From: Faecalicatena sp. Marseille-Q4148
GTDB taxonomy: Bacteria; Bacillota; Clostridia; Lachnospirales; Lachnospiraceae
Direction: 5' to 3'
DNA length: 64,000 nt
NCBI GenBank assembly: GCA_018228665.1
Contig: CP073692.1
Span: 1,054,001 to 1,118,000 of the forward strand
Shown: one piece after another, positions 1 to 64,000 of the stretch
Position numbering within the stretch: position 1 is the stretch's first letter
How the letters are laid out: each line of letters begins with the position of its first letter
The notes under the pieces: model-generated
Told to the model about the DNA's origin: nothing
The model's input: the letters and a program-made list of their open reading frames with translations, nothing else
The model's database searches: none
Position numbers and translations under genes: made by a program

Positions 1-53
1 GCCAGTTGTTCAAGATACTGTTTATTTCTTTCGTTGAAAGTTATATTGCACAT
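1..53 (-). CDS. Partial gene, N-terminal 17 residues only
   Basis: The first codons of a minus-strand gene that runs off the left edge. The visible peptide is MCNITFNERNKQYLEQL. The ATG at 53-51 follows a purine-rich GGGGGAAG ribosome site and a good promoter at 89-117. An alternative ATG at 61-59 hits a stop after four codons, which fixes this start. Seventeen residues are too few to assign a family, and no function is proposed. Confidence 0.5.
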   Translation of the reverse strand, partial: MCNITFNERNKQYLEQL

Positions 54-88
54 TTCATCTTCCCCCTCATTGAAAGTATATCTTATAT

Positions 89-117
89 ATTATAGAATAC
101 TTTGTCAGTATTCGCAA
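89..117 (-). promoter_or_regulatory. Sigma-A-type promoter for the left-edge gene
   Basis: On the minus strand, TTGCGA (117-112) and TATAAT (94-89) are separated by 17 bp. They lie about 35 bp upstream of the start codon at 53. The -10 is perfect and the -35 matches 4 of 6. Between this promoter and the parC stop (118-207) there is only AT-rich sequence with a weak hairpin (GTATTAT/ATAATAC) that might end the parE-parC transcript. Confidence 0.6.
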
Positions 118-207
118 ACTAACTTCGATTTTTTCTATCGATTTTTTGTACAAATAGCACAGTATTATTTGTTTTTATGATAATACAACTTTATTCTTAT
201 TCTTTTT

Positions 208-2448
208 TCAACTTCGCATTTTCGTTCCGGTTCCGTCACGCTTCGCCATCTTTAAACGGTTCAGAAGAACTTCCCGCTCTTTAAATGGTATTTTTGTTTC
301 CACACCATCTTCAAACAGATATACATCTGCCAGTGTATCCTGTTTCTGAAGTCGGATTCCCCTGACTCCGACGGCGCCCTTTTTCTTCTCAGGCACTTCC
401 GACACCGGAAACTTCAAAAACATATCTCCTTCTGTACGAAGCACGATATTTTGCGTTTCACTCACCGCCTGTACGCTGATCAGTTCATCATCCTCCCCTA
501 ATTTTGTCGCCTGAATTGTTCGCTTTGCAACCAGGAATTCCTTTCCATCCACCTGCTTCATCATCCCTTTTTTCGTTACAAACAACAGTTTTCCTGAATG
601 GAACTGTTCTTCCTCACATAAAAATACGATGCGCTCTTCGCTGCTCTGATAATTACTGATATTATCGATTGGCTGTCCTTTATCCCGGAATCTTCCATGC
701 GGAATATCCGGCACCTTAATCTGATGCATTTTTCCGTCATGCGTAAACAGACATAGTTTTCCTGTATTCATACAATGAATCACATACCGGTTTTCAGAAT
801 CTGCCGCTTCTTTATTTCGCTCATATACGGATGTTTCCACTGTCTTTCCGTATCCAAAACGATCCATCAGGAACACTACTTCCTGCTCCTCAATTTTGTT
901 TTCCTCAAAAACCGCTTCCTCTGCATTCTCTACAACGGTACGGCGCTTTCTTCCATATGTTTTTTTCAAATACTCCAGATCTTCTATAATCACTTCTGCC
1001 ATAGAATCATAATGATTTAAAATCTCTTCATAGCGCCCAATATTTCGCAGTGTTTCCTCATGCTCTTTCTGAAGCGCCTCAATTTCAAGGCCAATGAGCT
1101 TATAAAGACGCATTTCTAAGATCGCTGTCGCCTGTCTCTCTGTAAATCTCAGCATAGCAGCCATTTTTTTTGACACGTTACTCCGGAACCTGATTGGTTC
1201 TGTAACACCGTTCACAAGACATTCTTTCGCATCTTTAATAGAGCTGCTGCCCCGGAGGATTTCGATGATCAAATCAATCACATCGCACGCTTTTATTAAG
1301 CCTTCCTGAATTTCTTTTTTATCCAGTTCCTTTGCGAGCAGCGTTTTATATTTGCGCGTAGCAAGTTCAAATTGAAAATCTACATGATGTTCAATAATTG
1401 ATTTCAGTCCCATTGTCTCCGGACGTCCATCGCATACAGCAAGCATATTAACACCAAAAGTATCTTCCAGTCTCGTTTTCTTATAGAGCATGTTTTTAAG
1501 ATTCTCTACATCCGCATCTTTCCGAAGATCCAGTACAATACGGATTCCTTCTTTGGAAGACTGGTTAGAAATATCAATAATATCATTGGTCTTCTTCGCC
1601 TCTACAAGCGCACAGACATCATTCAAAAATTTTCCGATTCCGCTTCCGATCATCGTATATGGGATTTCTGAAATCACAAGCCGTTTTTTTCCGCCTTTTA
1701 ATTCTTCCACATCCACTTTACCGCGGATCTTAATCTTCCCTGTTCCTGTCTCATAGATATTCAGCAGATCATCTTTATTTACGACAATGCCTCCTGTTGG
1801 AAAATCCGGTCCTTTGACATATTTCATCAGCTGTTTTGTTGTAATATCGCTGTTTTTCATATAAGCTTTGACTGCATCAATTACCTCGCCCATATTATGC
1901 GTCGGAATACTTGTCGCCATACCTACGGCAATTCCCTCTGCTCCGTTGACAAGAAGGTTCGGAACTCTCGCCGGAAGCACTTCCGGTTCTTTTTCTGTTT
2001 CGTCAAAGTTCGGAACAAAATCCACGATATTTTTATCCAGATCTGCCAGATATGCCTCCTGCGTAAATTTTGTAAGCCTTGCTTCCGTATAACGCATAGC
2101 CGCAGCGCCATCGCCCTCGATAGAACCAAAATTACCATGTCCGTCTACAAGGATCTGTCCCTTTTTAAATTCCTGCGCCATCACAACAAGGGCTTCATAA
2201 ATTGAACTGTCCCCATGAGGATGATATTTACCCATCGTATCGCCGACAATACGCGCACATTTTCGGTAAGGTTTATCATACCGGATTCCGAGTTCATGCA
2301 TATCATAGAGCGTCCGTCTCTGCACCGGTTTCAAGCCATCCCTCACATCCGGAAGGGCTCTTGATACAATGACACTCATAGCATAATCTATATAAGACTT
2401 CCGCATCACATCCGAATATTCCGTTCTTATAATTTGAGATTCCTGCAT
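208..2448 (-). CDS. parC: DNA topoisomerase IV subunit A (ParC-like type IIA topoisomerase)
   Basis: Breakage-reunion subunit of a type IIA topoisomerase, acting on the chromosome in the cytoplasm. The 746-residue protein has the GyrA/ParC winged-helix core with the catalytic tyrosine at Tyr120 ([11 protein letters not shown]). The quinolone-determining segment [12 protein letters not shown] has Ser81 and Glu85 at the key positions. The C-terminal beta-pinwheel lacks the QRRGGKG GyrA box; only a degenerate [10 protein letters not shown] is visible near residue 590, which favours ParC over gyrase A. It starts 40 bp after the parE-like gene, so the two form an operon encoding the A2B2 decatenase. 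The gyrase/topo IV distinction rests on the missing box and the pairing, so a second gyrase-like enzyme is not excluded. Confidence 0.85.
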
Positions 2449-2488
2449 CTTTATTCGCTTCTCCTTCTATATTTATCACTCTATCCAG

Positions 2489-4411
2489 TTAAACATCTAA
2501 TTCTGCTTCGCGGGCATTTTCATAAATAAACGCTTTCCGCGGCGGCACCTCGCTTCCCATCAGCATCTCTGTTACGCTGGAAGCCATTCTTGCATCTTCA
2601 ATTTCTACAAGTTTCAGCATACGGGTTTCCGGATTCAGCGTTGTCTCCCAGAGCTGCTCTGCATCCATCTCTCCAAGCCCTTTGTAGCGCTGCAGTGTAA
2701 ATGGCCCTTCGTGTGTTCTGCGATACCGCTCCAATGCTTTGTCATCGTAGAGATACTCCTCTTCTCCCTTCTTTGGCATCGCCTTATAAAGGGGCGGCAT
2801 AGCAATATATACATGTCCTTCATAGATCAATTCCGGCATAAACCGATAAAATAACGTAAGCAGCAATGTTGAAATATGCGCTCCGTCCACATCCGCATCG
2901 GCCATAATAATGATTTTATCGTAACGAAGTTTACTGATATCAAAATCATTTCCGTACCCTTCTGAAAATCCACATCCAAATGCATTAATCATCGTTTTGA
3001 TTTCTGCATTGGCAAGAATCTTATCTATACTCGCCTTTTCCACGTTTAAAATCTTACCGCGGATTGGCAGGATTGCCTGATACATTCTATTTCTCGCTGT
3101 TTTTGCGGAACCGCCGGCAGAATCTCCCTCCACAATAAAAATCTCACAATTTTTCGCATCTCTGCTCTCACAATTGGCAAGCTTTCCATTACTGTCAAAA
3201 GAATATTTCTGCTTTGTTAATAGATTCGTCTTCGCCTTCTCTTCTGTCTTGCGGATCTTTGCCGCTTTTTCTGCACAAGCAAGCACTTTTTTTAATACTT
3301 CTAAATTCCGGTCAAAATAAAGTACGATTTCATCTCCTGTGATTTTTCCTGCTGCTCTGGCCGCATCCGGATTATCCAGTTTTGTTTTTGTCTGTCCCTC
3401 AAACCTCGGATCAGGATGTTTGATCGATACAATGGCTGTCATTCCATTACGCACATCTGTTCCTGTAAAATTGGCATCTTTTTCCTTCAGCACGCCAATT
3501 TCTCTTGCATATTGATTCATTACACTTGTGAAAGTCGTCTTAAATCCTGTCAGATGTGTTCCTCCCTCTGCATTATAAATATTATTGCAGAAGCCCAGCA
3601 CGTTCTCATGGAACTCATTCACATACTGGAATGCCACTTCCACTTCAATCCCTTCAGTTTCTCCTTTAAAATATACCGGAGGATGTACCGTCTCTTTCTT
3701 TCTATTTAAGTCCTGAATGAAACCAATAATGCCTTCCGGTTCATGATATACAACATGCTCCGGTGTTTCCTGACGTTCATCATCAAATACAATTGTCAGC
3801 GTTGGATTCAGATAGGCTGTCTCATGGAGGCGGCTTTTCACTTCTTCTTCCCGGAATCTCGTCTTTTCAAAAATCTCCGGATCAGGAAGAAAATTAACCT
3901 TTGTACCTGTCTTTTTGCTCTTACCGATAACCGGAAGCAACCCCTCCTGCAGCTCCACTACCGGAACTCCGCGCTCATATTCATCATGGTAAATATATCC
4001 CTCCCGGCTGATTTCCACATCCATATGGGCAGACAGGGCATTGACAACCGACGAACCAACACCGTGCAGCCCACCGCTTGTCTTATAAGCTGAATCATCG
4101 AATTTTCCTCCCGCATGCAGTGTGGTATATACAATACGAGCTGCGGATACACCTTTCTGATGCATTCCTACCGGAACACCACGGCCATTATCCTCCACTG
4201 TTGCGGAACCGTCTTTGTGAAGTGTTACATGAATCGTATCACAGTAACCTGCCAGATGCTCATCTACTGCATTATCCACAATTTCATAAATCAGATGATT
4301 CAGACCTTTCGTTGATACACTTCCTATATACATCCCCGGTCGTTTCCGAACGGCTTCCAAGCCTTCCAGAATCGAAATACTATCTGCGTCATATGTATTT
4401 TTTTTTGCCAT
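2489..4411 (-). CDS. parE: DNA topoisomerase IV subunit B (ParE-like ATPase)
   Basis: ATPase subunit partnering the ParC-like protein encoded just downstream. The 640 residues show the GHKL ATPase fold: EIVDNAVDEHLAG carries the Mg-binding Asn, and VEDNGRGVPVG and HGVGSSVVNALS are the other ATP-binding motifs. These are followed by the transducer domain and a C-terminal TOPRIM domain with IVEGDSAGGSAK and the metal-binding ADADVDGAHI. The length is typical of GyrB/ParE without the proteobacterial insertion. A promoter lies at 4487-4515. Several alternative-frame ORFs over this gene are shadows. Confidence 0.87.
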   Translation of the reverse strand: MAKKNTYDADSISILEGLEAVRKRPGMYIGSVSTKGLNHLIYEIVDNAVDEHLAGYCDTIHVTLHKDGSATVEDNGRGVPVGMHQKGVSAARIVYTTLHAGGKFDDSAYKTSGGLHGVGSSVVNALSAHMDVEISREGYIYHDEYERGVPVVELQEGLLPVIGKSKKTGTKVNFLPDPEIFEKTRFREEEVKSRLHETAYLNPTLTIVFDDERQETPEHVVYHEPEGIIGFIQDLNRKKETVHPPVYFKGETEGIEVEVAFQYVNEFHENVLGFCNNIYNAEGGTHLTGFKTTFTSVMNQYAREIGVLKEKDANFTGTDVRNGMTAIVSIKHPDPRFEGQTKTKLDNPDAARAAGKITGDEIVLYFDRNLEVLKKVLACAEKAAKIRKTEEKAKTNLLTKQKYSFDSNGKLANCESRDAKNCEIFIVEGDSAGGSAKTARNRMYQAILPIRGKILNVEKASIDKILANAEIKTMINAFGCGFSEGYGNDFDISKLRYDKIIIMADADVDGAHISTLLLTLFYRFMPELIYEGHVYIAMPPLYKAMPKKGEEEYLYDDKALERYRRTHEGPFTLQRYKGLGEMDAEQLWETTLNPETRMLKLVEIEDARMASSVTEMLMGSEVPPRKAFIYENAREAELDV

Positions 4412-4486
4412 GCTCTCTACCCTTTCCCAAAACTCATCTGCAATCTCTCCCGGTTATGCATTTGGCACAACCTCATATAACAAAAT

Positions 4487-4515
4487 ATTTTAACATATTC
4501 AGAAACTCTTTTCAA
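4487..4515 (-). promoter_or_regulatory. Promoter of parE-parC
   Basis: TTGAAA (4515-4510) and TAAAAT (4492-4487) on the minus strand with a 17-bp spacer, about 75 bp upstream of the parE ATG. It matches the housekeeping sigma consensus well. Confidence 0.6.
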
Positions 4516-4551
4516 ATTATTTCTTTCTGTAGATCTCTGCGCACATAAATA

Positions 4552-4577
4552 CCGCTGACAGGTATCTCTGTCAGCGG
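4552..4577 (-). terminator. Hairpin downstream of spoIIP
   Basis: A perfect 10-bp stem (CCGCTGACAG/CTGTCAGCGG) with a 6-nt loop lies 28 bp past the spoIIP stop. On the minus strand it is followed by TATTTATG, a weak U tract, so termination may be incomplete. Confidence 0.6.
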
Positions 4578-4604
4578 CTGACTCGTTTTCTTATTTCATT
4601 TTTT

Positions 4605-5783
4605 CTAAGGCGCCAGTACTTTATGAAGCATAGATGCCAGTACCTCCATTGCATTTCTCATTTCTTCTACGGTATTTGTCTGTGCTCCTGCTTCTATTAA
4701 GAGAGATTTCGGCATCATGTGGAGACTATATCGATAAGACTTCAAATAAATCTTCCTTGTAAATCCAGGGTACATCTGCTCCCCCGCTAACTGCATCTGC
4801 AAAGAGAATGCCAGATTATCCTGTATATACGGATTCGGCAGATAAGTAATATCTCCCTTTTCTCTCGTCCGGCTCAAACCATTAAAAAACATAATCTGAG
4901 CAGTCTGTTTCCCATTAATATCTGTTACAAGATGTGTTGTTTCGCGCACTCCGTCTCTGTGAAGATCAATCACAACTTCAATCGTAGGATATTGCGCTAA
5001 TATGCTCCGCACCCCTTCTTCTGCAAATTCATAAGCGCTGCTTCGGTCTAGTTTTCCATTGATCAGATCATATATCCCATCATGGTGTATTGCCGAAATC
5101 CCTTTCGCATTGAGAAGTTCTGTCAGATATTGTCCGACTCCCACAATACTCGTACCCGGATCACCCGGAATAGAATCTACGAATGTTTCCTGAGAATGTG
5201 TGTGAAAAATCAACACTTTAGGACCTTCTCCCGTTCCGGTCAGTTTCATATTGCGTCCGAGCAGATCATCCGCATTCAATTGTTCCGGTCCAATCATTGT
5301 TGTGCGGTCCACTGTATAAAAATTCCCCAGAAGATAATCAAAATTTCTCAGCGCCTCTATCGAAGTGTCAAGGGATGAACCTCCGGTTTCCGGCACATCA
5401 GGCAAAATTGTATTTTCATGCTCCACAAGTTTCCCCTGCTCATCTACTTCATTTTCGTCTTTCGCCTGTTGTTCCAGAATCTTTTGATAAGTCTCTTCAT
5501 CCTCTACCTCAGTCTCATAAACTGCTGCGCCTCCCACAAAACTCCCCAGAGGCATCATTTGTGCCGTGCTCTGCTGCACAAATTCTTTCATACTCCACTT
5601 TTGTTTTCCCAAATAAGTGAGGCCGGGCAAGAACAGATCCTGAGCACCTGAACCAATACTTTTCCTTACCTGCTTTTGCCATTCCTCCGGAATCGTAATT
5701 CCTATGGCATTGACCGCCCATCCGATCAGCAGCGTACTGACAATTACGATTCCGGCTTTACTTATACTGATACGTCTATGCAC
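4605..5783 (-). CDS. spoIIP: Stage II sporulation protein P
   Basis: Peptidoglycan amidase/endopeptidase that, with SpoIID and SpoIIM, drives mother-cell engulfment of the forespore. In 392 residues one sees an N-terminal membrane segment (about 10-28), a variable acidic linker (90-135), and the SpoIIP catalytic domain. That domain contains HTHSQE at His194-Glu199, DLHRDGV near residue 275 and a C-terminal IEAGAQTN. Length and motif order fit the family. In Bacillus gpr and spoIIP are adjacent; here an aldo/keto reductase sits between them, but the neighbourhood is otherwise conserved. Expression under the mother-cell sigma factor is expected from the family and was not read from the sequence. 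Confidence 0.92.
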   Translation of the reverse strand: MHRRISISKAGIVIVSTLLIGWAVNAIGITIPEEWQKQVRKSIGSGAQDLFLPGLTYLGKQKWSMKEFVQQSTAQMMPLGSFVGGAAVYETEVEDEETYQKILEQQAKDENEVDEQGKLVEHENTILPDVPETGGSSLDTSIEALRNFDYLLGNFYTVDRTTMIGPEQLNADDLLGRNMKLTGTGEGPKVLIFHTHSQETFVDSIPGDPGTSIVGVGQYLTELLNAKGISAIHHDGIYDLINGKLDRSSAYEFAEEGVRSILAQYPTIEVVIDLHRDGVRETTHLVTDINGKQTAQIMFFNGLSRTREKGDITYLPNPYIQDNLAFSLQMQLAGEQMYPGFTRKIYLKSYRYSLHMMPKSLLIEAGAQTNTVEEMRNAMEVLASMLHKVLAP

Positions 5784-5878
5784 ATCTCATCCACTCCACT
5801 TGCTTTTCCAGTGATATTTACCGGAAAATTAATCCGGTATCACAATAAGATATGCGTCCGACATTCAAAATATATCTG

Positions 5879-6898
5879 CTAGTATTCCTTTCCAGCCAGA
5901 ATTTCTTTATAGTCTTCATAATTCTTTGCAAGAAGAGCCGGCGTATCCAGTCCGTATGGACAACGCTTCGCACACTGTCCACAGTGGATACAAGATTCAA
6001 TCAATTTCATCTTCGCCTGCATCTCCTCTGTCAACTGAGCAGCCGACGGTGCTCTTCGAATCATCAGTGACATTCTCGCACAGTTATTAATCTCAATCCC
6101 CATCGGACACGGCATACAATATCCGCATCCCCGGCAGAAATCTCCCTGAAGTTCTTTTTTGTCAGCTTCCATGATATGCTGTACCGTTTCCAATACCGGC
6201 TCCTCATCCTGATAGCTTAAAAATTCGTCCAGCTCCTGCTCTCGCTGAATTCCCCAGATTGGAAGTACATGATCATATTGCATCATAAATGCATAGGCTG
6301 CAGCCGAATGATTGATCAGCCCTCCTGCCAGACCTTTCATTGCAATAAATCCCATATTTGCCTCTCTGCATTTTTCCACAAGCGCAAACTCCTTCTCAGA
6401 CGCAAGATAGCTGAACGGAAACTGTAATGTCTCGTAAAGTCCACTCTCGATTGCTTCTTCTGCTACTGCAAGACGATGGTTTGTAATACCGATGTGCCGG
6501 ATTTTCCCCATGGCTTTTGCTTCCAGCATTGCTTCATAAAGTCCGCTTCCATCTCCCGGCTTCGGACAGAAATCCGGATTATGAAATTGATAAATATCAA
6601 GATAATCTGTTTTCAGATTTGAGAGTGTCTCTTCAAGCTGTTTCCAGAACCCTTCCACATCCACAGCCATTGTTTTGGAAGCAATATAAATCTTATCCCG
6701 CATCCCTTCAAATGCCTGCCCCAGTTTGACTTCGCTATCTGTATAACCCCTCGCAGTATCAAAAAAATCTATTCCGTGATCATATGCTTTACGAAGCAGC
6801 TTCACGGCTTCTTCGTCTGTAATTCTCTGGATCGGCAATGCACCAAATCCATTTTTATTCACTGTAATTCCTGTACTTCCCAATGTAACTGTTCTCAT
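5879..6898 (-). CDS. Aldo/keto reductase with C-terminal ferredoxin domain
   Basis: Predicted cytoplasmic oxidoreductase of 339 residues. The N-terminal two thirds form the AKR TIM barrel with the catalytic set visible: Asp/Tyr in FDTARGYTDSE, Lys in IYIASKTM and His in IYQFHNPD. The C-terminus adds a cysteine-rich module (CRGCGYCMPCPMGI and CIHCGQCAKRCPYGL) that should hold Fe-S clusters, so electrons may pass to or from ferredoxin. Substrate unknown. I chose the ATG at 6898 because MRTVTLGSTG begins the conserved fold; upstream in-frame ATGs at 6910 and 6958 are alternatives, and AAAGGA lies 12 bp upstream. It intervenes between gpr and spoIIP. Confidence 0.85.
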   Translation of the reverse strand: MRTVTLGSTGITVNKNGFGALPIQRITDEEAVKLLRKAYDHGIDFFDTARGYTDSEVKLGQAFEGMRDKIYIASKTMAVDVEGFWKQLEETLSNLKTDYLDIYQFHNPDFCPKPGDGSGLYEAMLEAKAMGKIRHIGITNHRLAVAEEAIESGLYETLQFPFSYLASEKEFALVEKCREANMGFIAMKGLAGGLINHSAAAYAFMMQYDHVLPIWGIQREQELDEFLSYQDEEPVLETVQHIMEADKKELQGDFCRGCGYCMPCPMGIEINNCARMSLMIRRAPSAAQLTEEMQAKMKLIESCIHCGQCAKRCPYGLDTPALLAKNYEDYKEILAGKEY

Positions 6899-7008
6899 TA
6901 TACTTACCATTCCTTTTCTCTTTCGTTCTTTAAGCATATTGTACTTACTGCTTATCATACCATTTTTTTATGCATTTGTCTTCTTTCTCTACTATATTTT
7001 AAATGCAT

Positions 7009-7995
7009 TCAGCATGCCGAAGACAGTAACATGTTCAACGCTTCTGAAATAGTAAAACTAATGCGTCCCACGGTATCATCAATATCCTTTGGTGTCATAT
7101 AAAGTCCATTCAGATGCGGTGAGATCAATTCCCGTATCAGCTCATATTTTTCTGCTGCATTATACCCCTGAAGCACAAGCCCCACGCCTTTTAGCATTTC
7201 TGAAGTTTCCAGGGCCTTCAGCAGATTTTCCATTGTGTCATTCACAATCGTCACCGCATCTACCACTGTAGGCACCCCAATTGCAATTACCGGAATACCA
7301 AGTGTTTCTTCTGTTAACGCACATCTCGCATTTCCCACACCTGAGCCGGGATGTATCCCCGTATCTGCAATCTGAATCGTTCGATTCAGCCTTTTACTGC
7401 TGCGGGCTGCCAGCGCATCTACCGCAATCACAATATCCGGCTTTGTTTCTTCCACAATCCCCTTTAGAATCTCCACTGTCTCCATCCCTGTCATCCCCAT
7501 GACTCCCGGAACAACCGCGCTCACAAGACAGACTTTTTCTTTTCCCATGGCATATCTTCCGTATTCCTTTACAATATGTCTTGTAATCCGAAGCTGCTCT
7601 GCTACTCTTGGTCCAAGCGAATCCGGCGTCACCTGCCGATTTCCAAGGCCTGCCACAAGAACGCTGAACTCTTTTTCTCTTGAAACATTTCCCTGCTTAA
7701 TATATTTCCGAATCATTTTTTCAAGATATTCTGCAAGTTTTTTTGAAATTTCTCTGTGATAATCTTCATCCGGCACAGCCATATTAGGCGCTTCGACAGT
7801 AATGTATGTTCCGACCGGCTTTCCCATTGTCTTCGCCCCATTTTCCGTTGTAACTTTCACTGTAGTTACCTTCATCTCCAATTGTTCATTATATTCTTCT
7901 TTTACTTCCACACCTGCGATTTCCACATGATCTTCTTCAAACCGTTCCCGCTCTTCCAATGCCAGGTCCGTCCGAATGTTGTATCTTTCCAGCAT
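7009..7995 (-). CDS. gpr: Germination protease GPR (spore endopeptidase)
   Basis: Aspartic-type protease that degrades small acid-soluble DNA-binding proteins when spores germinate. It is made in the forespore as a zymogen that clips its own N-terminus. The 328-residue product starts MLERYNIRTDLALEERE, matching the GPR propeptide cleavage region (YxxRTDLA), and continues with LVAGLGNRQVTPDSLGP and VIAVDALAARS, which are family signatures. The reading frame is open 53 codons further upstream, but the ATG at 7995 has a perfect GAGGAGG site 6 bp before it and the homology begins there. It is divergent from rpsT, as in Bacillus. Confidence 0.92.
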   Translation of the reverse strand: MLERYNIRTDLALEERERFEEDHVEIAGVEVKEEYNEQLEMKVTTVKVTTENGAKTMGKPVGTYITVEAPNMAVPDEDYHREISKKLAEYLEKMIRKYIKQGNVSREKEFSVLVAGLGNRQVTPDSLGPRVAEQLRITRHIVKEYGRYAMGKEKVCLVSAVVPGVMGMTGMETVEILKGIVEETKPDIVIAVDALAARSSKRLNRTIQIADTGIHPGSGVGNARCALTEETLGIPVIAIGVPTVVDAVTIVNDTMENLLKALETSEMLKGVGLVLQGYNAAEKYELIRELISPHLNGLYMTPKDIDDTVGRISFTISEALNMLLSSAC

Positions 7996-8074
7996 AGAAA
8001 CCTCCTCTTCCTGCAGATTCAAAGCAATCTGACATTTTATTTCTAGTTTTCCACTCTTTTTTCGAAAATATGTA

Positions 8075-8103
8075 TTGACATTTATCATTTCTTGTCCTAC
8101 AAT
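8075..8103 (+). promoter_or_regulatory. Strong promoter of rpsT
   Basis: TTGACA (8075-8080) and TACAAT (8098-8103) with an exact 17-bp spacer. The resulting leader of about 80 nt before the TTG start could hold the S20 autoregulatory target; I did not identify a defined structure in it. Confidence 0.75.
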
Positions 8104-8189
8104 GAATGAGTATGTTTCGGCAAGGCGTTCCGTGTCTGGCTTTGCTGTAACCACATTTGAGAATTCATATTTATTTGGAGGTGTACAAA

Positions 8190-8453
8190 TTGGCTAACAT
8201 TAAATCTGCAAAAAAAAGAATCTTAGTTACTGAGACAAGAACAGCAAGAAATAAAGCAATCAAATCCAGAGTGAAAACTTATGTAAAGAAAGTTGAAGCT
8301 GCTGTAGAAGCAAAAGATGTTGCTGCTGCAAAAGAAGCATTACCAGTTGCTATTGCTGAAATCAACAAAGCTGGAAGCAAAGGAATCTACCACAAGAATA
8401 CATGTGCAAGAAAAGTTTCCCGCTTAACAAAAGCTGTTAACAGCCTTGCTTAA
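8190..8453 (+). CDS. rpsT: 30S ribosomal protein S20
   Basis: Primary 16S rRNA-binding protein of the small subunit. The 87-residue product LANIKSAKKRILVTETRTARN is the typical all-helical, Lys/Arg/Ala-rich S20. The start is TTG at 8190, preceded by GGAGGTG with a 6-bp gap; an upstream in-frame ATG at 8157 lacks homology and lies before the ribosome site. A TTG start on rpsT is common in bacteria and reduces translation initiation, which suits S20 autoregulation. It is monocistronic, with its own promoter and terminator. Confidence 0.95.
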   Translation: MANIKSAKKRILVTETRTARNKAIKSRVKTYVKKVEAAVEAKDVAAAKEALPVAIAEINKAGSKGIYHKNTCARKVSRLTKAVNSLA

Positions 8454-8475
8454 TTATTTATAGAGAAAGATATGA

Positions 8476-8507
8476 GACAACCATACCGTCATGTGGTTGT
8501 CTTTTTT
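8476..8507 (+). terminator. Intrinsic terminator of rpsT
   Basis: Stem GACAACCA/TGGTTGTC (8476-8483 with 8494-8501), 10-nt loop, then six T. It lies 23 bp after the rpsT stop and immediately before the glycosylase gene. Confidence 0.85.
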
Positions 8508-8523
8508 AATGAGGTTTATAATT

Positions 8524-9024
8524 ATGGAACATGTTATACACGAAATTCCGCCACTATTCTCTCCTTCTTCTTCGATTCTGATTCTTGGAAGTTTTCCATC
8601 TGTCAAGTCAAGAGAATGTGGTTTCTTTTACGGTCATCCACAAAATCGATTCTGGAAAGTACTTTCCAGCCTGTTCCGGGAAGACCTGCCTGTTTCCATT
8701 CCCGAGAAACAACAGTTTTTGCTTCGTCACCACATTGCCGTCTGGGATGTCATTGCTTCCTGCGAAATCCACGGCTCCAGTGACAGCAGCATTAAAAATG
8801 CACTTCCCAACGATCTGTCCGTCATCCTCTCCCATGCCTGTATCCGCCAGATCTTCTGCAACGGTACGACTTCCTGGAAACTGTATCAGAAGTATATGAA
8901 ACCGCAATATGCTGTGGATGCTGTAAAACTGCCCTCCACAAGCCCTGCTAATGCAGCTTTTTCCCTTGAACGTCTTACCGAAGAATGGAGTGTGATTCTT
9001 CCTTATCTAAAGAATCCTTCTTAA
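8524..9024 (+). CDS. DNA-deoxyinosine/uracil glycosylase family protein
   Basis: Predicted base-excision repair glycosylase of the Mug/HDG branch of the uracil-DNA glycosylase superfamily (166 residues). Motifs: LILGSFPSVKSRE near the N-terminus, the signature FYGHPQNRFWKVL (about residues 34-46), and the C-terminal LPSTSPANAAF, equivalent to the UDG leucine-loop motif. The family removes hypoxanthine or uracil from DNA; substrate choice cannot be read here. The ATG at 8524 has a GAGG site 9 bp upstream; a frame extension to 8491 would cover the rpsT terminator, so I rejected it. It is followed by a bidirectional terminator shared with the bacteriohemerythrin gene. Confidence 0.8.
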   Translation: MEHVIHEIPPLFSPSSSILILGSFPSVKSRECGFFYGHPQNRFWKVLSSLFREDLPVSIPEKQQFLLRHHIAVWDVIASCEIHGSSDSSIKNALPNDLSVILSHACIRQIFCNGTTSWKLYQKYMKPQYAVDAVKLPSTSPANAAFSLERLTEEWSVILPYLKNPS

Positions 9025-9033
9025 TTCCAAAAA

Positions 9034-9067
9034 CAACAATAGCTGTCCGTTTTTCCCGGACAGCTAT
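9034..9067 (-). terminator. Bidirectional terminator between convergent genes
   Basis: A perfect 11-bp stem (ATAGCTGTCCG/CGGACAGCTAT) with a 7-nt loop between the convergent glycosylase and hemerythrin genes. The minus-strand side runs into TGTTGTTTTT, so it mainly ends the hemerythrin transcript. Confidence 0.8.
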
Positions 9068-9103
9068 ATGTTACTCTATCTTACACTTTGGCTCTCTTAG
9101 TTT

Positions 9104-9526
9104 TTACAGCATTTCTCCGCTCAATCTCATATTTTTGTACTCTGCCACAGAGCGGTCAAATCCTTTGATATGACTATAAAGCCATTTTACTACATTTTTC
9201 TCTACCTGCTGAACAAATGCTTCTGTTGGTCCTTCACTCTCTTCTAACATTTCGTGAAGTTCTTTCACTGTTTCCCGTAATTTTTCATGCTCTTTTTTAT
9301 GTTCTTTGATGCCTGGGTATGCAATTTCTTCCTGAAGCTTTTCCTCTTCTCCAAAATGAAATTCCGTATATTCTGCAAGATATGCCAATGTCTGTATTGC
9401 CTTAACTTTTCCGTCCCCATTCTCACAGGCGCCGAGAAGCTGATTAATCTTTTCAATCAGTTCTTTGTGCTGTCCATCTATCATTTCATTCCCAGTAACC
9501 AGTGTATCATCAAATTCTGCGTACAT
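9104..9526 (-). CDS. Bacteriohemerythrin (non-heme di-iron O2-binding protein)
   Basis: A 140-residue four-helix bundle with the complete di-iron ligand set in register: His20, His57, Glu61, His76, His80, His119 and Asp124. Family members bind O2 reversibly and, in anaerobes, are thought to sense, store or scavenge oxygen. It has no additional signalling domain, so a carrier or scavenger role is likelier than chemotaxis. The start at 9526 has AAGGAGAA 6 bp upstream; an upstream ATG at 9550 overlaps that site. It is monocistronic. Confidence 0.92.
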   Translation of the reverse strand: MYAEFDDTLVTGNEMIDGQHKELIEKINQLLGACENGDGKVKAIQTLAYLAEYTEFHFGEEEKLQEEIAYPGIKEHKKEHEKLRETVKELHEMLEESEGPTEAFVQQVEKNVVKWLYSHIKGFDRSVAEYKNMRLSGEML

Positions 9527-9572
9527 ATTGTTCTCCTTTCGCGTTTCCAACTTCTGTATCTTCCGAAATATT

Positions 9573-10589
9573 TTATTTAATTACTTCTTCTGCCACAATC
9601 TCTAATTCACTTTCCGTATATGCCTTTAATAACGCAATACACGCTTCTACATCATCAAGATTTACAATGCTGTTCGGTGCATGGCAATACCGATTCGGAA
9701 TAGAAATCCCTACTGCTTTTACTCCCGCATTAGAGCGGCTGATTCCGCCCGCATCAGTACCTCCTGCATAAAGTGAATCCAACTGATAAGCAATGCCATG
9801 CTCTTTTGCACAGGCAATTAATGCTTCTGTCATCTCAGGATTGCAAAGGACACTGGAATCATTTATTTTGATCGCAGCGCCTTTTCCAAGAGCGGAATTT
9901 CCATGATCGCTGCCTGGCACATCAAACGCCGGCGTTACATCAATGGCAATTCCCAGATCCGGATTCACCCGTTCCGCTGATGTAATGGCTCCTACAAGTC
10001 CGATTTCCTCCTGTACTGTAAAAACAAAATAAACATCATGGTAAGGTGTCTTCATCTGCTTCAATGCTTCTATCTGAATGTAACATGCAACACGATCATC
10101 AAAAATTTTAGACATGACATTGCGTCCTGCCAACGGAACATAATCTCCGCAGAAAACAGCACAGTCGCCAACCTGAACATATTTTTCTGCCTCTTCTTTA
10201 TCTGCTGCCCCGATATCGATATACATTTTTTCAATCTCACCCGGCTGTACATTCTGAATCTTATCTGTACATCCTACTGTTCCATAAGTACCGTTCTTAA
10301 ACACCACCCGGTTCATATAAGATGTATGAGGAGATACCCCACCGATCGCGCGTACTTTCAAGAAACCGTTGTCCAGAATCTTTACAACACAAAGTCCAAT
10401 TTCATCCATATGAGCAGAGGACATGATTTTCTTCTTATTCTCTCCGTAACCTCTTTTTACAACGATCAGATTGCCGATGGCATCTCTTACAATACTGTCC
10501 GCATAGTCTCTGACCTGCTCAATAATATAGTCAGATACTTGTTTTTCCTGTCCGCTGATGCCCCAGATTTTTGTAATTTCGCTTAGCAT
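9573..10589 (-). CDS. M42 family metallopeptidase (glutamyl/deblocking aminopeptidase type)
   Basis: Cytoplasmic di-zinc aminopeptidase of the tetrahedral TET family, trimming peptides. The 338 residues show SSAHMDEIGL (His60, Asp62), a bridging Asp in KIFDDRVAC (about 164), the catalytic/zinc pair QEEIGL (Glu194/195), IAIDVTPAFD (Asp217) and the C-terminal zinc ligand in RYCHAPNS. The length is typical. The start has AGGAGGG 5 bp upstream. Specificity is not deducible. Confidence 0.88.
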   Translation of the reverse strand: MLSEITKIWGISGQEKQVSDYIIEQVRDYADSIVRDAIGNLIVVKRGYGENKKKIMSSAHMDEIGLCVVKILDNGFLKVRAIGGVSPHTSYMNRVVFKNGTYGTVGCTDKIQNVQPGEIEKMYIDIGAADKEEAEKYVQVGDCAVFCGDYVPLAGRNVMSKIFDDRVACYIQIEALKQMKTPYHDVYFVFTVQEEIGLVGAITSAERVNPDLGIAIDVTPAFDVPGSDHGNSALGKGAAIKINDSSVLCNPEMTEALIACAKEHGIAYQLDSLYAGGTDAGGISRSNAGVKAVGISIPNRYCHAPNSIVNLDDVEACIALLKAYTESELEIVAEEVIK

Positions 10590-10672
10590 AAATACCCTCC
10601 TGTTATCACTTCATCATTAAATACAGTTTCTCTCAAAATCCCCTATTTGTCAATCCCAATTAAAGCACAATG

Positions 10673-10760
10673 AAAAAGCCGCCCTGCCGTGAACCGCTCT
10701 CCAAAAGCTAATTTATGGCTTTTGAAAGCTCGGTGCATCCTGCAGAGCAGCTTTCTTTTT
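10673..10760 (-). terminator. Long branched terminator downstream of ilvC
   Basis: The outer stem pairs 10677-10687 with 10742-10752 over 11 bp, including two G-U pairs on the minus strand. It encloses an inner hairpin (GCTTTTGAAAGC against GCTTTTGGAGAGC). TTTTT follows on the minus strand and TTCTTTTTT on the plus strand, so it can work in both directions. It ends 4 bp from the ilvC stop. Confidence 0.75.
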
Positions 10761-10763
10761 TCA

Positions 10764-11792
<1,029 letters not shown>

Positions 11793-11832
11793 CTAAACTA
11801 AAAAATTTATGAAAGGGCTGTACTTGGCAGCT

Positions 11833-12333
11833 CTAATCAAACCACTTCACATCATCAGAACCTCTCGAAAGCCCTGTAATTCCTGTTCGAGCTAATTCCA
11901 GAATTCCGTATTCATTCAGCATTTTAATCAAGGCTTCGATCTTCGATTGTGTTCCGGTCAACTCAATAATCATTGACTCCGGTTCTACATCTACAATCTT
12001 TGCCCGGAAAATATCCGCAATCGTAATGACTTCTGCTCTGCGGGCTGCATCTACATTAATCTTAACCATGACTAATTCTCTGCACACAGAACTGTCATCT
12101 TTTAGTTCTTTAATATCCCTGACATCTTCCAGCTTCCGAAGCTGCTTTTCGATCTGCGATAAAATCTGCTCATCTCCGCTTGCTACAACAGTAATTCTCG
12201 TAAATCTCACATCCGTTGTGACTCCGGATGTAATACTGTCAATATTATAGCCGCGCCGGCTGAACAATCCTGCAATTCTGCTTAAAACACCATAATTATT
12301 TTCAACTAATAATGAATACACCTTTCTTTTCAT
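11833..12333 (-). CDS. ilvN: Acetolactate synthase small (regulatory) subunit
   Basis: Valine-binding regulatory subunit of acetohydroxyacid synthase (166 residues; ilvH/ilvN family). The N-terminal ACT domain begins KVYSLLVENNYGVLSRIAGLFSRRGYNI, shown here in part, with the conserved DSITSG loop; the second half is the C-terminal AHAS small-subunit domain. It needs a catalytic IlvB/IlvI, which is not in this window. It heads an ilvN-ilvC operon. CodY, encoded at 38268, is the expected regulator of branched-chain synthesis, but only a poor CodY-box match (AATCGGAAAATAATT) lies in the promoter spacer. Confidence 0.93.
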   Translation of the reverse strand: MKRKVYSLLVENNYGVLSRIAGLFSRRGYNIDSITSGVTTDVRFTRITVVASGDEQILSQIEKQLRKLEDVRDIKELKDDSSVCRELVMVKINVDAARRAEVITIADIFRAKIVDVEPESMIIELTGTQSKIEALIKMLNEYGILELARTGITGLSRGSDDVKWFD

Positions 12334-12351
12334 GTGAGTCCCTCCATTTCC

Positions 12352-12375
12352 AAAAACAGAGTGCGTTCTGTTTTT
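12352..12375 (-). terminator. Hairpin ending the ABC-F transcript inside the ilvN leader
   Basis: Perfect 9-bp stem AAAAACAGA/TCTGTTTTT with a 6-nt loop and its own T5 tail. It sits at about -4 to +20 of the ilvN promoter, so only transcripts entering from the ABC-F gene can form the full stem. Confidence 0.6.
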
Positions 12376-12377
12376 AT

Positions 12378-12406
12378 ATCATAGCAATTATTTTCCGATT
12401 TGTCAA
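12378..12406 (-). promoter_or_regulatory. Promoter of ilvN-ilvC
   Basis: Minus-strand TTGACA (12406-12401) and TATGAT (12383-12378) with a 17-bp spacer, about 45 bp before the ilvN start. The terminator hairpin of the preceding gene begins right after the -10. Confidence 0.78.
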
Positions 12407-12434
12407 TATTTTTGTCTCTACTTCGCCATTGGAT

Positions 12435-14249
12435 TTAGCTGTTTTTCTGCTGCTCGATCCGCTCTGCCAGATCATTCAAATACACCCATCTCTCCATTTT
12501 TTCTTCCAGCATTTGTTCCGTTTCTTCCTTCTTTTGCATTAGTTCTGAAAGTTTTGCGGAATTTGTAGCATTCTCCGACATTTCTTTATCAAACTGTTCG
12601 ATTTTCTCTTCCAGTTCTGCGATTTCTTCATCGATCGTTTCATACTCTTTAGATTCTTTATAAGAGAACTTTAACTTCACCGGCTGATTCTGCTTCCAGC
12701 TTTTACTTCCTTTTCCTGTATTTTTTCCTGCCGCTTTTTCCTCTTCCGGTTTTCGTTCAGATGCTTTCCCTTCTGCTTCCCTTCTCATCTTTGCTTCCAG
12801 ATAATCGGTGTAACCGCCCTCATATTGACGAAGCTTTCCATTGCCCTCAAATTCAAAAATACGATCTACTACATTATCAAGGAAGTATCTGTCATGGGAA
12901 ACGGTAATCACAATCCCCGAAAAGCTGTTCAAATAATCTTCCAAAATAGTAAGCGTTGGAATATCCACATTATTTGACGGTTCATCCAGAACATATACAT
13001 TTGCACCGCTGATCAAAACAGAGAGAAGGTAAAGTCTGCGCTTTTCCCCACCGGAAAGCTTTGACACCGGCGTATACTGCATTTCCGGTGTAAATAAAAA
13101 TCGCTCTAACATCTGAGAAGCGCTGATACGCCCTTCTTTTGTCTGCACATATTCTGCGATGTCTTTAATATAATCAATCACTCTTTCATTGGTATCCATA
13201 TCCGGCTCCTCCTGTGCCAGATATCCAATCTTAATTGTTTCCCCAACCTCAATCTGTCCGCTGTCTGGTTTCACAAGTCCGGCGATCATTTTCAAAAGCG
13301 TTGATTTTCCGCAGCCATTCGGACCGATGATTCCAAGCCGTTGATTCTTAAGCACAATATACTCAAAATCATCGATCATCTTTTCTGCTCCATATCCTTT
13401 ACTCACATGGTGAAGTTCTATTGTTTTCTTTCCCATGCGCACTTCTGACGCATCCATCTCTACCGCCTGATCTGCCAGCGGCGCGCTTCCATTTTTCAAT
13501 GCTTCCAGGCGCTCAAGTCTGGCGCGCTGTTTTGTACTTCTGGCTCTGCATCCCCGCTTCGCCCATTCCAGCTCCATCCGAAGCACACTTTGACGCTTCC
13601 GTTCCGAAGCCAGCTCCATCTCTTCGCGAGCTGCCTTTAATTCCAGAAATTTTGTATAGTTCGCCTGATAACTGTACATTGCCCCATGACTGATTTCTAA
13701 AATCCGATTAGATACCCGGTCAAGGAAATAACGGTCATGCGTTACCATCAAAATAACGCCTCTGTAACTTCTCAAATAGTCTTCCAGCCAGGAAATCATT
13801 TCTTCATCCAAGTGATTCGTCGGCTCATCCAGGATCAGTACATCAAATTCTCCTGCAAGCGTCTTTGCAAGGGCCGTTCTCCTTTTCTGCCCACCCGAAA
13901 GCTGCTCAATCTTCTTCTCATACTCTGTAATTCCAAGCTTTGTCAGATTGCTCTGCACAATCCAGTCTGTATCGCTGTTTCCTTCAAGCGCATAGGAAGC
14001 AACCGTAGCTCCAGCCGGAAATGCCGGATTCTGTGGAAGATAAGCAATCCGAATGCCATTCTGCCTGATAATCTGCCCACTGTCCGGTTCTTCCTCCCCG
14101 GCGATCATTTTCAAAAGAGTAGATTTTCCGGTTCCATTAATCCCAATGATTCCGACTTTATCTCCCTCCTGAATTCCAAAAGATGCATCCTGAAAAATCA
14201 CTTTCTCACCAAATATTTTGCTGATATGTTCTATATTTAAAATGTTCAT
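12435..14249 (-). CDS. ABC-F family ATPase (Uup/YfmR-like ribosome-associated)
   Basis: Soluble tandem ATPase of 604 residues without membrane domains. The first ABC domain has GINGTGKST, signature LSGGQKRRTALAK and DEPTNHLDEE. The second has GPNGCGKST, LSGGEKRRLYLL and DEPSNNVDI. They are separated by the P-site tRNA-interaction linker (about 190-275, charged). The C-terminus is a Lys/Glu-rich coiled coil, as in Uup and YfmR. The family acts on ribosomal E/P sites to relieve stalling; some members give antibiotic resistance, but a housekeeping type fits the linker length. Minus-strand TTGTCA-17-TATCAT near 14280-14310 may be its promoter. GAGGAG precedes the ATG. Confidence 0.88.
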   Translation of the reverse strand: MNILNIEHISKIFGEKVIFQDASFGIQEGDKVGIIGINGTGKSTLLKMIAGEEEPDSGQIIRQNGIRIAYLPQNPAFPAGATVASYALEGNSDTDWIVQSNLTKLGITEYEKKIEQLSGGQKRRTALAKTLAGEFDVLILDEPTNHLDEEMISWLEDYLRSYRGVILMVTHDRYFLDRVSNRILEISHGAMYSYQANYTKFLELKAAREEMELASERKRQSVLRMELEWAKRGCRARSTKQRARLERLEALKNGSAPLADQAVEMDASEVRMGKKTIELHHVSKGYGAEKMIDDFEYIVLKNQRLGIIGPNGCGKSTLLKMIAGLVKPDSGQIEVGETIKIGYLAQEEPDMDTNERVIDYIKDIAEYVQTKEGRISASQMLERFLFTPEMQYTPVSKLSGGEKRRLYLLSVLISGANVYVLDEPSNNVDIPTLTILEDYLNSFSGIVITVSHDRYFLDNVVDRIFEFEGNGKLRQYEGGYTDYLEAKMRREAEGKASERKPEEEKAAGKNTGKGSKSWKQNQPVKLKFSYKESKEYETIDEEIAELEEKIEQFDKEMSENATNSAKLSELMQKKEETEQMLEEKMERWVYLNDLAERIEQQKNS

Positions 14250-14325
14250 ACTTCTGCTCCTCTTTTTTACTTACATCATTTATGATAAAGGATTCTCATA
14301 ATCTTGACAAGAATTATATTATCCA

Positions 14326-14355
14326 TTGGACATTCTGTCCGAAATTTTTTATACT
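14326..14355 (+). promoter_or_regulatory. Promoter of the ABC-class ATPase gene, with a small palindrome
   Basis: TTGGAC (14326-14331), 18 bp, TATACT (14350-14355). The -35 overlaps the inverted repeat GGACA-TTC-TGTCC (14328-14340), which could be an operator. Start codon at 14420. Confidence 0.5.
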
Positions 14356-14419
14356 GTTCCATAGCAGTTATTTCATAATTTTAAATTCGTTGAAATGAAT
14401 AATAAATCAGGAGGTTCCT

Positions 14420-16150
14420 ATGTATCATACAACAAACAGCACTGCGGCAGACCTGAAAGATCTCATCGCATCTATTTACTGCAAAAGTTATCCGGCCTGC
14501 AAATCTTTGACCGGAAGCTATACATTTGAAAAATTCACACTTACCATCGATCATGTCCAGGGCGATCCTTTTGCCTCGCCATCCCACATCAGCATCCGCG
14601 TACCTCATCGGTTTGCCGGATTTCCTGCTGAGTTTTTCGACACCCCGTGGCGGAAGACTGCACTGGAAGATGCACTCCTTAGAGCTTGCGCTGCTGAGCT
14701 GTCTAAATACTCTTTTCGGGCAAAAGGTTCCGGAAAAAGCGGTCTTCTCGCTACAAGTATACCGGGACAGGAAATCTTACCGCGAAGCGCCTGTCAGATT
14801 ACCAGTCATGAAATCATTCTTCGTCTGGAAGCCGGTTTTCCTGCGAATGGAAGAACCATTCAGGGACAGGAGCTGGAAAAAATGCTTCTGAATTTTATTC
14901 CTTCCTGTGTGCGTGCAGCACTGCTTTATCGTCCGGAAAAATACGCACAGCTCCAAAAAGATATCCACCTTGCAGACGATCAACATGCACTCCGCCAATT
15001 CCTTACAGAACATCATCTGTCTGCCTTTGTAGCAGACGGTGCAATTCTCCCGAGAGAAAGCGGCATTTCACAAAAACCAATGAAACATGCGGTTCCCTTC
15101 TCTTCCCCGGATACACTGCGTGTTTCCTGCACCCTTCCACATCATGGAATCCTAACCGGTATGGGCATCCGGGAAGGGATTACATTAATTGTCGGAGGCG
15201 GATATCACGGAAAGTCAACACTTTTAAATGCACTGGAAACAGGTGTATACAATCACATTTCCGGTGATGGGCGAGAATATGTAGTTACTGATTCTTCGGC
15301 TCTGAAACTTCGATCCGAAGACGGCCGCTCCGTACGCAACGTGGACATTTCGCTATTTATCAAAGACCTTCCAAACAAGAAAGATACAACTGCTTTCTAC
15401 ACAGAAGATGCCAGCGGAAGTACTTCCCAGGCTGCCGCAGTCATGGAAGGAATAGAATCCGGAAGTCATCTCTTTCTCATTGACGAAGATACTTCTGCAA
15501 CAAATTTTATGATGCGGGATGAATTAATGCAAAAAGTAATCCACCGTGAACAAGAACCAATTACTCCATTTTTGGAACGTGCCAGAGATCTTTTTGAGCA
15601 GGATCACATTTCCACCATTCTTGTGGCAGGAAGTTCCGGTGCTTATTTTTACATTGCAGATACGATTATTCAACTGGATCACTACCTCCCTTACGATATT
15701 ACAGCGCAGGCTCTTGCTGCCAGCCGCTCTTATCCTGCACCCGCAATCAAAGCGCCCGGATATCATATCGGAATGTTCCGCCGGATTCCTGAACATAAGG
15801 CAGAACATCCTGCGCAAAAGAAGCACACGTCAAGGGAGAACCACCTTCAGAAAATCAAGCTCTATGGCAAAGACTGTTTTCTTCTCGGAAAAGATACGAT
15901 AGAACTGCGTTATCTTTCTCAACTGGTCGATTGTGAACAGACAAATACCCTTGCCCATCTGCTCCGCTATGCACAAACCCATTATTTTAACGGTGCTTAT
16001 ACTCTGACAGAGATTGTTGATTTCCTGGAAGACGAATTAGCGAAAAATCAATTTCAAAATATTTGCGGCAGCCGCTTTGTCCCTTGCGGATTATGCATCC
16101 CACGCCGTCAGGAAATCTTCTCCTGCTTTAACCGCTATCGCAAACTGTAG
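14420..16150 (+). CDS. ABC-class P-loop ATPase of unknown function (COG3044 type)
   Basis: 576-residue soluble protein of the 'predicted ATPase of the ABC class' family. The N-terminal 240 residues are a family-specific domain. The P-loop is IVGGGYHGKSTLLNAL (about 257-272), and a Walker B-like LFLIDEDTSATNFM lies near residue 355. SSGAYFYIADTIIQLD follows, then a C-terminal domain. There are no membrane segments and no transporter partner. Widespread but uncharacterised; the fold suggests a nucleic-acid or ribosome-related ABC ATPase, which is inference only. AGGAGGTTCCT precedes the ATG. Divergent from the ABC-F gene. Confidence 0.82.
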   Translation: MYHTTNSTAADLKDLIASIYCKSYPACKSLTGSYTFEKFTLTIDHVQGDPFASPSHISIRVPHRFAGFPAEFFDTPWRKTALEDALLRACAAELSKYSFRAKGSGKSGLLATSIPGQEILPRSACQITSHEIILRLEAGFPANGRTIQGQELEKMLLNFIPSCVRAALLYRPEKYAQLQKDIHLADDQHALRQFLTEHHLSAFVADGAILPRESGISQKPMKHAVPFSSPDTLRVSCTLPHHGILTGMGIREGITLIVGGGYHGKSTLLNALETGVYNHISGDGREYVVTDSSALKLRSEDGRSVRNVDISLFIKDLPNKKDTTAFYTEDASGSTSQAAAVMEGIESGSHLFLIDEDTSATNFMMRDELMQKVIHREQEPITPFLERARDLFEQDHISTILVAGSSGAYFYIADTIIQLDHYLPYDITAQALAASRSYPAPAIKAPGYHIGMFRRIPEHKAEHPAQKKHTSRENHLQKIKLYGKDCFLLGKDTIELRYLSQLVDCEQTNTLAHLLRYAQTHYFNGAYTLTEIVDFLEDELAKNQFQNICGSRFVPCGLCIPRRQEIFSCFNRYRKL

Positions 16151-16154
16151 ACAG

Positions 16155-16197
16155 AAAAAAGGCTCCCGAGCACAGCTGATATGTGCCCTGGAGCCTT
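16155..16197 (-). terminator. Bidirectional terminator between convergent genes
   Basis: AAGGCTCC (16159-16166) pairs with GGAGCCTT (16190-16197), continued inward by CACA/TGTG. On the minus strand it runs into TTTTTT, giving a good terminator for pepC; the plus-strand side has a weaker T tract. Confidence 0.82.
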
Positions 16198-16231
16198 CTA
16201 TATTTGATTTAAAACTTATCCTCTGAATCTT

Positions 16232-17566
16232 CTAAGCAAGAGAACCCATTGGATCCCATGGTTCCAGCAGAATCGGTTCGCTTTCATACTCGCGGATAAT
16301 TTCTTCCGGAAGATATTTTTTGTTCACTACGATCTGGTACATATACTCATCAAACCATTCGTCTGTCATCATATAGTATCCGTCTTTTCCTGAATCTTTT
16401 CCCCAGCTGTTTTCGACCCGCCAACGATTCGGACGTCCCTCTTCATCCAGATTCACTCCCATAAATACCATGGCGTGAGTCATTAAACTCTGTCCGTATT
16501 CCACTCGCTCGCCCTTTGTCATTGTAAATTTTGTATGGAATAGCTCTTCTTTTCCATAATTCGCAAGATCCATTCGTCCATCTTCGCGGCTCAGTTCTTT
16601 GCCGACATCACATCCAAACCAAACCGGTGATCCATCCTGCATTTGAGCAATCGCAGCTTTCTTCAGCACTTCTGATTCCACGTTCACATAGCGGACTTCA
16701 CGCCCTTCTTTCACATTGCCGAGAAACTTCACACTATAACTTCTGTGGAACGGCTTGTCGCTTGTCGGGGCATTAATCAAACTGATATACTCACTTAAAT
16801 CCAAATGGATGTATTTCTCATAAAATGCTTTCGGCGTCAGATTCGTATCTCTATGGAAATTCTTGTCCTTATCCCGAATTTCGAAATCAAATGTCTTTGG
16901 CGGCTTTCCGAGACAGATGCAAAGAATATCATAGACTTCTTCCATCATCTCTTCTTTCTCTTTCCGCAATTCTTCTTCCGGCTTTCCTTCCCGATGCTCT
17001 CTTCTTAAAATACATGCATATTCACGAAGCTTCTCCGTCAGAAGCTGCACCATCTCACCTGTTGCAGAAGATGAGACTGTCTCCGGCATAGCTGACTGCG
17101 GGACAAGACCATATTTCTCGATCAGATTGCAGATCATATCCCACTGACCACCATCGTTTAACGGTGCGCTCAGTAAATGTGCAATCAGACGGCTGTCTGT
17201 CTCTTCATCCAATGTCTCCAAAATTGACTCCAGAAAGTAATTTGCTTTTTCCAGTTTATCATAGAACAAGGTATAGCTCTGTGACAACTGAAATTCTTCC
17301 AGATTCATCTCATGAATCACATGATAGCGAAGAACATTCAATGCTGCAAACATCCAACATCTTCCGCTTTTTTGCTGATTCGTAATTTCTCCCTGATCCA
17401 GACGGACAGAAAATTCATGGGCATTCCCACGCTCTGCCTGATAATTCTGCGCTGTTTTCAAAACACCGTTGGCAGTCACTGCGTTCATCGCGATTCTATT
17501 CGCCCGATCTGCATCAAAACGGGTTTCAAATTGCTGCAGTTTCTCATTCGTAATCATTACTTCCAT
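16232..17566 (-). CDS. pepC: Aminopeptidase C (C1B, bleomycin hydrolase family)
   Basis: Cytoplasmic papain-fold aminopeptidase that forms a hexameric barrel and hydrolyses N-terminal residues of peptides. The 444 residues carry the catalytic triad: Cys70 in QKSGRCWMFAALN, His364 in LMTHAMVFMGV, and Asn386 in RVENSWGKDSGKDG. The length is normal for the family. AAGGAGCG precedes the ATG at 17566; a second in-frame ATG three codons on is possible. It follows ftsH by 40 bp, so the two may share a transcript. Confidence 0.92.
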   Translation of the reverse strand: MEVMITNEKLQQFETRFDADRANRIAMNAVTANGVLKTAQNYQAERGNAHEFSVRLDQGEITNQQKSGRCWMFAALNVLRYHVIHEMNLEEFQLSQSYTLFYDKLEKANYFLESILETLDEETDSRLIAHLLSAPLNDGGQWDMICNLIEKYGLVPQSAMPETVSSSATGEMVQLLTEKLREYACILRREHREGKPEEELRKEKEEMMEEVYDILCICLGKPPKTFDFEIRDKDKNFHRDTNLTPKAFYEKYIHLDLSEYISLINAPTSDKPFHRSYSVKFLGNVKEGREVRYVNVESEVLKKAAIAQMQDGSPVWFGCDVGKELSREDGRMDLANYGKEELFHTKFTMTKGERVEYGQSLMTHAMVFMGVNLDEEGRPNRWRVENSWGKDSGKDGYYMMTDEWFDEYMYQIVVNKKYLPEEIIREYESEPILLEPWDPMGSLA

Positions 17567-17606
17567 TTCAATCGCTCCTTTTGGTATAAATTCTGCTATT
17601 TACAGC

Positions 17607-19478
17607 TTACACCTCTTCCGCTTTAGAATCAACCAAATTTGGATATTCTTCCTTCTGGTTCAGAATTTCCATAAATTCTTCTCCCGTAATTGTCTCACGC
17701 TCATAGAGATACTTAGCCAGTTCATGCAGCTTAGACATGTGATCTGACAGAAGTTTCTCCGCTTTCTGATACTGCTGTCTTACAAGCGCAATCACTCTTT
17801 TATCAATATCGGCTGCCATTTCCTGAGAACATGCCAGCGAGGTATCTCCGCCAAGATATTGATTGGAAACTGTCTCAAGTGCAACCATTCCGATATCTTC
17901 ACTCATACCAAATCTTGTAATCATTGCTCTTGCAAGACGTGTTGCCTGCTCAATATCGTTAGATGCTCCTGTTGTAATAGAATGGAACACAAGATCTTCT
18001 GCACAGCGTCCTCCGGTAAAAGTGGAGATCTTATTCTCAATCTCTTCTTTTGACATCAGGTTATGTTCCCCTTCATCTACCTGCATGGTATATCCAAGAG
18101 CGCCCGATGTACGCGGAATGATTGTAATCTTTGTAACCGGAGCAGACTGTGTCTGAAGTGCAGCCACAAGCGCATGACCGATCTCATGGTAAGCAACGAT
18201 CAGTTTTTCTTTATCTGACAGTACCTTATTCTTCTTCTGATAACCTGCAATAACAACTTCGATACTTTCTTCTAAATCTGCCTGAGTTACAAACTTTCTT
18301 CCGGCACGCACTGCATGCAGCGCCGCCTCATTGATCATATTTGCAAGCTCTGCTCCGGACGCCCCGGAAGCAGCCCGCGCAATGGCATTAAAGTCAACAC
18401 TGTCACTAAGACGAATCTTCTTCGCATGCACTTTCAGAATTTCCTCTCGCCCTTTCAAATCCGGTAATTCTACCGGCACACGTCTGTCGAAGCGTCCAGG
18501 ACGAAGAAGCGCCGGATCCAGCGAGTCCGGACGGTTTGTTGCAGCAAGAATGACAACTCCTTTGCTTCCGTCGAATCCATCCATCTCTGTCAGCAGCTGG
18601 TTCAACGTCTGCTCCCGCTCGTCATTTCCGCCCATGCCGCCGTTATCACGTTTCTTACCAATCGTATCAATCTCATCAATAAATACGATACACGGTGCTT
18701 TCTCATTCGCCTGCTTAAACAGATCACGAACTTTTGCAGCACCCATTCCGACAAACATCTCTACAAATTCAGAACCGGAAATTGAGAAGAACGGTACATT
18801 CGCTTCCCCTGCAACTGCCTTAGCCAGCAGCGTTTTACCGGTTCCGGGAGGACCTACCAGAAGCGCACCCTTCGGCATCTTTGCACCGATTTCCTGATAT
18901 TTCCCAGGATTGTGAAGGAAATCTACAATCTCCTGTAAAATCTCTTTCGCCTCGTCTTCTCCGGCAACATCATTAAACTTAATCCCCGTCTGAGACTGCA
19001 CATATACTTTTGCGTTACTCTTACCAAACTGCATAGACGGCATTCCCATACCGGCGCCGCCTTCTCCGCCCATCTTCTTCATCATACGTCTTGTCAGAAG
19101 ACTTCCAAGCCCAAAAATAATTACAAAAGAAATCAGTCCGGATAACAACATACTCATGAGCGGCGACATCTCTTCTTCCATAACCCGGCCGAAAGAACAT
19201 CCTGCATCTTCGAGGCGGTCTACAAGTTTCGGATCATTAAAAGTCGTTGCCTCATACGCTTTATCACTCTTATCCGTAAAGTAGATCGATTCTCCTTCAA
19301 TCTGTACTTTTTCTACTTTCTTATCCGAAAGCATATTCAGAAAAGTACCGTAATCAACGGATTCCACTTTCTGGTTCAACATTCTTGTGAATACAAACTG
19401 GTTTAATATTAATAAAACAAAAAATCCAATGAGCCAGTACAGCCACGGGGATCTTTTAGGTGTTTTTACTTCCTGCAT
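17607..19478 (-). CDS. ftsH: ATP-dependent membrane zinc protease FtsH
   Basis: Membrane-anchored AAA+ protease that removes unassembled membrane proteins and short-lived regulators. The 623 residues contain two N-terminal membrane segments (about 13-31 and 107-126) flanking a small extracytoplasmic domain. The AAA module has Walker A GPPGTGKT (209-216), Walker B IVFIDEID and the second region of homology with [12 protein letters not shown]. The M41 protease has HEIGH at 431-435. Full length. It has its own promoter at 19512-19540. Confidence 0.95.
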
Positions 19479-19511
19479 ATATTCATCCTCCTTTTCTTTT
19501 TACATATGGAA

Positions 19512-19540
19512 AATATACGCTTTTCTTCCCCGAAAGTCAA
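19512..19540 (-). promoter_or_regulatory. Promoter of ftsH
   Basis: Minus-strand TTGACT (19540-19535), 17 bp, TATATT (19517-19512), about 35 bp upstream of the ftsH ATG. Confidence 0.7.
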
Positions 19541-19570
19541 TGTACTGGCTCTGAATAAAGTATAAAATTC

Positions 19571-19924
19571 TTATGAATTCAGCTTTTCTTCCCACTCTTT
19601 TTCCCGAAATCCCGGGACAGCAAAATCATCTCCCACAAGCAGCGGACGTTTCACAAGCATACCATCGGTTGCAAGAAGTTCATACTGCTCTTCCTCTGTC
19701 ATCTGCGGCAGCTTGTCCTTTAGTCCAAGTTCCTTATATTTCATCCCGCTTGTGTTAAAAAATCTTTTCAGCGGAAGACCGCTCATCTGGTGCCACTGTT
19801 TTAATTCTTCCACCGTAGGGTGATTTTCTACAATATGTCTGCATTCAAATGCAGTTCCTTGCTCTGTCAGCCATTTTTTTGCTTTCTGACAAGTAGTACA
19901 TTTTGGATATTCTACAAATAACAT
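19571..19924 (-). CDS. ArsC/Spx-like thioredoxin-fold protein
   Basis: 117-residue thioredoxin-fold protein of the arsenate reductase/Spx/YffB family. The redox motif CTTC sits at residues 9-12 (EYPKCTTCQKAKKWL), and the family's KRPLLVGDD region is near residue 93. Two cysteines favour a Spx-like switch or a YffB-type reductase over classical ArsC. It lacks an arsenic-operon context; it precedes a DMT transporter by 21 bp on the transcript. AGGAGGAAGAAA precedes the ATG. Substrate unknown. Confidence 0.82.
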   Translation of the reverse strand: MLFVEYPKCTTCQKAKKWLTEQGTAFECRHIVENHPTVEELKQWHQMSGLPLKRFFNTSGMKYKELGLKDKLPQMTEEEQYELLATDGMLVKRPLLVGDDFAVPGFREKEWEEKLNS

Positions 19925-19945
19925 TTTTCTTCCTCCTGTTTTCTG

Positions 19946-20797
19946 CTACTCACTATGTTTTGAATAAATGAAAATTCCAAGAATAATTACGATACCTCCA
20001 AGAACTGTATATAACCCCGGAATTTCTGAAAATAAAAAGATTCCGAGTACCGATGCAAACACCGGTTCCAGAAGTTTTACCGTAGAAATAAACGATGCTT
20101 TTTCATATTTCAGCCCCCAGCTGAAAATGCTGTGTCCCAGAAGACTGCAGCAAATTGCCATACCGATACTTGACACAAACATAGACGGACCATATCCGGT
20201 AACCGGTGTTTTCTGCAGCAGCAAAAGCACAAATACCGTTACCGCTGAAGATGCATATACAAGAAATGTATAAACGGTCGTTGTCATATGCTTCCGGCAA
20301 ATTTTTCCAATGATGGTATATACCGCCATAAATGCAGCTCCGGACAGCGCGATCAGATCGCCTTTCAGAATATCACTTCCAATTCCTGCATCTGCCATTG
20401 CCACTACAACGCTTCCTGCAAATGCCAGAAAAATTCCGATCCATCCCTGCCTGGATATCTTTTCCCGGAAGAAAAACAGCATAGCAAACGCAACAAAAAA
20501 GACTTCTGTGTCTACCAGTACGACACTGGATGCAATACTGGTAAATCGCAGTGACTCAAAATAAGCCGAAAAATGCAGTCCCAAAAAACAACCGCTGATT
20601 ACACAGAGCAGCACATCTTTTTTTGTTAATTTTTTCAATTCCGGACGAAATTTTACAAAAAGCGCCGGTGCTAAAAATATTGCAGCAAAAAGCGATCTGT
20701 AAAATGTCAGCACAAGAGACGGCGCATCGGTAATCCTCACAAAAACAGCCGAAAAAGACACTCCCAGTACCCCTAAAATAATTACTAATTTTTTCAT
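19946..20797 (-). CDS. EamA/DMT-superfamily transporter
   Basis: 283-residue integral membrane protein with ten predicted helices arranged as two EamA repeats, typical of drug/metabolite transporters. The first repeat has SFSAVFVRITDAPSLVLTFYRS; the second starts near residue 145 (LKGDLIALSGAAFMAVY) and ends in LLEPVFASVLGIFLFSEIPG. Substrate cannot be assigned. AGGAGAAGAGG precedes the ATG. Transcribed ahead of the ArsC/Spx-like gene. Confidence 0.85.
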   Translation of the reverse strand: MKKLVIILGVLGVSFSAVFVRITDAPSLVLTFYRSLFAAIFLAPALFVKFRPELKKLTKKDVLLCVISGCFLGLHFSAYFESLRFTSIASSVVLVDTEVFFVAFAMLFFFREKISRQGWIGIFLAFAGSVVVAMADAGIGSDILKGDLIALSGAAFMAVYTIIGKICRKHMTTTVYTFLVYASSAVTVFVLLLLQKTPVTGYGPSMFVSSIGMAICCSLLGHSIFSWGLKYEKASFISTVKLLEPVFASVLGIFLFSEIPGLYTVLGGIVIILGIFIYSKHSE

Positions 20798-20882
20798 CCT
20801 CTTCTCCTAACAGTTCATTTTTCACTTTATTTTAGCATATGCTGCTCTGAAATACTACTCTTTTTTGTACTGTGGTATAAAA

Positions 20883-22781
20883 TTATTCGCTTGCAGATCG
20901 CCCGGTGTAAAGCTGATAATATTTTCCTTTCTGAGCAATCAGTTCTTCATGGGAACCTCTTTCAATAATCCGTCCCTGCTCCAGTACCATAATGCAGTCG
21001 CTGTTTCTTACGGTAGAAAGTCTGTGGGCAATTACGAATGTTGTTCTTCCATGCATAAGCCTGTCCATTCCATCCTGCACAAGTTTTTCTGTCCGTGTGT
21101 CGATTGAACTTGTCGCCTCATCCAGAATCAGCACCGGCGGATCTGCCACAGCTGCTCTGGCAATTGATAGAAGCTGTCTCTGTCCCTGGCTTAAATTGCT
21201 GCCATTTCCATAGAGCATTGTCTGATAGCCGTCCGGAAGCCGGCGGATAAATCCATCTGCATTAGCCAGTTTCGCAGCCGCTATTACTTCCTCATCCGTT
21301 GCATCTAATTTTCCGTACCGGATATTTTCCATAACCGTTGCCGTAAACAAATTGGTATCCTGAAGTACAATCCCAAGCGAACGGCGCAGATCATCTTTCT
21401 TAATTTTATTAATATTAATACCATCATAACGAATCTTTCCATCCTGAATATCATAGAAGCGGTTAATTAGATTCGTAATTGTCGTTTTTCCTGCACCGGT
21501 AGATCCTACAAATGCAATCTTCTGTCCCGGAGTCGCATAAAGCTTAATATTGTGAAGGACAATCTTTTCATCATGATATCCGAAGTCTACATCATTAAAT
21601 ACGACATCTCCTTTTACTTCTACATAATCCGTTGTACCGGTTGCCTTGTGATAATGCTTCCACGCCCAGCACCCTGTATGTTTCTTTTCTGTCGGAACAA
21701 CACTTCCGTCAGCCTGGTGTTCCGCATTCACAAGCGTTACATAGCCTTCATCCGTTTCTTTTTCTTCGTCTAATAATCGGAAAATGCGTTCTGCACCTGC
21801 AAGCGCCATAACAACTGCATTCATCTGCTGACTTACCTGATTAATTGGCATATTAATACTTTTATTAAAGGTAAGGAAGCTTGCCAGACCGCCAAGCGTA
21901 AAACCTCCAACTCCATAAATGGCAAGAATTCCACCTACAATAGCGCATACCACATAACTGATATTTCCGAGCTGTGCATTAATCGGTCCAAGTATATTGG
22001 CAAACTTATTTGCTTTATCCGCACTTTCAAACAGCTGATTGTTCAAATGACTGAAATCTTCCATACTGGCTTTTTCATGGCAAAATACTTTTACAACCTT
22101 CTGCCCTTCCATCATTTCTTCAATAAAACCATTCAATGCTCCGAGATGTTTCTGCTGTGCAATGAAGTAGGTTCCGCTTAAACTTGCTGCTTTTTTTGTT
22201 GCCGTCATCATAACGGCAATCATTATGAGCGAAACAATTGTCAATGGAATATTCAACATAATCATACTGAGCATCACACTAACAATGGTTATCATACTTG
22301 ATAAGAGCTGAGGCATGCTCTGACTAATCATTTGTCGAAGAGTATCAATATCATTTGTATACACAGACATGATATCTCCATGTAAATGGGTATCAAAATA
22401 TTTAATCGGAAGATTTTCCATATGTACAAACATATCATCCCTGAGATTACGCAATGTTCCCTGTGTAACATAGATCATCAAACGATTATATAAATAAGTA
22501 GAAATAACTCCAACCAGGTAAATGACCGCTACTTGTCCGATCGCTGTTAAGAGCGGAACAAAATTCGGATTTTCACTTCCCAGCAACGGTACAATATAAC
22601 CGTCGATCAATGTTTTCATAAACATCGTTCCTCGTACATTTGCCAGTACACTGACAAAAATGCCAACTACAACAATCACTAGATGAACTTTATAATTTTT
22701 CAAAATATATTTCATCAGTCGGGCAAATAATTTCCCAGGATCTTTTACTTTTGGTTTTGCTCCCCGCATTGGTTTTGGCAT
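20883..22781 (-). CDS. ABC exporter half-transporter B (membrane + ATPase)
   Basis: 632-residue type IV ABC exporter subunit. Six membrane helices lie in residues 30-330, and the nucleotide-binding domain in about 390-625 has GSTGAGKTT, Q-loop VLQDTNLF, signature LSQGQRQLLSIARA and Walker B VLILDEATSSID. Both the catalytic Glu and the signature (NLSQGQ) are intact. It lies 2 bp after the companion exporter, with which it should form a heterodimer of the LmrCD/BmrCD multidrug type. The upstream MarR protein suggests drug-inducible expression. The N-terminus begins MPKPMRGAKPK, positively charged and cytoplasmic. Confidence 0.9.
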   Translation of the reverse strand: MPKPMRGAKPKVKDPGKLFARLMKYILKNYKVHLVIVVVGIFVSVLANVRGTMFMKTLIDGYIVPLLGSENPNFVPLLTAIGQVAVIYLVGVISTYLYNRLMIYVTQGTLRNLRDDMFVHMENLPIKYFDTHLHGDIMSVYTNDIDTLRQMISQSMPQLLSSMITIVSVMLSMIMLNIPLTIVSLIMIAVMMTATKKAASLSGTYFIAQQKHLGALNGFIEEMMEGQKVVKVFCHEKASMEDFSHLNNQLFESADKANKFANILGPINAQLGNISYVVCAIVGGILAIYGVGGFTLGGLASFLTFNKSINMPINQVSQQMNAVVMALAGAERIFRLLDEEKETDEGYVTLVNAEHQADGSVVPTEKKHTGCWAWKHYHKATGTTDYVEVKGDVVFNDVDFGYHDEKIVLHNIKLYATPGQKIAFVGSTGAGKTTITNLINRFYDIQDGKIRYDGININKIKKDDLRRSLGIVLQDTNLFTATVMENIRYGKLDATDEEVIAAAKLANADGFIRRLPDGYQTMLYGNGSNLSQGQRQLLSIARAAVADPPVLILDEATSSIDTRTEKLVQDGMDRLMHGRTTFVIAHRLSTVRNSDCIMVLEQGRIIERGSHEELIAQKGKYYQLYTGRSASE

Positions 22782-22783
22782 AA

Positions 22784-24535
22784 TTATTCCCCTCCTCTTC
22801 CTTCATCAAAATCTCCGCCTCCGCGATTTTGAGATTCATATACATCCCGGTAAATTGCATTTGTCTCCATGAGCTGTTCATGAGTTCCAAATCCATTTAC
22901 CATTCCATTTTCCATAACAATAATTCGATCTGCTCCCTGCACACTGGAAATACGCTGTGCAATGATGAACTTCGTCGTATCCGGGATTTCCTCTGCAAAT
23001 GCTTTTCGAATCTTTGCATCTGTAGCAGTATCCACTGCACTTGTAGAATCATCTAAAATCAATATTTTCGGCTTTTTCAGGAGCGCTCTGGCAATACAAA
23101 GACGCTGCTTTTGTCCGCCGGACACATTTGCTCCTCCCTGCTCAATATGTGTTTCGTATTTCTGCGGCATACGCTCAATAAATTCATCTGCACATGCAAG
23201 ACGACATACTCGTTTACATTCTTCTTCAGAGGCATCCGGATCTCCCCAGCGAAGATTATCAAGAATTGTTCCTCCAAACAACACATTTTTCTGAAGAACA
23301 ACCGCTACCTGATTCCTCAATGTTTCCAGATCATATTCCTTTATATTTACACCGCCCACATATACATTTCCTGCTGTTGTGTCATAAAGACGGCTAATCA
23401 GATTCACAAGGCTGGATTTAGCGCTTCCTGTTCCGCCAATAATTCCAATCGTCTCTCCTGATCGTACAGTCAGATTGATATCTCTCAGTACCGGTTCCTC
23501 ACTGTCTTTTTTATAACTGAAATCTACATGCTCGAACACAACGCTTCCATCTTTCACTTCTTTTTTCGGATTCTTTCCATTACAAAGATCTGTTTTTTCA
23601 TTCAAAACCTCTGTAATCCGACGCGCGCTCGCCATACTCATTGTCACCATAACAAAAATCATCGAAAGCATCATCAGACTCATCAAAATATTCGTACAAT
23701 ATGTCAGAAGACTCATTAGCTCACCTGTCGTCAGATTATTAGAAACAATCATTTTTGCTCCAAGCCAGCTGATTCCGAGAATGCACCCGTACACGGTAAA
23801 CTGCATTACCGGAGAATTCATAACAACAATGTTTTCTGCTTTCACAAACATTCGATACAGGTTGGCACTGGCTTTTGTAAACTTGTCCTTCTCAAATTCT
23901 TCCCGCACATAAGCCTTTACTACGCGGATTCCTGTAATGTTTTCCTGCACACTGGCATTGAGATCGTCGTATTTTTCAAATACACTGTTAAAATATTTTG
24001 TCGCACGGCTTATAATGACCATCAAAAAAATACCAAGCAAAATGACTGCCACAAGGTAGATTGATGCCAGTCTTGCATTAATCATAAACGCCATAACCAT
24101 AGCGCAGATCATGCTGGCAGGCGCCCGCATACACATACGCAGAATCATCTGATATGCATTCTGTATATTGCTTACATCCGTTGTCAATCGTGTAATCAAA
24201 CCTGCCGTACTGTATTTGTCGATATTGGCAAACGAAAACGTCTGAATATTTTCAAACATGGCTTCTCTCAAATTTCTTGCAAATCCGGTAGAAGCTTTTG
24301 CTCCGTAAATACCTCCCATCAGTCCTGCCAGAAGCCCTGCCGCTGCTACAACAACCATCACACCACCTACGATCATAATATGGCGAATATTTCCTTTTTC
24401 TACCCCCTCATCAATAATTGACGCCATCAAAAGCGGTATCATTGTCTCAAGAATCACTTCCAGAATCATATAAATCGGTGTCAGAACAGATTCTCGTTTA
24501 AATTCTTTGACCTGTCCCAATAGTGTCTTAACCAT
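22784..24535 (-). CDS. ABC exporter half-transporter A (membrane + ATPase)
   Basis: 583-residue ABC exporter subunit with six helices (about 17-300). Its ATPase domain has GGTGSAKSS as a divergent Walker A (GxxGSxKSS), signature NVSGGQKQRLCIARAL and Walker B ILILDDSTSAVD. Asp replaces the usual catalytic Glu after Walker B (LDDS). That degenerate catalytic site is characteristic of one half of heterodimeric exporters such as BmrC/LmrC and supports pairing with the gene downstream. Its ATG directly follows the marR TAG, so the two are translationally close. Confidence 0.9.
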   Translation of the reverse strand: MVKTLLGQVKEFKRESVLTPIYMILEVILETMIPLLMASIIDEGVEKGNIRHIMIVGGVMVVVAAAGLLAGLMGGIYGAKASTGFARNLREAMFENIQTFSFANIDKYSTAGLITRLTTDVSNIQNAYQMILRMCMRAPASMICAMVMAFMINARLASIYLVAVILLGIFLMVIISRATKYFNSVFEKYDDLNASVQENITGIRVVKAYVREEFEKDKFTKASANLYRMFVKAENIVVMNSPVMQFTVYGCILGISWLGAKMIVSNNLTTGELMSLLTYCTNILMSLMMLSMIFVMVTMSMASARRITEVLNEKTDLCNGKNPKKEVKDGSVVFEHVDFSYKKDSEEPVLRDINLTVRSGETIGIIGGTGSAKSSLVNLISRLYDTTAGNVYVGGVNIKEYDLETLRNQVAVVLQKNVLFGGTILDNLRWGDPDASEEECKRVCRLACADEFIERMPQKYETHIEQGGANVSGGQKQRLCIARALLKKPKILILDDSTSAVDTATDAKIRKAFAEEIPDTTKFIIAQRISSVQGADRIIVMENGMVNGFGTHEQLMETNAIYRDVYESQNRGGGDFDEGRGGE

Positions 24536-25009
24536 CTAGCCTTTCTCCTTTCGCTCTTCTGTCTTGTAGTTTTTCTCATCTTCCTGTGCATTTGCTTTCA
24601 TTCTGCGGAGTACACAAAGAAAAATTTCTAACTCTTCTTCGGAAATCCCTCTCAGAAGTCTTTCCTCCAGATAGTTGATTATCTTCTCTGTCTCTCGGTT
24701 CATCTCAACACCTTTTTCTGTTAGAACAATTTTTTTCAGCCTCGCATCTTCTTTCACGCCAATACGTCTGATATATCCCTTTTTTTCCATCAGCTTCAGA
24801 ATGGTTGCTGTTGTGGAACGCGCCATCGAATAGCGATTCTCAATATCTTTTTGAAAAATATCTTCCTCCCGGTGTCGATACAAAAATCCTATAATCCATC
24901 CATGCATCACTGTCACTTCGTCTCTTCCCATCCGTGACTGATGAGCCATCATATTGCGTCCAAGAATGTTGTCTAATTCATGAATCTCATGTCCAATCGG
25001 CTTCGCCAT
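24536..25009 (-). CDS. MarR-family transcriptional regulator
   Basis: 157-residue winged-helix repressor. The helix-turn-helix spans about 55-85 (QKDIENRYSMARSTTATILKLMEKKGYI), followed by the wing RRIGVKEDARLKKIVLTEKG. It heads the operon with two ABC half-exporters. Immediately upstream are a strong promoter and a 31-bp palindrome covering the start site, so autorepression and control of the exporters is the simple model. The divergently transcribed MATE pump may be co-regulated. AAAGGAGAAACAAA precedes the ATG. Confidence 0.9.
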   Translation of the reverse strand: MAKPIGHEIHELDNILGRNMMAHQSRMGRDEVTVMHGWIIGFLYRHREEDIFQKDIENRYSMARSTTATILKLMEKKGYIRRIGVKEDARLKKIVLTEKGVEMNRETEKIINYLEERLLRGISEEELEIFLCVLRRMKANAQEDEKNYKTEERKEKG

Positions 25010-25039
25010 TTTGTTTCTCCTTTATTGCAAAATCATCAT

Positions 25040-25070
25040 AGTTCTATAGCGAACAATTCGCTTGCGAACT
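25040..25070 (-). promoter_or_regulatory. Candidate MarR operator (31-bp inverted repeat)
   Basis: Pattern AGTTC-N5-CGAA, centre CAA, TTCG-N5-GAACT: nine base pairs of two-part dyad symmetry. It lies directly downstream of the -10 of the marR promoter, over the probable transcription start. Position and symmetry fit a MarR dimer site. Confidence 0.6.
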
Positions 25071-25072
25071 TT

Positions 25073-25102
25073 ATTATACACATTATCAGAAACTATTGTC
25101 AA
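25073..25102 (-). promoter_or_regulatory. Consensus promoter of the marR-ABC exporter operon
   Basis: Minus-strand TTGACA (25102-25097) and TATAAT (25078-25073) with an 18-bp spacer. Both hexamers are perfect, so tight repression would be needed to keep this operon off. Confidence 0.82.
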
Positions 25103-25147
25103 GTTTTTTATGCACACCAGAAAGTACATCTGATCTCCTTTTCTTCC

Positions 25148-25176
25148 TTGAACTTTCCAAAGGAGATGCTTATAAT
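25148..25176 (+). promoter_or_regulatory. Promoter of the MATE transporter gene
   Basis: TTGAAC (25148-25153), 17 bp, TATAAT (25171-25176), 45 bp before the ATG at 25221. The candidate MarR operator lies about 80 bp upstream and does not overlap it. Confidence 0.75.
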
Positions 25177-25220
25177 ACTAAGTTAGGTATATAGTTTTAA
25201 AGAAATCGAGGTGTTACAGC

Positions 25221-26570
25221 ATGAAAAAAAATTATGAAATGGACATGTGCAATGGTCCGCTCCTCGGGAAAATCCTCATTTTCTCGGGGCCTCTGATTCT
25301 ATCCGGAATCCTTCAGCTTCTCTTTAATGCAGCAGATATTGTTGTTGTCGGCCGCTTTACCGGAAGCCATGCGCTTGCAGCAGTTGGTTCTACCAGCGCT
25401 CTGATCAACCTTCTTGTAAATTTATTCATCGGACTTTCGATCGGAACCAATGTATTGGTAGCTCGATTCTATGGCGCAAAAAAAGAAGCCGAAGTCAGCG
25501 ATACTGTTCATACTTCTATTATGACAGCCATTCTCGGAGGAATTCTCATGATCTTTGTTGGCGTTATTCTGGCACGCCCACTCCTTGAAATGATGGGAAC
25601 TCCGGATAATGTCATTGCACATTCCGTACTTTATATGCGTATTTATTTTATTGGAATGCCTGCCTTTATGATTTATAATTTCGGCGCAGCCATTCTTCGT
25701 GCCATAGGCGATACACAGCGTCCGCTTTATTTCCTTATGGCAGCCGGTGTGATTAATGTAATATTTAACTTAATCTTTGTAATCGTCTTCCACATGGGCG
25801 TTGCCGGAGTTGCCGCTGCAACTGTTATTTCACAAGTGATATCGGCACTTCTTATACTAAATTGCCTGACTCATGTCGAAGGAATGTGTCATTTGAATTT
25901 AAAAAGTCTAAAAATACACAGCGATAAGCTGATTCAGATGTTAAAGATCGGACTTCCTGCCGGGATGCAGGGCGTCGTATTTTCTATCTCCAACGTACTG
26001 ATTCAATCTTCTGTAAATTCCTTCGGCTCCATTGCAATGGCAGGGAATACAGCTGCATCCAATATTGAAGGATTTGTCTACACATCTATGAATGCCATTT
26101 ATCAGACTGCACTAAGTTTTACAAGCCAGAATATGGGCGCCGGAAACTACAAGCGAATCAATCAGATTTTGCTCCGCTGTCTTGCAATTGTATCTGTAAT
26201 TGGACTCCTTCTTGGAAATGGAGCTTACTTATTTGGCCGCCAGCTGCTTGGCATTTATTCTTCTGATCCACAGGTAATCGAATTCGGGCTGTCTCGAATG
26301 GCAATCATCAGTTGTACCTATTTTCTTTGCGGTATTATGGATGTCATGGTCGGAAGCATTCGCGGACTTGGCTATTCTGTGATGCCGATGATCGTATCGC
26401 TGACCGGAGCCTGCGCTTTCCGCGTGTTATGGATTTTTACAATTTTCCAGTGGCAGCACACTTTATTTATCCTGTATATTTCTTATCCGATTTCCTGGAT
26501 TCTAACTGGAGGTGTTCATATTCTTTGTTATCGTCATGTACATAAAAAGCTGTCCACCGCAATGATGTAA
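25221..26570 (+). CDS. MATE-family multidrug efflux transporter
   Basis: 449-residue membrane protein with twelve predicted helices in two six-helix lobes. It starts MDMCNGPLLGKILIFSGPL, the typical N-lobe entry, and has the PGMQ-type second-lobe entry IGLPAGMQGVVFSISN near 250. MATE pumps export cationic drugs or metabolites with Na+ or H+. Divergent from the MarR/ABC exporter operon, giving an export-dedicated locus. GAGGTG precedes the ATG, and a strong terminator follows. Confidence 0.9.
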   Translation: MKKNYEMDMCNGPLLGKILIFSGPLILSGILQLLFNAADIVVVGRFTGSHALAAVGSTSALINLLVNLFIGLSIGTNVLVARFYGAKKEAEVSDTVHTSIMTAILGGILMIFVGVILARPLLEMMGTPDNVIAHSVLYMRIYFIGMPAFMIYNFGAAILRAIGDTQRPLYFLMAAGVINVIFNLIFVIVFHMGVAGVAAATVISQVISALLILNCLTHVEGMCHLNLKSLKIHSDKLIQMLKIGLPAGMQGVVFSISNVLIQSSVNSFGSIAMAGNTAASNIEGFVYTSMNAIYQTALSFTSQNMGAGNYKRINQILLRCLAIVSVIGLLLGNGAYLFGRQLLGIYSSDPQVIEFGLSRMAIISCTYFLCGIMDVMVGSIRGLGYSVMPMIVSLTGACAFRVLWIFTIFQWQHTLFILYISYPISWILTGGVHILCYRHVHKKLSTAMM

Positions 26571-26594
26571 AAAAGTATTATTCATTATAATGAC

Positions 26595-26633
26595 AAAAAG
26601 GGTATCGCAAAATCATTAAGCGATACCCTTTTT
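26595..26633 (+). terminator. Bidirectional terminator after the MATE gene
   Basis: A 14-bp perfect stem (AAAAAGGGTATCGC/GCGATACCCTTTTT) with an 11-nt loop. It carries T tracts on both strands, so it also ends the convergent zinc-ribbon gene. Confidence 0.92.
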
Positions 26634-26686
26634 CATCTTTATAAAAGTTTCAGATGAAATATTCTTCTTTCTAATTTAAAAATCTG

Positions 26687-27646
26687 TTAGACGAACAGAG
26701 CTTCTTCTGCTTCTTCCGGAAGTACTTCTGTCTCTTCTGCGGAAGCACTTATGGCATACTCTGTCTGCACATTCTGAGAAATAAACGGAATCGGACGATC
26801 TGTCATCTTACAGTAGAAAATTGTTCCTGCTGCACCAAGCGCAATCAGGATTAAAATTACAAGAATGATGACCGGAGCCTTTGATCCGCGGCTTTCATCC
26901 TCATCTTCTACTGAAAGCAGTTCATCATAACCGCGTTTCATTTCTTCTTCCCGTTTCTGACGCACTTCCTTCGGCGGAATATTGGAATATGTCTGCTGTG
27001 ATGTCTTCTGTTTTGGAGCACGTTCTCTTGGAAGCTCTTCTGTCGTTCTCTTTGGCTGTGGTTTCTTTGCCGGTGCCGGTTTTGTCTTTCTTACCGGACG
27101 TTCTTCTTCCTCTTCTGCAACTGCTTTTACCGGTGCCGGTCTCTTCGCAGGTGCTTTCTTAGCTGCTCCTCTACGATCTTCTTCGCTTCTCTTCGCAGGC
27201 GCTTTCTTAACCGGAGCAGCTGTGCGCTGTTTCGCTCCTTCTTTTTCTGAGGCAATGCTCTCTTCTCTTTTCTTAACAGGAGCATTCTCGGCAAGAGTTT
27301 CTTTCTCTTCTGCTCTCTTTGGTTCTTTCCTCGGCGCTGCCGGTGTCTTCTCAGCAGAATTCTTCGCTGCCGGTCTCGCCGTTCTTACTGCTTCTCCTTC
27401 AGCATTTCCTTGCATATTCTTCTCTTCCGATGCCTTTGGCTGAGCCTTCTCCTGATCGTCTTTTTGCTTCACAGAAGCTCTGGCTGCTGCTTTCTCCGCC
27501 TGTTTTGCACGCTGTTTATCTAAGTTCCACTTTTTCTTACAGTCTGTACAAATTGCAAATTGATTATATATTGCCTCGCCGTTCTCATCGACTGAAACTT
27601 TTTCATCACGGATCAAAAGATCTTTTCCGCATTTAGGACATTTCAT
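26687..27646 (-). CDS. Zinc-ribbon, Lys/Ala/Pro-rich single-pass membrane protein
   Basis: 319 residues, family not recognised. The N-terminus is a zinc ribbon (CPKC at 3-6 and CTDC near 33-36). From about 45 to 240 follows a low-complexity, highly charged Lys/Ala/Pro/Glu region with repeated KKAPAKR-like units resembling histone H1 or AlgP tails. One membrane helix lies near 256-280 (APVIILVILILIALGAAG), then a 38-residue acidic tail, predicted outside. The predicted topology places the zinc ribbon and basic region in the cytoplasm, where they could contact nucleic acid or acidic partners; this is inference. Monocistronic. The repeats make the opposite frames look open (27000-27450), but those are shadows. 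Confidence 0.75.
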   Translation of the reverse strand: MKCPKCGKDLLIRDEKVSVDENGEAIYNQFAICTDCKKKWNLDKQRAKQAEKAAARASVKQKDDQEKAQPKASEEKNMQGNAEGEAVRTARPAAKNSAEKTPAAPRKEPKRAEEKETLAENAPVKKREESIASEKEGAKQRTAAPVKKAPAKRSEEDRRGAAKKAPAKRPAPVKAVAEEEEERPVRKTKPAPAKKPQPKRTTEELPRERAPKQKTSQQTYSNIPPKEVRQKREEEMKRGYDELLSVEDEDESRGSKAPVIILVILILIALGAAGTIFYCKMTDRPIPFISQNVQTEYAISASAEETEVLPEEAEEALFV

Positions 27647-27803
27647 AAATGGTTACCTCTTTTCTCTTGTATTTCAAAATTATCTGCATTTTAAGATATT
27701 ATAGCATAAATTATCTCAGAAGTAAAAGAGCGATTATTGGAAATTTGTGTGAATTTATATGAATTAAGATAATCTTTAGAAATGCGCTGATAAAATAAGA
27801 AAA

Positions 27804-27890
27804 CGCTGCAGGAGGGATTTGAACCCCCGTGTCCTTAATGGAACCAACGGATTTCGAGACCGAGCCAATAAGCCTCTCTGGCACTGCAGC
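27804..27890 (-). tRNA. tRNA-Ser (anticodon CGA)
   Basis: 87-nt tRNA on the minus strand with a perfect 7-bp acceptor stem (GCTGCAG/CTGCAGC). It has discriminator G73, a long class II variable arm, a TTCAAAT T-loop and anticodon loop CTCGAAA. The long arm, G73 and CGA anticodon identify serine (UCG codon). CCA is not encoded. The anticodon stem shows T-T oppositions at 27-43 and 31-39 around a CGG/CCG core. A -10 (TATACT, 27906-27901) lies just upstream. Confidence 0.9.
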
Positions 27891-27983
27891 GTACTTCTAT
27901 AGTATAACAAAGCTTCCGGTAAAATAAAAGTGTTAATTTAAATATATTCACAAAATATATTTCGTCTTGTGAAAGGTAACCGA

Positions 27984-29216
27984 TTATTCCTGTTGCTGTG
28001 CATCATAATTTAAAAATTCTCTCACAGTCGGATGTACCACAAGAAATCTCACTATCCCAACAGACAGCAAAACACTTATCAAAATAATAATCTGCGGCTT
28101 CCAAATTTCTCCCAGCAGGCCTCCAACAAAATTTCCTAATGGTGAGATTGCCATTCCAAGTGTTGTCTTCATAGCTGATACCTTTCCTCTTTTATCCGCA
28201 GGAGTTCTCTGCATTACCGTTGCATTCATAATCATATTAAATACAATCTGAAATACAAATGCTCCGAAAAACAGCAGGAGAATCATCCAAAACCGCTCAC
28301 ACAACACTGCAACCCCTATCATTCCGATAAATGAAAATAAAGCAGTCTGATAGCAGGCATATTTTTGATATGCCTTCAGTGTTATCATAGACAGCACAAA
28401 CATTCCCGTCAGCACGCCTACGCTTTGAACCGCACTCAAAATACCGTATTTTGTTATCCCCAACTGTGGACTTTCTGCAAACCAGGGAATGATCAGCACT
28501 CTGATAATTCCAAATAAAAAATTAACACTGAAAGACATGGCAATTACCCGAATCATTCCTTCATACTTCATCACAAAATAAATACCGTCTTTAAAATCCT
28601 GAAGGAGAGTGCCTTTTCGTGCTTTCTTGTCAATATGCGGAATCTGAATCAATAACTCTGTACCTGCCGAAATAAGATAGGAAATACCATTTATAAAGAA
28701 CATAAACGCTGCTCCCAAAAGTGAATAGACTGCTCCTCCTAAAGACTGCCCGAAAATATCTGCTCCTGTTGTTGCCATTTGATATACCGAATTTGCTCTC
28801 ATAAGATTTTCATCCGAAACAATATCCGGGATAGAAGATTCAACTGCCGGATTAAAAAACGCTGCACAAATCCCATCCAGAATTGCCACCAACATTAACA
28901 TCCAAATTTGCAGAACTCCCGCTTTCAGGGCAATCGTTACCAAAAGAATGCTCACACCTCTGACTAAATCACCGAGAACAATCAATTTCTTTCTATCCGT
29001 TCGATCCACAACTACTCCAAGCATCGGTCCCAAAATTACTCTTGGAAGCGTAATCAGAGCCATATTAATTCCCATTACCGCTGTTGATCCTGTCAATTCC
29101 AACACAAAAAAATTCAATGCAATCCCATAAAATGCATCACCAAGAGCAGATACGAACTGTCCCTGGCACAGTAAAAAGAAATTACGATTCCATAATCTTT
29201 TTTGACTTTTTTCCAT
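27984..29216 (-). CDS. MFS transporter (MFS_3/enterobactin-exporter-like)
   Basis: 410-residue major facilitator protein with twelve predicted helices. It starts MEKSQKRLWNRNFFLLCQGQ with SALGDAFYGIAL in helix 1 and the loop 2-3 motif VVDRTDRKKLIVLGD. The pattern matches the MFS_3 family (macrolide/multidrug or siderophore exporters). The start at 29216 follows AAGGTGG; an upstream ATG at 29270 extends the frame without homology. Substrate unknown. Located between tRNA-Ser and the efp terminator. Confidence 0.85.
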   Translation of the reverse strand: MEKSQKRLWNRNFFLLCQGQFVSALGDAFYGIALNFFVLELTGSTAVMGINMALITLPRVILGPMLGVVVDRTDRKKLIVLGDLVRGVSILLVTIALKAGVLQIWMLMLVAILDGICAAFFNPAVESSIPDIVSDENLMRANSVYQMATTGADIFGQSLGGAVYSLLGAAFMFFINGISYLISAGTELLIQIPHIDKKARKGTLLQDFKDGIYFVMKYEGMIRVIAMSFSVNFLFGIIRVLIIPWFAESPQLGITKYGILSAVQSVGVLTGMFVLSMITLKAYQKYACYQTALFSFIGMIGVAVLCERFWMILLLFFGAFVFQIVFNMIMNATVMQRTPADKRGKVSAMKTTLGMAISPLGNFVGGLLGEIWKPQIIILISVLLSVGIVRFLVVHPTVREFLNYDAQQQE

Positions 29217-29275
29217 TCTCCACCTTCCTTCCTTTGTTCTCCCCATAAGAACACGCGCCAGACTCATCAAGAACC

Positions 29276-29305
29276 AAAAAACCAGCAGGTATTTTGCCTG
29301 CTGGT
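29276..29305 (-). terminator. Terminator of efp
   Basis: Perfect 9-bp stem ACCAGCAGG/CCTGCTGGT with a 7-nt loop, followed on the minus strand by TTTTT. It lies 40 bp past the efp stop. Confidence 0.9.
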
Positions 29306-29344
29306 CGTCTTTTACACAATCATTCCAAATTTTTAAAACGATTA

Positions 29345-29902
29345 TTATACTCTTGATAAGTATTCTTCTGTACGAGTATCGATCTTTAATTTATCTCCGA
29401 TCTCTACAAATAACGGAACCATAACCTGAGCGCCTGTCTCAACGATTGCTGGTTTTGTAGCGCCTGTTGCTGTATCACCTTTTACACCCGGCTCTGTTTC
29501 TGTTACTTCCAGTTCAACGAACAGCGGCGGCTCTACTGCAAATACATTTCCTTTATGAGAACAGATCTTAACCATCTCATTCTCTTTAACAAACTTCAGT
29601 GTATCACCGATTACATCTGAGTTCAGAGCGATCTGATCGTAGTTCTCTACATCCATGAAGTGATATAATTCACCGTCTGAATACAGATACTGCATATCTT
29701 TTCTTTCGATATGAGCTTTCGGGAACTTCTCTGTTGGTCTGAATGTCTTCTCAACAATTCCTCCACTGATAATATTTTTTAATTTTGTTCTAACGAACGC
29801 TGCACCTTTACCTGGTTTCACGTGCTGGAATTCAATAATCTGGTATATATTTCCTTCCATTTCGATGGTAACACCATTTCTGAAATCTCCTGCTGAAATC
29901 AT
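29345..29902 (-). CDS. efp: Translation elongation factor P
   Basis: Relieves ribosome stalling at polyproline stretches. 185 residues with the three-beta-barrel organisation: KOW-like N-domain starting [17 protein letters not shown], then two OB domains. The modifiable residue is Lys32 in the KPGKGAAF loop, the position that Bacillus decorates with 5-aminopentanol rather than lysine. AAGGAGG precedes the ATG at 29902; the upstream ATG at 29932 is not supported by homology. Own promoter (29975-30003) and terminator. Confidence 0.95.
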
Positions 29903-29974
29903 TGTAATCCTCCTTAATATCAGCCCGAACATCTATCAGGCCATTTACAAATTTTGTTCCATTCACTTCTATTA

Positions 29975-30003
29975 ATTTTATAATAAGTTCTGCAAGATTT
30001 CAA
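29975..30003 (-). promoter_or_regulatory. Promoter of efp
   Basis: Minus-strand TTGAAA (30003-29998), 17 bp, TAAAAT (29980-29975), about 70 bp upstream of the efp start. Confidence 0.6.
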
Positions 30004-30071
30004 CTATATTTTTCAGTTTGTACTCTTTTTTCCAAGAAAAATATCCTTATATGCCTTTTTTCTGTTAGAAC

Positions 30072-30839
30072 TTACTCAGATTTCATGCTTTTGTGGAGCG
30101 TTTCAAGCATATATTTCATTTTTGTTGCCTCTATCTGCCCCGGCGCTGATGCGATCTTTGCCGATGCAAATGTAATTGCCGATCCTGAAAACTCTCCGCA
30201 AATTCTGCTGATACTTCCCATTGCTCCCATAGACATTGTAATAATCGGGCAGGACAGTTCTTCATTGCACCGCAGCGATGCTCCCATAAGCGTAATAACA
30301 TCCTGCATCGATTGAGGCATAACTGCAATCTTCGCCATATCCGCTCCCATCCTCTGCATGCAGGTAAGTCTTCTTACCAGCTCTGCTTCAGAAGGTGTTG
30401 CTGAAAAGTCATGATTGGACATAATAACTTTTTTTCCATTTACATGTGCAGCTTCTACAATCTGTTCGACAATCTTTTCGTTTCGAAATGCCTCCACATC
30501 CAACAAGTCAATTGCTTCACAGCCAGCCATTGCAAGACTTAACGTGCCATACATTTCCTCATCAATCTCGCTGGCGCCACCTTCATATCCCGTACGAAAG
30601 GTAAAAAGAACAGGCATTTCTCCAAGAATTTTGCGGAGTTTCTCTGCAATCTGCTTCATTTTATCAATATCTTCCCACTCTTTATACCAGTCCGCTCTCC
30701 ATTCTGCCAGATCTGCCGGAAGATCGCCAAGCTGCTTTGCCTGGCACAGAATCTCTTCTTCTGTTTTTCCGACAATCGGGACACAGATTTTAGGAATCCC
30801 GGTTCCGAACGTCACATTTCTTACTGTAATTTCTTTCAT
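30072..30839 (-). CDS. aroD: 3-dehydroquinate dehydratase, type I
   Basis: Third step of the shikimate pathway: dehydrates 3-dehydroquinate through a lysine Schiff base. The 255-residue TIM barrel has catalytic His143 (MSNHDFSATPS) and Schiff-base Lys170 (MGADMAKIAVMP), the same numbering as the Salmonella enzyme. The substrate-binding LAEWRADWY and FTFRTGYEGG are also present. It is the last gene of an aroK-yqeG-aroD run. The ribosome site is weak (AGAGAAG). Confidence 0.94.
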   Translation of the reverse strand: MKEITVRNVTFGTGIPKICVPIVGKTEEEILCQAKQLGDLPADLAEWRADWYKEWEDIDKMKQIAEKLRKILGEMPVLFTFRTGYEGGASEIDEEMYGTLSLAMAGCEAIDLLDVEAFRNEKIVEQIVEAAHVNGKKVIMSNHDFSATPSEAELVRRLTCMQRMGADMAKIAVMPQSMQDVITLMGASLRCNEELSCPIITMSMGAMGSISRICGEFSGSAITFASAKIASAPGQIEATKMKYMLETLHKSMKSE

Positions 30840-30880
30840 ATTCTTCTCTGCTTTCTCGCTCTTTTTCTGCTGGATATTTC

Positions 30881-31387
30881 TTATTGTCCTTTCTTACGTT
30901 CCTTCAAATAAAAATGAAGAACAATCTTTTCCAGGTAACGCTTTAGGACAATCTGAATCTCTTCCTTCGGATTCATTGGTTTTACAAGAATATTATGCAT
31001 TCCGGCTCTCTTTGCTCCCCAGACATCCGTAAAAAGCTGATCCCCAATAAAAATAGTATTATCAAGATTGGTACTCATCATTTCCATTGCTTTTATATAA
31101 TTTTTTGTCGAAGGCTTATGCGCGTTATAAATATACTGCGTCTGAATCTCTTCATTAAACATCTTTACCCGCGGTTCTTTATTATTTGAAATCAGACATG
31201 TCTGAAAGCCAATTTCTCTCAGGCGGACAAATAATTTCTTCGCTCTCTCATCAGCCGGTGCACCGTGCGGCACAAGTGTATTGTCAATATCAAAGATGAC
31301 TCCCCGATACCCTTCTTCATATAATTTTTCAAATGGCACCGCATAAGTTGATACCATATAATTTTCCGGAAAAAATCTATTTAACAT
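30881..31387 (-). CDS. YqeG-family HAD-IIIA phosphatase
   Basis: 168-residue HAD-superfamily phosphatase. Motif I is FDIDNTLVPHGAP (nucleophile Asp, about 29), motif II LISNN, and motif III/IV FIGDQLFTDVWGAKRAG. This is the YqeG group, members of which include phosphatidylglycerophosphatase-like enzymes; the substrate here is unproven. The ATG at 31387 overlaps the aroK stop by 11 bp and has GAAGGGAC upstream inside aroK, so translation is likely coupled. In many Firmicutes yqeG neighbours aro genes. Confidence 0.85.
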   Translation of the reverse strand: MLNRFFPENYMVSTYAVPFEKLYEEGYRGVIFDIDNTLVPHGAPADERAKKLFVRLREIGFQTCLISNNKEPRVKMFNEEIQTQYIYNAHKPSTKNYIKAMEMMSTNLDNTIFIGDQLFTDVWGAKRAGMHNILVKPMNPKEEIQIVLKRYLEKIVLHFYLKERKKGQ

Positions 31388-31901
31388 TTCTGTAGTCCCT
31401 TCTTTTAAGTATTTCTCTGCAAATCTGCTCCGTTGTCTTCCCCTCAATTGAAACAATCACGTCCGCAGCTGCTTGATATCGGCTATTGCGCTGCTCCAGA
31501 AGCACCCGAATCCCTTCTACTGACTTATTTTGTTCCAGCAAAGGTCTGTGATGACTATTCTTTACCCGTTCAAAGATTGTCTCCGGTGTCGCACTTAGAA
31601 GAAATACAGTTCCGCTTTCTTTCAATAGTTCCACATTACAGGTGCGAAGCACGGTTCCACCCCCGCAGGAAATTACAATATTTTCTTTTGCCCTGAGTTC
31701 CCGTAACAATTCTGTCTCCCGTTCCCGGAAATATTCTTCTCCTTCTGCCTCAAAAATCTCCGGGATTGTTCTCCCTTCTCTGCGCTCAATCTCCGTATCT
31801 GTATCCAGAACTTCCAGTCCAAACACTCGTTCCAAACACTTAGATACTGTTGTTTTTCCGGTTCCCATGAAACCGGTTAGAATTATATTGTTCATTTTCA
31901 A
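31377..31901 (-). CDS. aroK: Shikimate kinase
   Basis: Phosphorylates shikimate at O3 with ATP. 174 residues with Walker A GFMGTGKTTV (about 10-19), shikimate-binding DTDTEIERREG, the FRERETELLREL helix, ISCGGGTVLR and the lid HHRPLL. Complete. It leads the operon aroK-yqeG-aroD and has a consensus promoter at 31963-31991. ATGs at 31901 and 31895 are both possible starts. Confidence 0.93.
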   Translation of the reverse strand: MKMNNIILTGFMGTGKTTVSKCLERVFGLEVLDTDTEIERREGRTIPEIFEAEGEEYFRERETELLRELRAKENIVISCGGGTVLRTCNVELLKESGTVFLLSATPETIFERVKNSHHRPLLEQNKSVEGIRVLLEQRNSRYQAAADVIVSIEGKTTEQICREILKRRDYRNVK

Positions 31902-31962
31902 TCACCCGATCTTTTCTCTTCGCAAAATTCCGGAACTTTTCCAGAGTTCTTTGTTTCTGCCT

Positions 31963-31991
31963 ATTATAACAAAACTTTTATCTTTGCTCAA
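31963..31991 (-). promoter_or_regulatory. Promoter of aroK-yqeG-aroD
   Basis: Minus-strand TTGAGC (31991-31986), 17 bp, TATAAT (31968-31963), about 60 bp upstream of aroK. Confidence 0.75.
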
Positions 31992-32010
31992 CTCTCTTTT
32001 TCTTCTTAAT

Positions 32011-32763
32011 TTACTGCTGTTCTGTCGTATTGCTGATTGCCGTCTTCACATCTTCCCGAAATGCTTCCCACACCTTTTCATGTTCCACAAAATATTTCGG
32101 ACAATTTTTCCCTGTTACATCGTAATGACGAATCACATCCTGTTCTGTTAACCCAAATTTTGTACAGAGCCACGCTGTCAGCCGTACAACGGATGCATAT
32201 GTTTCTTCGGTAAACTTTCCGCTATCATCCGGATGACAACATTCTATCGATACCGTATCATGGTTTCTTTCATTAGAAGCATAGGCAATTTCCCAGGAAG
32301 GAACACACTGCACAATTTCTCCTTTCAACCCCACAATAAAATGACTACTGGCCTGTGTTTCTTTCGAATCTTTTAATCCATTAAAATAATTCCGATTCTG
32401 CTGCGCTGTAGAACCTGGATTTGCCGTGTAATGAATCACAATCCCGGTAATCGCATCACTTGGCGTCCCTGGTCTGGAATATTCGTTAATATCAAGAAGC
32501 TGTACATCTATCTCCGGTTCTTCTCCCGTCAGCTCTTTCTCCGAAATATGATATCCTTCTCTGTTCAGATCCAGAACTTTCCAAGAGCATCCAAACAGTC
32601 CCAGCAACTTTCTTCCGAGGAAAAACACAAACAATACTGCCAGAATTATGATCCCTGCATGAATATAACAACGGATTCGCCTCTCATATAATGATCTTTC
32701 GCTTCTGTTCCTTTTGCCAAATCTATTTCTTCTTTGCTTTCGTTTATATTGTCTGCTGTTCAT
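32011..32763 (-). CDS. Membrane-anchored N-acetylmuramoyl-L-alanine amidase (Amidase_2)
   Basis: 250-residue cell-wall hydrolase. A strongly basic N-terminus (RKQRRNRFGKRNRSERS region, 6-30) precedes one membrane helix (about 34-52), so the catalytic domain should face the cell wall. The amidase_2/PGRP-like fold shows zinc ligand His in IVIHYTANPGS, and His plus Cys in VIRHYDVTGKNCPKYF. The usual SSHFIVGLKGEIVQCVP and DTVSIECCHP strands are also present. No SH3 or other wall-binding repeats. An extended -10 (TGCTAGAAT) sits at 32798-32806. Confidence 0.88.
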   Translation of the reverse strand: MNSRQYKRKQRRNRFGKRNRSERSLYERRIRCYIHAGIIILAVLFVFFLGRKLLGLFGCSWKVLDLNREGYHISEKELTGEEPEIDVQLLDINEYSRPGTPSDAITGIVIHYTANPGSTAQQNRNYFNGLKDSKETQASSHFIVGLKGEIVQCVPSWEIAYASNERNHDTVSIECCHPDDSGKFTEETYASVVRLTAWLCTKFGLTEQDVIRHYDVTGKNCPKYFVEHEKVWEAFREDVKTAISNTTEQQ

Positions 32764-32928
32764 AACATTTTTTCACCCTTTGTTTTGTTCTGTTGTTATT
32801 CTAGCATATTTTCATCCGATACTTCTTTATAACTCATAATAAAATTCTTAATAATTTCAAAAGAATCGCTAATTTTCACACGAAGCTTATTTTTTATCAC
32901 ATAGGATCCCGGAGGAATTTCCTCTGTA

Positions 32929-32960
32929 ATAAAAAACAGGATTCCGAAGAATCCTGTTTT
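32929..32960 (-). terminator. Terminator of guaB with a UUCG tetraloop
   Basis: 12-bp stem AAAACAGGATTC/GAATCCTGTTTT. On the minus strand the loop is C(TTCG)G, the extra-stable tetraloop, followed by TTTTTTATTA. Confidence 0.92.
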
Positions 32961-32970
32961 CCCTGTTCTA

Positions 32971-34425
<1,455 letters not shown>

Positions 34426-34463
34426 TTAAATCCTCCTTCGTCTCTCTTTTGTGATAAATATTT

Positions 34464-34506
34464 AAAAAGGATATTAACAAAATTAATAATTAATGTCAAT
34501 ACCCTT
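34464..34506 (-). terminator. Hairpin ending the upstream membrane-protein gene, overlapping the guaB promoter
   Basis: AAGGGTATT pairs with AATATCCTT (34498-34506 with 34467-34475; one G-U), and the stem continues partly inward. TTT follows on the minus strand. The stop of the preceding gene is at 34512. Confidence 0.55.
34471..34499 (-). promoter_or_regulatory. Promoter of guaB
   Basis: Minus-strand TTGACA (34499-34494), 17 bp, TAATAT (34476-34471), about 50 bp upstream of guaB. Both hexamers lie in the arms of the terminator hairpin. Confidence 0.75.
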
Positions 34507-34511
34507 TCCAG

Positions 34512-35000
34512 CTACATAATAACTTTTCTAGGTGCAATCATTCTGATTCCATCAAGAATGGTCTTATTCGGTTCAAAGATAATTCTATGCTTTTCACCTT
34601 CGCTTACAAGAATCATCTCATATTTCTTATGATCCGGACAATTAGAACTGAAATCTTTTGCTTTCAGATTTGCAAATGGTCTTAATTCCGGTGCTCCCTG
34701 TGGTGCGATCACTTCGAGATCTCTCATATTACAGGAAAATACTTTTTTTCGCTTCGTCTTAGCCATGATCTTATCAATGTCCAGCTCTCCGTTCACATAT
34801 AAGTATTCAAATTCAAGATTCACGCTGCGATGCACGAAATATGTGAGCGCTCCCAGCGCTGCCGTAATCAACAGACCAAATGGCAAAATTAACATAGAAA
34901 GAACTGATATAATCGTAAACGCTCCACAGACAGATACTAGAAGTATGCTTGTGATCGGTGTTTTCCGTCGTATCAGCTGTTCTGTATAAAAGTCACTCAT
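34512..35000 (-). CDS. Conserved two-helix membrane protein (possibly DUF6106)
   Basis: 162 residues. The N-terminus MSDFYTEQLIRRKTP is followed by two close membrane helices (about 16-58). The cytoplasmic part has beta-rich features: NLEFEYLYVNGELDIDKIM, then KVFSCNMRDLEVIAPQG, and ends KTILDGIRMIAPRKVIM. The pattern resembles small Lachnospiraceae membrane proteins with PH-like domains, which I recall as DUF6106; that name is tentative and the function is unknown. It lies between the GATase gene and guaB. Confidence 0.7.
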   Translation of the reverse strand: MSDFYTEQLIRRKTPITSILLVSVCGAFTIISVLSMLILPFGLLITAALGALTYFVHRSVNLEFEYLYVNGELDIDKIMAKTKRKKVFSCNMRDLEVIAPQGAPELRPFANLKAKDFSSNCPDHKKYEMILVSEGEKHRIIFEPNKTILDGIRMIAPRKVIM

Positions 35001-35042
35001 TGAAACTTCCTCCGCTGTTATTTACCGCCATGCGGTTTGATA

Positions 35043-35765
35043 TTAGTATATCATAGATTTCTTTACAAAATCAATATAGTACGCAAATAAACCAGAAAAA
35101 TCATGCTTCTCTTCCCATTTGTACTTTCCGGTCATTCGTTCAGGATGAAATTGAACGCCAAAGACCGGCTCTTGTTCATGTTCCCACGCCTCAATCAGCT
35201 GACCATTCTCTGACCATGCTGTTGGACGCAGTCCTTCTCCAAGTTTGCAGATTCCTTGATGATGCGTACTATTTACTTGAACCTGTTCCCCATAAAGCTC
35301 ACCGAGAATACTATTTCTGTCACACGTAATATCATGGAGAAGATGCGGCACCATATGAAACCAGCCTTTCTGCACCGTCATATCCTGATACAGGCTGCCT
35401 CCATAATACACATTTAACAATTGAAATCCCCGACAGATTCCAAAAATCGGCTTCTCTCTTCTGCGAAATGCTTCTATAAGCGCATATTCATTGTCTGTTC
35501 TTGCCGGGTCCAGTTTTACACTGGCATTCAGCTTCGCTTCTCCGAACAGTTCCGGCTCAATATCATCTCCGCCAGATAACAACAGTCCGTCACACACCTC
35601 TGCCAACTCTTCTGCATTTTGTTCTGCTGACAGCACCGGTACACCGCCTGCTGCTGAAACAGCATCTCCATATGCTCTTGAAAGACGCAGTTCACGAACT
35701 GCGCCTTTCAATTTCATCTCATTTTCATTGGAAGCCGACGATATTAAGATCACTGGCTTTCTCAT
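35043..35765 (-). CDS. Class I glutamine amidotransferase-like hydrolase (PuuD family)
   Basis: 240-residue gamma-glutamyl-gamma-aminobutyrate hydrolase family enzyme. It has a complete triad: Cys111 in FGICRGFQLLN, and His207 and Glu209 in VQFHPERM. LLSGGDDIEPELFGE and NSTHHQGI are family hallmarks. PuuD removes glutamate from gamma-Glu-GABA, but no polyamine genes are near, so the substrate is open. It begins one base after the groEL stop and has only a weak ribosome site (GGGAATGGG within the groEL end), suggesting co-transcription and coupling with the chaperonin. Confidence 0.85.
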   Translation of the reverse strand: MRKPVILISSASNENEMKLKGAVRELRLSRAYGDAVSAAGGVPVLSAEQNAEELAEVCDGLLLSGGDDIEPELFGEAKLNASVKLDPARTDNEYALIEAFRRREKPIFGICRGFQLLNVYYGGSLYQDMTVQKGWFHMVPHLLHDITCDRNSILGELYGEQVQVNSTHHQGICKLGEGLRPTAWSENGQLIEAWEHEQEPVFGVQFHPERMTGKYKWEEKHDFSGLFAYYIDFVKKSMIY

Positions 35766-35766
35766 A

Positions 35767-37404
<1,638 letters not shown>

Positions 37405-37472
37405 TTATTCTGCATTTACATTCTGTTTTTTATTTCTATACAAATTGCTGCAATAATCTGCGATTCTGCTCC

Positions 37473-37775
<303 letters not shown>

Positions 37776-37783
37776 CTATTCTA

Positions 37784-37810
37784 TTAGCACTCATTTAAAA
37801 CGAGTGCTAA
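37784..37810 (-). promoter_or_regulatory. CIRCE element (HrcA operator)
   Basis: A perfect TTAGCACTC-N9-GAGTGCTAA inverted repeat between the groESL promoter and the groES start. This is the exact consensus for the heat-shock repressor HrcA. An extra half-site (TAGCACTC) occurs at 37829-37836 in the promoter spacer. Confidence 0.97.
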
Positions 37811-37824
37811 ATTATTCTAGTAAT

Positions 37825-37853
37825 AAAATAGCACTCTGTTTTCACTTTGTCAA
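37825..37853 (-). promoter_or_regulatory. Promoter of groESL
   Basis: Minus-strand TTGACA (37853-37848), 17 bp, TATTTT (37830-37825). The start site falls just upstream of CIRCE. Confidence 0.75.
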
Positions 37854-37865
37854 CCTAGTTTATGT

Positions 37866-38183
37866 TTATTTTATATTTTGCTCTCCATTTACCAGATAGA
37901 CACCATTTTCGATTTTAAATTCCAGAATATTTCCTTCCTCACTGCAGTACCTCTCCCGGATACATCCGATCACTTCACAAAGCGTATCATTTTCCTCCAG
38001 CCGGCAGCGGTAAAGAGCATCTTGGGAAATTTCCGTCAGCATATCCTCCTTCAATAACAGATATATGCACTCACTTCTCTTCTCATACCGAAGCAGTTCA
38101 CATTCGTATACCGTTTCATCAATTGCAGCATTTTCTCCAAAACTTCGCGCCATTATAAGTTGCGCCGGTCCTTTCTTGAACAT
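37866..38183 (-). CDS. Small conserved hypothetical protein
   Basis: 105 residues, not recognised with certainty. Beta-rich: YECELLRYEKRSECIYLLLKE, then LYRCRLEENDTLCEVIGCI and ERYCSEEGNILEFKIENGVYLVNG. This layout loosely resembles the N-terminal YcgR/PilZ-associated barrel of Clostridia, but it is too short to carry a PilZ domain; that is only a guess. A strong GGAGGTGCAAAG ribosome site supports it as a real gene. It lies between the codY terminator and the groESL promoter. Confidence 0.6.
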   Translation of the reverse strand: MFKKGPAQLIMARSFGENAAIDETVYECELLRYEKRSECIYLLLKEDMLTEISQDALYRCRLEENDTLCEVIGCIRERYCSEEGNILEFKIENGVYLVNGEQNIK

Positions 38184-38222
38184 CTTTGCACCTCCTCTGT
38201 TCCATAAATATCCTCAAACAAG

Positions 38223-38260
38223 AAAAGGGTGTCCTTTTCATATTACCCGGAACACCCTTC
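38223..38260 (-). terminator. Terminator of the topA-codY transcript
   Basis: Stem AAAGGGTGTCC/GGAACACCCTT with a single bulge. Read on the minus strand it runs into TTTTCTTGTTT, just past the codY stop. Confidence 0.75.
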
Positions 38261-38267
38261 TCTTTCT

Positions 38268-39053
38268 TTATTTCAACTTCTTTTCACGCTTAATCTGTTC
38301 TAGTTCCTGGAAAATATAATCATTCACAACTCGAATATAGGTTCCTTTCATTCCAGAAGAACGAGACTCAATCACACCCGCACTTTCGAACTTGCGAAGC
38401 GCATTCACAATAACGGAGCGTGTAATACCGACTCTGTCTGCAATTTTGCTCGCTACAAGAATTCCCTCAGAACCACCAAGTTCATCAAAAATATGAATGA
38501 TCGCTTCCAATTCTGAGAATGACAGCGTACTGATAGCAGACTGTACAATCTGCTCTTTGCGCGCCTCTTCTGCACTTTCTTCATTCACAGAACGAAGCAT
38601 CTCAAGTCCGACAACGGTTGTTCCGTACTCACTCAGAATAATATCATCGATCTCATACAGCTCATTACATTTATACATAAAAAGCGTACCGAGGCGTTCT
38701 CCTGCAATATCAATCGGCGTAATGATTCCCTGATATCCTTTTGTACTCTCAGCAGAAAATCCCAGTGTTTCCAGATTCACATTCTCTTTCGTAGACAACA
38801 CATTCAGAAGACGCTCATTCAGCATCTCATCAATATGTGTTCCTACTTCTTCTTCCAAAAGTTCCTCGATCACACCTACATTCTCGCAAAAGCTGACACC
38901 GAGTACCTTACCCTTTTTACTGATAACAAGTACATTTGACCGTAAAATCTCTGTCAGTACTTTACAGATATCATTAAACACTACCTTGCTGGAATTATTG
39001 TTGTGAAGTAATTTATTAATCTTTCTAGTTTTATCTAATAGTTGTACACTCAT
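38268..39053 (-). CDS. codY: GTP- and branched-chain-amino-acid-sensing global repressor CodY
   Basis: Pleiotropic repressor of Firmicutes that senses isoleucine/leucine/valine and GTP. 261 residues: N-terminal GAF domain starting MSVQLLDKTRKINKLL, a long linker helix, and a C-terminal winged helix with ASKIADRVGITRSVIVNALRKFE as recognition region, here shortened. The ATG at 39053 has GGAGGCAGTT; the ATG at 39071 is upstream of it. It follows topA by 85 bp at the end of comM-dprA-topA-codY, a common Firmicutes arrangement. Confidence 0.95.
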   Translation of the reverse strand: MSVQLLDKTRKINKLLHNNNSSKVVFNDICKVLTEILRSNVLVISKKGKVLGVSFCENVGVIEELLEEEVGTHIDEMLNERLLNVLSTKENVNLETLGFSAESTKGYQGIITPIDIAGERLGTLFMYKCNELYEIDDIILSEYGTTVVGLEMLRSVNEESAEEARKEQIVQSAISTLSFSELEAIIHIFDELGGSEGILVASKIADRVGITRSVIVNALRKFESAGVIESRSSGMKGTYIRVVNDYIFQELEQIKREKKLK

Positions 39054-39138
39054 AACTGCCTCCATCTTCAATCCATAAACATATTCGTCTCACAAAATTT
39101 ATGTTAGCACACAATTTATGCAATTTCAATGCAATTTG

Positions 39139-41211
39139 CTATTTATTTTCTTTTATTCCAACAAATCCACAATTTGAATTACTGCACACAACTTTACTTC
39201 CCTTTTCTGTCATATAGCTTCCACACTTCGGACATTTTTCAGAATACGGCTTCTGCCATGACATAAATTCACACTCCGGATTGTCTTCACAACCGTAATA
39301 ACGCCGTCCTTTTTTTGTTTTCCGGACAACGACTTCTTTTCCACAGAGCGGACATGCGACTCCGATCTTCTCAAGATAAGGTTTCGTATTGCGGCATTCC
39401 GGAAATCCCGGACATGCCAGGAATTTCCCGTGAGGACCATATTTGATAACCATATTTCTTCCGCATTCTTCACAAATAACATCTGTTACTTCATCTTCAA
39501 TCTTAACACTCTCCAACTCCTTTTCCGCCTGTTGGACAGCTGCATCCAGATCCGGATAGAAATTACTGATCACACTCTTCCACTCTACTTTCCCTTCTGC
39601 CACCATGTCAAGAAGCCCTTCCATATAAGCAGTAAAATTCACATCTACAATGCTCGGGAAGGATTGCTTCATAATATGATTGACTACATCGCCAAGCTCT
39701 GTTAAATACAGATTTTTATTTTCTTTTGCTACATAACGTCTTGCAATAATCGTAGAAATCGTCGGCGCGTATGTACTAGGCCGGCCAATTCCCAATTCTT
39801 CCAGAGCTTTTACAAGCGCAGCTTCTGTATAATGTGCCGGCGGCTGTGTAAAATGCTGTTTTGCATCCAACTGTTTCTTTGTCAGTTCCGAAGAAACATC
39901 CAGCGATTTCAGTAATACATTGTTCTCTGCCTTTTCTTCTCCGGATTCCACATAAACTTCCCGGAAACCTTCAAACGCTACTCTGGATGCAGATACTTGG
40001 AAACGGTATTCTCCCGCAGCAATTTTAACCGATGTTGTCTCAAATTTTGCCGGAGCCATACGGCTTGCTACGAATCGTTTCCAGATCAGCTGGTACAAAC
40101 GGAACTGGTCTCTTGAAAGCGATTCCTTTACCGATGCCGGCGTTCTCGTCACATCAGTCGGACGGATTGCCTCATGTGCATCCTGGATTTTCTTCCCGTC
40201 TTCTTTTTTCTTCTGTCCTTCTGTTACAAATGCTTCTCCATAAACTTCAGATACATATTTTCTTGTATTTTCATCTGCTTCTTCCGATACACGGGTAGAA
40301 TCTGTACGCAGATATGTGATCAGACCAACGGTTCCATTCCCTTTCAAATCAATTCCTTCATACAGCTGCTGCGCGATCCTCATTGTTTTCTGCGTTGCAA
40401 AATTCAATACTTTCGACGCTTCCTGCTGAAGTGTACTTGTTGTAAACGGTACCGGAGGTTTCTGGCTCCGTTCTCCTTTCTTCACATCTGCCACCCGGAA
40501 GGTTTCTCCTTCCACTTCTTTTACGATGCGATCCAGCTCTTCTTTTGAACGAATGGTAATCTTCTCTTTTTCTTTGCCATAAAACTTAGCCTGAAGATGC
40601 TTTCTTTCTCCTTTTACTGCGAGTTCTGCATCCAGTGTCCAATATTCTTCCGGAATAAATGCATCTATTTCTTCTTCACGATCTGCAATGATGCGAAGAG
40701 CAACGGACTGAACACGTCCTGCACTTAATCCCCTTTTTACTTTTGCCCATAATAGCGGGCTGATCCGATATCCAACGATGCGGTCCAGAGCACGTCTTGC
40801 CTGCTGTGCATCTACAAGATCCATATCAATTTCCCGCGCTTCCTTAATAGACGCTTTCACGGCACTTTTCGTAATCTCGTTAAAACTGATTCGAAACATT
40901 TTCTTATCATCCAGCTTCAGCGCTTTTGACAAATGCCATGCAATTGCTTCTCCCTCCCGGTCAGGGTCAGTTGCAAGAAATACTTTATCTGCTTTTTTTA
41001 CCTCTTTACGCAGATTTGCAAGAATATCTCCTTTTCCGCGAATAGTAATATATTTAGGTTCAAAATCATGTTCTACATCGATTCCAAGCTGGCTCTTTGG
41101 GAGATCCCTCACATGTCCGTTGGACGCTGTAACAACATAATTGCTTCCCAAAAATTTTTTGATTGTTTTCACTTTCGCCGGTGACTCTACGATCACTAGA
41201 TACCGTGCCAT
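39139..41211 (-). CDS. topA: DNA topoisomerase I
   Basis: Type IA topoisomerase that relaxes negative supercoils. 690 residues: TOPRIM at the N-terminus (VIVESPAKVKTI, and DPDREGEAIAWHL with the metal acidics), the active-site tyrosine in GLITYLRTDSTRVS (about 300), then three C-terminal four-Cys zinc ribbons (CEEC.., CPLC.., CPKC..) ending at CSNSNCGF. Complete. AAGGAGG lies 10 bp before the ATG. 24 bp after dprA. Confidence 0.96.
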   Translation of the reverse strand: MARYLVIVESPAKVKTIKKFLGSNYVVTASNGHVRDLPKSQLGIDVEHDFEPKYITIRGKGDILANLRKEVKKADKVFLATDPDREGEAIAWHLSKALKLDDKKMFRISFNEITKSAVKASIKEAREIDMDLVDAQQARRALDRIVGYRISPLLWAKVKRGLSAGRVQSVALRIIADREEEIDAFIPEEYWTLDAELAVKGERKHLQAKFYGKEKEKITIRSKEELDRIVKEVEGETFRVADVKKGERSQKPPVPFTTSTLQQEASKVLNFATQKTMRIAQQLYEGIDLKGNGTVGLITYLRTDSTRVSEEADENTRKYVSEVYGEAFVTEGQKKKEDGKKIQDAHEAIRPTDVTRTPASVKESLSRDQFRLYQLIWKRFVASRMAPAKFETTSVKIAAGEYRFQVSASRVAFEGFREVYVESGEEKAENNVLLKSLDVSSELTKKQLDAKQHFTQPPAHYTEAALVKALEELGIGRPSTYAPTISTIIARRYVAKENKNLYLTELGDVVNHIMKQSFPSIVDVNFTAYMEGLLDMVAEGKVEWKSVISNFYPDLDAAVQQAEKELESVKIEDEVTDVICEECGRNMVIKYGPHGKFLACPGFPECRNTKPYLEKIGVACPLCGKEVVVRKTKKGRRYYGCEDNPECEFMSWQKPYSEKCPKCGSYMTEKGSKVVCSNSNCGFVGIKENK

Positions 41212-41235
41212 ATCATATAAACCTCCTTACGGTTT

Positions 41236-42324
41236 CTATATACATTTTACATAATAATTTTTTGAAATTTCTTCTGCATATCCCTGCAGTGTCAGATCTG
41301 TCAATGCTCCGATTACTGTCTGAACCGGAAGCTCTGTTTCCTCTACAATCTGCTGCAGTCCTTTCTGGCAGAAGCCGAGACAACTATACACCAAATCAAG
41401 ATGACTTTCAAGCTTTATTTTGGTTTCTTTTATTTTTCCATATAAATTACGACTTCCAAATTCCAGTTCTTCCAGCAATTCTTCCGGAGATAATAATATT
41501 CCGGCCCCTTGCTGTATGAGCTGATGACACCCTCTGCTCAGGCTGCTGCTAATCGGTCCCGGAAGGGCATACACATCTTTCCCCTGTTCAAGCGCCATAT
41601 CTGCAGTGATCAGTGATCCGCTCTTTTGACGAGCTTCCATTACAAGAACTACATCCGACAAACCACTGATAATCCTGTTGCGTGCAGGAAAATTCTGTGG
41701 AAGTGGCGGTGTACCCGGAGGGTATTCTGAAATAATCGCTCCCCCTGTATCAAGAATATCCTGATACAGTCCTATATGTTCTCTTGGGTAACAGAGATCC
41801 ACACCACATCCCAATACTGCAATTGTCTTTCCTCCCGCTTTTAAAGCCCCTCTCTGTGCTGCGCCATCTATTCCAAGCGCCATTCCACTTACGAGCAGAA
41901 CACCATTCCGCGAAAGGCTGACGGCAAAGTTTTCTGCAGATTGCCGCCCATAGGCAGTACAGCTTCTGGCTCCAACTACAGCTGCGGCCGGCATTTCCTC
42001 CTCCGGGAGTTTTCCTTTTACATAAAGAAGATAGGGCGGCGCAGAAATACTTGAAAGCCGTTTTGGATATTCTTTTGTCCCCCGCCTCAGAAAATATATT
42101 TGTTTCCTGTACAGCTCCTCCAGATTTCGATTCAGTATTTCCTTATCACAGCGTTTCTGTCCGTCCCGGATTGCTAAAATCTCTTTCTCCTTCAAACAGA
42201 TTCCCAGTGTATGAAACTCTTTTGTTTTATACAGCACGGCTGCTGACGGAACTGCTGAACGGATTGCGAATTTTCTCGCAGGCGAAATTCCGGGAAGTGT
42301 TCCAAACCAATATTCATATTTCAT
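41236..42324 (-). CDS. dprA: DNA-processing protein DprA
   Basis: Loads RecA on incoming single-stranded DNA during transformation. 362 residues with an N-terminal helical (SAM-like) region. The Rossmann-like core has AAAVVGARSCTAYGRQSAE, VSGMALGIDGAAQRGAL, AVLGCGVDLCYPREH, VLVMEARQKSGSLITADMALEQG (shown in part) and ALPGPISSSLSRGCHQLI. A winged helix (about 300-360) follows. Its ATG overlaps the comM stop (ATGA), so it is translationally coupled to the interrupted comM gene and still likely expressed, because the 3' part of comM remains open. Confidence 0.93.
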   Translation of the reverse strand: MKYEYWFGTLPGISPARKFAIRSAVPSAAVLYKTKEFHTLGICLKEKEILAIRDGQKRCDKEILNRNLEELYRKQIYFLRRGTKEYPKRLSSISAPPYLLYVKGKLPEEEMPAAAVVGARSCTAYGRQSAENFAVSLSRNGVLLVSGMALGIDGAAQRGALKAGGKTIAVLGCGVDLCYPREHIGLYQDILDTGGAIISEYPPGTPPLPQNFPARNRIISGLSDVVLVMEARQKSGSLITADMALEQGKDVYALPGPISSSLSRGCHQLIQQGAGILLSPEELLEELEFGSRNLYGKIKETKIKLESHLDLVYSCLGFCQKGLQQIVEETELPVQTVIGALTDLTLQGYAEEISKNYYVKCI

Positions 42325-43859
42325 CTCAGCCCCTGCCTTCCCCAGTATTTTTTATCCAGTGTCCGGTAGCCGATAGCCTCTTTTAAATGAACAGCTCTTA
42401 TCTTCTTCTCTCCTTCAAGATCTGCAATTGTTCTGGCAACCTTCAATACCTTATGGTATGTTCTTGCTGTCATTCCATATGCCTGAAATGCCTGTCCCAT
42501 TAATTTTTCTTCTGCGATTCCGAGATTGCAGTATCTGTTCATGTCTCCCGGCTCCAGCAATGCATTCACATCATAAGCATTTTCTAGAAATCGCTGCTTT
42601 TGTATCTCTCTTGCTGCACAAATCCGCCTTCGCATTCTGGCAGAGTCCCGCTCTTTTGGCGTATACAGTTCTCCCCTCAAAGATTCGTAGGTAACTTTTG
42701 GGACTTCAATACAAATATCGATTCTGTCCAGAAATGGCTGGCTGATCTTTCCAAGATAATTCTGAATCTGGGCAGGTGTACACATACATCTGTTTAGATC
42801 CGGATAACATCCGCAAGGACAGGGATTCATGGCTCCGACAAGAATAAAATCTGCCGGATACACATAGGTACCCTGTGTTCTGATCAGCCGCACTTCCTTT
42901 GATTCTAACGGTTGCCGAAGGACTTACAGAACTGCTTTATCAAATTCTGCTAATTCATCCAAAAACAGAACACCTTTGTGCGCCATACTGATTTCTCCGG
43001 GCAGAGGCGTCTGTCCTCCGCCAAGCAGCGCCGGTTTGGAAGCAGTATGATGAACTTCCCGGAACGGCCTTTCTTCTATAAGCGGCTGTTCTGAAGATAC
43101 CCTTCCAAGTACGCTGTAAATTTTTGTAAGCTCAATACTCTCCTCTCTTGTGAGCGGAGGCAAAATTCCCGGAATCCGCTTAGCCAGCATTGTTTTACCT
43201 GCCCCCGGCGGTCCGAGAAATAAAATATTATGTCCTCCTGCCACTGCCACCTCAATGGCGCGCTTTACTGCTTCCTGTCCCGCAATATCCGAAAAGTCCG
43301 GATAAAGTGGTCGCTGGTATAACATACATTTCTTCGCCGGAGATCTTCCCATAAGATTTTCCTCCATTACCTCCTGCAAATGCGAAAGTCCAATCACCTG
43401 AATTCCCTCAACAAGTCCCGCTTCTTCTTCATTCTCTTTCGGAACAACGCAAAGTGAAATCCCCTGTTTTTTTGCCTCATCTACAATTGGCAGAATTCCC
43501 GGTACCTTTCTGATCTCTCCATCAAGTCCAAGCTCTCCTATCCACAATAGCTCCCCTGTTTCTGCAATGGGAATCCTTATCCCCATTGCCTGAAGAACTG
43601 CTATTGCCACCGGAAGATCAAATGAAGATCCTTTTTTTCGCAGATTTGCCGGCGATAAATTCACAACAATTCTTTTAGCAGGAAGCAGATACCCGGTATG
43701 GCGAATCGCAGAGCGTACCCGCTCACTTGCTTCTTTGACTTCCGATGACAGATACCCTACCATATGAAATACCGGAAGCCCATTGCTGACATCTGCTTCT
43801 GCCTGAACAAACTTTACCCTAAGTCCATGCAGTACAGCCGTTGTCACTTTACTGAACAT
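42321..43859 (-). pseudogene. comM: ComM/YifB-type Mg-chelatase-like AAA+ helicase, interrupted by an in-frame TAA
   Basis: A full-length (512-codon) ComM frame in which codon 312 is TAA (42924-42926). The frame before the stop has the Lon-like N-domain ([15 protein letters not shown]), Walker [19 protein letters not shown] and [14 protein letters not shown]. The frame continues without a shift as VLRQPLESKEVRLIRTQG, then AMNPCPCGCYPD and the sensor/C-terminal domain. Homologues have Gln or Glu at the stop position (LQVLRQPLE), so a single CAA-to-TAA or GAA-to-TAA change explains it. The start at 43859 follows AAAGGAG. ComM is a branch-migration helicase in natural transformation. Either a recent nonsense mutation, a sequencing error, or readthrough. 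Confidence 0.9.
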
Positions 43860-44123
43860 AATTTCAGTCAGCTCCTTTCCTGATTCTATTTTCATCTGGA
43901 TGATCCGGCTGCTATAAGAACTCTCAGAAGACGTAGAATTGTCAAATTCAGAAATGTGATAAGAATCACCCGCCGGATATGAAGATATGGGTTCATATTA
44001 TCATAGATTCTAATACAGTGCAATGATATCCCCGGCATTTTCCATAGAAACCAAAATGTTTTTGATGGAAAAGCACAAATCCATTTGACTTCTCATACAT
44101 TGTATTAAACACGCTGCGAGGTA

Positions 44124-44750
44124 TTGATCTTGAAAGCATTTCCACAGCCCCTCTCCCGGGAAGAAGAACAGTTCTACATGCAGAAATATACCGAAGGTGA
44201 TCTGAATGCAAAACATATCTTAATCGAACGCAATCTTCGCCTTGTCGCACACATCGTAAAAAAATACCAGCACGCAGACACTGACCAGGAAGATTTCATT
44301 TCCATTGGAACAATCGGATTGATCAAGGCCGTCACAACTTTCAATCCGAAACGCAATAATCGTCTTGCTTCTTATGCTGCACGCTGTATCGAAAATGAAA
44401 TCCTTATGTTCCTGCGTTCCAAAAAAAAATCTTCCAAAGAGGTCTCTCTCTACGATCCCATCGGAACAGACTGCGAAGGCAATGAAATCCAGCTCTATGA
44501 TATACTGGAAACAGAAGAGCTTGACGCCGAAGCACAAATCGCCTTACATGATGATATTCAACTCCTTTATACAAAAGTAGAGTCTGAACTTTCTCCCCGG
44601 GAACGACTTGTTCTTAAACTGCGTTATGGACTTTATAATGAAGAAGAGTACACGCAGCGGGAAGTAGCTTCCCAGCTTGGTATTTCCCGGTCATATGTCT
44701 CCCGGATTGAAAAAAGTGCAATTGAAAAACTGCGCAGACATTTTCAATAA
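44124..44750 (+). CDS. sigK: Late mother-cell sporulation sigma factor SigK, without pro-sequence
   Basis: RNA polymerase sigma-70 family factor of about 207 residues. KAFPQPLSREEEQFYMQKY followed by ILIERNLRLVAHIVKKY, ISIGTIGLIKAV and YAARCIENEILM are hallmark SigK region 2 sequences. Region 4 has TQREVASQLGISRSYVSRIEK. Bacillus SigK carries about 20 membrane-associating pro-residues removed by SpoIVFB. Here an in-frame TAA at 44106 leaves only a few codons before KAFPQPLS, so the protein is made in mature form, as in Clostridioides difficile. Possible starts are TTG at 44124 or TTG at 44130; the GAGG at 44118-44121 spaces better with 44130. A SigE-like -10 (CATACATT, 44094-44101) lies upstream. 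No skin element interrupts it. Confidence 0.92.
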   Translation: MILKAFPQPLSREEEQFYMQKYTEGDLNAKHILIERNLRLVAHIVKKYQHADTDQEDFISIGTIGLIKAVTTFNPKRNNRLASYAARCIENEILMFLRSKKKSSKEVSLYDPIGTDCEGNEIQLYDILETEELDAEAQIALHDDIQLLYTKVESELSPRERLVLKLRYGLYNEEEYTQREVASQLGISRSYVSRIEKSAIEKLRRHFQ

Positions 44751-44753
44751 CAC

Positions 44754-44823
44754 AAAAGCTGATGCCGGAAATCGAAACGGAACCATTTTCTTCCGCCTGA
44801 CGATTCGCTGCATCAGCTTTTTT
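44754..44823 (+). terminator. Long bidirectional terminator between convergent sigK and the sugar-binding gene
   Basis: AAAAGCTGATGC (44754-44765) pairs with GCATCAGCTTTT (44810-44821), enclosing further short pairings (ATCG/CGAT, CGGAA/TTCCG). T tracts lie on both strands, the plus-strand one being stronger. Confidence 0.8.
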
Positions 44824-44828
44824 CTGTC

Positions 44829-45845
44829 CTACTGCCTTTCTAAAAATTCTCTGACATTTTCTTCTGTTATTTTAATATACGGTAAATAAGTATACTTCTC
44901 CGGATGTACTGTACCGTCACTGATTTCAACTGCAAGATGAGCCATTGCTTCCGCCTGTCCTTCTTTATCATTGTAGACTGTTCCTGCCAGTTCTCCTTCC
45001 AGAAATGCCTGAAGCCCTACATGAGTCCCATCAATCCCGAGAAAGATCGGCCATGTATTTTCTGTGTAATTTGCTCCCTTATAAGCATCAATTGCCCCAA
45101 GCGCCATATCATCATTATTTGCCAGAACAAGTTCAATCTGATTCTGATATTGGCCAATCATCTGCTCCATCCGGTTCTGTGCCTGCGGGCGACTCCAATT
45201 GGCAATCTGATAACTTAATTTTTCCAGCATAATCCCCTGATTTTTCAATGTATCCACTGCATACCCGGTCCGGATAATCGCATCCTGATGCCCTGCCTCT
45301 CCTTCAAGCACGACATACTGTATTTTCCCGTCACCATTTCTGTCAACCTTTTCATTGTTCCGGATAACCTCTGCCGCTAATTCTCCCTGCATAATGCCAG
45401 ACTGCTTTGCCTCAGCTCCCACATAATAGAGACCATCCCACTGCATCAGATCTTCCGCTACCGGTTCTCTGTTAAAAAAAATGATAGGCACGTCATTATC
45501 TCTTGCTAAATCTATAATTTCTGACGGATCTGCACGGTCTACCAGATTGACACACAGCACATCACATCCCATATCAATTAATTCCTTTACCTGATCATCC
45601 TGCGTCCGCTGTGCTCCGGCAGCATCTAATACCGTTACTGTCGTCTCAGATGTTCCCGCCGCTAATTTCAGCTCCTCCCGAAAACTTGACATCATTTCGT
45701 TCAGAAAGGTATCACTCTGATTATAGTAAGTTACTCCGACATGTATCTTCCCTGTCTGTGCTGTCTCACCTGCTTTACAGCCTGACAGGATCTGCATTCC
45801 AAACATAAGCACAGCACAAACTTCCCACACTTTTTTTCGTTTCAT
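44829..45845 (-). CDS. MglB-like galactose/glucose-binding lipoprotein, canonical domain order
   Basis: 338-residue periplasmic-binding-protein type 1 lipoprotein with lipobox ILSGC (Cys23). It keeps the MglB sugar site in normal order: Asp45/Phe47 (YNQSDTFL), Asn125 (FFNREP), His186/Asp188/Arg192 (GEAGHQDAIIRTG), Trp217, Asn243-244 (ANNDDM), Asp272 (GIDG) and Asn292. The calcium loop DRNGDGKIQ is also present (169-177). It is the last gene of a run with a response regulator, a kinase and a membrane-anchored binding protein, and is separate from the mgl transporter genes. It may deliver sugar to the sensor or be a second transport receptor. It is the reference for recognising the permuted MglB at 53699. 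Confidence 0.88.
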   Translation of the reverse strand: MKRKKVWEVCAVLMFGMQILSGCKAGETAQTGKIHVGVTYYNQSDTFLNEMMSSFREELKLAAGTSETTVTVLDAAGAQRTQDDQVKELIDMGCDVLCVNLVDRADPSEIIDLARDNDVPIIFFNREPVAEDLMQWDGLYYVGAEAKQSGIMQGELAAEVIRNNEKVDRNGDGKIQYVVLEGEAGHQDAIIRTGYAVDTLKNQGIMLEKLSYQIANWSRPQAQNRMEQMIGQYQNQIELVLANNDDMALGAIDAYKGANYTENTWPIFLGIDGTHVGLQAFLEGELAGTVYNDKEGQAEAMAHLAVEISDGTVHPEKYTYLPYIKITEENVREFLERQ

Positions 45846-45863
45846 TTTGACACCTCTGTCTTT

Positions 45864-46835
45864 CTACTGACTCATTGTAAAAAGTATTTTCTGGCTCTCC
45901 TTTGTAAACAAACAAGCTCTCCGAAAAACTGTATGCGCAATCCTTCTGCTTTTCATCTCAGGCCAGAACTTCTCCAGTGCCTGTGCCACTTCCTTCAGAC
46001 TTTGATATCCCGCATCAAACTCATCCGGAACAACAAGACATTCTACATTTCTTGTATCCAAGTAATATACTGCCTCTGTCGAATGCCCTATTCCATATAC
46101 GACTGCTCCCCAAAGCTGATTTCCCGCCGCATAGCGTCCTGCTGTTTTCACACTTCTGTCATCCAGTGCAATTACAATATCTACTTTCGGCCAGCTTGTA
46201 AGTGTACCACTGGCTTCTGTAAAGGAGCCTGCCACAGACCAGATGATTTCTCCGTTCGCTTCTTTTATTGCATCTCGAAATCCTTCGTCCCGCCTGCGAA
46301 TTGTCTCCATATCCATTGTTTCGGCCAAAATTCCAATCCGTTTTCCCTGAAGATTTTCATTATAGTCTTTCAGAAGTTCCTTAGCAAGATTCTGTCCCAT
46401 TTCATAATTATCCGGTTCTGTTACCGCCCATTCTTTCTTTTCACTGTCTTTCGAAGAAATAGATTCCAGCAGCATGATCGGGATATTTTTTCTAACCTGT
46501 GTCACCGCCGACTCTGCTTTGGCTCCGGCTGCCGGCTGCACAATTAAGGCATCGGCTCCGTTTTTTAATTCCGTCTCAATCATCTGCCTCTGCTTCTTAG
46601 CCGTGGAACCGCTTTCCATATTTACGATCGTAACTTCCACTCCAAAATCTTCCCCGGCAGTTTTCAGTCCATACTTTGCAGATGCCCACCGGCTGTCGTC
46701 TGCATTCTGCAGGATTACAGACACTTTATTCCGCTTCTGCTCGCCTTTTCCAAGCAGCATACTTACCGCAAGCACCGCTGCCAGCAGCCCCAATATCATT
46801 TCCGTTATAATAAATCCTTTTTTCCCACTTACCAT
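45864..46835 (-). CDS. Membrane-anchored sugar-binding sensor protein (XylFII-like)
   Basis: 323 residues with a single N-terminal membrane anchor (about 9-28) and no lipobox cysteine, followed by a periplasmic-binding-protein type 1 fold. Features: VSVILQNADDSRWASAKYGLK, NGADALIVQPAAG, GKRIGILAETMDMETIRRR, and DIVIALDDRSVKTAGRYAAGN. It lies 8 bp after a YesM/LytS-type kinase gene. By analogy with XylFII, which presents sugar to the LytS kinase in Clostridium beijerinckii, it is probably the extracellular ligand-sensing subunit of this kinase. The ligand is likely a hexose, judged only from its neighbours. Confidence 0.8.
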   Translation of the reverse strand: MVSGKKGFIITEMILGLLAAVLAVSMLLGKGEQKRNKVSVILQNADDSRWASAKYGLKTAGEDFGVEVTIVNMESGSTAKKQRQMIETELKNGADALIVQPAAGAKAESAVTQVRKNIPIMLLESISSKDSEKKEWAVTEPDNYEMGQNLAKELLKDYNENLQGKRIGILAETMDMETIRRRDEGFRDAIKEANGEIIWSVAGSFTEASGTLTSWPKVDIVIALDDRSVKTAGRYAAGNQLWGAVVYGIGHSTEAVYYLDTRNVECLVVPDEFDAGYQSLKEVAQALEKFWPEMKSRRIAHTVFRRACLFTKESQKILFTMSQ

Positions 46836-46843
46836 GCTCTCTG

Positions 46844-48688
46844 CTACACTTCCTCATCCATCACATCTTCCTTCCGAAACATATGACCTTTCTCAAGAAT
46901 TTCCCGATTCTCCTCTGTATACGGCACTGCCGGCATTCTGATTGATACAATCGTTCCCTCATCCGGCTCACTCTCCACCTTCAAACCATATTCTTTCCCA
47001 AAAAGTATCTGTATCCGGTTATTGACATTTACGAGTCCGACTCCGGAACCATGTTTGCTGATACGTTCGCCGTCTGTCAATATATGTTCTACTTCTTCCT
47101 CTGCCATTCCGATGCCGTTGTCCTTGACGGAAAGAATAATATCCCTTCCTTTCCGCTCTCCTGCCACAACAATCTCACCGGAATCATCCATTGCTCCTAC
47201 CCCATATGCAATGGCATTTTCCAAAAGCGGCTGTAAAATCAATTTCACTGTACAGTAAGAATACAGCTCTTCTGCTACAGCAAATGTTACGGAAAATGTA
47301 TTTTTGTAACGGATTTTCTGAATATTCATATAACTCTGCGCATGCTGAAGCTCATCCCGGATCGTAATAACTGTACGGCCCTTTGAAAGGCTGATACGGA
47401 AGAACTTTGCCAGCTGCGTAATCATAAAAGAAGCTTCTTCGTTTCGTTCGCCTTCGATCATCCAGGTAATGGATTCCAGCGTATTATACAAAAAATGCGG
47501 GTTAATCTGGCTTTGCAGCGCTGCAAGCTCACTTTTGCGGCGCTCTGTCTGTTCCCACACAATTTCTTTCATTAAGACATCAATCTTCTCATAAAAACTC
47601 TGGATGGAATGTCCCAGATAACGAATCTCGGTAGAACCACCAATATAAATCTCCGGCTTCTTTCCGGTCTCATATTCTCTGACAGAATCACTGAGCTGTA
47701 GAATCGGCCTGGAAATTCTCACAGATACAACACGGTTAATCGTCACAAGCATCATCGCTACAAGAAGCATCAGCATGGCAACAAAATAGCGAATATCAAT
47801 AATTCCATCCGTAAACGTGCTGTCCGGAAGCACCCCGACCAATTTCCAACCGGTATAACTGATTGTATTCACAATTACTTTTCGATTTTCTCCTTCGAAC
47901 TTCTCCTGATAAATCCCTTCTTTATAATCTGCTACTGCCTGATGATTCTCTTTCTGGATTCCATCTCCGATCTGCATCTGTTTTGGATGATAAATAATCT
48001 CTCCATCGCTGTCACAAAGATAAAAATACTGCCCTCCGCTTGATTCATTAATCTGCCGCATCATTCGGGAAATCACAGAATAGTCCATGTCTACGAGAAG
48101 CACCCCTTCCTGGGATCTGCCGTGATCTGTAATTTCAATGGCTCTGCTTAAAGAAATTACCCAATAATAGCGAAAAGAACCATCATCAAAAAGATTCTGA
48201 ACATGCGGATTGGAGAAATGCATATTTTCCTGCTTCTCTGCAGCCTGTCGATACCAGTCCTGCTTCATAACGTCCGGATCTTTTTTTTCTTCCGCCACCG
48301 GTTCCGCTGCCATCAGACGCCCATAACGATTATAAATCGCAATACTTTGCAGATTTTCATCATTCGCTGCATATAACAGATTCATTTTCTGCTGAATTTC
48401 TTTTGTCTCACTGGAAAAATCATTTTCTTTTATTACATTGTAATACAGTGTATCTGAAATCTGACGCATTTTTACAAGATAATCTTCCAGACTTTCTCCG
48501 GTCTGCTCCATGAGCGTTTTTGTACTTTGCACCATTTCCTTTCGAAATACGGTAGAAAAGCGGGAATATAGGATCAGACCGCTTACAAGCAGAAGGGAAA
48601 GAGAAATTCCGGAAAAGATTACCATGATCGTTGACTGTATTCCCCTCGGTTTTAATTTTTTTAATATTCTCGAATAATTATGTTTCAC
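46844..48688 (-). CDS. Sensor histidine kinase (YesM/LytS family)
   Basis: 614-residue membrane kinase. Membrane helices near 17-44 and 300-320 flank a dCache-like extracellular domain, then HAMP. The His_kinase domain has phospho-acceptor His398 in SQINPHFLYNTLES, and the HATPase has ENAIAYGVGA, VKDNGIGM and GSGVGLVNVNNRI. Start choice: the frame opens at 48808 inside the regulator gene. GGAG at 48699-48702 is 10 bp before GTG 48688 but only 1 bp before ATG 48697, so I prefer GTG. It overlaps the regulator stop by 11 bp. Partner of the AraC-type regulator, with the anchored binding protein as likely input. Confidence 0.88.
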   Translation of the reverse strand: MKHNYSRILKKLKPRGIQSTIMVIFSGISLSLLLVSGLILYSRFSTVFRKEMVQSTKTLMEQTGESLEDYLVKMRQISDTLYYNVIKENDFSSETKEIQQKMNLLYAANDENLQSIAIYNRYGRLMAAEPVAEEKKDPDVMKQDWYRQAAEKQENMHFSNPHVQNLFDDGSFRYYWVISLSRAIEITDHGRSQEGVLLVDMDYSVISRMMRQINESSGGQYFYLCDSDGEIIYHPKQMQIGDGIQKENHQAVADYKEGIYQEKFEGENRKVIVNTISYTGWKLVGVLPDSTFTDGIIDIRYFVAMLMLLVAMMLVTINRVVSVRISRPILQLSDSVREYETGKKPEIYIGGSTEIRYLGHSIQSFYEKIDVLMKEIVWEQTERRKSELAALQSQINPHFLYNTLESITWMIEGERNEEASFMITQLAKFFRISLSKGRTVITIRDELQHAQSYMNIQKIRYKNTFSVTFAVAEELYSYCTVKLILQPLLENAIAYGVGAMDDSGEIVVAGERKGRDIILSVKDNGIGMAEEEVEHILTDGERISKHGSGVGLVNVNNRIQILFGKEYGLKVESEPDEGTIVSIRMPAVPYTEENREILEKGHMFRKEDVMDEEV

Positions 48689-50291
48689 GCTCTGCATACT
48701 CCGTTCTATATTTGGAAGGAGACGTTCCAAATTGTCGTTTAAATACATAGCTGAAATAATTCGGATCGGTATATCCAACCTTTTTCCCAATAATATAACT
48801 CTTTTCATCCGATTCTATCAGCATCTCCGCCGCCTTCTCCATGCGGTATTCTGTCAGATATCCAATGAAAGAATTTCCTGTTTCCTTCTTAAAAATTGTT
48901 GAGAAATAAGAATTGGACACACCTAGCTTCCTGCATATTAAATCCAGTGAAAGGGTTTCGTCTCCATAATGGTTTTCTACATATTCTTTTGCCTTTGCCA
49001 CAAAAGACTTTGTGGAATTGCTCCGTGCATTTGTCAATTTTTCATGTAATGACAGACTGATCTGTACGAGCCATTTACGAAATGTCTCTGGCTCCATATC
49101 GAGAATCCGCCCATATAATGAACGCATATCCCCCGCAAATTCCTCCATTACAATATCATTTTGCGATGAAAAACGATATAATTCACTGACCAGTTCCATT
49201 ACAACAATATAATGCTGCTGCAGCGTCCTGTTCCGCACTGCAATCTGATCCAAATACTGATCCACTGCCCCGCTGATTTCTTCCTCCGTTCCAAGCCGAA
49301 TCATTTTAAATAAATGTGTAAAAACTTCTGTGTCTGTTCCGGTCTCTTTCTCACTCATTTCTCTCGGCGCAATCTCTTTCATATTGATCGCTCTGTTCGC
49401 TCCGTAAATGGCTCTGTACGATACAGCTTCTCTCGCACTGCTGTAAGACTGCGACAATTCCAGCATATTGCTGCATACAAAACCAACTCCAACTGTGACA
49501 ACTGCTCCCATTATCCGCTTCACATATCGGCAAAAGCGATCGCACTCATCTGTCAGACGGGATACTTCCTGCTCTGTCGAAAGCTGTGCGATCAGAACTG
49601 TATTATTCAGATAAGAAAAACACTTTCCTCTCCAGGCTTCTGCCAGGCGCTCCACTGCCTGTTTCTGTACTGCCGTAAATAAGAGCAATGGATTCACGCC
49701 ATCGGGGATTCGGCTGGACGATGTATGGATTACAAGACAGCAATAAAAAGGACCTTCCATCGTAATCTGATAATCTTTAAGATATTTCGGAAGATCTTCC
49801 TGCTGAATCCTCCCCTCGATCAATGTAGAATAAAAATTCACCTGCAATAACGGCAATGATTCCAGATAATAATTCTGCAGAACTTCCACATTACGTTTTT
49901 CGCTGATTTCCTGGTCTAATTTCTGTTTTAAATGCGAAAACACATTGGTCAGTTCCACAGAATTTACCGGCTTTAGAAGATACTCTTCCACTTCCAGATG
50001 TACAGCTTCTTTCGCATATTCAAATTCATCAAATCCTGTGAAAATCAAAAGCTTCGTTGCCGGAAATTCCTCTTTAATCCGGTGCGCCAGCTCCATTCCA
50101 TCTACATAAGGCATCTTTATATCCGTCATTACCACGTCCGGCTGATATTCTTCCACCATTTCAAATGCCTTCACTCCATTATTCGCATAACCGATCACAG
50201 AAAAGCCAAGACCTTCCCAATCTATTTTTTTCATAATGACCTGAATTACCTCTTCCTCGTCATCTACAAGAAGCACTGTGTATTTTTCCAT
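48678..50291 (-). CDS. AraC-type response regulator (YesN family)
   Basis: 537 residues. The N-terminal receiver has Asp10/Asp11, phospho-acceptor Asp57 (MTDIKMP), Thr85 and Lys107. A long central region (about 130-420) of the YesN type follows, with a C-terminal pair of AraC helix-turn-helices: LSLDLICRKLGVSNSYFSTIFKKE, shortened here, and YIIGKKVGYTDPNYFSYVFKR. Its likely target is the mglBAC operon upstream, whose promoter has a -10 but no good -35, as expected for an activator-dependent promoter. First gene of the sensing operon. A -10 TATAAT lies about 35 bp before the start. Confidence 0.9.
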   Translation of the reverse strand: MEKYTVLLVDDEEEVIQVIMKKIDWEGLGFSVIGYANNGVKAFEMVEEYQPDVVMTDIKMPYVDGMELAHRIKEEFPATKLLIFTGFDEFEYAKEAVHLEVEEYLLKPVNSVELTNVFSHLKQKLDQEISEKRNVEVLQNYYLESLPLLQVNFYSTLIEGRIQQEDLPKYLKDYQITMEGPFYCCLVIHTSSSRIPDGVNPLLLFTAVQKQAVERLAEAWRGKCFSYLNNTVLIAQLSTEQEVSRLTDECDRFCRYVKRIMGAVVTVGVGFVCSNMLELSQSYSSAREAVSYRAIYGANRAINMKEIAPREMSEKETGTDTEVFTHLFKMIRLGTEEEISGAVDQYLDQIAVRNRTLQQHYIVVMELVSELYRFSSQNDIVMEEFAGDMRSLYGRILDMEPETFRKWLVQISLSLHEKLTNARSNSTKSFVAKAKEYVENHYGDETLSLDLICRKLGVSNSYFSTIFKKETGNSFIGYLTEYRMEKAAEMLIESDEKSYIIGKKVGYTDPNYFSYVFKRQFGTSPSKYRTEYAERET

Positions 50292-50359
50292 AACTGTTTC
50301 TCCATTGTTTTTAATATCTATTATTATATCAGATGTATATTGAAATAGAAATCCCGGAC

Positions 50360-50390
50360 GAAAAAAAAGAGCCAGAAATACATCTGACTC
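50360..50390 (-). terminator. Terminator of the mglBAC operon
   Basis: 9-bp stem AGAGTCAGA/TCTGGCTCT (minus strand, one G-U), 6-nt loop and eight T. It lies 18 bp past the mglC stop and separates the transporter from the sensing operon. Confidence 0.9.
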
Positions 50391-50408
50391 TTCTGCCTTA
50401 TATCATAA

Positions 50409-52064
50409 TTATTTTTTCTGAACGTATTTCAGACAGTCAAGTGTTACTGCCACAAGGATAATGATACCTGAGAATACGAACTGAAGGTTTGTATCAATAC
50501 CGAGGATTGTAAGAGAGTATGTAAGTGCTGTAAAGATAAATACACCAACTACTACACCTGAAATCTTACCAATACCACCTGTGAAAGATACTCCGCCAAC
50601 TACACAGGCTGCGATGGCATCCATCTCCCATCCCTGTCCGTAAGCTGCTGATCCTGAACCAACCATTCTCATACACTCTAACCAGGAACCAAATCCATAC
50701 AGAACACCTGCAAGCATAAATGCACCAACAGTTACCCAGAATACAGAAATACCAGAAACAGCTGCCGCTTCCGGGTTACCTCCGACTGCGTACAGATTCT
50801 TACCAAAGCTTGTTTTATTCCAAATGAACCATACGATTGCAATAGCTGCTACTGCCCAGAGAATGATTGTCGGGAATCCATTGACTCTAGGAATTACCAT
50901 ATTTGGAATTGTCGGCTCAATTGCACCGAAAGATACACCTTTTGTTGCATAAGTAATGAGACCAAAGATTACAAGCATGTTCGCCATTGTTGAAATAAAT
51001 GGATGCATTTTAAACTTCGCTGTAAAGAAACCGGCAATTGTTGTAAAGAATGTACAAAGTACAACACATACGACAAGAGCCAGAATCATTCTTGCACCGA
51101 TAGACATCTTCGTAAAATCAAAAATATGTCCAAATACAGAACCTGTATTCACTCCCTGATGCATGATAATTGTTGCTGTTGTCATACCCATACCTACCAT
51201 ACGTCCGATGGAAAGGTCAGTACCTGCAAGAAGGATCAGACCGGCAACACCAAGTGCAAGGAACATTCGAGGAGATGCCTGCTGAAGTATGTTAAGTACG
51301 TTATTGTATGTCAGAAGCGGAGCTCCTTTGATAATCGGTGTGATGATACATAATGCAATAAAGATTAAAATAATTGCAATATACAATCCATTCTGCAATA
51401 AGAATGATCTTCTGTTGAATGTATACTTGTAGTTTTCCCATTTCTGTGCTCTTGTCTCAAGAAATGTAAACTTAGACATACGCAGCAAATCAATTAAATG
51501 GAACTTAAAATTATATGCGGCATGTCTTCTGTCTTTGATTTCCTGAAGATTTTTCTGATACTGAAGTTTCGCATCAAACAGACGGTTTTTATATACATAA
51601 TTCTCGTCTTTAATCTCCTGGTGATCTTTTAATTTAGAAGCAAGTTCCTGATGTTCTTTCTCAAGTTCTGCTACTTTTAAGCGGTATTTTTCTTTTGCTG
51701 CAACTTTTTCCTGAGCACAGCTTGCTGCGACTGCCTGATAATAATCCTTATCAAAATGTGCTTTCAGATAATTTTCTGCCTCTGAAATTAATTTTGCAAC
51801 CTCAGCCTTATGTTTGGATTCTACTGCTTTTGCCTGTTCCAATTCTTTGTGTGCAGCAGCAATTCTGTGTTCGCGTTCTTCTTTTGTCAGGCTCTTATCT
51901 CTTTTCATGGTATCAATGGCATTCTGCATTGCAACCACTTTATCTGTACCGTCTGCTCTGAGACCGTCAATCTTTGCCTGAATCTTACCGATATGATCCT
52001 CGATCGGCCTGCGCAGTTCTAATTCCTGCTCTGCCGTAAGAATCTTATTGTTTTCATTAGCCAT
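50409..52064 (-). CDS. mglC: Galactose/glucose ABC permease MglC with a long N-terminal helical extension
   Basis: Membrane channel of the MglBAC importer, 551 residues against about 336 in E. coli MglC. The permease core (from about 215) is conserved: LALGVAGLILLAGTDLSIGR, FGKNLYAVGGNPEAAAVSGI and DAIAACVVGGVSFTGGIGKI. Residues 1-210 are an added hydrophilic, Lys/Glu/Ala-rich segment with heptad character, predicted cytoplasmic. It includes AQEKVAAKEKYRLKVAELEK and similar helices. The ATG at 52064 has GGGAG 9 bp upstream; the ATG at 52082, abutting the mglA stop, is less likely. Co-transcribed with mglB and mglA. Confidence 0.9.
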   Translation of the reverse strand: MANENNKILTAEQELELRRPIEDHIGKIQAKIDGLRADGTDKVVAMQNAIDTMKRDKSLTKEEREHRIAAAHKELEQAKAVESKHKAEVAKLISEAENYLKAHFDKDYYQAVAASCAQEKVAAKEKYRLKVAELEKEHQELASKLKDHQEIKDENYVYKNRLFDAKLQYQKNLQEIKDRRHAAYNFKFHLIDLLRMSKFTFLETRAQKWENYKYTFNRRSFLLQNGLYIAIILIFIALCIITPIIKGAPLLTYNNVLNILQQASPRMFLALGVAGLILLAGTDLSIGRMVGMGMTTATIIMHQGVNTGSVFGHIFDFTKMSIGARMILALVVCVVLCTFFTTIAGFFTAKFKMHPFISTMANMLVIFGLITYATKGVSFGAIEPTIPNMVIPRVNGFPTIILWAVAAIAIVWFIWNKTSFGKNLYAVGGNPEAAAVSGISVFWVTVGAFMLAGVLYGFGSWLECMRMVGSGSAAYGQGWEMDAIAACVVGGVSFTGGIGKISGVVVGVFIFTALTYSLTILGIDTNLQFVFSGIIILVAVTLDCLKYVQKK

Positions 52065-52082
52065 AACTTCAATCTCCCTCAT

Positions 52083-53591
52083 TTATAGGTATTTTGCACT
52101 GAGTCTTAAAAGCTCTTCCTGATTTGTCTCTTTTGTATTTACGATTCCGGAGAGGTGTCCATTGGACATGACTCCGATACGGTTAGTAATTCCGAGGATC
52201 TCCGGCATTTCAGAAGAAACAACAATAATTGTCTTACCCTGTTTTGCCATGTTAATGATCAGTTCGTAAATCTCATACTTAGCACCGACATCGATACCTC
52301 TTGTCGGCTCATCCATCATAAATACCTGTGGATCTCTCTCCAGCCATTTACCAAAGATAACCTTCTGCTGATTACCACCGGAGAGGCTGGCAATCATATC
52401 ATCCGGTCCCATACACTTTGTATGCATAATCCGAATTTCATCTGCAGTTGCCTTTACCATCTTAGCTTCTGAAAGAGCAATTCCTGATTTATAATGATTC
52501 AAATTGGCAATCGTCGTATTAAACGTTAAGTCCTCTTTTAAGAACAGACCATTTGCTTTACGCTCTTCCGTAATCATTGCAAATCCATGATCCATTGCTT
52601 CTTTTGCACTGGTAAAGTTCATCAGATGTCCATTGAAATATACTCGTCCGGCCGCTCTTGTCCGTACTCCGAAAATCGTTTCCAGAAGCTCTGTTCGACC
52701 AGCTCCCACAAGTCCATACAGACCAAAAATCTCACCTTTTCTAACATCAAATGAAATATCCTGTAAATGTGGTTCAAATTTCGTTGATAAATGCTGAATC
52801 GACAGTACAACGTCCTGTGGCTGATTATCTACCGGCGGGAAACGATTTTCAAGAGAACGTCCTACCATCGCAGCAATCAGCTCATTCATATTTGTCTCCT
52901 GAGTACTCTTTGTCATAACAAGATTACCATCGCGGAGAACAGATACTTCATCACAGATTTTAAAAATCTCGTCCATCTTATGAGAAATGTAGATCAAAGC
53001 AATTCCCTGCTCTTTTAACATATTCATCATTTCAAACAGTTTATCAACTTCCTGGACGGTCAGGGATGATGTTGGCTCATCAAGAACGATTACTTTTGAA
53101 TTATAAGAAATTGCTTTCGCAATCTCACACATCTGACGCTGTGATACAGACATATTCCGCATCGGCTGTGTCAGGTTCACTGTCATTCCAAGCTTTCTGA
53201 ACAATTCAGAAGCCTCTTTTTTCATTCGTCCTTCATCAACGATTCCCAGAGAATTTACCGGATAACGTCCAAGAAATAAATTGTCAACTACATTTCGCTC
53301 CAGACACTGGTTCAGCTCCTGATGAACCATCGCAATACCATTCTCAAGGGCATCTTTCGGTCCGGAAAAACTCACTTCTTTTCCATCAAGGAAAATATTA
53401 CCTTCATCTTTCTGATATGTTCCGAACAGGCACTTCATCATTGTAGATTTTCCTGCACCGTTCTCCCCCATAAGTCCCATGACTGTTCCGCGTTTTACAT
53501 TCAGATTGATATGATCAAGAACACGGTTACGTCCAAAGGATTTGCTCATGCCGCATATCGATAAGATGATATCATCTTTCTTATCTGCCAT
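52083..53591 (-). CDS. mglA: Galactose/glucose ABC importer ATPase MglA
   Basis: 502-residue tandem ABC ATPase of the sugar-importer (CUT2) type. The first domain has GENGAGKSTMM, signature VSQRQMCEIAKAI and VLDEPTSSLT. The second has the degenerate P-loop GLVGAGRTEL typical of this family, LSGGNQQKVIFGKWL and MDEPTRGIDVGAKYE. Energises uptake through MglC. Lies 107 bp after mglB, with a stable hairpin between them; directly followed by mglC. Confidence 0.94.
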   Translation of the reverse strand: MADKKDDIILSICGMSKSFGRNRVLDHINLNVKRGTVMGLMGENGAGKSTMMKCLFGTYQKDEGNIFLDGKEVSFSGPKDALENGIAMVHQELNQCLERNVVDNLFLGRYPVNSLGIVDEGRMKKEASELFRKLGMTVNLTQPMRNMSVSQRQMCEIAKAISYNSKVIVLDEPTSSLTVQEVDKLFEMMNMLKEQGIALIYISHKMDEIFKICDEVSVLRDGNLVMTKSTQETNMNELIAAMVGRSLENRFPPVDNQPQDVVLSIQHLSTKFEPHLQDISFDVRKGEIFGLYGLVGAGRTELLETIFGVRTRAAGRVYFNGHLMNFTSAKEAMDHGFAMITEERKANGLFLKEDLTFNTTIANLNHYKSGIALSEAKMVKATADEIRIMHTKCMGPDDMIASLSGGNQQKVIFGKWLERDPQVFMMDEPTRGIDVGAKYEIYELIINMAKQGKTIIVVSSEMPEILGITNRIGVMSNGHLSGIVNTKETNQEELLRLSAKYL

Positions 53592-53633
53592 TATTCTCTA
53601 CTCCTGTATTCGTTAGATTTATTCTGTCCTACA

Positions 53634-53680
53634 AGAGGATATTAGGGAGAATCTCTTCTCCCTAATAAGTTATGTCCTCT
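53634..53680 (-). other. Stable stem-loop between mglB and mglA
   Basis: ATTAGGGAGA/TCTCCCTAAT (10 bp, 6-nt loop) nested inside AGAGGA/TCCTCT. No U tract follows on the minus strand. Such intercistronic hairpins often protect the binding-protein message from 3' decay, giving excess binding protein over ATPase and permease. Confidence 0.7.
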
Positions 53681-53698
53681 TTATTGTTGCATCTGTGA

Positions 53699-54982
53699 TT
53701 ACTGATTCAGTAAGGATGTGTAAGAAGCTGCGTTGTCTGTCTTAACCATGTTGATTGCGAATGCATCATACTGTCCAGGGTTTCCAAGACGGTTTGTGAT
53801 ATTAGATTCTGTCTGGCCATCTCCACCGATGTACTCAACTTCAAGGTTAAGAAGTTTATCATAGTTCTGAAGCAATGGCTGATATGTAGAACTTAAGAAG
53901 TTGTCTGCTGCATTGTAGATGTTAAGCCATACTTTCTTAGTAGGGTTTTTCTCTTTATCAAGCTGATTAGAAACCGGCTCGTAGATCTTTGTAGAATCTG
54001 TAAAGTCCTGATAGTTATCTGCTGTTACAGCTACGTTTAATGCATAGTAAGAACGTTCTTCTTCTCTGTATACATAAACATCATCTGAAAGAACATTTCC
54101 TGCTTCATCTTCTGTACCGATACCTGTGTCAATGTCTACACCATCAAGTGCGTTACGAAGAACACGAAGTGTTAAGTAAGCCTGAACGTCTGCATGCTGG
54201 CTGATTGTTCCGCCGTATCCTTCTGCGATTGCTGCAACTGCGTCGCTGTTTGCATCGTATCCGAATGTCGGTACCTTATTGTCTTTTGACCATGCATTAA
54301 ACATTGACATTCCCATACCATCGTTGTTAGATGCAACTACATCGATCTGATCTCCAAAAGAAGATGACCATGTTCCGATAGAGTTACCTGCTGTTGCTGC
54401 ATCCCATGTAGAACCTGCAGAGTTCTTCATTTCCTGAGAAGCAAGTTCACGAACAACATATTTCTTTCCGTTTACTTCCAATTCTCCGTCTTTAACTGCT
54501 TTTGCAGATCCGTCTGTGTTTGTACCGATCGGATCACTGTTGATGTTTCCATCTTTTTCCACTGCTGTTCCAAGAGCTTTACGAACACCTCTTGTACGAG
54601 CAATAGAGTCATTGTGTCCAATATCACCGATTGCAAGTACATATCCGATTACACCATCGCCGTTACGGTCAATCTTATCAATGTTTGCCTCGATATAATC
54701 TTTAACCATTGTTCCCTGAAGCTCAGCACCCTGATTTGCATCAAATCCTACATAATATGTATCTTTATTGAAGTTCAGCGCTGTCTTGTCCAACTCTCCT
54801 GTAGAACTGTTAGATGGCTGACGGTTAAACCATACTAATGGTTTGTCTTTGTTAGCAACTTCTGATGTTTTTGCTTCACCTTTTTTATCTCCTCCGTCAG
54901 AAGTGTCTCCGCCCGAACCACAAGCTGTAGCTGATACAGCTAATGCTGCTGCCATCATTAATAACGCAATTCTCTTTTTCAT
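53699..54982 (-). CDS. mglB: Circularly permuted galactose/glucose-binding lipoprotein MglB
   Basis: 427-residue lipoprotein (signal 1-20, lipobox ATAC, Cys21), first gene of mglBAC. The MglB fold is rotated. Residues 47-328 match canonical MglB from its second third to its end: WFNRQP (Asn53), YYVG, calcium loop DRNGDG (105-110), GHNDSIARTRG (His123, Asp125, Arg129), Trp193, SNNDGM (Asn219-220) and GYDA (Asp243). After a linker (about 329-349), residues 350-427 match the canonical first third: IYNAADNFLSSTYQP (Asp360, Phe362) and FAINMVKTDNAASY. The tail ends exactly where residue 47 would continue. All sugar ligands remain except one Asn replaced by Gln262. An extra segment (about 141-182) is inserted. 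ATG 54982 has GGAGAT upstream. Confidence 0.93.
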   Translation of the reverse strand: MKKRIALLMMAAALAVSATACGSGGDTSDGGDKKGEAKTSEVANKDKPLVWFNRQPSNSSTGELDKTALNFNKDTYYVGFDANQGAELQGTMVKDYIEANIDKIDRNGDGVIGYVLAIGDIGHNDSIARTRGVRKALGTAVEKDGNINSDPIGTNTDGSAKAVKDGELEVNGKKYVVRELASQEMKNSAGSTWDAATAGNSIGTWSSSFGDQIDVVASNNDGMGMSMFNAWSKDNKVPTFGYDANSDAVAAIAEGYGGTISQHADVQAYLTLRVLRNALDGVDIDTGIGTEDEAGNVLSDDVYVYREEERSYYALNVAVTADNYQDFTDSTKIYEPVSNQLDKEKNPTKKVWLNIYNAADNFLSSTYQPLLQNYDKLLNLEVEYIGGDGQTESNITNRLGNPGQYDAFAINMVKTDNAASYTSLLNQ

Positions 54983-55029
54983 AATACATGATCTCCTTCC
55001 ATTACGTTTCACGTTTTGTTGATATTGCC

Positions 55030-55035
55030 AGTATA
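55030..55035 (-). promoter_or_regulatory. Probable -10 of the mglBAC promoter
   Basis: TATACT on the minus strand about 48 bp before the mglB start. No convincing -35 occurs 16-18 bp upstream, and the region beyond it (55040-55166) is very AT-rich, with no clear repeats that I could define. The weak -35 suggests activation, plausibly by the AraC-type regulator at 48678. Confidence 0.4.
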
Positions 55036-55166
55036 ATGGAATTTTTGCACAGATGACATAGAAATTTTTTCTTTTTTCATTGAATATTTTTCAAGAATGA
55101 TTGTTAATATCCAATAATTTTTTATATTTTTCGCAGAAATTCTTGTATAAAAATATCGAATCATAG

Positions 55167-55207
55167 CAAAAAAACAGAGTTTCCGTATATATACACGAAA
55201 ACTCTGT
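55167..55207 (-). terminator. Terminator of the membrane pyrophosphatase gene
   Basis: ACAGAGTTT.. pairs with ..AAACTCTGT (55174-55207) in an extended stem followed by seven T on the minus strand. Located 24 bp past the hppA stop. Confidence 0.88.
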
Positions 55208-55230
55208 TCTTTTAACTCACTGTCATATGA

Positions 55231-57204
55231 CTATAACAGTCCTCCGATTGCAACAAATAACGGTGCAAATACTAAGGAGATGATTGTCATAAGTTTGATC
55301 AGGATATTGATAGAAGGTCCTGAAGTATCTTTGAACGGGTCACCTACTGTATCTCCAACAACACCCGCTTTATGAACTTCACTACCCTTTCCGCCGTAAT
55401 TTCCTGCTTCAATGTATTTCTTAGCATTATCCCAGGCTCCACCTGAGTTACTCAGGAAAATTGCAAGAAGAACACCTGTAACAAGTGCGCCTGCAAGAAG
55501 TCCGCCAAGTGCATCCGCACCTAACACGATACCTGTAAGGATCGGAACAACAACTGCAATCACACCCGGTTTGATCATTTCTCTTAAAGCAGCTTTTGTA
55601 GAAATATCTACACATGCTGTGTAATCCGGTTTTCCTTTTCCTTCCATGATTCCCGGAATTGTACGGAACTGTCTTCTTACTTCTTCGATCATGCTGTAAG
55701 CAGCTTTCGAAACAGAATCCATTGTCCATGCTGAGAACAGGAATGGAAGCATACCACCAACAAATAAACCGATGATAACACGCGCATTTAAAATATCAAT
55801 ATTCTTAAGTCCAACTGTAGATGCATATGATACAAACAGAGATAATGCTGTCAGAGCAGCAGATCCGATAGCGAATCCTTTACCCATAGCTGCTGTTGTA
55901 TTACCAACTGCATCAAGCTTATCTGTAATCTGTCTTACGGAATGATCAAGACCTGACATCTCAGCGATACCGCCGGCATTGTCAGCGATCGGACCGTAAG
56001 CATCAACTGCAACTGTAATACCTGTTGTAGAAAGCATACCTACTGCTGCAAGAGCAATTCCGTATACTCCAAAGCACTGATATGCAATAAAAATACCAAC
56101 ACCGATGAATAAAATCGGAGCGCATGTAGACTGCATACCTACAGAAATACCACTGATGATTGTTGTTGCAGGGCCTGTCTGAGACTGTTCTGCAATTCTC
56201 TTTACGAAACGATACTCATCAGATGTGTAAACCTCTGTAATAAATCCGATCAGGATACCAACGATCAGACCGGCAATGATTGCCATAGCTGCATTGAAGT
56301 TTCCAAAGAACAGCTTACTCATTACAAGAGAAGCAATAATTACAATGACACCAGATACATATGTACCCATCTTTAATGCGGAATGTGGGTTTTTCTTCTC
56401 GTCTCCACGTACGAAGAAGCATCCGATGATTGATGCAAGTACACCGATTGCCGCCAACATCAGCGGGAAGAATGCTCCCTCTGCTTTATAAGAAAGAACA
56501 CCAAGTGTTACTGCTGAAACAATCGCACCAACATAAGATTCAAACAGGTCTGCTCCCATACCCGCAACGTCACCTACGTTATCACCTACATTGTCTGCGA
56601 TAACTGCCGGGTTACGCGGATCATCTTCCGGAATTCCGGATTCTACTTTACCAACAAGGTCTGCTCCAACGTCTGCTGCTTTTGTATAGATACCTCCACC
56701 TACACGAGCAAACAGCGCAATTGAAGATGCACCTAAGCTGAAGCCTGACAGTACAGATACATCTCCTGTAATAACATAGATTACTGTACATCCAAATAAG
56801 CCAAGTCCAACTACACACATACCCATAACTGCACCGCCTTTAAAGGCAATTGCAAGGGCACTAACCATACCGCCTTTTCTTGCGGCATTTGCTGTTCTAA
56901 CGTTCGCACTAGTAGCTACATTCATTCCGACATAGCCGGCTGCTACTGAGAACAATGCTCCGACAACAAAGCAGATTGCTGTCACCCAGTTCTGAAGTCC
57001 CAGGCCGATCAGGACAAAAAGAACGAGTACGAACACGACCAGCACACGATACTCTGCAAATAAGAATGCTTTTGCGCCTTCTTTAATTGCAGAAGAGATT
57101 TCTTTCATTCTGTCTGTTCCAACTTCCTGTTTCCCTACACTGCTTGCAAGGTAAGCTGCGAAGAGGAGTGCCAGAATTCCGACAATCGCTGCAAAATAGT
57201 TCAT
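55231..57204 (-). CDS. hppA: Membrane-bound ion-translocating pyrophosphatase
   Basis: Couples hydrolysis of pyrophosphate to export of Na+ or H+. 657 residues with about 16 helices. The substrate-site motifs DDPRNPAVIADNVGDNVGD, ADNAGGIAEMSGL and GDTVGDPFKDTSGPS are intact. GNTTAAMGKG carries Ala rather than Lys at the potassium-determinant position, so the enzyme belongs to the K+-dependent class, which includes Na+ pumps. Monocistronic, with its promoter overlapped by a 27-bp palindrome. GGAGGAAATGTA precedes the ATG. Confidence 0.93.
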   Translation of the reverse strand: MNYFAAIVGILALLFAAYLASSVGKQEVGTDRMKEISSAIKEGAKAFLFAEYRVLVVFVLVLFVLIGLGLQNWVTAICFVVGALFSVAAGYVGMNVATSANVRTANAARKGGMVSALAIAFKGGAVMGMCVVGLGLFGCTVIYVITGDVSVLSGFSLGASSIALFARVGGGIYTKAADVGADLVGKVESGIPEDDPRNPAVIADNVGDNVGDVAGMGADLFESYVGAIVSAVTLGVLSYKAEGAFFPLMLAAIGVLASIIGCFFVRGDEKKNPHSALKMGTYVSGVIVIIASLVMSKLFFGNFNAAMAIIAGLIVGILIGFITEVYTSDEYRFVKRIAEQSQTGPATTIISGISVGMQSTCAPILFIGVGIFIAYQCFGVYGIALAAVGMLSTTGITVAVDAYGPIADNAGGIAEMSGLDHSVRQITDKLDAVGNTTAAMGKGFAIGSAALTALSLFVSYASTVGLKNIDILNARVIIGLFVGGMLPFLFSAWTMDSVSKAAYSMIEEVRRQFRTIPGIMEGKGKPDYTACVDISTKAALREMIKPGVIAVVVPILTGIVLGADALGGLLAGALVTGVLLAIFLSNSGGAWDNAKKYIEAGNYGGKGSEVHKAGVVGDTVGDPFKDTSGPSINILIKLMTIISLVFAPLFVAIGGLL

Positions 57205-57252
57205 TACATTTCCTCCATTTCATTTCATTCATTAGTAACTTTCACACAGACT

Positions 57253-57279
57253 AACCGTATTAGTGTAACACATACGGTT
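57253..57279 (-). promoter_or_regulatory. Operator-like inverted repeat over the hppA promoter
   Basis: Perfect 8-bp arms AACCGTAT/ATACGGTT separated by 11 bp, with an inner GTGT/ACAC symmetry. It spans the -10 and part of the spacer, the position expected for a repressor site. No known operator consensus was recognised. Confidence 0.55.
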
Positions 57280-57290
57280 TCAAATGTCTA
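57262..57290 (-). promoter_or_regulatory. Promoter of hppA
   Basis: Minus-strand TAGACA (57290-57285), 17 bp, TACACT (57267-57262), about 58 bp upstream of the start. Confidence 0.6.
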
Positions 57291-57343
57291 TATGCAGACC
57301 ATATATTTTTTGTACCATAAAATTGACCAACTGTCAATGCTTT

Positions 57344-58570
57344 TTAGGCTTCCTCTCTGCGCAAAATGTCAAATTTTTCTGCTTTTTGGTCTAATTCAAT
57401 AAAAAGTTCCTGTTTTGGATGCGGTGCGCTCTCCTGTTCCTCGCCATCCATATTCACGATTCGTTTTACTGTTGTCCGGACATTCTCTCCATTCGGCTTC
57501 ATAATTTCAATCTCTTCTCCGACAGAAAATTTGTTGCGCTGCTCGATTCGGTACATCCCATCACATTCTTCTCCTACGATCCCCAAATATGTATATTCTT
57601 TTACATAAGTATTGTTATCATAAATCTGCGCTTCTTCATCCGGTTTTCCAAAGAAAAATCCGGTAGTAAATTTTCTGTAAGTACAGTTCGAAATCTGATC
57701 TAAATACCACGGCATATTTTTGCGGTAAAGCTCCACATCTTTCTGACAGTCATCAATCGCCTTACGATATGTTCTTGCCACTGTAGCCACATAAAGCGCT
57801 GTCTTCATACGTCCTTCAATCTTAAGACTGTCAATTCCTGCCTCTAATAATTCCGGAATATGTTCGATCATACAAAGATCTTTCGAGTTAAAGATATAAG
57901 TTCCTCTCTCATTTTCGTAAACCGGAAGATATTCTCCCGGACGTTTTTCCTCTACAACAGCATATTTCCACCTGCAAGGATGTGTACAGGCACCTTGATT
58001 TGCATCCCGTCCTGTAAAATAATTGCTCAAAAGACATCTTCCGGAATAAGAAATACACATCGCACCATGGACAAACGTCTCAATCTCCAGATTTTCCGGA
58101 ATGTTTGCACGAAGTTCTTTGATTTCTTCCAGCGATAGTTCTCTCGCTGATACAACCCTGCTTGCCCCCTGACGATACCAGAAATTATATGTGCCGTAGT
58201 TTGTATTATTTGCCTGCGTGCTGATATGCCGTTCAATCTCCGGACACACTTCCTTTGCAATCTCAAATACCCCCGGATCTGCAATGATCAGCCCATCCGG
58301 CCGAATCTCTTTTAATTCTTCAAAATATTTCCGGACACCGTCCAAATCTTTGTTATGTGCCAGAATATTTGCTGTTACATATACCTTCACATCATGCTCA
58401 TGTGCAAATGCAATTCCTTCCCGCATATCTTCCATTGAAAAGTTTTTTGCCTTTGCCCGAAGTCCAAAAGCTTCTCCGCCAATATACACTGCATCCGCGC
58501 CAAAAATAACTGCTGTCTTTAGCACTTCAAGACTGCTTGCCGGAATCAAAAGTTCAGGGTGTCTTGCCAT
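57344..58570 (-). CDS. U32-family tRNA hydroxylation protein (TrhP/YrrO-like)
   Basis: 408-residue peptidase-U32-family protein. Members of this branch (TrhP, RlhA) hydroxylate RNA using prephenate rather than cleaving protein. Signatures: ELLIPASSLEVLKTAVIFGADAVY, shown in part, HGAMCISYSGRCLLSN and NQGACTHPCRWKY, whose four cysteines fit an Fe-S site. AGGAGGG precedes ATG 58570; upstream codons to 58651 overlap the methyltransferase gene without homology. The next gene upstream is a TrmR-like methyltransferase, 16 bp away, so together they could convert tRNA wobble uridine to 5-hydroxy- and then 5-methoxyuridine, as in Bacillus YrrM/YrrO. Confidence 0.85.
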   Translation of the reverse strand: MARHPELLIPASSLEVLKTAVIFGADAVYIGGEAFGLRAKAKNFSMEDMREGIAFAHEHDVKVYVTANILAHNKDLDGVRKYFEELKEIRPDGLIIADPGVFEIAKEVCPEIERHISTQANNTNYGTYNFWYRQGASRVVSARELSLEEIKELRANIPENLEIETFVHGAMCISYSGRCLLSNYFTGRDANQGACTHPCRWKYAVVEEKRPGEYLPVYENERGTYIFNSKDLCMIEHIPELLEAGIDSLKIEGRMKTALYVATVARTYRKAIDDCQKDVELYRKNMPWYLDQISNCTYRKFTTGFFFGKPDEEAQIYDNNTYVKEYTYLGIVGEECDGMYRIEQRNKFSVGEEIEIMKPNGENVRTTVKRIVNMDGEEQESAPHPKQELFIELDQKAEKFDILRREEA

Positions 58571-58586
58571 GTTTTTCCCTCCTAAA

Positions 58587-59228
58587 TTAAAGTTTTCTGG
58601 AGACTGCAACCCCATCCCCAAGAGGAATGATTGCCGTTTCCAGACGTTCATCGTGTTTCAATTCATATAAATATTCCCGCATCCGACTGTGGATCGTCCT
58701 GTTCCTCCGCTCTACAGCAAAACGCGATTCAATAATATCCCCGTCCTGAAGCACATTATCTGATACAAGGACGCCTTCTTCTGAAAGAAGTCTTATTGCT
58801 TCCGGCATGTAATTAATGTACTGCCCTTTCGCTGCATCCATAAAAATTAAGTCATAGGGACCGGAAAGTTCTTTCATAAGCTCAAGTGCATCTCCCTCCA
58901 GCAATGTGATGCAGTTTTCTTTCCCCGCACGCCGGAAATTCTCTCTCGCAATCGGAATACGCTTTTCATATTTCTCAATCGTTGTAATATGACCATTCTC
59001 CGGCATATACTCACTCATCAAAATTGCCGAAAAACCAACCGCTGTCCCTACTTCCAATATCCTTACCGGCTTTTTAATCAAAAGCAGCACTTTCAGAAAG
59101 CTCTGCATTTCTTTTCGGATAATCGGCACATAGGAAGCCAACGCTTCCTCTTCGATCTTCTCCAATATTTCACTATTTTTCCTCTCCAGCGAATGCAGAT
59201 AGGAAATCATTCTTTCATCTACTATCAT
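58587..59228 (-). CDS. trmR: SAM-dependent O-methyltransferase (TrmR/YrrM-like)
   Basis: 213-residue Rossmann methyltransferase. Motif I is ILEVGTAVGFSAILMSEYM (about 58-76); ITTIEKYEKR and the metal-binding DLIFMDAAKGQY and VSDNVLQDGDI are typical of the class I O-methyltransferase_3 family. With the downstream U32 protein it matches the Bacillus TrmR system, methylating 5-hydroxyuridine-34 in tRNA. ATG 59228 has AAAGGAT upstream; the frame extends to 59306 through the RNase J terminator, which I rejected. Confidence 0.83.
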   Translation of the reverse strand: MIVDERMISYLHSLERKNSEILEKIEEEALASYVPIIRKEMQSFLKVLLLIKKPVRILEVGTAVGFSAILMSEYMPENGHITTIEKYEKRIPIARENFRRAGKENCITLLEGDALELMKELSGPYDLIFMDAAKGQYINYMPEAIRLLSEEGVLVSDNVLQDGDIIESRFAVERRNRTIHSRMREYLYELKHDERLETAIIPLGDGVAVSRKL

Positions 59229-59265
59229 CGTTTCTATCCTTTGTGTTATTCTTTTAACAACAAAT

Positions 59266-59297
59266 GAGAACGGGACAGTATTGCATGTCCCGTCTCT
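59266..59297 (-). terminator. Terminator of the RNase J gene
   Basis: 8-bp core ACGGGACA/TGTCCCGT extended by GAG/CTC with one bulge and an 8-nt loop. Followed on the minus strand by ATTTGTTGTT. Confidence 0.7.
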
Positions 59298-59323
59298 AAA
59301 CTTCATTTATACTTCATAATGAT

Positions 59324-60988
59324 TTATACATCCATAATGATCGGAAGGATCATTGGTTTCCTCTTTGTCCTCTTCCAGATAAAGTCATTCATCGTATCAC
59401 GAATCACAAGTTTAATCCGGCTCCAGTCTGCGTGACGGTTGGAAAGACATCCCTCCAAAGCCTGCTGAAGCACCTGTCTTGCCTCTTCCATAAGACTTTC
59501 CGATTCACGCACATACACAAAACCGCGTGAAACAATATCCGGACCTGCAAGCAGCTGATTGCTGCCGCGCTCCAATGTCAATACGACGATCAAGATACCA
59601 TCTTCAGCCAGATGCTGACGATCCCGAAGTACAATATTGCCTACATCGCCCACACCAAGTCCATCTACAAGAATCGCTCCTGTGTGTACCTGTCCGCTGA
59701 TCTTTGCACTCTTATCGTCCAATTCTAATACATTGCCTGATTTCAGGATAAAGATATTCTCTTTGTCAATTCCAAGCGATTCAGCCAGTTTTGCATTCGC
59801 TTTCAGATGACGATATTCACCGTGCACCGGAATGGCATAACGCGGTTTTACAAGAGAATAAATTAATTTCAGTTCTTCCTGGCAGGCATGCCCTGATACA
59901 TGAGCATCCTGAAAGATTACATTCGCTCCCTTTTGTGAAAGTTCATTAATTACCTTTGATACAGCTTTTTCATTTCCCGGAATCGGGTTAGAACTAAAAA
60001 TAACTGTATCCCCCGGCTTAATTGTCACTTTCTTGTGAATATCTGCAGCCATTCTTGACAGCGCAGCCATAGATTCTCCCTGACTTCCGGTTGTGATAAG
60101 AACTGTTTTTTCATCCGGATAATTCTTCAACTGATCAATTTCAATCAGTGTTTTATCCGGTACATTCAAATATCCTAATTCTGATGCCGTGGAAATGATA
60201 TTGACCATACTTCTTCCTTCCACGACAACCTTGCGGTCATACTTATATGCAGAATTGATAATCTGTTGAACACGATCTACATTCGATGCAAATGTAGCAA
60301 TAATGATACGCGTATTCCTATGCTCTGCAAAAAGTGTGTCAAATGTTTTTCCAACCGTCCGTTCTGACATCGTAAAGCCCTGACGTTCTGCATTCGTACT
60401 GTCTGACATCAACGCCAGAACACCTTTTTTCCCGATCTCCGCAAAACGCTGCAGATCAATGGCATCTCCAAACACCGGCGTATAATCTACTTTGAAATCG
60501 CCTGTGTGCACAACGATTCCAGCCGGTGAATAAATTGCCAGTGCCGATGCATCCTGAATACTGTGGTTTGTCTTAATAAATTCAATTCTGAACTGTCCCA
60601 GATTAATAGACTGTCCGTGACGAACCACCTTTCTTCTCGTACACCGCAGCAAATTATGCTCCTTTAATTTATTCTCAATAATTCCCATTGTCAGCTTGGT
60701 TGTGTAGATCGGTACATTAATTTCCTTTAATACATAAGGTAACGCACCGATATGATCCTCATGTCCATGCGTAATGACAAATCCTTTGACCTTTTCAATA
60801 TTATCACGCAAATATGTGATATCCGGTATAACCAGGTCAATTCCCAACATATCATCCTCCGGGAAGGCAAGGCCGCAGTCAACAACAACAATACTGTTCT
60901 CATATTCAAATACAGTAATGTTCATTCCGATCTGTTCCAGACCTCCGAGAGGAATGATTTTTAATTTTGAGTTGTTCTCTCGTTTCAA
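59324..60988 (-). CDS. rnj: Ribonuclease J
   Basis: Metallo-beta-lactamase/beta-CASP RNase with endo- and 5'-3' exonuclease activity, central to mRNA decay in Firmicutes. 554 residues: KIIPLGGLEQIGMN, zinc motif THGHEDHIGALPYVL, VHTGDFKVDY, beta-CASP SDSTNAERQGFTMSE, TGSQGE, and C-terminal IPVHGEYRHL. The start is TTG at 60988 with GGAGG 10 bp upstream; this gives the normal 555-codon length, while the open frame to 61045 adds an unconserved head. Confidence 0.93.
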   Translation of the reverse strand: MKRENNSKLKIIPLGGLEQIGMNITVFEYENSIVVVDCGLAFPEDDMLGIDLVIPDITYLRDNIEKVKGFVITHGHEDHIGALPYVLKEINVPIYTTKLTMGIIENKLKEHNLLRCTRRKVVRHGQSINLGQFRIEFIKTNHSIQDASALAIYSPAGIVVHTGDFKVDYTPVFGDAIDLQRFAEIGKKGVLALMSDSTNAERQGFTMSERTVGKTFDTLFAEHRNTRIIIATFASNVDRVQQIINSAYKYDRKVVVEGRSMVNIISTASELGYLNVPDKTLIEIDQLKNYPDEKTVLITTGSQGESMAALSRMAADIHKKVTIKPGDTVIFSSNPIPGNEKAVSKVINELSQKGANVIFQDAHVSGHACQEELKLIYSLVKPRYAIPVHGEYRHLKANAKLAESLGIDKENIFILKSGNVLELDDKSAKISGQVHTGAILVDGLGVGDVGNIVLRDRQHLAEDGILIVVLTLERGSNQLLAGPDIVSRGFVYVRESESLMEEARQVLQQALEGCLSNRHADWSRIKLVIRDTMNDFIWKRTKRKPMILPIIMDV

Positions 60989-61082
60989 AAAAATGACACC
61001 TCCATATATTTTTCCGTACATTAATTTTTTCTTATGTGCACACATTCATCACACTTATAAATGTTCAGCAAATAAAGAGCTG

Positions 61083-61343
61083 CTACAGCTCAATATCAAC
61101 ATCTTCAAGCAGCTCTTCGAACACTTTTGACACTGCTGACAGTTCTACCTCATCTTCTACAATTTCATAAACACTGTCCGCTTCTTCTGCCTTGCTCGTA
61201 TCTCTTAAAATCAGACATTCTGCATCATCTTCCATAGAATCGGTCACAAGAATGTATGATTTTCCATTTACTTTTGTCTGTTCCAACACAAAGAAATCAA
61301 CAGATTCCCCTGTTTCCCCAAATTCAAATCTAATTTTCTCCAT
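61083..61343 (-). CDS. DUF1292 family protein (YrzB-like)
   Basis: 86-residue acidic protein of unknown function. KIRFEFGETGESVDFFVLEQTKV followed by GKSYILVTD and YEIVEDEVELSAVSKVFEELLED, both shortened, is the DUF1292 pattern. It sits in the conserved Firmicutes string ireB-ruvX-yrzB, here followed by rnj. GCAGGAGAATAC precedes the ATG. Confidence 0.88.
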   Translation of the reverse strand: MEKIRFEFGETGESVDFFVLEQTKVNGKSYILVTDSMEDDAECLILRDTSKAEEADSVYEIVEDEVELSAVSKVFEELLEDVDIEL

Positions 61344-61354
61344 GTATTCTCCTG

Positions 61355-61789
61355 CTACTGTCCGTTCTGTATACTCAGGGCATCCAGATACCCCTGTAAA
61401 ATAAAAACTGCCGCGATCTTATCAATATATTTTTTACGATCCTCTCTTCGAACATTGCTCTCGATCAGAGTTCGCTCAGCGGAGGCAGTTGTAAGGCGCT
61501 CGTCCCACATCACAACCTCAAGTCCGGTACGCTTCTTTACCATCTCTGCAAATTCAAGAGATTTTTCTGCCCGTTCCCCGATATCGTTATTCATATGCTT
61601 TGGAAGCCCAACGACAACTTTCTCTACCTCATATTCTTCCGCCAGCTGCTGAATACGAGCCAGAGTCTGCCTCAGCTTATTCTCCATCTTTCGTTCAATT
61701 GTTTCAATGCCCTGCGCTGTAATTCCGAGCGGATCACTGATTGCCACACCAACAGTCTTTGAACCATAATCAAGTCCCATAATCCTCAT
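61355..61789 (-). CDS. ruvX: Pre-16S rRNA nuclease / putative Holliday junction resolvase YqgF
   Basis: 144-residue RNase H-fold nuclease that trims the 5' end of 16S rRNA. Motifs: [19 protein letters not shown] with the first catalytic Asp, [18 protein letters not shown], and [16 protein letters not shown]. The ATG at 61789 starts the conserved sequence 4 bp after the ireB stop; the alternative ATG at 61816 overlaps ireB. Third in the ireB-ruvX-yrzB string by function and second in order. Confidence 0.9.
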
Positions 61790-61793
61790 GGCG

Positions 61794-62057
61794 TTATTCC
61801 CATCCCTGATGCTCAATATATGCCTTGAGCATCTCTTCTACCAGCTCGTCACGTTCTACTTTCATCACAAGACTTCTCGCACCGTTATGACTTGTAATAT
61901 AAGTCGGATCTCCTGACATAATATAACCAACGATCTGATTCACCGGATTGTATCCTTTCTCTTTTAATGCACTGTAAACAATTTCAAGAATATCTTTCGC
62001 CTGAATCTGAGGACCTGTCTCTACTTTAAAAAATTGTGTATTACTTAAGTTGCTCAT
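61794..62057 (-). CDS. ireB: IreB-family regulatory phosphoprotein
   Basis: 87-residue DUF965 protein, a substrate of the PASTA kinase in enterococci, influencing cell-wall stress and cephalosporin resistance. [38 protein letters not shown] and [17 protein letters not shown] are near-invariant in the family. AAAGGACGTGATAAG precedes ATG 62057; the frame extends to 62147 into mtaB without homology. It leads the string ireB-ruvX-yrzB and has its own promoter. Confidence 0.93.
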
Positions 62058-62088
62058 CTTATCACGTCCTTTAATGTACTTCCCTCTT

Positions 62089-62117
62089 ATTCTAATATAA
62101 ATATCTACAAAATTCAA
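62089..62117 (-). promoter_or_regulatory. Promoter of ireB-ruvX-yrzB
   Basis: Minus-strand TTGAAT (62117-62112), 17 bp, TAGAAT (62094-62089). The -35 overlaps the last codons of mtaB. Confidence 0.6.
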
Positions 62118-63421
62118 TGCACAATTTGTGAATCCACCCCAAGACATTTTCTGACGATCTGATTCTGCACATATTCTTCAGTGATAAATGCCCCGCGGAT
62201 ATATTCTTTCGTATGTCCTGTCCAGTATTTCTGTCCGTCTCTTATAATTTCCTCTTCCACAAGTATTTCTACTTCTTTTCCTTTCCAGAGTGCCTCATAT
62301 GCTCTGCGCTGTCTCTGATCAAGTTCCAGAAGTATCTCACTGCGCTTTGCCTTCACCTGCTCCGGTATCTGATCTTTCATTGCCGCAGCTTTCGTTCCCT
62401 GACGTCTTGAGTATTTAAAAATGTGTGTTTCATAGAAACCTACTTTCTCTACAAAAGCTCTCGACTCTTCAAATTCTTCTTCTGTTTCTCCGGGAAATCC
62501 CACAATAACGTCTGTTGTCAGTGCCGGATTAGAAAAATATTTCCGCAGAAGGATGCATTTCTCATAGTATTCTGCAGAATCGTATTTTCGATTCATGCGT
62601 TTCAATACCGCATCACATCCGCTTTGTAAAGACAAATGAAAATGAGGACAAATCTTTTCGAGTCTTGACAGCCGCGCGGCAAATTCCTCTGTAATAATCC
62701 TTGGTTCCAAAGATCCAAGCCGGATTCGTTTGATTCCCTCAATCTCATGAACTGCTTCTATCAGCGAGAGCAGATTTTCCCCTTCCAAATCTACGCCATA
62801 AGAACTCAAATGGATTCCGGTCAATACAATTTCCTGATATCCATGTTCCGCAAGCCTGCATACTTCTTCCAATACATCCTGTTTGCTCCTGCTTCTTACA
62901 CGCCCTCTTGTAAAAGGAATGATACAGTAAGTGCAAAACTGATTACATCCGTCTTGAACTTTTATATACGCTCTTGTATGTTCTGCCGTTTTACTCAAGT
63001 TCAAGTTCTCATACTCTTTTGTATGGTGGATATCAACCAGATCTTTCATTACCTGGTGCTCATTTTCTTTTCTGCTCTTTGCAGAAAACTCTTCCAGGAT
63101 TGCAATTAGATCCTTTTTACAGTTATTCCCAATAACAATGTCAACACAGTCATCCGTCTTTCCCTCTTCCTCCTGTGCCTGCACATAACAGCCCGCCGCA
63201 ACTACAATTGCATCCGGATTCATTTTCTTCGCCCGGTGCAGCATTTGACGCGACTTACGGTCAGCCATATTTGTAACTGTGCATGTATTGATAATATAAA
63301 TATCTGCGCCCTCTGCAAACGGCACAATTTCATAGCCATTTGCCTCCAGAAGTTCCTGCATTGCCTCTGTTTCATAAGCATTTACTTTACATCCCAAGTT
63401 ATGTAACGCAACCTTTTTCAT
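62114..63421 (-). CDS. mtaB: tRNA t6A37 methylthiotransferase MtaB
   Basis: Radical-SAM enzyme that converts t6A37 to ms2t6A37 in tRNAs. 435 residues. The N-terminal UPF0004 domain has three cysteines for one cluster ([24 protein letters not shown]). The radical-SAM motif [20 protein letters not shown] holds the second, and a C-terminal TRAM domain follows (about 370-430). Intact and full length. It begins about 100 bp from the divergent HPr-like gene. Confidence 0.94.
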
Positions 63422-63459
63422 CGTTATTTTAATTCCTTTCCACTTCGTCAGTTTGTTTC

Positions 63460-63488
63460 TTGACTTTTACTCCTGCTGGATTTAATAT
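63460..63488 (+). promoter_or_regulatory. Promoter of the HPr-like gene
   Basis: TTGACT (63460-63465), 17 bp, TAATAT (63483-63488). A better -10 hexamer, TATAAT at 63486-63491, is spaced 20 bp and so less likely. Confidence 0.55.
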
Positions 63489-63523
63489 AATAATATGCAA
63501 AACTAATCAGGAGGTAATTTCCA

Positions 63524-63760
63524 ATGAAATCAGTAAAAATTTCTTTAAATTCTATCGACAAAGTAAAATCCTTCGTGAATGATATCACAAAATTTGATTA
63601 TGATTTTGATTTAATTTCCGGCAGATATGTTATCGATGCAAAATCAATCATGGGTATCTTCAGTCTGGACCTCTCGAAACCAATCGAATTGAACATTCAC
63701 GGTTCTGACGGCGAGTTAGACGATGTTCTTGCTGTACTGACTCCATACATTGTTGAATAA
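63524..63760 (+). CDS. HPr-like protein lacking the active-site histidine
   Basis: 78-residue open-faced beta-sandwich of the HPr family. DAKSIMGIFSLDLSKPIELNIHG, shortened here, aligns with the Ser46 region of HPr (KSIMGVMSL), and the regulatory serine is kept as Ser41. At the position of the PTS phospho-acceptor His15 (GIHARPA) the sequence reads SIDKVKS, with neither His15 nor Arg17. It cannot carry phosphate in the PTS in the usual way; a regulatory or Crh-like role is possible. AGGAGGT precedes the ATG. Monocistronic with promoter and terminator. Confidence 0.85.
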   Translation: MKSVKISLNSIDKVKSFVNDITKFDYDFDLISGRYVIDAKSIMGIFSLDLSKPIELNIHGSDGELDDVLAVLTPYIVE

Positions 63761-63770
63761 GATGCATGAT

Positions 63771-63799
63771 AAGAGAATGTCCGGAGACATTCTCTTTTA
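63771..63799 (+). terminator. Terminator of the HPr-like gene
   Basis: 10-bp stem AGAGAATGTC/GACATTCTCT with tetraloop CGGA and a T tract, 12 bp after the stop. It probably also serves the convergent gene at the right edge. Confidence 0.85.
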
Positions 63800-63809
63800 T
63801 TCTTTTATT

Positions 63810-64000
63810 CTATTTTACAACAATCACTTCTGTTGTCTCAATCGCCTCTTTCATCAGCTCATCAATCTTCTCACTCAGACGTTCCTCTGATTTGCGTATT
63901 TTCCCAATATTCGGTTTTGTTACCGGATGTTTTGCAACAAAGATCGTACAGCAATCCTCAAAAGGCAGGATAGATGTTTCATATGTGTCAATCTTCTCTG
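63810..64000 (-). CDS. C-terminal part of an unidentified protein
   Basis: The last 62 or so codons of a minus-strand gene that runs in from the right edge, ending in TAG at 63812-63810. The peptide includes YETSILPFEDCCTIFVAKHP and VTKPNIGKIRKSEERLSEK and ends AIETTEVIVVK. Codon use and the absence of stops support a real gene. I do not recognise the family. The basic KIRKSEERLSEKIDEL stretch looks helical. Confidence 0.6.
   Translation of the reverse strand, partial: EKIDTYETSILPFEDCCTIFVAKHPVTKPNIGKIRKSEERLSEKIDELMKEAIETTEVIVVK

What the first reader, a model, noticed from the sequence alone, without database searches (positions are those of the whole stretch)
53699..54982. The transport MglB is a natural circular permutant
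Seen directly: the product is a lipoprotein in which canonical galactose-binding-protein elements occur in rotated order. WFNRQP, the calcium loop DRNGDG, GHNDSIARTRG, SNNDGM and GYDA come first (residues 47-328). After a linker, the canonical first third (IYNAADNFLSSTYQP to FAINMVKTDNAASY) closes the protein at 350-427 (53702-53935). The canonical-order paralogue at 44829-45845 aligns the same way: its residues 33-117 match 350-427, and its 118-333 match 47-328. The C-terminal segment stops exactly where the N-terminal segment begins, between a helix and the strand leading to the ligand Asn, so both halves of the first lobe are preserved. Asp360, Phe362, Asn53, His123, Asp125, Arg129, Trp193, Asn219-220 and Asp243 keep the sugar site. 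The lipid anchor is thus attached at a different point on the fold. I know of no described permuted MglB, but cannot search. A duplication-and-deletion origin is inferred.
Basis: seen in the sequence. Interest (0 to 1): 0.95.

Follow-up and report, generated by a model that had tools for sequence, protein, structure and literature searches.

The report
Circularly permuted sugar-binding protein, known kind
This gene, likely from a gut bacterium, encodes a sugar-binding protein whose sequence is that of the classic galactose/glucose-binding protein with its first third moved to the end, a rearrangement already published in 2016 for a spirochaete relative, and related genes with full and partial tandem copies show steps by which such a rotation would likely arise.

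Summary
P0001 (53699-54982, minus) is MglB in rotated order: its family profile scores 261.8 against canonical MglB unrotated and 306.9 rotated at residues 330-336. The claim that no permuted MglB is described is wrong: TpMglB-2/Tp0684 (46% identity, full length) was published in 2016 as permuted, glucose-binding and shared with Gram-positive bacteria (PMC4990184). This is a new member of a known kind. Added here: (1) the C-terminal cap matches the MglB N-terminal third by profile, a point that paper left open; (2) MglB relatives exist as tandem (N-R-N-R) and full-plus-partial (N-R-N) repeats, as permutation by duplication predicts, though in a parallel lineage; (3) 72 of 72 intact MglCs beside permuted MglBs carry an N-terminal extension, 0 of 20 canonical MglCs do; (4) 7 of 95 rows from genome loci lack a lipobox, weakening the tethering idea; (5) one genome has a lone permuted MglB beside genes that read as c-di-GMP enzymes.

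The parts
53699..54982 (-). Permuted MglB, 427 aa sugar-binding lipoprotein (P0001)
54920..54982 (-). Signal peptide with lipobox-like ATAC, lipidation Cys21 (inferred from motif)
   Evidence: sequence; motif count
53996..54847 (-). Residues 46-329: counterpart of canonical MglB from the ligand-Asn strand to the C-terminus (EcMglB 107-331)
54653..54670 (-). Calcium-loop motif DRNGDG (residues 105-110)
   Evidence: conservation; Ca2+ seen in the TpMglB-2 crystal, PMC4990184
53945..53995 (-). Linker, residues 330-346, joining the old C-terminus to the old N-terminus
   Evidence: an extra connection is described for TpMglB-2 in PMC4990184
53702..53944 (-). Residues 347-427: C-terminal cap, counterpart of the canonical MglB N-terminal third (EcMglB 24-103); Pfam PF18610
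52083..53591 (-). MglA, sugar ABC ATPase; falls in the clade of MglAs beside permuted MglBs
50409..52082 (-). MglC permease with N-terminal extension (557 aa)
51417..52082 (-). MglC N-terminal extension, about residues 1-222; canonical MglCs align only from window residue 211-265 on
48678..50291 (-). Response regulator (Response_reg + AraC-type HTH)
46844..48808 (-). dCache_1 histidine kinase (ORF overlaps the regulator's end; its true start may lie further in)
45864..46835 (-). Second Peripla_BP_4 binding protein beside the kinase (SBP2)
44829..45845 (-). Canonical-order MglB homologue (P0002), lipobox LSGC; likely sensor subunit (inferred from position)

Best explanation
P0001 is a circularly permuted MglB of the TpMglB-2 ('Type Ic') kind: the counterpart of the canonical first third sits at its C-terminus, and it likely folds into the usual two-lobed clamp, binds glucose or galactose outside the cell and hands it to the neighbouring MglA-MglC importer. 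Shown: the rotated order, profile homology of both segments to MglB, conserved sugar-site residues, and gene neighbours. Inferred: sugar binding and transport, from the crystallised and assayed 46%-identical TpMglB-2. Inferred origin: an MglB gene was tandemly duplicated in frame, then the first third of copy 1 (behind the signal peptide) and all but the first third of copy 2 were lost, so that copy 1's natural C-terminus runs through a linker of about 17 residues into copy 2's natural N-terminus. In the window the permuted copy sits with the transporter genes, while a canonical-order MglB lipoprotein sits with a histidine kinase and likely senses sugar for the two-component system that likely controls the transporter.
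Against: Sugar binding was not measured for this protein. The tandem and partly tandem MglBs resemble a different MglB lineage (second N-third of L156 60% identical to L186), so they are parallels, not ancestors. The sister group of the permuted clade is uncertain: L167 at 98/86 in the MglB tree, flagged as a long-branch join on a stem of about 2 changes per column, with a bootstrap that had not settled, whereas the MglA tree puts E. coli next to the permuted clade (94/90) and not the MglA beside L167. The cap match is a pairwise profile comparison at probability 88.8 and 22% identity, and most single canonical sequences score low with the cap model (medians 3.5 and 3.8 bits). Four of the five AlphaFold models had mean pLDDT 50-55, and 5JX2 may have been in its training set. 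A terminator-like hairpin lies between mglC and the regulator gene, so transporter and sensor genes need not be one transcript.
Confidence: 0.92

Rival explanations
1. Cap acquisition: the C-terminal 80 residues came from a different gene and converged on the role of the MglB N-terminal third, as PMC4990184 considered possible.
For: Only 13% identity was reported for TpMglB-2 against EcMglB over this part (PMC4990184); BLASTP of P0001 against P0002 does not find it significantly; median single-sequence scores are low.
Against: Profile match of the cap to canonical MglB 24-103 (score 42.2, against a shuffle maximum of 20.7 and 13.4 for RbsB-like SBP2); best hmmsearch scores are to MglB-type proteins (21.0) rather than SBP2 (5.1) or 69 other ORFs (4.0); Asp360 and Phe362 match EcMglB Asp14 and Phe16.
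Confidence: 0.1
2. Fission and fusion: MglB was first split into two genes, which later re-fused in reverse order.
For: It is the other of the two main models (PMC3320104 passage); canonical loci with two adjacent MglB genes exist (L188, L189, L192, L200), which could offer fusion partners.
Against: Fused tandem and partly tandem MglBs were seen. Separately encoded halves were not looked for systematically.
Confidence: 0.15
3. Adaptation to tethering: permutation was selected because it moves the lipid anchor away from two sugar contacts (proposed in PMC4990184).
For: Most permuted proteins carry a lipobox: 88 of 95 rows from genome loci and 119 of 120 rows from the treponeme-query search, the 120th (P0189) being cut short at its start.
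Against: 7 of 95 rows from genome loci have no lipobox; 17 of 20 canonical transport-type rows do have a lipobox-like motif (18 of 20 with a looser pattern; E. coli lacks it); P0002 is canonical and has one.
Confidence: 0.15
4. Artefact of assembly or of a misread frame.
For: None found; two longer relatives (P0004, P0007) do show exact internal repeats that look like misassembly.
Against: Same order in 215 distinct rows, in isolate genomes among 80 named loci, and in a crystal structure.
Confidence: 0.01

Closest known systems
TpMglB-2 (Tp0684), PDB 5JX2, 6BGC, 6BGD; 'Type Ic'/'Cluster Bc' ligand-binding proteins (PMC4990184)
   Same: Same permutation, full-length homology (46% identity), same sugar and calcium site residues; lipoprotein; Gram-positive gut members already noted in that paper.
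   Different: The EcMglB Asp14 counterpart is Asp360 here and Asn in Tp0684 (Asn in 1 of 120 rows from that search). The window protein has a longer insert and linker and lies beside an extended MglC, a two-component system and a canonical MglB. The treponemal gene neighbourhood was not read here.
Canonical MglB (E. coli b2150; NF011924)
   Same: Sugar-site residues, fold elements, MglBAC gene order.
   Different: Chain order rotated; 427 against 332 aa; fourth lobe crossing and linker (described for TpMglB-2).
Pfam PF18610 Peripla_BP_7
   Same: Covers the cap, residues 348-418.
   Different: The model covers only the cap; one search indicates that the cap is homologous to the MglB N-terminal third.
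Binding proteins that serve two-component sensors: CuaD (start of abstract in the listing) and XylFII-LytS (recalled)
   Same: P0002 and SBP2 sit beside a histidine kinase and response regulator in the same way.
   Different: Not tested; concerns the neighbours, not the permuted protein.

Membership tests
TpMglB-2-like 'Type Ic' sugar-binding proteins | Full-length homology in the same permuted order | tested here: met
   phmmer 44-425 against 5jx2 19-385, E 1.3e-91; 46% identity
TpMglB-2-like 'Type Ic' sugar-binding proteins | C-terminal segment equivalent to the canonical N-lobe start | tested here: met
   hhalign, rotation scan
TpMglB-2-like 'Type Ic' sugar-binding proteins | Fold with both termini in one lobe, cap completing its sheet | tested here: met
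TpMglB-2-like 'Type Ic' sugar-binding proteins | Glucose/galactose binding | not testable with these tools
   Site residues conserved; no assay
Canonical MglB equivalog (NF011924) | Whole-protein score over 420 bits, linear order | tested here: not met
   90.1 bits in two stretches; it works like MglB but is not this equivalog
Permutation by duplication | Cap derived from the same family | tested here: met
   (probability 88.8, 22% identity)
Permutation by duplication | Tandem and one-end-truncated intermediates exist in the family | tested here: met
   N-R-N-R in P0244-P0253 and P0255 (second R incomplete in P0255); N-R-N in L156/P0243 (second N-third 73.7 bits), and with a degenerate second N-third (8.5-14.9 bits) in P0274, P0275, P0277, P0280; all in a parallel lineage
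Permutation by duplication | Intermediate in the permuted clade's own sister lineage | tested here: inconclusive
   Sister group unsure; none found

The most novel reading that the evidence does not exclude
The MglB family of Lachnospiraceae-type bacteria preserves the route of a natural circular permutation as living proteins: canonical N-R, in-frame tandem N-R-N-R, truncated N-R-N, and permuted R-N. The permuted product did not just drift: with its own MglA and an extended MglC it forms a transporter module that occupies the same sensor-kinase gene cluster as canonical MglB transporters do elsewhere, and once it was recruited alone beside c-di-GMP genes, likely as a sugar sensor.
Probability: 0.45. 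Interest if true: 0.62.

Novelty: new member of a known kind. Interest (0 to 1): 0.4.

Why it matters
The permutation itself was published in 2016, so the headline is not new. Two questions left open in that paper are addressed here: whether the moved segment comes from MglB (the profile evidence says yes), and whether permutation exists to suit membrane tethering (unlipidated permuted and lipidated canonical proteins argue against it). The tandem and partly tandem MglBs give a sugar-binding family in which the duplication route to a circular permutation can be tested with natural proteins, and the pairing with an extended MglC gives a concrete partner to test.

Tried and rejected
BLASTP alone does not show the second diagonal. 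P0254 looked like an R-N-R intermediate but starts inside the protein without a signal peptide, so it was dropped as a fragment; P0263 (N-R-R) and P0290 (no second N-third scored above 8 bits) were not used as intermediates. P0004 and P0007 have exact internal repeats and were set aside as probable misassembly. The homologue searches list only the best 120 of 7996, 2642 and 4951 matches, so tandem forms were not counted exhaustively. Papers on MglC/TP0686 gave nothing on its length. Of the paper searches on permuted or tandem binding proteins, Tp0684 or PF18610, PMC4990184 is the only listed paper whose title or abstract describes a permuted MglB; one search returned no paper; the library lacks most subscription journals. 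A structure prediction of MglC was considered and not run. In one search, 99 of 106 canonical rows were kept (those with the N-R/K-x-P-type motif). In the MglC count 8 of 80 loci were left out: 2 with split MglC frames (L018, L048), 2 cut by contig ends (L039, L059), and 4 without MglC (L017, L055, L057 end early; L034 has a short MglA frame). L201 (no transporter on the stretch) was left out of the canonical MglC count. The patterns for lipoboxes are rough: in the sensor set 42 of 86 matched at first and 58 of 86 with a looser pattern. The rows called 'from genome loci' or Gram-positive come; one record title (L030, a MAG) says Bacteroidales.

Full report
What is there. The minus-strand ORF 53699-54982 encodes 427 residues preceded by a GGAGG-like site. 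It begins with a signal peptide and lipobox-like ATAC (Cys21). Pfam finds the second part of Peripla_BP_4 (profile 93-256) at residues 72-281 and PF18610 at 348-418. The paralogue P0002 at 44829-45845 matches Peripla_BP_4 from 1 to 256 in normal order. NCBIfam MglB (NF011924) matches P0001 at 90 bits in two stretches and P0002 at 239 bits in one.

Test of the permutation. I aligned 215 distinct permuted proteins: 95 from genome loci, the window included, and 120 from a search with the treponemal sequence, of which those with a readable organism name are Treponema. The profile of residues 344-427 matched canonical MglB at E. coli positions 24-103 (E 2.5e-6, score 42.2, probability 88.8, 22% identity). 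The part 44-343 matched 107-331 (E 4.8e-39). Controls for the cap: 30 column shuffles, maximum 20.7; reversed alignment 12.1; RbsB-like SBP2 13.4; MglA, MglC, kinase and regulator profiles 11.1-15.1. By hmmsearch the cap profile's best canonical scores were 21.0 (sensor-type set) and 16.3 (transport-type set), against 5.1 for SBP2 and 4.0 for 69 other ORFs; the median canonical score was only 3.5-3.8, so the signal is weak for single sequences. Cutting and re-joining the permuted profile at many places gave 261.8 unrotated (E. coli 106-331) and a maximum of 306.9 when cut at 330-336 (E. coli 21-331), staying above 305 up to 350. The matched segments leave about three E. coli residues between them.

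Already known. The entry 5JX2 is Tp0684 (TpMglB-2). I read its paper's outline and abstract, the section on the crystal structure, part 1 of 2 of the section on comparisons, and passages of the rest (PMC4990184). It reports the circular permutation, glucose binding, a conformational change on binding, occurrence in treponemes and in many Gram-positive bacteria, many of them gut commensals, and proposes the name 'Type Ic'. Thus a permuted MglB was described before. The paper left open whether the permuted part derives from MglB, since it aligned at 13% identity, and raised tethering as a possible reason.

Sugar site. The ten contacts listed in that paper are D360, F362, N53, H123, D125, R129, W193, N219, D243 and Q262 here, each invariant in 95 of 95 rows from genome loci. 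Nine keep the E. coli residue and one (N256) is Gln, as in Tp0684.

Distribution. PF18610 was found in 17 of 150 genomes of the family of G001 ([Ruminococcus] torques, locus L003), 16 of 58 of its genus, 4 of 391 of its class and 2 of 398 of its phylum (the centre counted each time), 4 of 12 of the family of G005, and 0 of 14 control genomes. It is patchy. In 22 genomes with the permuted form none has a canonical MglB match of 300 bits or more; 18 of 22 have a canonical-order match of 217-255 bits. Canonical MglB over 300 bits was seen in 7 of 199 phylum genomes and 2 of 150 family genomes, none of them carriers. These numbers are too small to prove exclusion.

Gene neighbours. All 80 have a closely related MglA frame next to the permuted gene. 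72 of 72 intact, uncut MglC frames are 508-563 aa. In 17 loci taken from the family and phylum samples 16 of 16 readable MglCs are 549-568 aa, and 3 of 3; some of these genomes are also among the 80. Canonical MglB transporters have MglC of 327-410 aa in 19 of 19 loci, plus E. coli at 336; they align with the window MglC only from its residue 211-265 on. The two at 409-410 aa have a different N-terminal addition. Downstream of the permuted transporter a regulator-kinase pair lies on 56 of 80 loci, upstream only on 8, and neither was seen on 16, many of them short contigs; a canonical-order MglB lies on 53. In 6 of the 20 canonical loci fetched (L182-L187) the same order (regulator, kinase, SBP2, canonical MglB) follows the canonical transporter. 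So the permuted MglB, its MglA and the extended MglC look like a module in a gene cluster that also exists with canonical MglB. A terminator-like hairpin at 50394-50365 separates mglC from the regulator gene in the window (4 such sites found, 2.7 expected), so one transcript is not shown. The permuted MglBs and their MglAs each form one clade, so the pairing is one linked history, not many independent cases.

Duplication intermediates. A genome with a permuted MglB (G006, Hungatella hathewayi WAL-18680, loci L077 and L156) also encodes a 553-aa protein with a full canonical MglB followed by a second N-terminal third and a remnant. A search with it gave tandem proteins among the 120 listed. P0244-P0253 and P0255 are N-R-N-R, P0255 with an incomplete second R; the N-thirds of the two copies are 85-96% identical in these. 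P0243 is 61% identical between copies; P0274, P0275, P0277 and P0280 keep a degenerate second N-third (23-31%, only 8.5-14.9 bits). By eye all of these begin with signal-like sequences. Copies that differ are unlikely to be assembly artefacts, though many come from metagenomes and the 95-96% pairs are less safe. PMC3320104 (passages) states that permutation by duplication predicts such intermediates. They belong to another MglB lineage, so they show that the route is open, not that this protein took it.

Tethering. 7 of 95 rows from genome loci (L004, L017, L049, L050, L052, L073, L091) lack a lipobox and end in signal-peptidase-I-like sites by eye, and canonical transport MglBs of the same groups mostly have a lipobox (17 of 20 rows, E. 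coli among the three without). Anchoring therefore neither requires permutation nor is required by it.

A lone permuted MglB. In G883 a divergent member (55% identity, L225) lies just downstream of a membrane HD-domain protein and a GGDEF protein, with no MglA or MglC match on the 18-kb stretch. The genome's best match to the extended MglC is 35% identity over part of a 400-aa frame. Domain names there are my reading of the sequences, not a tool's. It may be a sugar sensor for c-di-GMP signalling (inference from one genome).

Verdict. The sequence reading by the first stage was accurate. The object is a new member of a published family; the added evidence concerns its origin, partners and lack of a strict link to lipidation.

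Noticed in passing
L156:1336-2994 (+); P0243-P0253, P0255, P0274, P0275, P0277, P0280: In-frame tandem and partly tandem MglB proteins (N-R-N-R and N-R-N), one in the same isolate genome as a permuted MglB.
   Followed up: yes
L225:11639-15027 (-): Lone, divergent permuted MglB beside an HD-domain and a GGDEF-domain gene (domain names by eye); no transporter genes on the stretch; the EcMglB Asp154 counterpart appears replaced by Ile.
   Followed up: partly
window 51417-52082 (-): MglC N-terminal extension of about 222 charged residues, less conserved than the membrane part; total length 508-516 aa in some relatives (L012, L032, L044, L047, L071).
   Followed up: partly
window 44829-50291 (-): Response regulator, dCache histidine kinase, SBP2 and canonical MglB: a likely sugar-sensing system with two binding proteins of its own.
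   Followed up: partly
L004, L017, L049, L050, L052, L073, L091: Permuted MglBs whose signal peptides lack the lipidation Cys, so how they stay at a Gram-positive cell is unclear.
   Followed up: partly
L064, L074, L076, L077, L079 upstream part: Another, more distant kinase and binding-protein set lies upstream, instead of downstream, of the permuted transporter genes.
   Followed up: no
window 55231-57204 (-): ORF of 657 aa that resembles a membrane pyrophosphatase (recalled, not searched) lies directly upstream of the permuted gene.
   Followed up: no
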